Shown: positions 1 to 32,672 of the stretch, one piece after another
Numbering within the stretch: position 1 is the stretch's first letter
Layout: each line of letters starts with the position of its first letter
NCBI GenBank assembly: GCA_029934835.1
Contig: JAOZLL010000019.1
Location: 1 to 32,672, forward strand
Reading direction: 5' to 3'
DNA length: 32,672 nucleotides
DNA from: Flavobacteriaceae bacterium
Lineage (GTDB): Bacteria; Bacteroidota; Bacteroidia; Flavobacteriales; Flavobacteriaceae
The notes under the pieces: generated by a model
What the model was told of the DNA's origin: nothing
Seen by the model: only the letters and a program-made list of their open reading frames with translations
Databases searched by the model: none
Translations under genes and position numbers: made by a program

Positions 1-551
1 TTTTCTTTTAAACCACTTTTTTCGAATATATAATCATAATAGAAAGGAAAAATAAGTTGATGATTATTACTTTCAACTATCTTAATTTTATCTTTTTCAA
101 TTTTTTTTATTGAATTCCTCCTGTTTTTTGAATAATTACTAAATAAACTTTTATAATTAGAATTAAGACTTAAAACATAATTATCTCTTGAATATATAAG
201 ATCGTTTTTAAATACATTTTGGTCATTAAGATTTATACTTACTTTCTTAAATTTTCTTGGAATTGAATCTATAAAATATTTAACTAAATTTTTATCGGTA
301 AACTCCCTATAAAAAACCCCTAATTGTTGTGTCCAAGCTGGCTGATAGATATATTGTATAAAATATTTTCTCCTCTTAGGCAATGGCATCACAGCCAGAT
401 AATCAGCTAACACCAACACATCCCAATCATCAGCCACGATATCTAAATACCAAGAATAAGCATAAATACGTGAATTTACGGCATTACTAATACAAGCATC
501 ATATTTTGCTACATCTAAATTTTTTCTAGTTATGTATTGAATGTCTTGCAA
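1..551 (-). CDS. FemAB/GNAT-like acyltransferase family protein, C-terminus cut by the window edge
   Basis: This is an open reading frame running off the left edge; only about the first 183 codons are present. No ATG is available: after an in-frame TGA the first plausible start is TTG at 551, 10 bases beyond the stop of the preceding deacetylase-like gene, so the two are probably co-transcribed. The N-terminal half reads AYSWYLDIVADDWDVLVLAD, then PAWTQQLGVF and later YSKNRRNSIKKI. This order (a substrate-pocket W-Y-L-D segment, an LG-hF segment, then a basic YSxNxRR segment) is what I know from flavobacterial GNAT/FemAB-like proteins encoded beside DUF7033 deacetylase-family genes. They are thought to act in surface polysaccharide or peptide modification; the substrate here is unknown. 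The family call is from pattern recognition only. Confidence 0.6.
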   Translation of the reverse strand, partial: MQDIQYITRKNLDVAKYDACISNAVNSRIYAYSWYLDIVADDWDVLVLADYLAVMPLPKRRKYFIQYIYQPAWTQQLGVFYREFTDKNLVKYFIDSIPRKFKKVSINLNDQNVFKNDLIYSRDNYVLSLNSNYKSLFSNYSKNRRNSIKKIEKDKIKIVESNNHQLIFPFYYDYIFEKSGLKE

Positions 552-561
552 TAATAAATTT

Positions 562-1866
562 TTACTTAATATAATTATTCAAGGTTTTTTCATAGACTTT
601 TACCCATTCATCATTTACTTGCATATCACTTAATGTTGCGTTATGAAAGATACTTACAAAAGTTCCATGTACTTTTTTAACCTCATGTTGCAGTGTGTAA
701 ATTTTGAGAAGAGCTTCTTTAGGAGTCAATTGTTGTGTTTCTTGTAAATATTCATCAAATACTGCAAAGGAAAAAACTTTTAGAGGTGTTTGAATTTCAA
801 AATCTAAATCATAAAAATTGAATGGCGTACAGGTACTGGCTCTAAAACCACAATGTGTATAGTAACCCATACTATAGTCTTCAACGATTCCAAAGTCAAT
901 AAGATTTTGATAGGTTTTAGGAATTTCAATTCTATTATAGAATTGACGACTTTTACTTATTGGTCTATTAACAAGACTTTTTAAATGTTTTTTTTCTTTG
1001 TGTAATTTTTGATTATTTCGCATCGTATAGTACGAAAAAAGTTGTCCAAAAGGAGCATAATCAATAATTGACTTAATCATCAGTTTGTACCCTGTATTGG
1101 CATAGGATACATTTTTATCAAAGGTAGTATACTCACTAAATAAGAAGAAAAAAATTGTTTTAATTTTATACTGTTTTCCTAGAGATATAATTGTTTCATA
1201 CGTATTATAAGGATCTTCTTTTATCCTAGATAAAACTAAAAATCTCCTTGTAAAACTTCGTAATCTAAATTTAAAAAAATCTCTCACAAAACCACCTATG
1301 TTTCTCACTATTCCTTTATGTTTATAGGCAAAAGCATTATTGACATTTATAGTAGATATAAATGTTGTTTCTCTATCTATAAAGTTATAGTCAGGATACT
1401 TTTCTTTTAACTTATCTAATAATTTATATGCCCATATATCAACTACTGGTTTTTCTAAAAAACCATGTTGGTATGCCAAACTATTCGTAGCTGAAAAACG
1501 TTCATATAGATCTGCAACATGTGGTTGATACTCTTCATACCGGCTGATTAAATAAAAACTTGCAGAAAAGATATCATAGGGAATACTAGATTGTTCTCCC
1601 GTTGCAAAGAAACAAGGAATATCATCCCATTTACTCATATTTATGGGTATATCATTGATCCCTTGCTCAAAAAGTAACTTATGATTTCTAATAAAAAACT
1701 CTTTCCCTAATGGAGCTTTTGTATAAGTAAGCTTTGGCCCATTATGAGCAACAAACTCCTCAACTTTTACAGTGAAAATAATTGGAATTTGTAATATTCT
1801 TACAAATATATGTTTAAATATATAGCTAAGTCTAGGAGTTATTTTATGTGTGTAGATCAGTAACAA
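562..1866 (-). CDS. Polysaccharide deacetylase-family protein (DUF7033 type), apparently without catalytic metal ligands
   Basis: 434 residues, a usual length for the flavobacterial family with a DUF7033 N-terminal domain followed by a NodB-like barrel. The start is TTG at 1866; the opening MLLIYTHKITPRL is what family members normally begin with, so the rare start codon looks real. The N-terminal domain spans about residues 1-160 (SRYEEY at 109-113). The barrel follows. Where relatives have a DIDNAY metal-binding strand, this protein has INVNNAF (residues 173-179, Asp to Asn twice). Where they have HPSY it has FSYY (277-280), and RQHF has become RQFY (307-310). The fold-level motifs YSMGY, GFRASTCTPF and HNATLSD are kept. 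The barrel therefore looks intact but catalytically dead. Its partner is the downstream transferase. The comparison relies on remembered family consensus, not an alignment. Confidence 0.75.
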   Translation of the reverse strand: MLLIYTHKITPRLSYIFKHIFVRILQIPIIFTVKVEEFVAHNGPKLTYTKAPLGKEFFIRNHKLLFEQGINDIPINMSKWDDIPCFFATGEQSSIPYDIFSASFYLISRYEEYQPHVADLYERFSATNSLAYQHGFLEKPVVDIWAYKLLDKLKEKYPDYNFIDRETTFISTINVNNAFAYKHKGIVRNIGGFVRDFFKFRLRSFTRRFLVLSRIKEDPYNTYETIISLGKQYKIKTIFFFLFSEYTTFDKNVSYANTGYKLMIKSIIDYAPFGQLFSYYTMRNNQKLHKEKKHLKSLVNRPISKSRQFYNRIEIPKTYQNLIDFGIVEDYSMGYYTHCGFRASTCTPFNFYDLDFEIQTPLKVFSFAVFDEYLQETQQLTPKEALLKIYTLQHEVKKVHGTFVSIFHNATLSDMQVNDEWVKVYEKTLNNYIK

Positions 1867-1930
1867 ACTAAATTTACAGAAGTATTAGGTATTTTATAAA
1901 TAATTTGAAGCTCTAGATTCCTAAAAAATA

Positions 1931-1977
1931 AAAGCCAATATACTATTTGTGATATTTACAAACAGTATATTGGCTTT
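1931..1977 (-). terminator. Strong hairpin, probable terminator of the 5548-2223 operon
   Basis: Left arm 1931-1944 and right arm 1964-1977 form a perfect 14-bp stem, with a further TTTGT/ACAAA pairing inside the loop. It is A-rich on the left flank and T-rich on the right, so it could stop transcription in either direction. Between convergent-free minus-strand genes, its natural role is to separate the flavoprotein operon ending at 2223 from the gene starting at 1866. The rest of the 1867-2222 gap is AT-rich and I see no gene in it. Confidence 0.7.
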
Positions 1978-2222
1978 TTATAACTTACTTCTAGTGAACT
2001 CAAAATTTCTTATTAATTAATAAGTGTGAATATACAAAAATTAACAAACAAACCATATTCTATAATAATAATTTACAGTATCAATTATTATTATCTCATG
2101 AATGATATTAGAACACTAAAGTATTAGATTTTAAACTTTAGAATCTTTGTCGAATACTTAATGATTAGTACATTATAATTAATAATCTAGAAATAGATCT
2201 TAATATTCACTAAAATAAAAAT

Positions 2223-3215
2223 CTAAATCTCTCTATTACTAAAATGTTTCATAAACTGAACTCTTTCAAATTCTGCTGGGTTTTTGATCTTATCTCTACT
2301 TAATTTTCCCCTAAATTGATCAATATTTAAGAACTTATGCTCACTCATCCAATCCTCTAATTCAGTAAGAATGGTGGTGATATACTCTGGTCCATTAAGA
2401 TAAATCGTAGATGCTATTTGAGCTACAGTTGCACCTGCTAATAACATTTTGATAAACGACTTACTATCATGTATTCCTGTTGAGGCAGCTAATGAACAAC
2501 TAACTTTGTTTGAGTTTACTGCAATCCATCTCAATGGAAGCGTATAATCTTCTGGACTACTAAAAACATTAGATGATGCTGTTACTTTCATCTTTTTAAT
2601 ATCATAATCCATGTTATAAGAACGGTTAAACAATACCAATCCAGAAATACCTGTTTTATCCAATTTTTGGATCATTTCAGATACATTTGAAAAGTAAGAA
2701 CTCATTTTTATTGCAACAGGAATATTTATTTTATTCTTAATTCTCTCTGCAATTTTAATGTATTCCTCTTCTATCTCACTACCAGATTTCTTGGTATCTG
2801 TTGGCATGATAAATATGTTTAACTCAAGTGCATCAGCACCAGCATCTTGAAGTTTAACTGCAAATTCTGTCCATTCTTGTGAAGTCACACAGTTTACACT
2901 GGCTATAATAGGAACAGAAAGTTCTTGTTTTGCATCTTTTATAAGTTGAATATATTTATCTAAACTCTCTTCTTTTAAATCATAATCATAATAATCTAAG
3001 AATTCTAGATTACTACCAAAACGATCATCTGAATTGAGTCTTTCATGAAATTCATTTATAATTTCTTCTTCAAAAATAGATTTAAGAACTATGGCTCCTA
3101 TTCCATTTCTTTCTAATGCTTTTAAACGCTCTAAAGTTCCCGTATAACCAGAACTAGCAGCTACTAAAGGATTTTTTAAATATAAACCTAAATATCGAGT
3201 GGTTAAATCAGTCAT
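2223..3215 (-). CDS. Dihydroorotate dehydrogenase-like flavoprotein of unknown substrate
   Basis: 330 residues, a TIM-barrel FMN protein of the DHOD-like subgroup common in Bacteroidota. It opens with TTRYLGLYLKNPLVAASSGY, a DHOD-type beginning, and keeps the FMN-phosphate region around AASTGIHD and LLAGATVAQIAST. The segment where true dihydroorotate dehydrogenases have an ELNxSCPN substrate-binding motif reads ELNIFIMPTD here, so orotate chemistry is doubtful. The gene starts 5 bases after the stop of the 492-residue flavoprotein gene and is surely in the same transcript. An electron-transfer partnership with the two upstream subunits is a reasonable inference. It is probably not the pyrimidine-pathway PyrD; the substrate is unknown. 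Confidence 0.8.
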   Translation of the reverse strand: MTDLTTRYLGLYLKNPLVAASSGYTGTLERLKALERNGIGAIVLKSIFEEEIINEFHERLNSDDRFGSNLEFLDYYDYDLKEESLDKYIQLIKDAKQELSVPIIASVNCVTSQEWTEFAVKLQDAGADALELNIFIMPTDTKKSGSEIEEEYIKIAERIKNKINIPVAIKMSSYFSNVSEMIQKLDKTGISGLVLFNRSYNMDYDIKKMKVTASSNVFSSPEDYTLPLRWIAVNSNKVSCSLAASTGIHDSKSFIKMLLAGATVAQIASTIYLNGPEYITTILTELEDWMSEHKFLNIDQFRGKLSRDKIKNPAEFERVQFMKHFSNREI

Positions 3216-3220
3216 GTTTT

Positions 3221-4699
3221 CTATTTTTTAATCTTGTTTTTAATATATTCATCCATTCCTGTAGCAGCATCTCTACCATCTCCCATTGCTAAAATAACAG
3301 TAGCTCCACCTCTTACAATATCTCCACCAGCAAATATATCTTCTATAGAAGTTTGGAAATCATCATTAACAACAATAGTTCCCCATTTTGTTGTTTTTAA
3401 ACCTTTAACACTAGCTGGGATTAATGGGTTTGGAGAAACACCAACCGCAACTACCACTACATCTACAGGTATTTTATATTCAGATCCTTCAATTGGAATA
3501 GGACGTCTTCTTCCAGAATCATCTGGTTCACCTAATTCCATTTTTTGAAGAATCATGTGTGTTACTCTTCCTTTATCATCTGCAAGATATTCTACAGGAT
3601 TATTAAGATTCAAGAATTCTATTTCTTCTTCTACTGCATGATGTACTTCTTCTAATCTTGCAGGCATTTCTTCTCGTGTACGTCTATAAACAATCATCGC
3701 TCTTTCTGCACCTAATCTTTTTGCCATACGAACAGAATCCATTGCGGTATTACCTCCACCAATAACAGCAATATTTTTACCTAGAGATACTGGTGTGTCA
3801 TAATCTTCTTTTGCAGCACCCATTAAATTGATCCTAGTCAAGAATTCATTTGAAGAAAAAATACCATTAAAATTTTCACCAGGTATATTCATAAAACGAG
3901 GTAGTCCTGCACCACTAGCAACAAAAAATGCTTTAAAACCTTGTTCTCTTAAATCTTCTATAGATGCTGTTCTTCCCACAACAAAGTTGGTTACAAACTT
4001 AACACCCATTGATTTAACGTTATTAATCTCTACATCAACTACAGAATTTGGTAATCTAAAGTCTGGAATTCCATATTTTAGTACGCCTCCTATTTCATGA
4101 AGTGCTTCAAACACCGTCACATCATAACCAAAACGAGCCATATCAGTAGCCCATGCTAAGGAAGCAGGTCCTGAACCAACGGCAGCTACTTTTATTCCAT
4201 TGCTTTCTGCAATTTCTGGAACAGCCATTTTTCCACTATTTTGCTCATAATCAGCAGCAAAACGCTCTAAAAATCCTATGGCAACAGGTGGTTGACCTAA
4301 TTTTATAGTATAGAAACAATTGGCTTCACATTGTTTTTCTTGTGGACATACACGACCACAAACTGCTGGTAAAGAGTTGGTTTCTTTTAGTATTTGAGCC
4401 GCTCCCAAGAAGTCTCCAATTTCAATTTTTTTGATAAATTTTGGAATATAAATATTTACTGGGCAACCCGAAATACAAGTAGGATCTGGGCAATCAATAC
4501 ATCTTCTTGCCTCTTCCATTGCTAATTTTTCGGTCAAACCTAAATTAACTTCCTTTCCGTTATGATTTCTAACGAGAGGATCTTGCTCCAACATTTTAGT
4601 ACGAGTCATGGAAACTCGTTCTTTTGTTTTAATGTCTTTTCTAATATCAGCTCTCCATTCTTGAGCACGTTGTTCTTTATAAAATTTCTTTAAATCCAT
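3221..4699 (-). CDS. nfnB: NfnB/SudA/GltD-like FAD-NAD(P)-Fe-S oxidoreductase, large subunit
   Basis: 492 residues, the usual size of the glutamate-synthase small-subunit-like family. Two cysteine groups lie in the N-terminal Fe-S domain: Cys67, 70, 75, 79 (CIDCPDPTCISGC) and Cys114, 118, 124, 128 (CGRVCPQEKQCEANC), as expected for two [4Fe-4S] clusters. An FAD site GSGPAS is at 175-180 and an NAD(P) site GGGNTA at 314-319; the C-terminal FAD motif is VFAGGDIVRGGATV-like. It lies 24 bases from the gene for the matching small subunit, which favours a heterodimeric NADH-dependent ferredoxin:NADP+ oxidoreductase (Nfn) or sulfide dehydrogenase (Sud) over glutamate synthase; no large GltB gene is nearby. 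Bifurcation is an inference from family architecture. Confidence 0.82.
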   Translation of the reverse strand: MDLKKFYKEQRAQEWRADIRKDIKTKERVSMTRTKMLEQDPLVRNHNGKEVNLGLTEKLAMEEARRCIDCPDPTCISGCPVNIYIPKFIKKIEIGDFLGAAQILKETNSLPAVCGRVCPQEKQCEANCFYTIKLGQPPVAIGFLERFAADYEQNSGKMAVPEIAESNGIKVAAVGSGPASLAWATDMARFGYDVTVFEALHEIGGVLKYGIPDFRLPNSVVDVEINNVKSMGVKFVTNFVVGRTASIEDLREQGFKAFFVASGAGLPRFMNIPGENFNGIFSSNEFLTRINLMGAAKEDYDTPVSLGKNIAVIGGGNTAMDSVRMAKRLGAERAMIVYRRTREEMPARLEEVHHAVEEEIEFLNLNNPVEYLADDKGRVTHMILQKMELGEPDDSGRRRPIPIEGSEYKIPVDVVVVAVGVSPNPLIPASVKGLKTTKWGTIVVNDDFQTSIEDIFAGGDIVRGGATVILAMGDGRDAATGMDEYIKNKIKK

Positions 4700-4723
4700 C
4701 TGTGTTTCTTTTAGCGTATTAAA

Positions 4724-5548
4724 TTACAAATTGGCCATGTGTTTCTCATAAGCGACAGCTTCTTCTTCTTTATAAGCAGAAAGACGCATGAGCATTTGAT
4801 CAAAATCAACTTGATGTGCGTCAAATTCTGGACCATCGACACAAACAAATTTTGTTTTACCTCCAACCGTAATTCTACAAGCACCACACATTCCCGTACC
4901 GTCAACCATAATGGTATTTAAACTAGCAAAAGTTTTAATATTAAACTTTTTGGTAGTTAGGGCGGCAAACTTCATCATCACAGCAGGACCTATTACAATA
5001 GCAAGATCCACTTTTTCTCTTTTGATTACTTCCTCCATACCATGTGTTACCAATCCTTTTGTACCATAAGAACCATCATCAGTCATGATAATTACTTCAT
5101 CGGAATATTTTCTTATCTGATCTTCTAAAATCAATAAATCTTTGTTTCTGGCAGCCAAAACAGTAATCACTCTATTACCTGCTTTTTTAAAACCTTCTAC
5201 TATAGGAAGTAAAGGAGCAGTACCTACACCACCACCTGCAGCTAGCACAGTTCCAACTTTTTCTATATGAGTTGCTTGTCCTAAAGGTCCTGCAAGATCA
5301 GTTATTTCGTCGCCTACATTAAGTGCTGTTAATTTTTGAGAAGTAACTCCCACAACTTGTATTACTAAGTCAATAGTACCTGCTTTTGTATCAGCACCAG
5401 CAATAGTAAGAGGAATTCTTTCTCCTTTCTTACCTAATTTAACCATCACAAAATGTCCTGGTTTTCTACTCTTAGCAATATCAGGAGCATGGATAACTAA
5501 CTTGACAACATTTTCTGAAAAATGTTCTTTTGATATTATTTTGTTCAT
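4724..5548 (-). CDS. nfnA: NfnA/SudB-like FAD/NAD-binding small subunit with [2Fe-2S] cluster
   Basis: 274 residues, first gene of the operon. It is a ferredoxin-reductase fold of the PyrK/SudB type: a flavin-binding RIPLTI at 44-49, a nucleotide-binding AAGGGVGTAPL at 103-113, and a C-terminal cluster motif D216, C221, C224, C236 (DGTGMCGAC then FVCVDGPEFD). Asp plus three Cys is the cluster ligation known for the Nfn small subunit. It would pass electrons from NADH to the large subunit and ferredoxin. The upstream gap to radC is about 300 bases; a near-consensus minus-strand -7 element TTATTTTG sits at 5596-5603. Annotation pipelines usually label this family sulfide/dihydroorotate dehydrogenase-like. 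Confidence 0.82.
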   Translation of the reverse strand: MNKIISKEHFSENVVKLVIHAPDIAKSRKPGHFVMVKLGKKGERIPLTIAGADTKAGTIDLVIQVVGVTSQKLTALNVGDEITDLAGPLGQATHIEKVGTVLAAGGGVGTAPLLPIVEGFKKAGNRVITVLAARNKDLLILEDQIRKYSDEVIIMTDDGSYGTKGLVTHGMEEVIKREKVDLAIVIGPAVMMKFAALTTKKFNIKTFASLNTIMVDGTGMCGACRITVGGKTKFVCVDGPEFDAHQVDFDQMLMRLSAYKEEEAVAYEKHMANL

Positions 5549-5702
5549 TTAGTGTGTTTTTTAATCAATTCTTTTTGTTGAAATCAAAATATTGACGCAA
5601 AATAATATTAAATATTCTTGTATTCAGATGACTTATATCATTATTAAGAAAATATTTCTTATCAAATGTAAGACGATTTGATATAGTAGTAATTATTAAC
5701 TA

Positions 5703-5740
5703 GACGGTAATAAGACGAAAAGACAAAAGACGTAAGACGT
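5703..5740. repeat. Short degenerate AGACG/AAGACA repeat cluster
   Basis: Five copies of AGACG or AGACA begin at 5703, 5714, 5722, 5729 and 5736, at 7-11 base spacing, with outlying copies at 5671 (AAGACG) and 5796 (AAGACA). The cluster lies in the roughly 300-base gap between the nfnA-like gene and radC. I see no gene in that gap; it otherwise holds the AT-rich upstream region of nfnA and a small TAAGAAA/TTTCTTA hairpin near 5646. Similar AGAC-rich intergenic repeats are, to my memory, frequent in flavobacterial genomes; function is unknown. Confidence 0.5.
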
Positions 5741-5850
5741 TCACTCAGAATTAATTATAGAAATAATAATTTCGGTTAATATCCATCGGGTTAATAAGAC
5801 AAGAATGCCTTTGCATAAAAAGACTATAAAATTTTATATAAAATGAAACT

Positions 5851-6549
5851 TTAAACCAATATTCCTTCATCGGCAAAACTAAAATATGCTTTTTCTGTAA
5901 TAATAAGGTGGTCTAAAACCGATATATCCATAACTTTTCCTGCTGCTTTAATTTTTTGCGTAATATCTTTGTCTGATTGGCTTGGCTGTAGTTTCTCTGA
6001 AGGATGGTTATGACATAAGATTATCCCCGTTGCTGATACTTCAATTGCCTTTTTATAAATTAACCTTGTATCGACTAAAGTACCCGTTAATCCTCCTTTA
6101 CTCATCTGTACTTTGGCAATAACTTTATTTGAATTGTTGAGATAGACTACCCAAAACTCCTCATGTGATAAATCTCCAATAACAGGTTGCATCAATTCAA
6201 ACACAGCTTTACTACTAGTTATTTTTGGTTTTTCTAATGCTTTTTCTAAACGTCGTCGTCTACCTAATTCTAAGGCAGCAACTATTGTAACCGCTTTTGC
6301 CTGCCCAATTCCTTTAAACTTTTGCAAATCGGCTATTGTAAGACGTGCTAATTGATTTAAATTATGGTTATTAGTTTGTAAAATACGTTTTGATAGTGCT
6401 ACCGCTGACTCATTTCTAGATCCTGAACCAATTAATATGGCTAATAATTCAGTATCAGATAAAGCTGCATTCCCCTTTAATAGTAGTTTTTCTCTTGGTC
6501 TATCATCTAAAGACCATTCAGTTATAGGAAGTGATTTACTATTTTTCAT
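5851..6549 (-). CDS. radC: RadC family protein (JAB/MPN metalloprotease-fold)
   Basis: 233 residues from the ATG at 6549. A longer reading from 6567 is possible, but a promoter -7 element (TATATTTG on the minus strand, 6565-6572) covers that start, so 6549 is preferred. An N-terminal helix-hairpin-helix region (FKGIGQAKAVTI) is followed by the JAMM motif HNHPS with the downstream Asp in SDKD, and an upstream Glu in HEEFW. Bacterial RadC proteins carry this motif in full, yet their biochemical role is unsettled and the old DNA-repair assignment is doubtful. It is transcribed divergently from trkA; no operon partner is seen. Confidence 0.9.
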   Translation of the reverse strand: MKNSKSLPITEWSLDDRPREKLLLKGNAALSDTELLAILIGSGSRNESAVALSKRILQTNNHNLNQLARLTIADLQKFKGIGQAKAVTIVAALELGRRRRLEKALEKPKITSSKAVFELMQPVIGDLSHEEFWVVYLNNSNKVIAKVQMSKGGLTGTLVDTRLIYKKAIEVSATGIILCHNHPSEKLQPSQSDKDITQKIKAAGKVMDISVLDHLIITEKAYFSFADEGILV

Positions 6550-6564
6550 TTTCAAATTTTCATA

Positions 6565-6572
6565 CAAATATA
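6565..6572 (-). promoter_or_regulatory. radC -7 promoter element
   Basis: The minus strand reads TATATTTG, a perfect match to the Bacteroidota TAnnTTTG element. A TTG lies 16 bases further upstream, shorter than the usual 19-base spacing. Its position places transcription start near 6559 and supports the 6549 start codon. Confidence 0.5.
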
Positions 6573-6637
6573 CATCTTAAAGTTTTTTCAAATGTAAAAC
6601 TTTTAGAGGCTAAAGGTAAAGATATTTAATTATTACC

Positions 6638-6645
6638 TAATTTTG
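6638..6645 (+). promoter_or_regulatory. trkA -7 promoter element
   Basis: TAATTTTG matches TAnnTTTG and lies 20 bases before the trkA ATG. No good -33 TTG is visible at the expected distance. Confidence 0.5.
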
Positions 6646-6665
6646 CATTCAATAATCAAATCATT

Positions 6666-8012
6666 ATGAGAATAATTATAGCTGGAGCAGGAGATGTTGG
6701 TTTTCATTTAGCCAAACTTTTATCCTTTGATTCGCAAGATATTTATCTTATTGATAATAATAGAGAACGTTTAAACTATGTCAATAATCATATTGATGTA
6801 ATTACCTCTAAAGGTGACGCTACTTCAACAAAATTACTTAAACAATTAGATGTTGATCAGGCTGATTTATTATTGGCGGTTACTGAATCACAAAATACGA
6901 ATTTCACCATAGCAGCAATTGGAAAAAAATTAGGCGCAAAAAAAACCATTGCCCGAATTACCAATCCTGAGTTTTTACACAATGTTGATATTGATTTTTC
7001 TACATTAGGAATTGATTTTATGATTTCTCCTGAAGCCCTAGCAGCAGAGGAAATAAAATCACTTTTGCATCAATCGGTTTTTAATGATAGTGTTGAATTT
7101 GAAAATGGATCTTTATTAATTTTAGGAGGAACCCTAAGTAATCATTCTCCTCTCATAAATTTGAGTGTTCAAGAAGCAAAAGAAAAATTCTCAAATACTA
7201 AATTTATTACTATTGCCCTTCGTAGAGAAGCTGGTGATGAAACAATTATACCACGTGGAAACACTAAATTTCAGGCTGATGATCAAGTATATTTCTCGGT
7301 TCCCAAAGAACATACCGAAGGATTATACAAACTATTAGGTAAAGAAAAATTTGGTGTAAAAGATGTAATGATTCTAGGAGGAAGTACTATTGGTCAAAAA
7401 GCTGCTGACAAACTATGTAAAGAAAATTTTAATATTAAAATAATTGAAATTGATAAAAAAAGAGCATTTGAAATATCTGAAAATATTCCCGATGCTCTGG
7501 TTATTAATGGTGATGGTAGAGATGTAGAACTTCTCGAAGAAGAAAACATTAGTGAAATGGATGCCTTTGTTGCAGTAACAGGTAATTCTGAGACTAACAT
7601 AATGTCTTGTCTTGTCGCTCGTTCAAAAGGTGTAAAAAAGACTATAGCTCTTGTCGAAAATATGGATTATATCAATATTTCACAAACAATAGGAATTGAT
7701 ACTTTAATAAATAAAAAGTTTTTAGCTGCAAGTAGTATTTTTAAACACGTTAGAAAAGGAGATATTGTCGCCATAGCGAATGTTCATAATGTTGATGCCG
7801 AAGTTTTAGAATTTGAAGTAAAACCCAATTCTGCTGTAACTAAAAAACCCATAAAAGATTTACGAATAACAAGAAACGCCGTTTTTAGTGGTGTAATTCG
7901 TGATGGTGAAGTGATGATGACTTTTGGTAACTTTCAGATTTTGACTGGTGATAAAGTTATTGTTTTTTCTCTACAAGATGCCATTCACGAAGTGGAAGAG
8001 ATGTTTAATTAG
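6666..8012 (+). CDS. trkA: Trk K+ uptake regulatory subunit TrkA
   Basis: 448 residues, the normal length for a TrkA with two tandem RCK units. The first Rossmann fold has GAGDVG at residues 7-12 with an acidic residue ending the second strand (LIDNN); the second opens with VMILGGSTIG near residue 235. Each is followed by an RCK-C (TrkA_C) domain, the last ending in a TGDKVIVFS segment. TrkA is the cytoplasmic nucleotide-binding ring that gates the TrkH channel. trkH begins 71 bases downstream on the same strand, so the two form the complete uptake system. Confidence 0.93.
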   Translation: MRIIIAGAGDVGFHLAKLLSFDSQDIYLIDNNRERLNYVNNHIDVITSKGDATSTKLLKQLDVDQADLLLAVTESQNTNFTIAAIGKKLGAKKTIARITNPEFLHNVDIDFSTLGIDFMISPEALAAEEIKSLLHQSVFNDSVEFENGSLLILGGTLSNHSPLINLSVQEAKEKFSNTKFITIALRREAGDETIIPRGNTKFQADDQVYFSVPKEHTEGLYKLLGKEKFGVKDVMILGGSTIGQKAADKLCKENFNIKIIEIDKKRAFEISENIPDALVINGDGRDVELLEEENISEMDAFVAVTGNSETNIMSCLVARSKGVKKTIALVENMDYINISQTIGIDTLINKKFLAASSIFKHVRKGDIVAIANVHNVDAEVLEFEVKPNSAVTKKPIKDLRITRNAVFSGVIRDGEVMMTFGNFQILTGDKVIVFSLQDAIHEVEEMFN

Positions 8013-8083
8013 ATTAAGAGCAATGGGCAAATTTCGTTATTTTTTAATAAAAAAAGTCATTAGTAAAAAATACTAGTTTAACA

Positions 8084-9583
8084 ATGAAACATATCAATAT
8101 AAAAATAATCATTAGTTTTTTAGGGCTTACCTCTATGATGAATGGCTTTTTTATGTTGTTATCTGCACCTTTTAGTTGGTATCATAATGAAACTGCTCTT
8201 ACAGGAATTCTACTAGCAGGTTTTTTCACCATTACTCTTGGGCTTAGCATGTGGTATCTTACACGAAATGCTCCCAAAAATTTACAAAAAAAAGAAGGTT
8301 ATATGATTGTAACTTTCGGATGGCTAATGCTCACCTTAACGGGAACATTACCCTACCTATTCACAGGTTCCATTCCACATTTTGTTGATGCTGTTTTTGA
8401 AGCCATCTCAGGATATTCAACAACTGGAGCTTCAATTTTAACAGATATAGAATCATTGCCAAAAGGAATTCTATTTTGGCGAAGTTCTACACATTGGATT
8501 GGTGGTATGGGAATTATCGTTTTAACTGTTGCTATCTTACCTTTATTGGGAATTGGTGGTATGCAATTATTTATGGCAGAAGCTCCAGGTCCATCTACTG
8601 ATAAAATGCATCCAAGAATTACAGAAACTGCAAAACGTTTGTGGCTCATCTATTTTTCACTAACGATGGTTGAATTTTTCTTGTTAAAATTCGCTGGGAT
8701 GACTTGGTATGATGCTATAAACCATGCTATGGCAACTATGAGTACTGGTGGATTTTCTACTAAAAATGCTAGTGTTGCCTACTGGAATGGAATGCCTGTT
8801 ATACAATATATTATCATCGCCTTTATGTTCATCGCAGGAACTAACTTTATTTTAAGTTATTTCGCCCTTAAAGGAAAAATTAGCAAAGTAATTCAAAACG
8901 AAGAGTTTAAGTATTATTTCTTGGGAACTTTAGGTTTTATTATAACAATTTCAATTCTAATTATTTTCTATCAAGATCCCAATTTACAAACAAACGTTGA
9001 GCATCCTATGCCTTTTGGGGAAACAGAAAGCGCCGTAAGACATGCCGCGTTTCAAGTTGTTGCTGTGATTACTACTACAGGTTTTGTAACTGCTGACTAT
9101 ACAATGTGGAATACGGTTGCAACTATGCTTGTTTTTTCATTATTTTTTGTTGGAGGTTCTGCGGGTTCTACAGCTGGTGGTGTAAAAATTGTACGGCATA
9201 TTGTTATGATTAAAAATGCCTTATTAGAATTTAAAAAACTATTGCATCCGCATGCGATAATACCAGTACGATATGATGGACATGGTGTTCAACAAAAAGT
9301 AGTTTTTAATATTCTCTCTTTCTTTGTATTATATATGGGTATATTTATTGGTAGTGCTATCGTTCTTAGTTTTATGGATTTAGATTTTGTTTCTGCCATT
9401 GGGGTTTCGGCTTCATCACTTGGTAATATTGGTCCTGCTTTTGGAAAATTGAGTCCTGTTGACAATTATGCTGGATTAACTGATTCAGCTAAGCTGTTTT
9501 CTTCATTCTTGATGCTTATAGGTCGACTAGAACTCTTTACAGTTCTAATTTTACTTACACCTTTTTTCTGGCGTAAGAATTAG
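8084..9583 (+). CDS. trkH: TrkH family potassium uptake channel subunit
   Basis: 499 residues, an integral inner-membrane protein with hydrophobic helices throughout and the four pore-loop repeats of the Trk/Ktr superfamily: SGYSTTGAS, MSTGGFSTKN, TTTGFVTADY and SLGNIGPAFG, each with the selectivity-filter glycine. The FVGGSAGSTAGGVKI segment is the usual gating-loop region. Co-transcribed with trkA. The gene ends 12 bases before the decayed transporter gene on the opposite strand. Confidence 0.93.
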   Translation: MKHINIKIIISFLGLTSMMNGFFMLLSAPFSWYHNETALTGILLAGFFTITLGLSMWYLTRNAPKNLQKKEGYMIVTFGWLMLTLTGTLPYLFTGSIPHFVDAVFEAISGYSTTGASILTDIESLPKGILFWRSSTHWIGGMGIIVLTVAILPLLGIGGMQLFMAEAPGPSTDKMHPRITETAKRLWLIYFSLTMVEFFLLKFAGMTWYDAINHAMATMSTGGFSTKNASVAYWNGMPVIQYIIIAFMFIAGTNFILSYFALKGKISKVIQNEEFKYYFLGTLGFIITISILIIFYQDPNLQTNVEHPMPFGETESAVRHAAFQVVAVITTTGFVTADYTMWNTVATMLVFSLFFVGGSAGSTAGGVKIVRHIVMIKNALLEFKKLLHPHAIIPVRYDGHGVQQKVVFNILSFFVLYMGIFIGSAIVLSFMDLDFVSAIGVSASSLGNIGPAFGKLSPVDNYAGLTDSAKLFSSFLMLIGRLELFTVLILLTPFFWRKN

Positions 9584-9594
9584 TAGCAAAAATA

Positions 9595-9837
9595 CTAAAA
9601 GCTCTTAAAATGGCTCCAATAACAAATATGGTTATGTAAGGCCATTATTCGTCCCTTAACTCCTAAATAATTGGCAAAATTAATGCAATTGATGCTACAC
9701 TTCCAAAAAAAAATCAGATTTACGGCCGTTTCTATACTAGTTCTAACGGCTGTCATATTAAGCATTCTAGGTGGTACTAATCCGGTGAAAGCCATTATAA
9801 ATCCGAAAAAGATATGTGATAAATAGTCCACTAACAT
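9595..9837 (-). pseudogene. Remnant of a LysE-type membrane transporter gene
   Basis: The 80-codon frame begins like a flavobacterial LysE-family exporter: YLSHIFFGFIMAFTGLVPP, then MLNMTAVRTSIET. After that the reading is scrambled. In the next frame IFFGSVASIALI continues the expected membrane helix, then the first frame resumes with FANYLGVKGRI, and finally a third stretch TIFVIGAILRAFSIFA appears in the other frame near 9590-9640. That needs at least two or three frame changes, and the remaining two thirds of a normal (about 200-residue) protein are missing. I read this as a degraded, truncated gene rather than a real 80-residue protein. Confidence 0.65.
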
Positions 9838-9942
9838 CGTATTTGATTAATTAATTTCAAAGAAAAACAGTTCTTTGAAATGTAGCATAATGAATGTTAC
9901 TGAGAACTATAACTTATGATAACAGAAAAATAGGATAAAAGA

Positions 9943-10554
9943 TTATAATAATCTCACTTCACCTGAATGAACATGATAGAAAGCTCCTACAATTTTTATA
10001 TCACCAGATTTTTCCAAGCCTTTTAGAATTGGACTCTTTTTTCTAATTCGTTTGATAGTAAGAGTCACATTTGTTTTAGCAACATCATCAATACATTTTT
10101 TATTTTTTGAACTAACTTCCCCACTAATTTTAGTTGCTGCAATTGCGGGTTTAATTCGGTTTACTAGTTCAGTAATATGTCCCATTTTAACATCGTCACA
10201 AGTTGCCTTAACAGCGCCACAATTCTCATGTCCAAGTACCATTATCAACTTACTACCCACAACATTGCAAGCATATTCCATCCCGGCAATAATATCATTA
10301 TTCTCAAAATTGCCAGCTATCCTTGAAATAAATAAATCACCTACTCCTTGATCAAATAAAATTTCGACAGGAACACGCGAATCAATACAACCTAATATAA
10401 TTGCATAGGGATATTGTTGCATAGCAGATCTTTGTACTTCATCCATAAAATCACGAGAAACATGCTCATGTTTTCGAAAACGTAAATTTCCATCTAAAAG
10501 CTCTTGAATAGCTAAATCGGGTGTCATGGAATTTAATCTTTTTTTATCACTCAT
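9943..10554 (-). CDS. Beta-class carbonic anhydrase
   Basis: 203 residues from the ATG at 10554 (MSDKKRL). A longer frame to 10581 would start inside the terminator hairpin of the upstream gene, so it is rejected. Zinc ligands and the Asp-Arg dyad are visible: CIDSR (Cys56, Asp58, Arg60) and HENCGAVKA (His109, Cys112), followed by the C-terminal VGAFYHVHSGEV strand. The enzyme interconverts CO2 and bicarbonate, probably in the cytoplasm, as there is no signal peptide. It stands alone, separated by a terminator from the transporter gene upstream. Confidence 0.92.
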   Translation of the reverse strand: MSDKKRLNSMTPDLAIQELLDGNLRFRKHEHVSRDFMDEVQRSAMQQYPYAIILGCIDSRVPVEILFDQGVGDLFISRIAGNFENNDIIAGMEYACNVVGSKLIMVLGHENCGAVKATCDDVKMGHITELVNRIKPAIAATKISGEVSSKNKKCIDDVAKTNVTLTIKRIRKKSPILKGLEKSGDIKIVGAFYHVHSGEVRLL

Positions 10555-10570
10555 GCTGTAAAAATATAAA

Positions 10571-10602
10571 AAAACACCCAAATAAAAATATTTGGGTGTT
10601 TT
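10571..10602 (-). terminator. Terminator after the YeeE/YedE transporter gene
   Basis: A perfect stem (10571-10584 with 10589-10602, core ACACCCAAATA/TATTTGGGTGT) has A-rich and T-rich flanks on both sides. It lies 24 bases beyond the transporter stop at 10626 and just upstream of the carbonic anhydrase start. Confidence 0.8.
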
Positions 10603-10625
10603 TCAAGTTTGACACAAACTTTATT

Positions 10626-12257
10626 TTATTGTTCTGGATACGCATCTGGCGGTACAGGCATTGGTGCGTCTACACCATTAACTTTACCGTTGTTTGCTGC
10701 TGCTTCCGTATCAATATAGTTTTGGATATCTTCAGTATTTGCATGTATCATATGAACTTTCTTAAGACCCGTATTTTTCATTCCTTTCTTAATAAAGAAG
10801 TAAGTCAACCACACTAAGAATATCCACCATAATACTAAAATTATTTGGTGTACTGCTACACTATCAGAGAATAATTCATATACTTTAAATGACTCTGTCA
10901 AAGAACCTCCTTCTCCAGCAATTACTGTACTGCTTAAGAATTCTTTATGTCCTTTAAACATTAATGTAAATGGTAAATAACCAAAGGCAAAGCCCATGAA
11001 CCCTACCATAGTATTAACATATCCCATTCCTAAACGCATATAAGAACGAATTTCACATCCAATAAGCGTTACCGCACCGATACCTAATAAAAGACCACCG
11101 ATAAAACTACCTGCTGTTAGTGAATATTTTACACCACCTGAGAAAGCTGGATTTACACCCATTACAATCCAAGCAATTAATATAAAGGCTAACATTACAA
11201 CCCAATGTGTTGCTATACCAATAATTGGAGCATAACTACGCATTAATGTTCTTGTAATTTTAGGTACTCCCATTTTTGCATATTTTTCATCATTCTTAGC
11301 CATATCAGCTCCTGTTTCTGCGGCTACTAAAGAACATTCTGTTCCAAATCCACTTTTTGCCATACCGATACCACCAATGATACCCGCAATTAAAGTAACA
11401 ATTACATAGAACCATCCTTTGTGATCAACAGATTTGTTAAAGGCAACAATTTTACTTGCAGCATCTCCTTTTCCTACTTTAATATGTTCCATACTATCTG
11501 CACTAAAGAAACCGTTATAGACAGCAACTAAAACAAATACTAAAGAGAAAGTTAAAGCAACCCAATAAATAATTGTTTTGGTCGGTTTATAACCTTCTTT
11601 ATAAGTAGCTTGTTCACCTTTATCTTTATTTGCAATTACATAAGCTTTTGTTTCTTGGTGTTTGAAATAGTTTGCCAAACCAAGTTTAGCCATAATCACA
11701 AAACCTAAAGCACCACCAATTGCCATAAAAATAGCCGTTACTAGTGAGTGAATGTTCATTAATGGTACACCACCCATAAGGTGATTTAATGTACAACCAC
11801 CTCCTAAACGCGTACCATAACTAAATAAGGCTCCACCAAAGAATGAAACTAGTAAGGCCTTCTTAGAATAGTATGCCCAACCTCGACCTTCACGTTCCAT
11901 TTTGGCTACGAGATAACCACCAACAATCATTCCTACAATTGGCCAACCTACACCTGGTACAAATGCACCACCTGTAGCGGGTAATATGGTTTCAACACCA
12001 TCTACCATTATGGTACCGTATTTACCATATAATTCTGTTTTAAAATCAAAAAGATTATTGATAAAAACCTCCATACCACGGAACATTTTACCTAAATCTG
12101 TAGTTACTGTAATTGGTTTTAAACTTGGAGTTTTACCAGCACTAGTTTTGCTTATCCACAATCCAATCATATAGATAATTTGAGCAAAACCTACTGCAAT
12201 ACCAGCGTACATATAAGACCACTGGCTACTAAATAATTTTTTAAAAGATATTTTCAT
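10626..12257 (-). CDS. YeeE/YedE family transporter (thiosulfate/sulfur-compound uptake)
   Basis: 543 residues from the ATG at 12257 (MKISFKKLF); the in-frame reading up to 12305 has no family support. A polytopic inner-membrane protein with two YeeE/YedE halves joined by a loop (roughly residues 200-280), longer than the single 330-residue TsuA type. Three conserved-looking cysteines sit in membrane segments: GGGCTLNH, GFGTECSL and IGCEIRSY, comparable in number to the three relay cysteines known in thiosulfate transporter TsuA. Thiosulfate is therefore a guess; other sulfur or selenium species are possible. The porin gene precedes it on the same strand with a hairpin between, so read-through co-expression is possible. 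Confidence 0.8.
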   Translation of the reverse strand: MKISFKKLFSSQWSYMYAGIAVGFAQIIYMIGLWISKTSAGKTPSLKPITVTTDLGKMFRGMEVFINNLFDFKTELYGKYGTIMVDGVETILPATGGAFVPGVGWPIVGMIVGGYLVAKMEREGRGWAYYSKKALLVSFFGGALFSYGTRLGGGCTLNHLMGGVPLMNIHSLVTAIFMAIGGALGFVIMAKLGLANYFKHQETKAYVIANKDKGEQATYKEGYKPTKTIIYWVALTFSLVFVLVAVYNGFFSADSMEHIKVGKGDAASKIVAFNKSVDHKGWFYVIVTLIAGIIGGIGMAKSGFGTECSLVAAETGADMAKNDEKYAKMGVPKITRTLMRSYAPIIGIATHWVVMLAFILIAWIVMGVNPAFSGGVKYSLTAGSFIGGLLLGIGAVTLIGCEIRSYMRLGMGYVNTMVGFMGFAFGYLPFTLMFKGHKEFLSSTVIAGEGGSLTESFKVYELFSDSVAVHQIILVLWWIFLVWLTYFFIKKGMKNTGLKKVHMIHANTEDIQNYIDTEAAANNGKVNGVDAPMPVPPDAYPEQ

Positions 12258-12363
12258 TGTATTAGTATTTTTTTTACCGAAAAAATTATAAGGCACAAAA
12301 AACATTTTGATTCTTATGGTTCTGTAATCGGTACTAATTAATTATTGGTTAGTTAAAATAAGA

Positions 12364-12393
12364 CAAACACCATATTAAAATTAATGGTGTTTG
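12364..12393 (-). terminator. Hairpin between porin and YeeE/YedE genes
   Basis: CAAACACCAT (12364-12373) pairs with ATGGTGTTTG (12384-12393), about 15 bases after the porin stop. On the minus strand it is followed by a modest T-rich tract, so it may be a leaky terminator. Confidence 0.6.
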
Positions 12394-12408
12394 CCTCAGT
12401 TGTTTATT

Positions 12409-13620
12409 CTAGAAATCAACTTGGAATCTTAATAAATGACCTTTAAGGTTATTTCCTTCACCATAATTTTCAAAATCATGGAAATTTCCATTGGTGTAAT
12501 TGTACATGATACGAGTATTTGCATTTAAGTACCAGTTAAAACCTGCTGAAATATTAGCTATTGAGTAATTTTTAGAAGAATCTATATCAGGATAGTTATT
12601 ATAATCCATAGCTGAATAACGAGCTACTAGTTCAAAAGCTCCAAAACCACCATCTTTTATACAGAAATTTTTCTTAGGTTTTACTCTGCCAAAAGTGCTG
12701 TTTTTATATGGTCTATGCTCACCCGTTAAGAAGAAACTAGCAAAAGCATAATATCCATTAGAAGTTACTTTGGTGTTATCAGCATCATCTCCAATAATTG
12801 AAGCCATTTCATATTCTGCTTGTAAAGACAAAGAACCTAAAGTTCCAGCAAATTCAAAACCAATATCTTGAGCATTTTTCATACCTTCTACACTAATTTC
12901 ACCATCTTTATTTCCCATATGGTTTTCTATTCTATATTTATACCCATATGCAGAATTATCTGTAACTCTATTTTCAAAATTAACACCTAAATGTACTACT
13001 TGATTCTTTTCTTTGTTTTGAAATGGAACTCCAGTTATACGACCTACAAAGTTAGCTCCTTCATTGATATGTTTGTCTATAAAAGCCGCTCCTTTATCTC
13101 CAGCAAAAGTATAAGACACTTGAACTCCCATTTTACCTCCTAAAAGCTTTTGATTGTCATACATAAACCCAGCATTATATTTAAAAGGCTGTGTGTTGGA
13201 CATCATAGATCTTTCAAAGAAAGTAATATACTTACTACTTGTCATGTTATCTAAACTTGATGGTTCCGTGAAGCTACCTACTTTAACAGCACCTAAGCTG
13301 CTAGGTAAAGCAAATTTTAAATAAACATCTCTAAATCCTAGTTTGCCACCAGCAAAGTCAAATTCAGCCTTGTAGCCAATATTTTTAGCTACTTTTCCTT
13401 TTGCAGCTAATCTTACTCTTCTGAATTCATTTCCTGCATAACTATATGCATCACCACCTTCGGGTGCATCAGCAGATAAAAAGTTAAAATCGTACATTAT
13501 ACGACCTTCCATTTTAAAGGTTTTTTTGAAAGCTTCAGGTTTTGTTTCCTGAGCTTGCATTACTTGAAATCCTAGTCCTGCAATAACAAGGCTTAGAATT
13601 GATAATTTTAGTTTTCTCAT
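12409..13620 (-). CDS. Outer-membrane porin of the OprP/OprO (phosphate-selective porin) family
   Basis: 403 residues from the ATG at 13620; the frame upstream of it is inside the promoter leader. A signal peptide (MRKLKLSILSLVIAGLGF, cleaved after MQAQ) leads into a beta-rich barrel with alternating aromatic strands, ending in LLRFQVDF with the terminal Phe needed for BAM insertion. FGAFELVARYSAMDYNNY is the typical porin O/P strand. The family is named for phosphate, but members in Bacteroidota have varied or unknown substrates. The promoter carries a CRP/FNR-type operator at the same position as in nirS and norC, suggesting a role in oxyanion (nitrate or nitrite) supply under anaerobic conditions; that is inference. 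Confidence 0.85.
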   Translation of the reverse strand: MRKLKLSILSLVIAGLGFQVMQAQETKPEAFKKTFKMEGRIMYDFNFLSADAPEGGDAYSYAGNEFRRVRLAAKGKVAKNIGYKAEFDFAGGKLGFRDVYLKFALPSSLGAVKVGSFTEPSSLDNMTSSKYITFFERSMMSNTQPFKYNAGFMYDNQKLLGGKMGVQVSYTFAGDKGAAFIDKHINEGANFVGRITGVPFQNKEKNQVVHLGVNFENRVTDNSAYGYKYRIENHMGNKDGEISVEGMKNAQDIGFEFAGTLGSLSLQAEYEMASIIGDDADNTKVTSNGYYAFASFFLTGEHRPYKNSTFGRVKPKKNFCIKDGGFGAFELVARYSAMDYNNYPDIDSSKNYSIANISAGFNWYLNANTRIMYNYTNGNFHDFENYGEGNNLKGHLLRFQVDF

Positions 13621-13676
13621 AAATAAATAATTGTTTGTTATAAATTCTATAATTAATATTATTGTAATATATATCA

Positions 13677-13684
13677 CAAAGATA
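13677..13684 (-). promoter_or_regulatory. Porin -7 promoter element
   Basis: The minus strand reads TATCTTTG, a perfect TAnnTTTG match, giving a probable transcription start near 13671 and a leader of about 50 bases before the ATG at 13620. Confidence 0.6.
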
Positions 13685-13703
13685 ATCTTGAATATGAAAA
13701 ATG

Positions 13704-13723
13704 AATGTAACTCAAGTTACATT
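13704..13723 (-). promoter_or_regulatory. CRP/FNR-type operator of the porin gene (GTAAC-N4-GTTAC)
   Basis: A perfect 20-bp palindrome with core GTAAC-TCAA-GTTAC centred at 13713.5, exactly 36.5 bp upstream of the last base of the -7 element, i.e. about -41.5 from the likely start. That is the class II activator position of FNR-family proteins. The same core is found as a perfect palindrome upstream of nirS. Confidence 0.7.
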
Positions 13724-13799
13724 AAAAGGCTTATTCATCTTTTACTTATTGCAAATAACCACTAATATAAAAAAATATTTTTTTTCACCTCGTTCCTAA

Positions 13800-13940
13800 G
13801 TTCTAGTAGAACAGATTCTAAAAATACAGCATACCATATTTCTTGGAAAAGAATACGATATATCTGCATCCAATTTTCAAAAAGCTACCTATAATCTATA
13901 TAAAAAGAATATAGATCGGAAAAGAACAATTCACCTTTAG
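13800..13940 (+). other. Coding-like remnant without a start codon
   Basis: After an in-frame TAA the plus strand can be read as LGKEYDISASNFQKATYNLY with further plausible sequence on both sides, ending at a TAG; another coding-looking stretch seems to continue in a neighbouring frame up to the terminator at 13979. No ATG, GTG or TTG start precedes it and I do not recognise the protein. It may be the tail of a decayed gene or chance. The rest of the 13621-14025 gap holds the porin promoter and a terminator. Confidence 0.25.
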
Positions 13941-13978
13941 AAAAACATGAACTTATCAAAAAGTATTTAAACTAAAAA

Positions 13979-14010
13979 AGCCATAGTCAATAATTGACTA
14001 TGGCTTTTTT
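13979..14010 (-). terminator. Terminator of the 278-residue lipoprotein gene
   Basis: AGCCATAGTCAA (13979-13990) pairs perfectly with TTGACTATGGCT (13994-14005) around a three-base loop, with poly-A on one side and poly-T on the other. It starts about 16 bases beyond the stop at 14026. Confidence 0.8.
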
Positions 14011-14025
14011 AGTTAATAGAATCAA

Positions 14026-14862
14026 CTAGTCAAGAATTATTGTATGCTCTACTCCATTATCTCCTGTAAAAATGGCAATATTATCACAATTACCATTTCC
14101 AAAATCTAAGGTTCCGCCAAATTCATTATGTGTTAACTCAACAACACCACTTACTAAAAATTGACAGGCTAATTCTCGACGTAATGGAGTTGTTACAAAC
14201 CCTGTATTAATATCTCCATCAGGAAATTCAGTAGTCCAGTTACCCGTAATTAAAAAAACATTATCACCCCAAGTTCCACTTCCAACACCTTCAACCCATT
14301 CACGTATTTTAGTACCAACTCTATGAGCAGATGCATCATTTGGCCAAGTTATTACTATATCTTGATCTGTAGTAGATTGAGGATTTCCATTAGTATTTGT
14401 CCATTCTCGATAGATTGATCCACCTCCAGCAATATTTTTATTATTAAAATAAAATGCTGTAAATGCATAGGTTATGGTTCTTGTCAGTACGGCAGGATTT
14501 CTCTCATAAACTATTGTTATTACACCACTTAAATGATTTCCATTAGGCATATCACAACCCTCACCAAAATCTAAAGTAACAGTACGCATCATACCATTTA
14601 TAACAACAGTTTTTGTCAAACAAGGTGGTAGAAAGGTAGCATAGGATTGGGAAGAACGCCCCGCAATATTTTCTTCAATTATAAAAGTTTCTTCAACAAT
14701 ACTAGAAACATCATCTGAAGCTACATCAATCTCCGCAGATTTTTGCACATTTTCTACTGAGAGTTCATCTGTTGCAACAACTTCTTTTTCACAACTTGTT
14801 AAAAAAAATATTGATAAAAATAAGCTAGTAAAATACCCAACTTTAAAAATTTTTGAATTCAT
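14026..14862 (-). CDS. Lipoprotein of unknown function
   Basis: 278 residues with a lipoprotein signal peptide ending in FLTSC (Cys24), so it is lipid-anchored in the cell envelope. The following 50 residues are acidic and low in complexity. The body is beta-rich and carries two DFGxG-C motifs, LDFGEGCDMPNG and LDFGNGNCDN, which look like two related half-domains. This two-motif layout occurs in uncharacterised Bacteroidota lipoproteins; I know no function. It is a single gene with its own terminator, divergent from rlmB. Confidence 0.75.
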   Translation of the reverse strand: MNSKIFKVGYFTSLFLSIFFLTSCEKEVVATDELSVENVQKSAEIDVASDDVSSIVEETFIIEENIAGRSSQSYATFLPPCLTKTVVINGMMRTVTLDFGEGCDMPNGNHLSGVITIVYERNPAVLTRTITYAFTAFYFNNKNIAGGGSIYREWTNTNGNPQSTTDQDIVITWPNDASAHRVGTKIREWVEGVGSGTWGDNVFLITGNWTTEFPDGDINTGFVTTPLRRELACQFLVSGVVELTHNEFGGTLDFGNGNCDNIAIFTGDNGVEHTIILD

Positions 14863-14980
14863 AATAATTGATTTAGATTAGTTAAAGATTTGTTTGTTTG
14901 CATACTTTGACTTCTAAAATAGAAAAAAGTTTAATTGGCTAAATCTCATTTAGCTATGCTAAAAGGGATTTCTTTTTACA

Positions 14981-14988
14981 TACCTTTG
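14981..14988 (+). promoter_or_regulatory. rlmB -7 promoter element, very close to the start codon
   Basis: TACCTTTG matches TAnnTTTG perfectly and ends 4 bases before the rlmB ATG at 14993. Transcription would begin at or next to the ATG, giving a leaderless or nearly leaderless message. Confidence 0.5.
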
Positions 14989-14992
14989 CAAA

Positions 14993-15757
14993 ATGGAAAA
15001 CAAAACCACCTACATATTCGGTATAAGAACTATAATCGAAGCTATTAGCGCGAACAAGACTATTGATAAAATATTCATACAAAGAGATTTACAAGGCGAT
15101 TTATATTCCGAATTAAATCAACTTATTAGGAAACATAAAATCACCACAAGCTTTGTTCCTGTTGAAAAGTTAGAAACTATTTCTAAGTTTCAAAATCATC
15201 AAGGTGTTGTTGCGAGAATCTCTCCTATAGAATATGTTGCATTAGAAGCTATGATTGATGAGGTAATCTCTAATCAAGAGAAACCTCTTTTCCTTTTACT
15301 TGATCATATTACTGATGTTAGAAATTTTGGTGCCATCATTAGAACTGCTGAATGTACAGGTGTACATGGTATTATTGTTCCTGAAACTGGTAGTGCTCCA
15401 ATAAATGCTACTACCATCAAAACTTCTGCTGGTGCAGCATTCAAAATACCAATTAGTAAGGTTAATCATATTAAAGATGCATTATTTCACTTGCAAGCTT
15501 CTGGAATTAATATTGTAGCTGCGACTGAAAAAACAAACAATAGTATCTATCAAGTAAATTTAAACAAACCTATGGCTTTAATTATGGGAGCAGAAGATAG
15601 AGGTATTAATCCGTCAATATTAAAAATGGCTGATTATAAAGTTAAACTACCTCTTCTTGGTACAATAGAATCACTTAATGTCTCCGTAGCTTGTGGGGCA
15701 TTTTTATATGAGACTGTTCGTCAAAGGTCAGAAAATAGTTTGTCAGCTTTTCAATAG
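14993..15757 (+). CDS. rlmB: 23S rRNA (guanosine-2'-O-)-methyltransferase RlmB family (SpoU/TrmH)
   Basis: 254 residues, a normal RlmB length. The N-terminal substrate-binding domain (TTYIFGIRTIIEAI) is followed by the trefoil-knot SPOUT domain with its three motifs: NFGAIIRTAECTGVHGII, the IMGAEDRGI loop, and LGTIESLNVSVACG, which together bind S-adenosylmethionine. It methylates the ribose of a conserved guanosine (2251 in E. coli) in the 23S rRNA peptidyl-transferase region. The exact target could be another rRNA or tRNA guanosine, because the family is hard to subdivide. It converges on the PAS gene. Confidence 0.88.
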   Translation: MENKTTYIFGIRTIIEAISANKTIDKIFIQRDLQGDLYSELNQLIRKHKITTSFVPVEKLETISKFQNHQGVVARISPIEYVALEAMIDEVISNQEKPLFLLLDHITDVRNFGAIIRTAECTGVHGIIVPETGSAPINATTIKTSAGAAFKIPISKVNHIKDALFHLQASGINIVAATEKTNNSIYQVNLNKPMALIMGAEDRGINPSILKMADYKVKLPLLGTIESLNVSVACGAFLYETVRQRSENSLSAFQ

Positions 15758-15765
15758 CTTTATTT

Positions 15766-15782
15766 TATTGTTCAAAACAATA
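15766..15782. terminator. Weak hairpin between convergent rlmB and PAS genes
   Basis: TATTGTT (15766-15772) pairs with AACAATA (15776-15782) around CAA. It is short and AT-rich, but lies exactly in the 27-base space between two convergent stops. Confidence 0.35.
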
Positions 15783-15784
15783 GC

Positions 15785-16438
15785 CTATTTAATTCCAAAT
15801 AGCTTATTGAATAAGGATTGTTTCTTTTCTGGAGACATGGTTTTCATATCGTCTTCAGTATTATTTCCAAAGCCTAATACAGCAGCTTTCTTGCAATGTT
15901 TAACAATAATATCTTCTATCATTTCATCATAAGTCATCCCTTTATTCTCAAGATATTCGTTGAGAAACTTTTCAGAAGTTTCCATTCCTGCTACGTCCTC
16001 AATTGCATTTAAGGCTTTATATAAAGGAATAATTGCATTTTGAACATCTTTACAAATAGGACGTCTATAAGCAGTATAGTTTACTACTTGTCTACTTGCA
16101 TTTACTTTAGTAACAAAGTCAGTTAATATCCAATAATAGCGTCCGTCTTTTGCTAAATTTTTTACTAAAGCCATTACATTCTCTCTATCTTTAATATGCT
16201 CCCAAACAATTTTAAACATAACTTTAGGCATATCAGGATGACGAATCACATTATGAGAAGCACCAACTAATTCTTCTGTACTATAACCCGCAACTTCACA
16301 AAATACATCATTGACTTCAGTTATAATTCCTTTTGGATCAGTTACACTTATTAGTACTTCTTCATCTGGAATTAAAATTTCCTGATCAATTGGTGTTGGA
16401 CGATCTTTTTTTGTAAGTCTGCTGTCTGAATTAGTCAT
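15785..16438 (-). CDS. PAS-domain protein, Aer-like sensor module
   Basis: 217 residues. A single PAS domain spans about residues 25-130: VTDPKGIITEVNDVFCEVAG, then the Aer-type signature NVIRHPDMP and the strand DGRYYWILTDFVTKV. Aer-like PAS domains bind FAD or heme and sense redox or oxygen. No transmembrane segment, kinase, HAMP or methyl-accepting domain follows; the C-terminal 80 residues are helical and of unknown type. It may act with a separate partner. A -7 element (TAATTTTG, minus strand, 16464-16471) lies 26 bases upstream of the start. Confidence 0.82.
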   Translation of the reverse strand: MTNSDSRLTKKDRPTPIDQEILIPDEEVLISVTDPKGIITEVNDVFCEVAGYSTEELVGASHNVIRHPDMPKVMFKIVWEHIKDRENVMALVKNLAKDGRYYWILTDFVTKVNASRQVVNYTAYRRPICKDVQNAIIPLYKALNAIEDVAGMETSEKFLNEYLENKGMTYDEMIEDIIVKHCKKAAVLGFGNNTEDDMKTMSPEKKQSLFNKLFGIK

Positions 16439-16463
16439 AATTTTTGCTTTTGTAGTTTCCTTT

Positions 16464-16471
16464 CAAAATTA
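16464..16471 (-). promoter_or_regulatory. PAS gene -7 promoter element
   Basis: Minus strand TAATTTTG, a perfect TAnnTTTG match. Confidence 0.45.
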
Positions 16472-16561
16472 CGGATTATTCTATAAACTATAAAATCTAA
16501 TTTAAGTAAATATTTCAAAAGAAATCTTATGTATTAAAAACTAAGTTCAATGAAAATTAGT

Positions 16562-16569
16562 TAGTTTTG
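16562..16569 (+). promoter_or_regulatory. PLP decarboxylase -7 promoter element
   Basis: TAGTTTTG matches TAnnTTTG. A small hairpin (AATACT/AGTATT, about 16581-16601) lies in the leader that follows. Confidence 0.45.
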
Positions 16570-16624
16570 CCCTGAATTTAAATACTTCTTTAAAGAGTAT
16601 TTAACCTGAATGTATATCAAACTT

Positions 16625-18076
16625 ATGAAACACTTAGAACTTTCTAAAGAGGAAATGAAAGCTTATGGCTATAAAATTGTAGATGTATTAGCAGAACATT
16701 TTGATTCTCTTCATACAAAAGATGCAGTTGGTCATGGAAACAGAGAAGAAATGGATGCTCTATTTAGTGAAGAAATGCCCTACAAAGCTACCTCTGCTAA
16801 CGATGTATTGGATCATGTAACCAAAGATGTTTTGAGTCAAGTAAACCTACCATCACATCCAAAATTCTATTCTTTTGTTCCGGGGCCAAGTAATTTCATC
16901 AGTGCCATGTCAGATAGTTTAGCCACTGGTTTTAATATTTTTTCTGGTAGCTGGAGTGGTTCTGCTGCTGCAACAAAACTAGAAATCATTAGCATACATT
17001 GGTTATTAAAAATGTTTAGTTTCCCTATAAAAACAGGTGGCGGTATTTTTACAAGTGGTGGATCCATGGCAAATCTTACGGCCCTAGCTACCGCAAGAAG
17101 TGTAAAATGTGGCGAGGATTTTTCTAAAGCTTGCATTTACCTCTCTGATCAGGCGCACTCATCAAATATCAAGGCCATTCGAGTTTTAGGTTTTAAAAAG
17201 GAACAAGTTCGTATCATACCGACAGACATGGAGTTTAAAATGTCAATCAATAAACTTAAAAATGCTATCGCAAGAGATAAGTTAAATGGATTACAACCCT
17301 TTTGCATATTAGCAACAGCAGGTGCCACTAACACGGGAAGTGTAGACCCTTTAGAAGCAATTGCCACCATTAGTAAAAAAGAGAATCTATGGTTGCATGT
17401 TGATGCTGCTTATGGTGGTGGAGTAATTCTAGCTGATGCTGGCAAGAAACTATTAACAGGAATTAGAAAAGCCGATTCGCTTACAGTTGATCCACATAAA
17501 TGGTTTTTTCAGCCTTATGAAATGGGTTGTTTATTAGTTAAAAATCATAAATGGTTGAGTAAAACCTTTTCTGAAAAACCTGAATATCTTCGTGATGTTG
17601 AAGGAAATAAATCTGAGATAAATTTCTATGATCATGGCATACAACTCACAAGACGTTTTAGAGCTTTAAAATTCTATATGTCTGTTAAAACTTTTGGTTT
17701 AGATGCTTTTAAAAAAGGGGTTCAATACAGTCTTAAACTAACAGAGGATTTAGAAGATCTACTTCGATTAAGTCCTCACTGGGAAATTATATCTCCTGCT
17801 ACACTCGCTATCATAAATTACAGATACAATCCTATAAATTATAAACTATCAGAGAAAGAACTCGATAAGCTAAATGAACACATCTCTAAAAAAATTACTG
17901 AATCAAAAAAGGCTTTATTAGTTACTACAATACTACAAGATCAAGTAGTACTACGAATGTGTTTAATAAATCCTAGAACAACTATAGATGATGTAAAAGA
18001 AACTATTAATTTATGTGAGGATTATGCCCAAAAGTATTTAGATGAAATTTTTGAAAGTCCAAACACAAAATTATAA
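16625..18076 (+). CDS. Pyridoxal-phosphate-dependent amino acid decarboxylase (group II, aromatic-L-amino-acid type)
   Basis: 483 residues from the ATG at 16625 (MKHLELSKEEMKAYGYKIVD, a typical family opening); an in-frame ATG five codons earlier at 16610 is possible. Group II decarboxylase features are visible: FTSGGSMANLTAL for the PLP phosphate, the base-stacking His in SDQAHSS, the pyridine-N Asp in HVDAAYGGG, and the Schiff-base Lys in TVDPHKWFFQP. Substrate could be an aromatic amino acid such as tyrosine, DOPA or tryptophan, or an acidic one; the sequence alone does not decide. Pyrophosphatase lies 46 bases downstream but has its own promoter element. Confidence 0.88.
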   Translation: MKHLELSKEEMKAYGYKIVDVLAEHFDSLHTKDAVGHGNREEMDALFSEEMPYKATSANDVLDHVTKDVLSQVNLPSHPKFYSFVPGPSNFISAMSDSLATGFNIFSGSWSGSAAATKLEIISIHWLLKMFSFPIKTGGGIFTSGGSMANLTALATARSVKCGEDFSKACIYLSDQAHSSNIKAIRVLGFKKEQVRIIPTDMEFKMSINKLKNAIARDKLNGLQPFCILATAGATNTGSVDPLEAIATISKKENLWLHVDAAYGGGVILADAGKKLLTGIRKADSLTVDPHKWFFQPYEMGCLLVKNHKWLSKTFSEKPEYLRDVEGNKSEINFYDHGIQLTRRFRALKFYMSVKTFGLDAFKKGVQYSLKLTEDLEDLLRLSPHWEIISPATLAIINYRYNPINYKLSEKELDKLNEHISKKITESKKALLVTTILQDQVVLRMCLINPRTTIDDVKETINLCEDYAQKYLDEIFESPNTKL

Positions 18077-18080
18077 TTCA

Positions 18081-18088
18081 TACATTTG
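18081..18088 (+). promoter_or_regulatory. Pyrophosphatase -7 promoter element
   Basis: TACATTTG, a perfect TAnnTTTG match, 34 bases before the ATG at 18123. Confidence 0.5.
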
Positions 18089-18122
18089 TACTGTACTAAA
18101 TTACATTTAAAATTCACTATAT

Positions 18123-18785
18123 ATGCACAAGAAAAAACTTGACCCCATTGGAAAATTAATCGGTCTAAGACACAAATCACATCCTTGGCACGGAATTGAA
18201 ATCGGGGCTAGTTCCCTAAGTACAATAACCTGTTTTGTAGAAATGGTTCCTACCGATACCGTTAAATACGAAATTGATAAAGCATCTGGGTATTTAACAA
18301 TTGATCGCCCTCAAAAATTTTCTAGCATCCTACCTGCGCTTTATGGTTTTATTCCACAAACCTATTGTGGTGAAAAACTAGCAGAAATAAGTAGAAAAAA
18401 ACTAGATCGACCTGATATTATAGGTGATGGTGACCCTTTAGATATTTGTATTCTTACAGAAAAAGAGATAACCCATGGTGATATCTTGGTTGAAGCAAAA
18501 CCCATTGGAGGTTTTAGAATGATTGATGGAAATGAAGCTGATGATAAAATAATTGCCGTGCTTAAAGGAGATGCCGTTTACGGTGATTATACTGATATTA
18601 CAGACTGCCCAACTGCAGTCATTGACCGATTGCGACATTATTTTCTAACCTACAAAGATATGCCGGGTGAGGACAAACACAAATGTGAAATTACACATAC
18701 TTACAACAAAAAAGAAGCCCTTGAGATAATCAATTGCTCTATAAAAGACTATAGACATTTTATAGAAAAAATGTTGTTTGATTAA
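18123..18785 (+). CDS. ppa: Inorganic pyrophosphatase, family I
   Basis: 220 residues, soluble. Active-site features of family I pyrophosphatases are present: Glu50 in VKYEIDK, the YGFIPQTYCG segment, and the metal-binding GDGDPLDICIL (Asp102, Asp104, Asp107), then KPIGGFRMIDGNEADDKII with further metal ligands. It hydrolyses PPi to phosphate and pulls biosynthetic reactions forward. The gene is followed by a strong terminator. Confidence 0.93.
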   Translation: MHKKKLDPIGKLIGLRHKSHPWHGIEIGASSLSTITCFVEMVPTDTVKYEIDKASGYLTIDRPQKFSSILPALYGFIPQTYCGEKLAEISRKKLDRPDIIGDGDPLDICILTEKEITHGDILVEAKPIGGFRMIDGNEADDKIIAVLKGDAVYGDYTDITDCPTAVIDRLRHYFLTYKDMPGEDKHKCEITHTYNKKEALEIINCSIKDYRHFIEKMLFD

Positions 18786-18806
18786 GGCTTGCCATTTTAA
18801 TCTAAT

Positions 18807-18840
18807 AAAAAAAAGGACTTCTTTCAAAGTCCTTTTTTTT
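18807..18840. terminator. Bidirectional terminator after ppa
   Basis: AAAAAAAAGGACTT (18807-18820) pairs with AAGTCCTTTTTTTT (18827-18840). It serves ppa on the plus strand and, on the minus strand, begins exactly at the stop codon of the 42-codon frame. Confidence 0.8.
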
Positions 18841-18967
18841 ACTGTATAAATTTAATCATATCACTAGTAAGTTGCTCTTCAGCAGAGCTAGTATCTATTT
18901 TTTTAATATGAATAATATAATTAATAAGTTTATAGAAACTAGCAATCATTCTTTTCCACATTACCAT
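18839..18967 (-). CDS. Possible small protein of 42 residues
   Basis: The minus-strand frame starts at ATG 18967 (MVMWKRMIASFYKLINYI) and ends with a TAA that directly abuts the terminator hairpin. The peptide has a basic, amphipathic N-terminal helix and a C-terminal SAEEQLTSDMIKFI with a normal amino acid balance, unlike a random AT-rich frame. Later in-frame ATGs at 18961 or 18949 are alternative starts. I do not recognise a family. The remaining sequence to 19040 shows nothing else. Confidence 0.35.
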   Translation of the reverse strand: MVMWKRMIASFYKLINYIIHIKKIDTSSAEEQLTSDMIKFIQ

Positions 18968-19040
18968 TATTAATACTCTACCAAATTTTCATTCAGATAA
19001 TCAAAGTATTAAATCTGATCACTTTATAACCTAAAACAAC

Positions 19041-19781
19041 TTAGAATGTAATCTGAGTTTGTAGCGTAGAACTAGTCTGAAAATCTGGGCTTGCACCGCT
19101 TACCACTGCACCAGTTTCAACTTTTTTAGCAGCAACTGCTACCCAATAGTTTACACCTGACACAAGATCTGAGGTAGGTCGCATCCAACCTGTACCACCA
19201 TCAATATTAATTGTCACAGACGTTTCAGTTGTTGCTAACTGTGCTAGCTTAAATATGGGTTTAGTCCCTGCCATATCTAATTCTGTTACTTTTACACAAT
19301 ACAAATCAGCATTAGTGACTGCGGCCCAACTTAAAGTCATAGAAGTATCACCAGGAGTATAATCAACTGTAAATGGTATTGGTAAATCAATTTCAGTGTC
19401 TTCTACTGTATCAATAATTATTTTTTCATAGCCATCACTAAATGTCAATGTAAATGTATAATCTCCACTTATATTGGTTGCAGCCAAAGGTGCCGCCATG
19501 TTATTAAGTTTTCCCGGTCCTGCCCAAAATTCAACTAAGTCATATGAAATACCATTAGGTGTTGTTACTGTACAACCTATTGCGTTAATATCAATACCAC
19601 CAGCAAAGAATACTTCTTTATATCTAATACCGCTCGGTGTATTTACTTTCTTTAAAATCACATCTCCATATGCATCGTCGTGCGTGTTAACAGGAGGAGT
19701 TGGATCATCTTCATCACAACTTGTGAAAATAAATACTCCTGTAAATAATAGTAATACGGTTAAAAATTTTATTGTTTTCAT
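19041..19781 (-). CDS. Lipoprotein with fibronectin III-like domain, partner of the copper-type TonB receptor
   Basis: 246 residues. Lipoprotein signal ends in FTSC (Cys22). The next residues DEDD are acidic, resembling Bacteroidota lipoprotein export signals, so surface display is possible. Residues about 30-130 form a beta-rich domain with GDYTFTLTFSDG; residues about 135-246 look like an FN3-type fold (TMTLSWAAVTNADLYCVKV). It begins 115 bases after the stop of the TonB receptor on the same strand with no clear terminator between, so it is likely co-transcribed and may assist receptor function or substrate capture. The family is not recognised. Confidence 0.7.
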   Translation of the reverse strand: MKTIKFLTVLLLFTGVFIFTSCDEDDPTPPVNTHDDAYGDVILKKVNTPSGIRYKEVFFAGGIDINAIGCTVTTPNGISYDLVEFWAGPGKLNNMAAPLAATNISGDYTFTLTFSDGYEKIIIDTVEDTEIDLPIPFTVDYTPGDTSMTLSWAAVTNADLYCVKVTELDMAGTKPIFKLAQLATTETSVTINIDGGTGWMRPTSDLVSGVNYWVAVAAKKVETGAVVSGASPDFQTSSTLQTQITF

Positions 19782-19896
19782 GTTTAATAATTTTAAAAGT
19801 TAAATTTTTGAATGTTAAATTGTTTATTGTGTCATTTTGAGGCATGAAGAATCTTTACAATTATTGAAAAGACTTTCACTTAGCTCTAAATGACAA

Positions 19897-22197
19897 TTAG
19901 AAATCATATTTTGCATAGACACTAAAGCTTCTACCTACTTCATATATTTTTCTACCATTATATTCATCAGCGTTTGCAAAAGAGAAATTCAAATGGTTGT
20001 AATAGGCTTCATCCATAATATTCAAAATAGCACCTCCAATACTAAAGCCTTTCATTGGCTTATACCCTAAACGTAAATCAAAAGTAGTATGCCCTGGTGT
20101 TTCTGACTCATTGAAAGCAGTTGAAAAATCACTTTGAGTAGCTACTAATTCAGAACGAAAATCTATCCAATACTTTTCTTTTTCATATTTCAAACCTATA
20201 TGTCCACTCATTGGTGCCACTTGAGCTAATGGCTCATCAAAAGTTTCATTATAAGCTTTAGTATAAGCGATATCAGATTTGAATAACAAATCATCTATGA
20301 TCCTATAATTAAAGAAAGCATCAAACCCATATTGGTTGGCATCTACATTCCAAAACTGTTTTGGAGCCATGGCTGGTCCGCCTCCACAACCTCCACCAAC
20401 ACCGACAAAAGCAGTATTTTCGAAAGCAGTAATATAATTATGCATCAGTGAATAAAACGTACTGACACCAACTCCTATTTTACTCCATTTTTTGTTAACA
20501 GAAAGTTCAATTTGATTGTTTATCTCTGGTTTTAAGTATGGATTTCCAATATATTCACGTGAATCTGAACCAATATAAAAACGATAGATATATCGTTCAA
20601 TCATCGATGGTGTACGTGTTCCTCTCCCATAAGCTAACTGTGCTTGTAAACCTTTTGATTTATATTTTACTGCTATATTTCCTCCTAAAGTAATGTCAGA
20701 TGCATCTGCAATCTCTCCTCCATATAAATCTAAAAAACCTGGATCTGGATTATTCATGCTACCACTTACAAAATCTGTACGAAAACCAACAGTTGTAGTT
20801 AGTTCTTTGTTGAGTTTATAACTAGCTTCAGCAAATACACCGTAGTCAGCTATTGTAGCATCTTGCCATACACTAAAATATTTTACAATAGGTACAGCAA
20901 AAGGTTCCCCTGTAGCTGGATTATTATTTATGTAAACTGTTTTATCACCATCTCTTTTGATAATATCAGCATCTAAGCCCGTATATATCATCCAATCTTT
21001 TGTGGGCTTTAATCCCAGTTCAAATTTACCTCCTATTGTTTTTGCCCAAACAGGTGTTCTGGCATCTGTAGCAGGATAATTTGGACGAACATATTCACTA
21101 CTTGCATAACCATTTGTCATAAGGTGATCTACAAAAGAATAATACCCTTTTACTGAAAGGCTACTTACTTTATCTGTCATTTGTTTGATTTTATAATCTA
21201 AACCAATCATATAACTATCATCTTTTGGTGAATCCATTGCCAAACCAACATGCATAATATCATTGGCAAATTTTTGTCGCCAATCTAACTGTATACGTTG
21301 GTTATTTTTTGGATTATAACCTGCTTTAATCGAATATGAATTAGTTTCAAAACCAGATGAGGTTTCTACACCATCACCATCAGTATAATCACCAAAATCT
21401 CTTCGTTCACCATCAATGGTAAAGTCAAATTTTTCAGTTGCATACATCAATTCAGCTCTTCCGACAAAATTACTTCCATTAGTTTCGTAACCACTTTGTA
21501 AACTTCCGTGAAAACCATAATCCTCGGGAGTTGGCCTTTTAGTAACCATATTTACAATTCCACCAAAACTTTGCCCAAAACGGACAGTGAAAGGTCCTTT
21601 TACTACTTCAATCTTACGCACTTCCTCTGGAATAACATGTGCCGTAATAGGATCCATCCTATTAGGACAGGCATTGACAATTTTTACTCCTCCATCGTAC
21701 TTTATATTCATCTGTTCATATTTGAACGCACGTAAAGATGGTTCTGTGGAGGAAGCACTTCTTTTTTGGATATTGAAACCTGCTATATTATTAAATAAAT
21801 CTGTTACATTTCTTGGTTGACTGCCCTTTTTTATATCGTCCATTACTACAACAGAATGTGAAATATCTTGTAATGGATCAGATTTAACTATTATCTCATC
21901 TAAAGAAATTTTCTTTTGAGATAAACTTATGGCTGAAGCTTTAGAAACTGATACCTTAATAGTTTGATAGGACATATGCATTATCTCTAAAATCGCATCA
22001 TCTGCTGCTTCAATACTGAATTTACCATTTACATTCGTAATAGTATATCTATCATAGCCCACTGCTTTAACCGTTACGTCAGCAATAGGTTCATTAGTTT
22101 CTTGATCAATAATAACACCTGTAAAAGTATTATTTTGAGCAAATAGTACCATGCTCGCAAATGCAAACACAATACTTAAAATTATTGATTTTTTCAT
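19897..22197 (-). CDS. TonB-dependent receptor resembling copper receptors (OprC/NosA type)
   Basis: 766 residues: signal peptide to about residue 20 (VLFAQ), a carboxypeptidase-regulatory-like beta-sandwich (25-100), a plug domain (about 105-220) and a 22-strand barrel ending in YAKYDF with terminal Phe. The plug contains VNACPNRMDPITAHVIP, close to the NxCPxRMDPPT segment I know from OprC/NosA copper receptors, including the CxxxM copper-binding pair (Cys177, Met181). A Gly-Cys-rich loop GVGGGCGGGPAMAPKQ lies in the barrel. It should import copper across the outer membrane. Copper is needed by N2O reductase and heme-copper oxidases, which fits the neighbouring denitrification genes, although NirS and NorBC themselves use heme iron. 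Confidence 0.8.
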   Translation of the reverse strand: MKKSIILSIVFAFASMVLFAQNNTFTGVIIDQETNEPIADVTVKAVGYDRYTITNVNGKFSIEAADDAILEIMHMSYQTIKVSVSKASAISLSQKKISLDEIIVKSDPLQDISHSVVVMDDIKKGSQPRNVTDLFNNIAGFNIQKRSASSTEPSLRAFKYEQMNIKYDGGVKIVNACPNRMDPITAHVIPEEVRKIEVVKGPFTVRFGQSFGGIVNMVTKRPTPEDYGFHGSLQSGYETNGSNFVGRAELMYATEKFDFTIDGERRDFGDYTDGDGVETSSGFETNSYSIKAGYNPKNNQRIQLDWRQKFANDIMHVGLAMDSPKDDSYMIGLDYKIKQMTDKVSSLSVKGYYSFVDHLMTNGYASSEYVRPNYPATDARTPVWAKTIGGKFELGLKPTKDWMIYTGLDADIIKRDGDKTVYINNNPATGEPFAVPIVKYFSVWQDATIADYGVFAEASYKLNKELTTTVGFRTDFVSGSMNNPDPGFLDLYGGEIADASDITLGGNIAVKYKSKGLQAQLAYGRGTRTPSMIERYIYRFYIGSDSREYIGNPYLKPEINNQIELSVNKKWSKIGVGVSTFYSLMHNYITAFENTAFVGVGGGCGGGPAMAPKQFWNVDANQYGFDAFFNYRIIDDLLFKSDIAYTKAYNETFDEPLAQVAPMSGHIGLKYEKEKYWIDFRSELVATQSDFSTAFNESETPGHTTFDLRLGYKPMKGFSIGGAILNIMDEAYYNHLNFSFANADEYNGRKIYEVGRSFSVYAKYDF

Positions 22198-22269
22198 TTA
22201 AGTATTATTTGGTAAAATACTATATAAGATGCGTTTAAAACATTTATATACTATTTTACTTAGTTAAAA

Positions 22270-22340
22270 GCATATCACAATAAGAGCTAAAGAAATAGCT
22301 ACTAGGTTATAGCATAAATTAACTCTAACTTATGATATGC
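22270..22340 (-). other. Possible structured leader of the TonB receptor gene
   Basis: GCATATCA (22270-22277) pairs with TGATATGC (22333-22340), with extra TAAG/CTTA pairing after a two-base bulge and an inner AGCT/AGCT hairpin. No known riboswitch core was recognised. Confidence 0.3.
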
Positions 22341-22366
22341 TATTAATTGTATAAAAATTAATAAAA

Positions 22367-22398
22367 TATTTAGTTCAAGTAGACTAATGAACTAAATA
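22367..22398 (-). terminator. Hairpin with T-rich tail between the 129-residue protein gene and the TonB receptor gene
   Basis: TATTTAGTTCA (22367-22377) and TGAACTAAATA (22388-22398) form an 11-bp stem with a 10-base loop. On the minus strand it is followed by T-rich sequence. It could terminate or attenuate transcription into the receptor gene. A direct repeat AATTCGTATT (22436-22445 and 22459-22468) lies on its upstream side. Confidence 0.55.
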
Positions 22399-22502
22399 AG
22401 ATACTTATGATCTGAGTTTCTAATAAAAACCTACTAATTCGTATTCACGATAAAGAACAATTCGTATTGTAAGATAATAACGAAACTTATAAAAACAGTA
22501 TC

Positions 22503-22892
22503 CTAAACAGTAGGTTTTGGTGGATGGAATATAGAGAAACTATATTCGGTAATCACAAAATGCTTACCAAAAATAGGGGTTGATAGCTTTGTAATATCCT
22601 CAGAAAAAAGTGATTTGTATACGTAAAAATCCAATGTAGATATCGGATAGTCATTCATATTAAGGGGAACCGTTGTAACTGGATTTGTATTCTGAATGGG
22701 CTCTACTCTCTTTTTTAGTGCTTCCAAGTAACACTGTCCATTACATTCTAAATAAGGTTTATCTTTATTTACACAAAGTTCTGTAACGATATAATCATAA
22801 TTTGCATAATAAATCATCAAGGGAACCAATGGCTTTAACATGGCTACCAAATAGAAAAAAGTGAATAATATGCCAAAAATTTGTTTTTTCAA
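22503..22892 (-). CDS. Small membrane-anchored protein with CxGxC motif, likely metal-related
   Basis: 129 residues. One N-terminal hydrophobic segment (IFGILFTFFYLVAMLKPLVP), then an exported or periplasmic part with CVNKDKPYLECNGQCYL, a closely spaced cysteine trio, and a C-terminal FHPPKPTV. Small Bacteroidota proteins with a CNGxCYL motif and an HPP tail are, as I remember them, often encoded near metal-uptake receptors; a function is not established. It lies upstream of the copper-type receptor on the same strand. A perfect -7 element TACCTTTG (minus strand, 22915-22922) precedes it, with a GTAAC half-site about 28 bases further upstream. Confidence 0.6.
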   Translation of the reverse strand: MKKQIFGILFTFFYLVAMLKPLVPLMIYYANYDYIVTELCVNKDKPYLECNGQCYLEALKKRVEPIQNTNPVTTVPLNMNDYPISTLDFYVYKSLFSEDITKLSTPIFGKHFVITEYSFSIFHPPKPTV

Positions 22893-22914
22893 ATTTTTAT
22901 CCTAAGTTATCACA

Positions 22915-22922
22915 CAAAGGTA
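22915..22922 (-). promoter_or_regulatory. -7 promoter element of the CxGxC protein gene
   Basis: Minus strand TACCTTTG, a perfect TAnnTTTG match 23 bases before the ATG. Confidence 0.5.
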
Positions 22923-22990
22923 TGTATATTTTCACTACTTTTGTTACATAAAAATACATTTTTATCTTTTATCTTAAGTTATAAATAAAT

Positions 22991-23440
22991 ATGCTATCGA
23001 ATGCCTCAAAATACGCGATAAGATCTGTTTTATTCTTAGCTAAGAATAGTTCAAAAGAAAATAAATATGGTGCAAAATCTATTTCAGATGAATTAGAAAT
23101 TCCACTTCATTTTATTGCTAAATTATTACAACAATTGGTTAAAGCAAATGTCATTTCATCTAGTAAAGGACCTCGTGGAGGTTTTTACACAACCACCAAT
23201 GATTTGAATAACAATGTTTGCACCATTCTCGATGAAATAGAAGCAGGTGATGTTTTTGAGCCTTGCTTTATGGGACTCCCACAATGTGGTGATGAGAATC
23301 CATGTCCTGTTCATCATATTGTAGCCCCATTTAAAGAGGCAATATTAGAAAAATTTAAACACCAAAGTATTGCAGACTTTGCAATTGAAATAAAAGAAGA
23401 CGGTACTTTTTTATCATTAAAAGGAATTGATAAAAAATGA
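22991..23440 (+). CDS. Rrf2 family transcriptional regulator with three Fe-S-type cysteines
   Basis: 149 residues. Winged helix-turn-helix of the Rrf2 family: SKYAIRSVLFLA at the start, recognition helix region IPLHFIAKLLQQLVKA, and the wing SSSKGPRGGFY. The cysteine triad is Cys92, Cys99, Cys105 (PCFMGLPQCGDENPCP), matching in position the cluster cysteines of IscR and the NO sensor NsrR (near 92-105). It lies directly upstream of nirS on the same strand and divergent from the CxGxC protein gene. A role as NO or redox sensor for nirS-nor is likely but inferred; iron-sulfur or cysteine regulation is the alternative. Confidence 0.82.
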   Translation: MLSNASKYAIRSVLFLAKNSSKENKYGAKSISDELEIPLHFIAKLLQQLVKANVISSSKGPRGGFYTTTNDLNNNVCTILDEIEAGDVFEPCFMGLPQCGDENPCPVHHIVAPFKEAILEKFKHQSIADFAIEIKEDGTFLSLKGIDKK

Positions 23441-23592
23441 ATTTGAAACATATTGACAATTCTATTTTCTTCTAAAAGTTCACTTTTCGATCACTTCATA
23501 TTAGATACTGTTGCTTTTATTATTTAATAATCCTAATAGATTAAACTACTATATTACTTTTAATTTCTACTAAAACAGTACAAAAAATTTAC

Positions 23593-23614
23593 AAACGTAA
23601 CAATTGTTACGTTT
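23593..23614 (+). promoter_or_regulatory. Perfect 22-bp palindrome upstream of nirS
   Basis: Core GTAAC-AATT-GTTAC centred at 23603.5, with flanking AAAC/GTTT also palindromic. It is the same core as the porin operator and sits 30 bp upstream of the TGAT-N4-ATCA box. It has no T-tract behind a gene end, so a protein-binding site is more likely than a terminator. Candidate binders are a CRP/FNR-family protein or the adjacent Rrf2 regulator. Confidence 0.65.
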
Positions 23615-23627
23615 TTATTTCTACTAC

Positions 23628-23639
23628 TGATTTTTATCA
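23628..23639 (+). promoter_or_regulatory. FNR/DNR-type operator of nirS (TGAT-N4-ATCA)
   Basis: TGAT-TTTT-ATCA centred at 23633.5 matches the core of the FNR/DNR consensus TTGAT-N4-ATCAA. Its centre is 36.5 bp from the last base of the -7-like element TTACTTTG (23663-23670), the same distance as in norC and porin. Confidence 0.7.
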
Positions 23640-23652
23640 TGTTTTATTTTAT

Positions 23653-23666
23653 GTAACATTTATTAC
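23653..23666 (+). promoter_or_regulatory. Near-match GTAAC-N4-ATTAC site overlapping the nirS -7 element
   Basis: GTAAC-ATTT-ATTAC differs by one base from the GTAAC-N4-GTTAC core and overlaps the first bases of the -7-like element TTACTTTG. Binding here would block RNA polymerase. AT-rich chance match cannot be excluded. Confidence 0.3.
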
Positions 23667-23670
23667 TTTG
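23663..23670 (+). promoter_or_regulatory. nirS -7 promoter element (near match)
   Basis: TTACTTTG differs from TAnnTTTG at one fixed position. It places transcription start near 23676, about 50 bases before the ATG at 23727. A weak -7 element suits an activator-dependent promoter. Confidence 0.5.
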
Positions 23671-23726
23671 CTGCATATAAAGATAATTTAGTCTTTTATT
23701 TAAAATGATAATCAAAATCTAATAAA

Positions 23727-25403
23727 ATGAAAATTTCAAGAACAACACTAAACAACTATTTTATACTAGTATTAGTTGTATCAATTTTTGCAAGTTGCAA
23801 AAGTGATAAAAAGAACGAGAAAAACGATTCTAAATCAACCACAGAAGAAATAGTAAAAGCTGAAATAAGTATCACCGATGCTGAAATGAAAAGAGCAGCT
23901 GACATTTATTTTGATAGGTGTGCTGGTTGTCACGGTTCTAGTCGCAAAGGAGCAACTGGGCCACATTTATTACCTATTGCACCTGAAGGAGATAACTATT
24001 TAGGAACTACAGTATTAAAATCTGCTGGATTAATAGCCTTTATGGAAAACGGAACTCCTGGTGGCATGCCTGAATGGAAAGGAATTATGAACGACGAAGA
24101 AATAGAATTAATGTCTCGTTTTCTACAAGTTGATCCTCCTGTTATTCCTCCTTATGGAATAAAAGAAATTAAAGAGAGTTGGAACTTAATAGTTCCCATT
24201 GCCGATCGACCATCTAAACCAGAACATCAGAGAAATATTAATAACTATTTTGGAGTAATTATGAGAGATGCTGGTAAAGTTGCTATTATTGATGGTGACA
24301 CAAAAGAACAATTAGCCATTTTAAAAACTGGTTTTGCGGTACATATTCTACGAACGTCAGCTTCTGGTAGATATATTTATTCTGTAGGTAGAGATGGACG
24401 AATTACCATGATTGATACGTATACAAAAACACCAACAATTGTTGCTGAAGTTAAAGGAGGTTTTGATGCTCGTTCAGTTGAAGTATCAAAATTTAAGGGA
24501 TTTGAAGATAAATATTTAGTATTTGGTGGTTATAGTCCAAGCCATATTGCCATATTAGATGCGCAAACCTTAGAACCTTTAAGTGTAACAAAAACAGAAG
24601 GTAATGCATGTGATGGTGATAAAGAATTTATTGAAGAAGCACGTGTTGCAGCAATTGTTGCTTCTCATACAGATCCTGTTTGGATATGTAATGTAAAGGA
24701 AACAGGTATGGTTTGGATAGTAGATTATACCGATCCTAAAAACCCAGGAATGACCCAAATTCCATCTGCAAGATTTTTGCATGATGGTGGTTTTGATTCA
24801 ACTGGTCATTATTTCTTAGTTGCAGCAAATGCAAGTAATAAAATAGTCGTTATTGATGTTCCAAATAAAAAGTTAGTTAAAATTATCGAAACAGGTATTA
24901 AGCCTCATCCTGGAAGAGGAACTAATATTAAAAATGACTTAGGAAATCTTTGGGTAACCTCACACTTAGGTGAAAATAAATTGTCTTTTATTAAAACTGA
25001 TAAAGGTGATGGCCAATGGACAGTTGTAAAAGAAATCAAAGCTTCTGGTAGTGGTGGCGGTGCATTATTTGTAAAATCACATCCTAAATCTAAACACCTT
25101 TGGGTAGATAGAACTTTGAATCCTGATGCTAAACTAAATTCTGCTGTTGATGTATTCGACACTAATACGTTAGAATTAAAGAAAACCCTAGCAGCTCCAA
25201 AAGGTGTTGATGGTAGAGCAGTACATTTTGAGTACAATAAAGCTGGTGATGAAGTCTGGGTTTCTTACTTTATGGGTGAAAAAAGTGCTATTGTTATTTA
25301 TAATGATAAAACACTTGAAGTAAAACAAATTATACAAGGTGATTGGGTTCAAAACCCAACAGGTAAATTTAATATTTACAACACTACACACGATATCTAT
25401 TAA
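23727..25403 (+). CDS. nirS: Cytochrome cd1 nitrite reductase NirS, lipoprotein form
   Basis: 558 residues. It reduces nitrite to NO. The signal peptide ends in the lipobox FASC (Cys24), unlike the soluble periplasmic enzyme of proteobacteria. The cytochrome c domain has CAGCH (Cys65, Cys68, His69) and a likely distal Met in GTPGGMPEW. The eight-bladed d1 propeller follows with the heme d1 axial His206 (FAVHI) and the two catalytic His in FLHDGG (His352) and KPHPGRG (His394). All key residues are present, so it should be active once heme d1 is supplied; d1 biosynthesis genes are not in this window. A lysine-rich stretch after the lipid Cys suggests periplasmic retention. It has its own promoter with FNR-type box and a terminator. 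Confidence 0.95.
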   Translation: MKISRTTLNNYFILVLVVSIFASCKSDKKNEKNDSKSTTEEIVKAEISITDAEMKRAADIYFDRCAGCHGSSRKGATGPHLLPIAPEGDNYLGTTVLKSAGLIAFMENGTPGGMPEWKGIMNDEEIELMSRFLQVDPPVIPPYGIKEIKESWNLIVPIADRPSKPEHQRNINNYFGVIMRDAGKVAIIDGDTKEQLAILKTGFAVHILRTSASGRYIYSVGRDGRITMIDTYTKTPTIVAEVKGGFDARSVEVSKFKGFEDKYLVFGGYSPSHIAILDAQTLEPLSVTKTEGNACDGDKEFIEEARVAAIVASHTDPVWICNVKETGMVWIVDYTDPKNPGMTQIPSARFLHDGGFDSTGHYFLVAANASNKIVVIDVPNKKLVKIIETGIKPHPGRGTNIKNDLGNLWVTSHLGENKLSFIKTDKGDGQWTVVKEIKASGSGGGALFVKSHPKSKHLWVDRTLNPDAKLNSAVDVFDTNTLELKKTLAAPKGVDGRAVHFEYNKAGDEVWVSYFMGEKSAIVIYNDKTLEVKQIIQGDWVQNPTGKFNIYNTTHDIY

Positions 25404-25411
25404 TAATCTTT

Positions 25412-25446
25412 AAAATCATATGGTAAAATCCTTACCATATGATTTT
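25412..25446 (+). terminator. Terminator of nirS
   Basis: A 15-bp stem (25412-25426 with 25432-25446, core ATCATATGGTAA/TTACCATATGAT) and a T-run follow the nirS stop by 8 bases, separating it from the TonB receptor gene. Confidence 0.85.
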
Positions 25447-25477
25447 TTGTTTTTTGCTACTCTAACTACAACTAAAA

Positions 25478-27478
25478 ATGAGGACGTATTTCATATCCTT
25501 TTTTATACTATTGCTAACTTTTAATCTCACTTTTGCTCAAAATAAAGCAAAAGATACTATTGTCGAAAATCTTGAAGAGGTTGTTATCTCCGCTCAAATC
25601 ACACCAAGAAGTGAAAAAAATTCTATTTATAAAGTAAAGGTGATTCATGCAAGTACTATAGAAAAAAGAGTAGCTAACAATTTAAGAGAACTATTACAAC
25701 AAGAGCTTAATATTGATTTATCTCAAAATTCTGTTTTCGGATCAAGTTTAGAAATCCAAGGTATTTCTAAAGAAAACATTAAAATACTTATTGATGGAAC
25801 ACCAGTAATTGGGCGATTAAATGGCGTTATTGACTTAAGTCAAATAAATCTCCAAAATATTGAAAGAATTGAGCTTATTGAAGGTCCTGTCTCCGTTTTT
25901 TACGGTACTGATGCTATGGGTGGTGTTATTAATTTAATTACTAAAAAAAATCAAAACAACACAATTGAAGGTGATGTTTCATTATACTACGAAAGTATTA
26001 ATGCTACAAATATCAATGCAAGTATTGGATATAAATTTGGAAATAATACAATTAGACTAAATGGAGGTAACTATAAATTTAATGGGTATAGCTCAAACAA
26101 TGCTGCTCCCCGCAACTTAAACTGGGAAGAAAAAAATCAATACTTCGCGAGCCTCCTTTTTAATAAAAAATTTAAAAACCTTCAACTTCGTTATGCTAGT
26201 AATTTTTCAAATGAGAAATTACAATCTATAGGAGAACCCGATAGAACTGGAAGCATACAAGATAAAAACTATTATACTCGAAGAATTGATAACTCCATTA
26301 ATTTACGAGGTGAAGCATTTAAAAATAAATTTATTGAAGCAACTATATCCTATTTAGATTATCAACGCTATCATAACACTTATGATATTGACCCAATATC
26401 ATTCGTTACTACAGATGCTGATTCTGATAATAAAAATGAGAATTTAGTTAAATACAGTTATGCTGGATTTAAAACTCAACTTGGAAAGAGTAAATTTGAT
26501 GATAAATTAAACTATGCCATTGGTACCGATATAAAAACTGAATCGACCAAAGGAGAACGAATTTTAGACAATAAACAAAACATACAAACCTATGCCCTAT
26601 TCAGTAGTTTAAATTATCATCTATTGAAGAATATTGAAATTCAACCTGCTGTAAGGTATACCTTTAATGGTAGTTATGGTTCGTTAGTATCTCCAGCTTT
26701 TAACTCTAAAATTAGAATTAACAATAATAACAATGTACGCTTTTCTTATGCTCGAGGCTATAGAGCACCTTCTTTAAAAGAGCTATTCTTAGATTTTCAT
26801 ATAGCTACTGGTCCTTTTACCTATATAATATCTGGAAATGAAAATTTAGAAGTTGAAAAATCACATAGCTTTAATTTACAATACACATTCAATAAACTTA
26901 TAAAAAACTCCAATTCAATACAAATTGAACCAGCTCTATTTTATAATAACATCTCCAATTTAATAGCGCTCAGTGAATTGGTTGATTTCAAAAGGCATTA
27001 TATTAATATAGACCAGTTCAAATCAATTGGACTAAAAGTAGATTTTTCTTATATAAATACTAAAAGGATGAGTTTTAAAACAGGGATTTCTTTAATAGGT
27101 CGATATAATAAATTGACAGAAAGTTTTAGTACAGATAAATTCTTATATGCACCTGAAATCACATCAAATCTTAATTATAAAATTAGTAATACTGGAATAT
27201 ATTTAAATTTATTCTATAAATATACAGGAAAAAGATCTGGATTTTATATAGAAGATGGTACTGATAATCTAGTGAAAACGACAAGAAATGATTTTAATAA
27301 TTTAGATCTAAGTATTTCAAAATCATTCCTAAAGAACTCACTCAAAACATCTTTAGGTTTTAAAAATATATTTGACATTGAAGATATAGAAACAACTAAC
27401 CAAATTGGAGAAGCACACTCAAGAGATCTACAACTCTGGGGAAGAACTGTATTTTTTAAAACAAGTTATTCATTCTAA
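25478..27478 (+). CDS. TonB-dependent outer-membrane receptor inside the nir-nor cluster
   Basis: 666 residues. Signal peptide to about residue 21 (FNLTFAQ), a TonB-box-like LEEVVISAQ segment, a plug domain to about residue 160 (IQGISKENIKILIDGTPV, RIELIEGPVSVFYGTDAMGG), then a beta-barrel ending in VFFKTSYSF with terminal Phe. It lacks the carboxypeptidase-like N-terminal extension seen in the copper-type receptor and has no CxxxM pair. The overall pattern resembles BtuB/FhuA/heme receptors; the ligand cannot be read from the sequence. Its place between nirS and norC suggests supply of iron, heme or another cofactor for the heme enzymes, which is inference. No clear -7 element was found upstream, so read-through from nirS may contribute. 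Confidence 0.85.
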   Translation: MRTYFISFFILLLTFNLTFAQNKAKDTIVENLEEVVISAQITPRSEKNSIYKVKVIHASTIEKRVANNLRELLQQELNIDLSQNSVFGSSLEIQGISKENIKILIDGTPVIGRLNGVIDLSQINLQNIERIELIEGPVSVFYGTDAMGGVINLITKKNQNNTIEGDVSLYYESINATNINASIGYKFGNNTIRLNGGNYKFNGYSSNNAAPRNLNWEEKNQYFASLLFNKKFKNLQLRYASNFSNEKLQSIGEPDRTGSIQDKNYYTRRIDNSINLRGEAFKNKFIEATISYLDYQRYHNTYDIDPISFVTTDADSDNKNENLVKYSYAGFKTQLGKSKFDDKLNYAIGTDIKTESTKGERILDNKQNIQTYALFSSLNYHLLKNIEIQPAVRYTFNGSYGSLVSPAFNSKIRINNNNNVRFSYARGYRAPSLKELFLDFHIATGPFTYIISGNENLEVEKSHSFNLQYTFNKLIKNSNSIQIEPALFYNNISNLIALSELVDFKRHYINIDQFKSIGLKVDFSYINTKRMSFKTGISLIGRYNKLTESFSTDKFLYAPEITSNLNYKISNTGIYLNLFYKYTGKRSGFYIEDGTDNLVKTTRNDFNNLDLSISKSFLKNSLKTSLGFKNIFDIEDIETTNQIGEAHSRDLQLWGRTVFFKTSYSF

Positions 27479-27531
27479 AACATCAAATTATTAAATAACA
27501 AAAAAGATACTAACAAAACAATAAACTTATT

Positions 27532-27560
27532 AAATACTGATAATTATCAGTATTTTTTTT
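27532..27560 (+). promoter_or_regulatory. 24-bp palindrome: FNR/DNR-type box of norC and probable terminator of the TonB receptor gene
   Basis: A perfect palindrome (27532-27555) with core TGAT-AATT-ATCA (27538-27549, centre 27543.5) followed by eight T. As DNA it matches the FNR/DNR core, and its centre is 36.5 bp from the end of the norC -7-like element CAAATTTG (27573-27580). As RNA it is a 10-bp hairpin with a four-base loop and U-run, 54 bases after the receptor stop. It may do both jobs. Confidence 0.65.
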
Positions 27561-27572
27561 AGTATTTTTACT

Positions 27573-27580
27573 CAAATTTG
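27573..27580 (+). promoter_or_regulatory. norC -7 promoter element (near match)
   Basis: CAAATTTG differs from TAnnTTTG at one fixed position. Transcription start would be near 27586, about 52 bases before the ATG at 27638. Confidence 0.45.
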
Positions 27581-27637
27581 TACCTTATAAAAGATGAATT
27601 AGTCTTTTATGTATTATTAACCAAATCTATATTAAGT

Positions 27638-28087
27638 ATGTTATCAAAAAAACAAGCACAGGTCTTTTTTCTTGGTGGAACAGCAGTAACATTTTTAATT
27701 TTTATCATGTTAACTGTATACTCACTTGGAAAAGCACAAGATCAAGGCAATCATGAAAATCTTACTGCTGAAGCAATTCGGGGTAAGGAAATCTGGGAAA
27801 AAAATAATTGTATGGGATGCCACACAATTATGGGAGAAGGTGCCTACTACGCACCAGAATTAACCAACGTTTTAGAACGCAGAGGCGAAGCTTATGTGAA
27901 AGCAGTTTTAATGTTTAAAGATCCTTGGCAACCTCAAGGGCGTAAAATGGTCGCTTATGGTATGACAGATGCTGAAGCTAGTGATGTAGTCGCTTTCTTT
28001 GCATGGATTACCGAAATAGATCTTAATGGCTTTGAGAAAGTCAACAGAACTATTTCTCCATTAGCAGAAGATAAAATGATTGATTAA
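27638..28087 (+). CDS. norC: Nitric oxide reductase cytochrome c subunit NorC
   Basis: 149 residues from the ATG at 27638 (MLSKKQAQVFFLGG). An upstream TTG in frame at 27578 is part of the promoter region and is rejected. One N-terminal membrane helix (about residues 8-30) anchors a periplasmic cytochrome c domain with NNCMGCHTIMGEGAYYAPEL (Cys58, Cys61, His62) and a probable distal Met104 in GRKMVAYG. It passes electrons to NorB. Length and motifs match proteobacterial NorC. norB follows after 17 bases. Confidence 0.94.
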   Translation: MLSKKQAQVFFLGGTAVTFLIFIMLTVYSLGKAQDQGNHENLTAEAIRGKEIWEKNNCMGCHTIMGEGAYYAPELTNVLERRGEAYVKAVLMFKDPWQPQGRKMVAYGMTDAEASDVVAFFAWITEIDLNGFEKVNRTISPLAEDKMID

Positions 28088-28104
28088 ACTTTAAAAATAT
28101 ACAA

Positions 28105-29442
28105 ATGAAATATAAATCACAAAAAGTAGCTTATTGGTTTTTTGCATTATCAATGTTGCTTCTCGTTTTACAATTAACCTATGGATTTATCATGGGATTT
28201 GCCCGATTAGGATATGATGGCTTACACGAGTGGATACCTTTTAGTACTGCTCACACTGTTCACTTAAACCTCTTAGTCGTTTGGCTATTATCAGGATTTA
28301 TGGGTGCTGCCTATTATATTATTCCTGAAGAATCTGAAACAGAATTATGGTCTGTTAAATTAGCTTATCTTCAATTAATTACTTTAGCTGTAGTTGGTGT
28401 AGCTGCTGTTGTTGGCTTCCATTTCAACTATTGGGAAGGACGTAAATTCTTAGAAATCCCAAGAATTTTAGACTGGCCTGTAGCACTTAATGTAATCTTA
28501 TTCTTAGTCATTTTATTAATGACCATGGTCAAAGGTAAAAAGACATCTACAACTTCACTAGTATTATATGGTGGCCTAGTAGCTGCTGCCCTACTCTACT
28601 TACCAGGGATGATTACTTTTGATAGTCAAGTTCTTGATTCATTTTTCCGCTGGTGGGTTGTTCACTTATGGGTAGAAGGTGTTTGGGAATTAATAATGGG
28701 AGGTATTATGGCTTTCTTGCTTATCAAATTGACTGGTGTAGATAGAGAAGTTATTGAAAAATGGCTTTATGTAGTGGTAGGATTAACTTTCTTATCTGGT
28801 ATTCTTGGTACAGGACACCATTATTACTACATTGGTGTAAATAATATATGGCTGATTGTTGGTGGAATATTTTCTGCACTTGAACCTCTTGCATTTTTGG
28901 CAATGGCACTTTGGGCAATTAATATGTACAGAAAAGGAGAGAAAAAACATCCTAATAAAACAGCAATTTTATGGACATTAGGTGCAGCTATTGTTTCTTT
29001 CTTAGGAGCTGGAGTACTTGGATTAGCACACACACTACCACAAACTAATATTTATACACATGGTACTTTAGTAACAGCCATGCACGGCCATTTGGCATTC
29101 TGGGGTGCTTACGCAATGATTGTTCTTGCCATGATAACCTATGTATTACCAAATGTAACAGGAAGAAAACTTTATGATACTTCTCGTTCACGTTCTGCAT
29201 TTTGGTTAGCAAATATAGGTATGTTTACTATGGTTTCAGGTTTTGCAGCAGCAGGTATAACACAAGTTTATCTAGAAAGAAAACTTGGTATCGATTTTAT
29301 GGAAGTTCAAAATGAAATAAAAGTTCACTTTTGGATTCTAATTACTGGAGCTACCATTTTATCAACAGGTATCACACTTTATATTATTGATTTCTTAAAG
29401 TATGGTCAACCTAATGACGAAGCTTTAGAAATACAAGAATAA
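28105..29442 (+). CDS. norB: Nitric oxide reductase catalytic subunit NorB
   Basis: 445 residues, 12 membrane helices expected. It reduces two NO to N2O. Ligands are all present and sit at a nearly constant offset of 20 from the Pseudomonas aeruginosa enzyme: His53 and His329 (low-spin heme b), His327 (heme b3), His187, His238 and His239 plus Glu191 (non-heme iron FeB), and further conserved Glu195 and Glu260. No quinol-oxidising N-terminal extension is present, so this is the cytochrome-c-dependent type (cNor), in agreement with norC. A strong terminator follows. Confidence 0.96.
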   Translation: MKYKSQKVAYWFFALSMLLLVLQLTYGFIMGFARLGYDGLHEWIPFSTAHTVHLNLLVVWLLSGFMGAAYYIIPEESETELWSVKLAYLQLITLAVVGVAAVVGFHFNYWEGRKFLEIPRILDWPVALNVILFLVILLMTMVKGKKTSTTSLVLYGGLVAAALLYLPGMITFDSQVLDSFFRWWVVHLWVEGVWELIMGGIMAFLLIKLTGVDREVIEKWLYVVVGLTFLSGILGTGHHYYYIGVNNIWLIVGGIFSALEPLAFLAMALWAINMYRKGEKKHPNKTAILWTLGAAIVSFLGAGVLGLAHTLPQTNIYTHGTLVTAMHGHLAFWGAYAMIVLAMITYVLPNVTGRKLYDTSRSRSAFWLANIGMFTMVSGFAAAGITQVYLERKLGIDFMEVQNEIKVHFWILITGATILSTGITLYIIDFLKYGQPNDEALEIQE

Positions 29443-29457
29443 CTAATTAACACCACT

Positions 29458-29487
29458 AAAGGTTGCCTTTCTTAGGCAACCTTTTTT
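29458..29487 (+). terminator. Terminator of norCB
   Basis: AAAGGTTGCC (29458-29467) pairs with GGCAACCTTT (29475-29484) around a seven-base loop and is followed by further T. It begins 15 bases after the norB stop, so norQ-norD-norE probably need their own promoter or read-through. Confidence 0.85.
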
Positions 29488-29520
29488 GTTTATAGTACAT
29501 TTTTCATAATCTAAGAACTC

Positions 29521-30297
29521 ATGCCAAAAAAACCTTATTATCAAGCAATAGGAAAAGAGATTGATGTTTTTGAACATGCGTATAAGAACAAACTACCTTT
29601 ACTATTAAAAGGACCTACAGGAACGGGTAAAACTAGGTTTGTGGAGTATATGGCACATGAACTAAATACAGATATGATAACAGTAAGTTGTCATGAAGAA
29701 ACTTCTGCAACTGATTTGATAGGACGTTATATTATAAAAGGTTCCGAAACAATTTGGCTTGATGGTCCATTGACAAAGGCTGTTAAAAAAGGTCATATTA
29801 TCTATCTAGATGAAATTGCTGAAGCAAGACCTGATGTGATTGTCGCCATTCATTCTTTAACCGATCACCGAAGAGAATTATATGTAGACAAACTTGGAAT
29901 TACTCACAAAGCACATGAAAACTTTATGATGCTAGCTTCATTTAATCCAGGTTACCAAAAAGGTTTTAAAGAATTAAAACCCTCAACAAAACAACGATTT
30001 GTAGCTTTAGCATTTAATTATCCTACCGAAAAAATTGAAAAAGAAATTCTGATAAACGAAACACAAATTGACGAAGCTACAGCTAAAAAATTGGTCAATA
30101 TTGCCACAAAGATTAGAAATTTAACCGAACTTGGGCTTACCGAAACTGTATCAACTCGATTATTAATTGATGCCGCAAAACTTATTCATACGGGCTTACC
30201 TAAACGCCTTGCTGTTTCAGTTGCTATTGTTGAACCATTAAGTGATGACCTCGAAATTGTGGCAGCTCTTAAAGATTTAACAGACTTGATGATCTAA
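29521..30297 (+). CDS. norQ: AAA+ ATPase NorQ (MoxR/CbbQ/NirQ family), NO reductase activation
   Basis: 258 residues, the usual size. Walker A GPTGTGKT (residues 31-38), Walker B IIYLDE (93-98), a sensor-type SFNPGYQKG and a C-terminal helical lid with the family SVAIVEPLSDD tail. NorQ works with the VWA protein NorD to assemble the NorB active site, probably by inserting the non-heme iron. Its gene follows the norCB terminator and precedes norD by 51 bases. No perfect -7 element is seen; TACATTTT (29496-29503) is the nearest. Confidence 0.92.
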   Translation: MPKKPYYQAIGKEIDVFEHAYKNKLPLLLKGPTGTGKTRFVEYMAHELNTDMITVSCHEETSATDLIGRYIIKGSETIWLDGPLTKAVKKGHIIYLDEIAEARPDVIVAIHSLTDHRRELYVDKLGITHKAHENFMMLASFNPGYQKGFKELKPSTKQRFVALAFNYPTEKIEKEILINETQIDEATAKKLVNIATKIRNLTELGLTETVSTRLLIDAAKLIHTGLPKRLAVSVAIVEPLSDDLEIVAALKDLTDLMI

Positions 30298-30348
30298 AAT
30301 AAGTCAGAAATCTCAACTTGCCACTTTATAACTTATTAACTATAACAA

Positions 30349-32112
30349 GTGTCCTTCGACGAAAAAATATTTGGAAAACTTTCTAATTATCTTAGAAAAC
30401 GCAAACTAAATCGTAAAGATCTCATAGAGAGAACCGCCGATTTGGAGGTGTTAAAGCCGCGTCTTACACTTATTGCAAGAGCAATTACGGGTGAAGCTAT
30501 CGATATATATCCAGCTGAACGTGAAGGTGGTTATAAAAATAGTAACTTTTTCTTACCACAAACCTTTTCAGTATTCCCAACAAAAAAAGACAATGAGGAT
30601 TATTACCTTTTCAGATTACTATTTTTATCTGTACAAAAAACTAAAAACTATAATTATCCCACAAAAACTAAACAAATTGAATTAGAGGTAGCACAAAAAA
30701 AGGCTCTTGAGCATGCCCCTGAAATCTTACAAATTATTGAGAATGATTTTAATTGGGCAAAAGAAAAACACAATTACTTCTATAATTTATTACAAAATGC
30801 ACAAGAAATAACCGACACAACGTGGCTTTATGGGAAATGGATGATTAATATGCCCGCAGTAGAAAACGAAAAACAACTAAGAAATTTCACTGACAAAGTT
30901 AAGTTAGCTCAGCAAAAAGAAAAGATTGAAACTATCTTAAAAGCCAAGCCAGTTGAAGAATTAAACAGTCTTACCGTTGATAAAAAACAGCAAGAAGATG
31001 CTGTGATAAATAACTATTTTGAAAAAGTTGAAACTGCAGAGGAATTTGGTGGAGGAACTTGGCGTGATTTTGATGGGTCAGATGAATTAAATGAACATCA
31101 AGATGCATTAAACGAAATGCAAATGAAAAACACAATCCGTGTTGATGATCCTGTTCACTCTGTTTATCAAGCTGATTTTATAGAAAATACAACAGTTGCA
31201 GAAAGTGCAGAAATTGACAGTACTGGTTATCATATAAAATATGATGAATGGAATTATTCCAAAGCAGCCTATAAAAGCAACTATTGTAAAGTATATCCTA
31301 AATCGCAACTCAAAACCAACCCTGAATACTATAAAAAAACACTAAGAGATAATGCATCTACTCTTTTAGGATTACGAAAAATGTTGACCACGGTAAATAA
31401 CAGATATCGCATCCAGAGACGTCAAACACAAGGTGATGAATTTGACTTAGATGCATTGACAGATTTATATGTCGATATCAAATCAGGACATAGCCCTTCT
31501 GAAAATATTTATCTTTCTAAACGAAAAAAAGAAAAAGATTTATCTATTCTTTTCTTATTAGATATAAGCTTGTCTAGCGACTCTTATGCCGCAGGAAATA
31601 GAGTAATTGATGTCGAAAAACAAGTATCTATTTTATTTGGTGAGATCTTAAACGAATTTAATGTCGATTTTTCTATCAATTGTTTTTATTCTAAAACAAG
31701 AAACCATACCAGCTTCCTCACGCTAAAAGATTTTGATGAAAACTGGGATACTGCCAAATATAAGATAGGACAACCACAACCTATGGGCTACACGAGAATT
31801 GGCCCAGCACTAAGACATTCTGGAGCGTTATTAGACTTACGAGATAGCACTAATAAATGGGTCATTTTATTATCAGATGGGAAACCAAATGACTATGATA
31901 AATACGAAGGAAAATATGGAATACATGATATTAAGCAAGCCTTGAGAGAGCTCAATCAACGAAACATAAATACTTATGCAGTGGCTATTGAGGCAGAAGC
32001 AAAATACTATTTACCACAGATGTTTGGTGCAGATCATTATGAAATATTAACAACACCAGTTGAGCTTTTGCAATCACTAGCAAAACTATATGATAGAATA
32101 AAACATAAATAA
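30349..32112 (+). CDS. norD: VWA-domain protein NorD, NO reductase activation
   Basis: 587 residues, beginning at GTG (30349); the opening SFDEKIFGKLSNYLRKRKL fits a NorD/CbbO start and no ATG lies near. A charged helical N-terminal and middle part (about 1-390) is followed by a von Willebrand A domain with MIDAS motif DISLS (Asp405, Ser407, Ser409), GYTRIGPALRH and LLSDGKPND. NorD pairs with NorQ as chaperone for NorBC maturation. The acidic middle section 230-260 may be a flexible linker. Confidence 0.92.
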   Translation: MSFDEKIFGKLSNYLRKRKLNRKDLIERTADLEVLKPRLTLIARAITGEAIDIYPAEREGGYKNSNFFLPQTFSVFPTKKDNEDYYLFRLLFLSVQKTKNYNYPTKTKQIELEVAQKKALEHAPEILQIIENDFNWAKEKHNYFYNLLQNAQEITDTTWLYGKWMINMPAVENEKQLRNFTDKVKLAQQKEKIETILKAKPVEELNSLTVDKKQQEDAVINNYFEKVETAEEFGGGTWRDFDGSDELNEHQDALNEMQMKNTIRVDDPVHSVYQADFIENTTVAESAEIDSTGYHIKYDEWNYSKAAYKSNYCKVYPKSQLKTNPEYYKKTLRDNASTLLGLRKMLTTVNNRYRIQRRQTQGDEFDLDALTDLYVDIKSGHSPSENIYLSKRKKEKDLSILFLLDISLSSDSYAAGNRVIDVEKQVSILFGEILNEFNVDFSINCFYSKTRNHTSFLTLKDFDENWDTAKYKIGQPQPMGYTRIGPALRHSGALLDLRDSTNKWVILLSDGKPNDYDKYEGKYGIHDIKQALRELNQRNINTYAVAIEAEAKYYLPQMFGADHYEILTTPVELLQSLAKLYDRIKHK

Positions 32113-32203
32113 TACTTAATTCTGCTATTTAAGTTACAGTTACTTCTACTTACAACTAGTAAATTCGTAGCCTATTAGCATTTAGTTAAATAATTCAATA
32201 AAA

Positions 32204-32672
32204 ATGGAAAATAACACCATCAATTATAAAAATGTATACTATCCACCTGGTGGAATTTTAATATGGATTCTTATTTTCTTAGAGCTCATAACCTTTAGTG
32301 CTGCCTTAATTGCATTAGCCGTTTATAGTAGAGAAAATCCAGAGGCATATCATCAATCACGCCTACTTCTCAATTCTACTTATGGAGCAATAAATACTAT
32401 TTTTTTATTAACAAGTGGTTTCTTTATGGCAACAAGTATGCACCAACTAAAAAATCAAAATTTCGAAAAATCTACCTTTTATCTTAAACTTGCAATATTA
32501 GGCGGATTTCTTTTCCTGATTTTGAAGGTAGTTGAATATTCAGATAAGATTTCACATGGATTGACAATAGGTTATGATACTTTTTTTACGTTCTACTGGT
32601 TGTTAACTTTATTCCACGTCATACATGTTTTAGTAGGATTAGTTATTCTAATTTCGATGTATTTCAGCATTA
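32204..32672 (+). CDS. norE: NorE-like cytochrome c oxidase subunit III family protein, 3' end outside window
   Basis: An open frame starts at ATG 32204 and runs off the right edge with 156 codons visible. The opening YPPGGILIWILIFLELITF, then SRLLLNSTYGAINTIFLLTS, GFFMATSMHQLK and FYWLLTLFHVIHVLVG are the helices and His-containing segments of heme-copper oxidase subunit III, short form as in NorE. It lies 91 bases after norD, as is common in nor operons. NorE is accessory and affects NO reductase activity. The preceding gap contains a GTTACAGTTAC direct repeat of unknown meaning. Confidence 0.88.
   Translation, partial: MENNTINYKNVYYPPGGILIWILIFLELITFSAALIALAVYSRENPEAYHQSRLLLNSTYGAINTIFLLTSGFFMATSMHQLKNQNFEKSTFYLKLAILGGFLFLILKVVEYSDKISHGLTIGYDTFFTFYWLLTLFHVIHVLVGLVILISMYFSI

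Follow-up and report, generated by a model that had tools for sequence, protein, structure and literature searches.

A GTAAC-class operator upstream of nirS appears to mark a sulfur-linked Crp regulon that reaches into denitrification in a genus of Flavobacteriaceae

INTRODUCTION

Tandem control by members of one regulator family is known from the ansB promoter of Escherichia coli, where two different CRP-family proteins bind in tandem, one at -41.5 and the other upstream. The specificity of such proteins can be shifted by single residues; Ebright reportedly described Glu181-to-Val mutants of E. coli CAP with altered specificity in 1984. Positions 180 and 181 of CRP were tied to the core bases of the operator by Rodionov et al. 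in 2005, who also described the HcpR2 motif, GTAACnnnnGTTAC, for a protein that has Pro-181 and co-occurs with hcp (PMC1274295). In cyanobacteria, NtcA reads GTAN8TAC (PMC3898017).

The nirS promoter analyzed here shares the tandem CRP-family layout of ansB, but its upstream partner would be a sulfur-associated Crp, and the spacing between the sites is 30 bp at nirS, 31 to 33 bp at gltA- and PhsA-type promoters, and 26 to 27 bp at sulfide:quinone reductase (SQR) promoters. As in the class II promoters of denitrifiers that depend on FNR, DNR, or NnrR, a TGAT-N4-ATCA box occupies a -41.5-type position at nirS and norC; unlike those promoters, the core element is the Bacteroidota -7 (TAnnTTTG) and the centers are spaced by 33 bp. 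The GTAAC operator has the same consensus as that of the HcpR2 regulon, in which a change at position 181 likewise explains the altered core and nitrogen-oxide genes are likewise among the targets (PMC1274295). In contrast to HcpR2, which combines Pro-181 with hcp, the Crp considered here has Val-181, no hcp was found in ten genomes, and the predicted targets are sulfur genes along with nirS and nosZ. Comparison with NtcA (PMC3898017) reveals a similar R-V-x-V-T/S-R helix, a GTA-N8-TAC core, and a class II position near -41.5, but this Crp scores 38.8 bits against an NCBIfam equivalog cutoff of 244.95, and neither nitrogen control nor binding of 2-oxoglutarate is implied. Finally, the Rrf2 protein encoded beside nirS resembles NsrR-type repressors in its fold, its three clustered cysteines, and a predicted operator placed just downstream of the start of a denitrification gene. 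It differs in having AAAGAY-N6-RTCTTT as its probable operator rather than the NsrR consensus gATGyAT-N5-ATrCATc (PMC1274295) and in lacking a match to the NsrR equivalog.

RESULTS

Window and promoters compared

The window, meaning the whole stretch of 32,672 nt that was analyzed, comprises positions 1 to 32,672 (forward strand) of contig JAOZLL010000019.1 from the Flavobacteriaceae bacterium assembly GCA_029934835.1 (Table 1). Because this genome (G000), of a marine bacterium, is a Flavobacteriaceae MAG that is 88% complete, a further regulator could be missing from it. Bacteroidota nirS loci were gathered by protein search, and the footprint consists of the 19 promoters at which nirS has an upstream region of its own. 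Loci in which nirS lies in an operon directly behind norB or other genes (L039, L040, L043, L045, and L061, among others) were excluded because their upstream 200 bp are coding or contain no promoter. A nirS protein search of 397 Flavobacteriaceae genomes retrieved just one additional nirS; the usable footprint came from further genome contigs and a search of the window's genus. Within the window, a gene for a TonB-dependent receptor (25478-27478) is situated between nirS and norC.

Table 1. Genes, predicted operators, and core promoter elements in the window.
Feature	Sequence	Position	Strand	Remark
GTAAC operator of the Porin_O_P gene		13707..13720	-	Class II position; TATCTTTG exactly 33 bp away; same spacing in G116
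Rrf2 box before rrf2	AAATACATTTTTATCTTT	22952..22969		One mismatch; candidate for autoregulation
rrf2, Rrf2-family regulator, NsrR-like candidate		22991..23440	+	Pfam PF02082, E 7e-19; TIGR00738 above cutoff
GTAAC-class operator of nirS	AAACGTAACAATTGTTACGTTT	23593..23614		Perfect 22-bp palindrome; core GTAACAATTGTTAC, 23597-23610; center 23603.5
TGAT/ATCA box of nirS	CTGATTTTTATCAT	23627..23640	+	Center 23633.5, 33 bp upstream of -7 center
GTAAC-N4-ATTAC site	GTAACATTTATTAC	23653..23666		One mismatch; overlaps -7
-7-like element of nirS	TTACTTTG	23663..23670	+	One mismatch to Bacteroidota consensus TAnnTTTG; aligned with TACTTTTG of relatives
Predicted Rrf2 operator of nirS	AAAGATAATTTAGTCTTT	23679..23696		Perfect inverted repeat, AAAGAY-N6-RTCTTT; just downstream of transcription start
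nirS, cytochrome cd1 nitrite reductase		23727..25403	+	Pfam Cytochrom_D1, E 7e-113
TGAT box of norC	CTGATAATTATCAG	27537..27550		Inside second perfect 22-bp palindrome; CAAATTTG 33 bp downstream
Rrf2 box of norC	AAAGATGAATTAGTCTTT	27590..27607		55 bp from TGAT box (54 bp in nirS)
norC-like, cytochrome c of NO reductase		27638..28087	+	

The TGAT box of nirS has class II geometry

The pattern TGAYN4RTCA was present in 18/19 Bacteroidota nirS promoters (0.21 expected). In 11 of the 19, TAnnTTT[GA] was found exactly 33 bp from the center of the box, and nirS of the window has this same fixed distance between its TGAT box and its -7 element. Across the genome to which the window belongs, TGAYN4RTCA-N22..24-TAnnTTTG was matched 22 times, against 2 matches for the control. 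Judged from its sequence and placement, the nirS TGAT box is a class II site of an FNR-type activator.

The genome encodes five CRP/FNR-type proteins; in three of these (C129, C166, and C35), the residue corresponding to Glu181 of E. coli CRP is likewise Glu. Two REC-Crp proteins retain the Glu and Arg that a reader of TGA/TCA is expected to have; thus, the activator is not uniquely assigned and may be either the FNR-like C129 or a REC-Crp. Two receiver-domain/Crp fusion regulators (L020 and L021) are encoded divergently from genes with long curlin-like repeats; one adjoins a full histidine kinase and the other only a short ORF of 102 aa.

A perfect GTAAC palindrome lies upstream of the TGAT box

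Perfect 22-bp palindromes number just two in the 32.7-kb window: one is the GTAAC site of nirS, and the other, which begins at 27533, contains the TGAT box of norC. None was present in 20 shuffled versions of the window. A perfect GTAACN4GTTAC would arise by chance in the nirS intergenic gap with a probability of ~0.00025, rising to ~0.008 when up to one mismatch is tolerated. This core also reads as GTA-N8-TAC. Genome-wide, 14 perfect GTAAC sites were retrieved versus 4 for a reversed-pattern control, and 11 of the 14 are intergenic.

The preliminary description had layered three sites on the nirS promoter (the 22-bp GTAAC palindrome, a TGAT box 30 bp closer to the gene, and a GTAAC-N4-ATTAC site over the -7 element), and all three are indeed in place. 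The footprinting in relatives that it had proposed gave a divided answer, with the TGAT box and the upstream GTAAC site both kept within the genus and only the TGAT box kept outside it. Within the genus, each of the three nirS promoters (G000, G116, and G422) has its GTAAC site at a center distance of exactly 30 bp from TGAT. These sites keep 9 or 10 of the 10 half-site positions, while the upstream flank matches at only 3 to 7 of 14; the site of G116 carries a mismatch, and conservation of the nirS site extends over three species. Outside the genus, the nirS promoters of the 19-promoter Bacteroidota footprint had no GTAAC site, with the exception of L037. This promoter, from another lineage, has a perfect GTAAC site ~22 bp downstream of the -7 element, a repressor-like place.

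Neither of the two other nirS promoters in the genus has the one-mismatch site at 23653-23666, and at this place the relatives show the -7 element TACTTTTG. The site is probably incidental or species specific, and the suggestion that it serves as a block was not upheld by conservation. Matches to GTTACTTTTGTTAC in relatives were considered as GTAAC sites and rejected, as they are the -7 elements TACTTTTG and are direct rather than inverted. At three other promoters of the same genome (C24:13757, C131:46288, and C166:24031), a GTAAC site extends into the -7 element; its right half continues into TTTTG and overlaps TACTTTTG, which is a repressor-like geometry.

GTAAC sites recur with TGAT boxes and in activator positions

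In 397 Flavobacteriaceae genomes, GTAACN4GTTAC-N2..32-TGAYN4RTCA yielded 132 matches versus 9 for the reversed-pattern control. The center distances cluster at 21 to 22, 26 to 28, 31 to 33, and 43 bp, peaks that partly reflect orthologous promoters. Helical phasing of the pooled distances (10.5 bp) was weak, with a vector strength of 0.15 against random values that averaged 0.08 and reached at most 0.24, and is not claimed. Of the tandem promoters that were read, 24/32 show TAnnTTT[GA] at a distance of exactly 33 bp from TGAT, with just five elements of this kind elsewhere; this places the TGAT protein in the class II position and the GTAAC protein upstream. The genes behind the tandems include SQR type III (NCBIfam above cutoff), PhsA-like, rhodanese, and citrate synthase genes, among others. 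Spacing was 26 to 27 bp for SQR-like oxidoreductases, 31 to 32 bp for PhsA-like (thiosulfate-reductase-like) molybdopterin reductases, and 32 to 33 bp for citrate synthase (gltA), for which the tandem is conserved in three species of the genus (L007, L223, and L224).

Upstream of nosZ, both G000 and G312 (L248:1690-2044 and L268:1893-2220) have GTAAC, Rrf2, and TGAT sites in a fixed order and at fixed spacing. In both genomes, the GTAAC site is upstream, its center is 47 bp from that of the TGAT box, and the Rrf2 box lies between them; in G000, the GTAAC and TGAT sites each carry a mismatch.

GTAAC sites also stand alone. The preliminary description had placed one in the activator position of the porin promoter, correctly so, as it lies exactly 33 bp from TATCTTTG. 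On an SQR-like gene of G116, a lone GTAAC site is likewise 33 bp from the -7 element. This spacing of solitary sites (porin in G000 and G116, SQR-like in G116) is consistent with an activator. A membrane protein that by eye resembles the YeeE/YedE sulfur transporter is encoded next to the porin gene (10626-12305).

A C66-type Crp is the candidate reader of the GTAAC operator

The Crp encoded at G000:C66:30500-31132, here termed the C66-type Crp, has the recognition helix S-R-V-V-V-S-R, with Val at position 181, and S-R-V-V-[VI]-S-R is kept in 17/17 orthologs examined. Matches above cutoff to Pfam PF00027 and PF13545 (cNMP-binding fold and C-terminal HTH) place it in the CRP/FNR superfamily. 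Its AlphaFold model (pLDDT of 82.5) has a normal CRP fold that matches CRP and NtcA, and a profile alignment pairs the family helix, R-V-x-V-[ST]-R, with that of NtcA chains, helix to helix. Within the sensor domain, Cys77 (alignment residue 77) belongs to a GDTC-type motif; it is invariant in the 17/17 orthologs and is a candidate thiol/heme sensor residue.

Within 177 kb surrounding C66 Crp orthologs, 14 perfect GTAACN4GTTAC sites were found (0.43 expected). They occupy gaps beside genes for YeeE/YedE-type sulfur transport, metallo-beta-lactamase/rhodanese, thioredoxin, rhodanese, and SQR proteins (Pfam and NCBIfam). Genomes with a close ortholog contained 129 matches to the GTAAC motif versus 86 for the control, while the other genomes contained 22 versus 98 (Fisher test); lineage and base composition are confounders of this contrast, and the reversed-pattern control leaves phylogenetic relatedness in. 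From gene neighborhood, co-occurrence, and the recognition helix, we infer that GTAAC is read by the C66-type Crp, and the palindrome at 23593-23614 is a predicted site of this sulfur-linked regulator. A REC-Crp was considered as the reader and rejected: the C166 REC-Crp has one GTAAC site nearby, yet the REC-Crps keep Glu at 181. Literature searches on this Crp and on sulfur regulation in Flavobacteria retrieved nothing on this Crp.

The Rrf2 protein likely has an operator of its own

The Rrf2 protein has three clustered cysteines (CFMGLPQCGDENPC) in a C-X6-C-X5-C arrangement. The earlier reading of the window did not include the perfect inverted repeat at 23679-23696. Allowing 2 mismatches, AAAGAY-N6-RTCTTT was retrieved from 15/18 nirS promoters (2.1 expected) and, among rrf2 orthologs, from 13/23 promoters (2.2 expected); a spacer of 6 bp was clearly optimal. 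Exact boxes in the window's genome show a modest excess (12 versus 7 for the control) and include those of nirS and norC and two before nosZ. Taken together, AAAGAY-N6-RTCTTT is likely the Rrf2 operator. The norC promoter (27530-27610) repeats the nirS layout without GTAAC, as it consists of a TGAT box, the -7-like element CAAATTTG, and a perfect Rrf2 box.

DISCUSSION

The arrangement, spacing, and conservation of these sites, together with their association with regulator genes, are direct observations, and they probably reflect a nirS promoter with three inputs, i.e., an FNR-type activator, a sulfur-linked Crp, and an NsrR-like Rrf2 repressor. An FNR-type activator on the TGAT box (~-41.5) would recruit RNA polymerase in class II fashion, to a -7 element of the TAnnTTTG type. 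The C66-type Crp, which in Flavobacteriaceae would mainly serve sulfur genes (SQR, rhodanese, YeeE/YedE-type, PhsA-like, and thioredoxin), would bind 30 bp upstream of this box, at the GTAAC palindrome (~-71.5), and coregulate, probably coactivate, nirS. The NsrR-like Rrf2 protein, bound to AAAGAY-N6-RTCTTT just downstream of the start, would repress nirS, norC, nosZ, and its own gene until a nitrogen oxide is sensed. The FNR-type protein would thereby convey oxygen/NO status, the C66-type Crp would convey sulfur status, and Rrf2 would report the nitrosative state. We infer these pairings of protein and site, the effectors, and the positive sign of GTAAC at nirS from the sequence comparisons above.

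The preliminary description allowed for one regulator that tolerates both cores or for two regulators. A single CRP/FNR protein, such as one DNR-like activator with two sites, might bind the TGAT and GTAAC cores with different affinities, in keeping with their common 5-4-5 architecture and their co-occurrence in tandem. However, residue 181 reads a position at which the two half-sites are not alike, and at this residue the genome offers both Glu (C129, C166, and C35) and Val (C66). Most nirS promoters have the TGAT box alone, with class II spacing where GTAAC is missing, while the porin and SQR-like promoters have GTAAC alone at class II spacing. Where a close ortholog of C66 is lacking, genomes have relatively few GTAAC sites yet keep TGAT on nirS. 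A shared regulator is thus very unlikely, and two regulators are favored. The second of these had been suggested to be HcpR- or Rrf2-like. As to HcpR, the motif class was recognized correctly, the published HcpR2 motif being identical (GTAACnnnnGTTAC; PMC1274295), and an HcpR2 ortholog that senses NO and acts on nirS would account for the palindrome. The regulator itself is probably not HcpR: hcp/Prismane had no match in the 10 genomes tested, while 5 control genomes do match; the C66 Crp has Val instead of the Pro-181 of HcpR2; and its neighbors and sites mark sulfur genes, not hcp. We therefore assign little probability to HcpR2 as the reader. The Rrf2 protein is an even poorer candidate for the palindrome and an extremely improbable one, despite its gene lying directly upstream of nirS in the window, as the box common to the rrf2, nirS, norC, and nosZ promoters is AAAGAY-N6-RTCTTT and other GTAAC sites of the genome adjoin sulfur genes on other contigs.

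With the C66-type Crp as the preferred reader, the sign of its action remains to be weighed. It might repress nirS, e.g., by stopping nitrite reduction upon a sulfur signal, and several placements would suit a repressor, including the GTAAC sites of C24, C131, and C166 that run into the -7 element, the L037 site downstream of the nirS -7 element, and the extra site at 23653-23666 in the window. The last of these is not conserved, however, and the conserved GTAAC sites lie upstream of the activator box at nirS, gltA, and PhsA-type genes or in the class II position at porin and SQR-like genes. Repression is accordingly rather unlikely in our estimation, and coactivation is favored because of the upstream position at nirS and the class II placement at sulfur genes.

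On a broader scale, we tentatively propose, with somewhat less confidence than an even chance would warrant, that a widespread and unnamed Crp of Flavobacteriaceae has NtcA-type specificity, uses the cysteine of its GDTC motif as a sensor for sulfide or persulfide, controls sulfide oxidation, and, with an FNR-type protein in tandem, couples nirS and nosZ to sulfur. The GTAAC operator appears to mark a sulfur-linked Crp regulon that extends into denitrification in the window's genus. An explicit argument from specificity hereby reassigns a motif known as that of HcpR to another Crp family, and a probable operator is supplied for the Rrf2 regulators that adjoin Bacteroidota denitrification genes. 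The regulation of denitrification and sulfide oxidation is barely described in Bacteroidota, which are common in marine sediments. A sulfur regulator and an anaerobic activator in tandem, family-wide and, in the genus, at nirS and nosZ, would provide a testable link between H2S and the respiration of nitrogen oxides.
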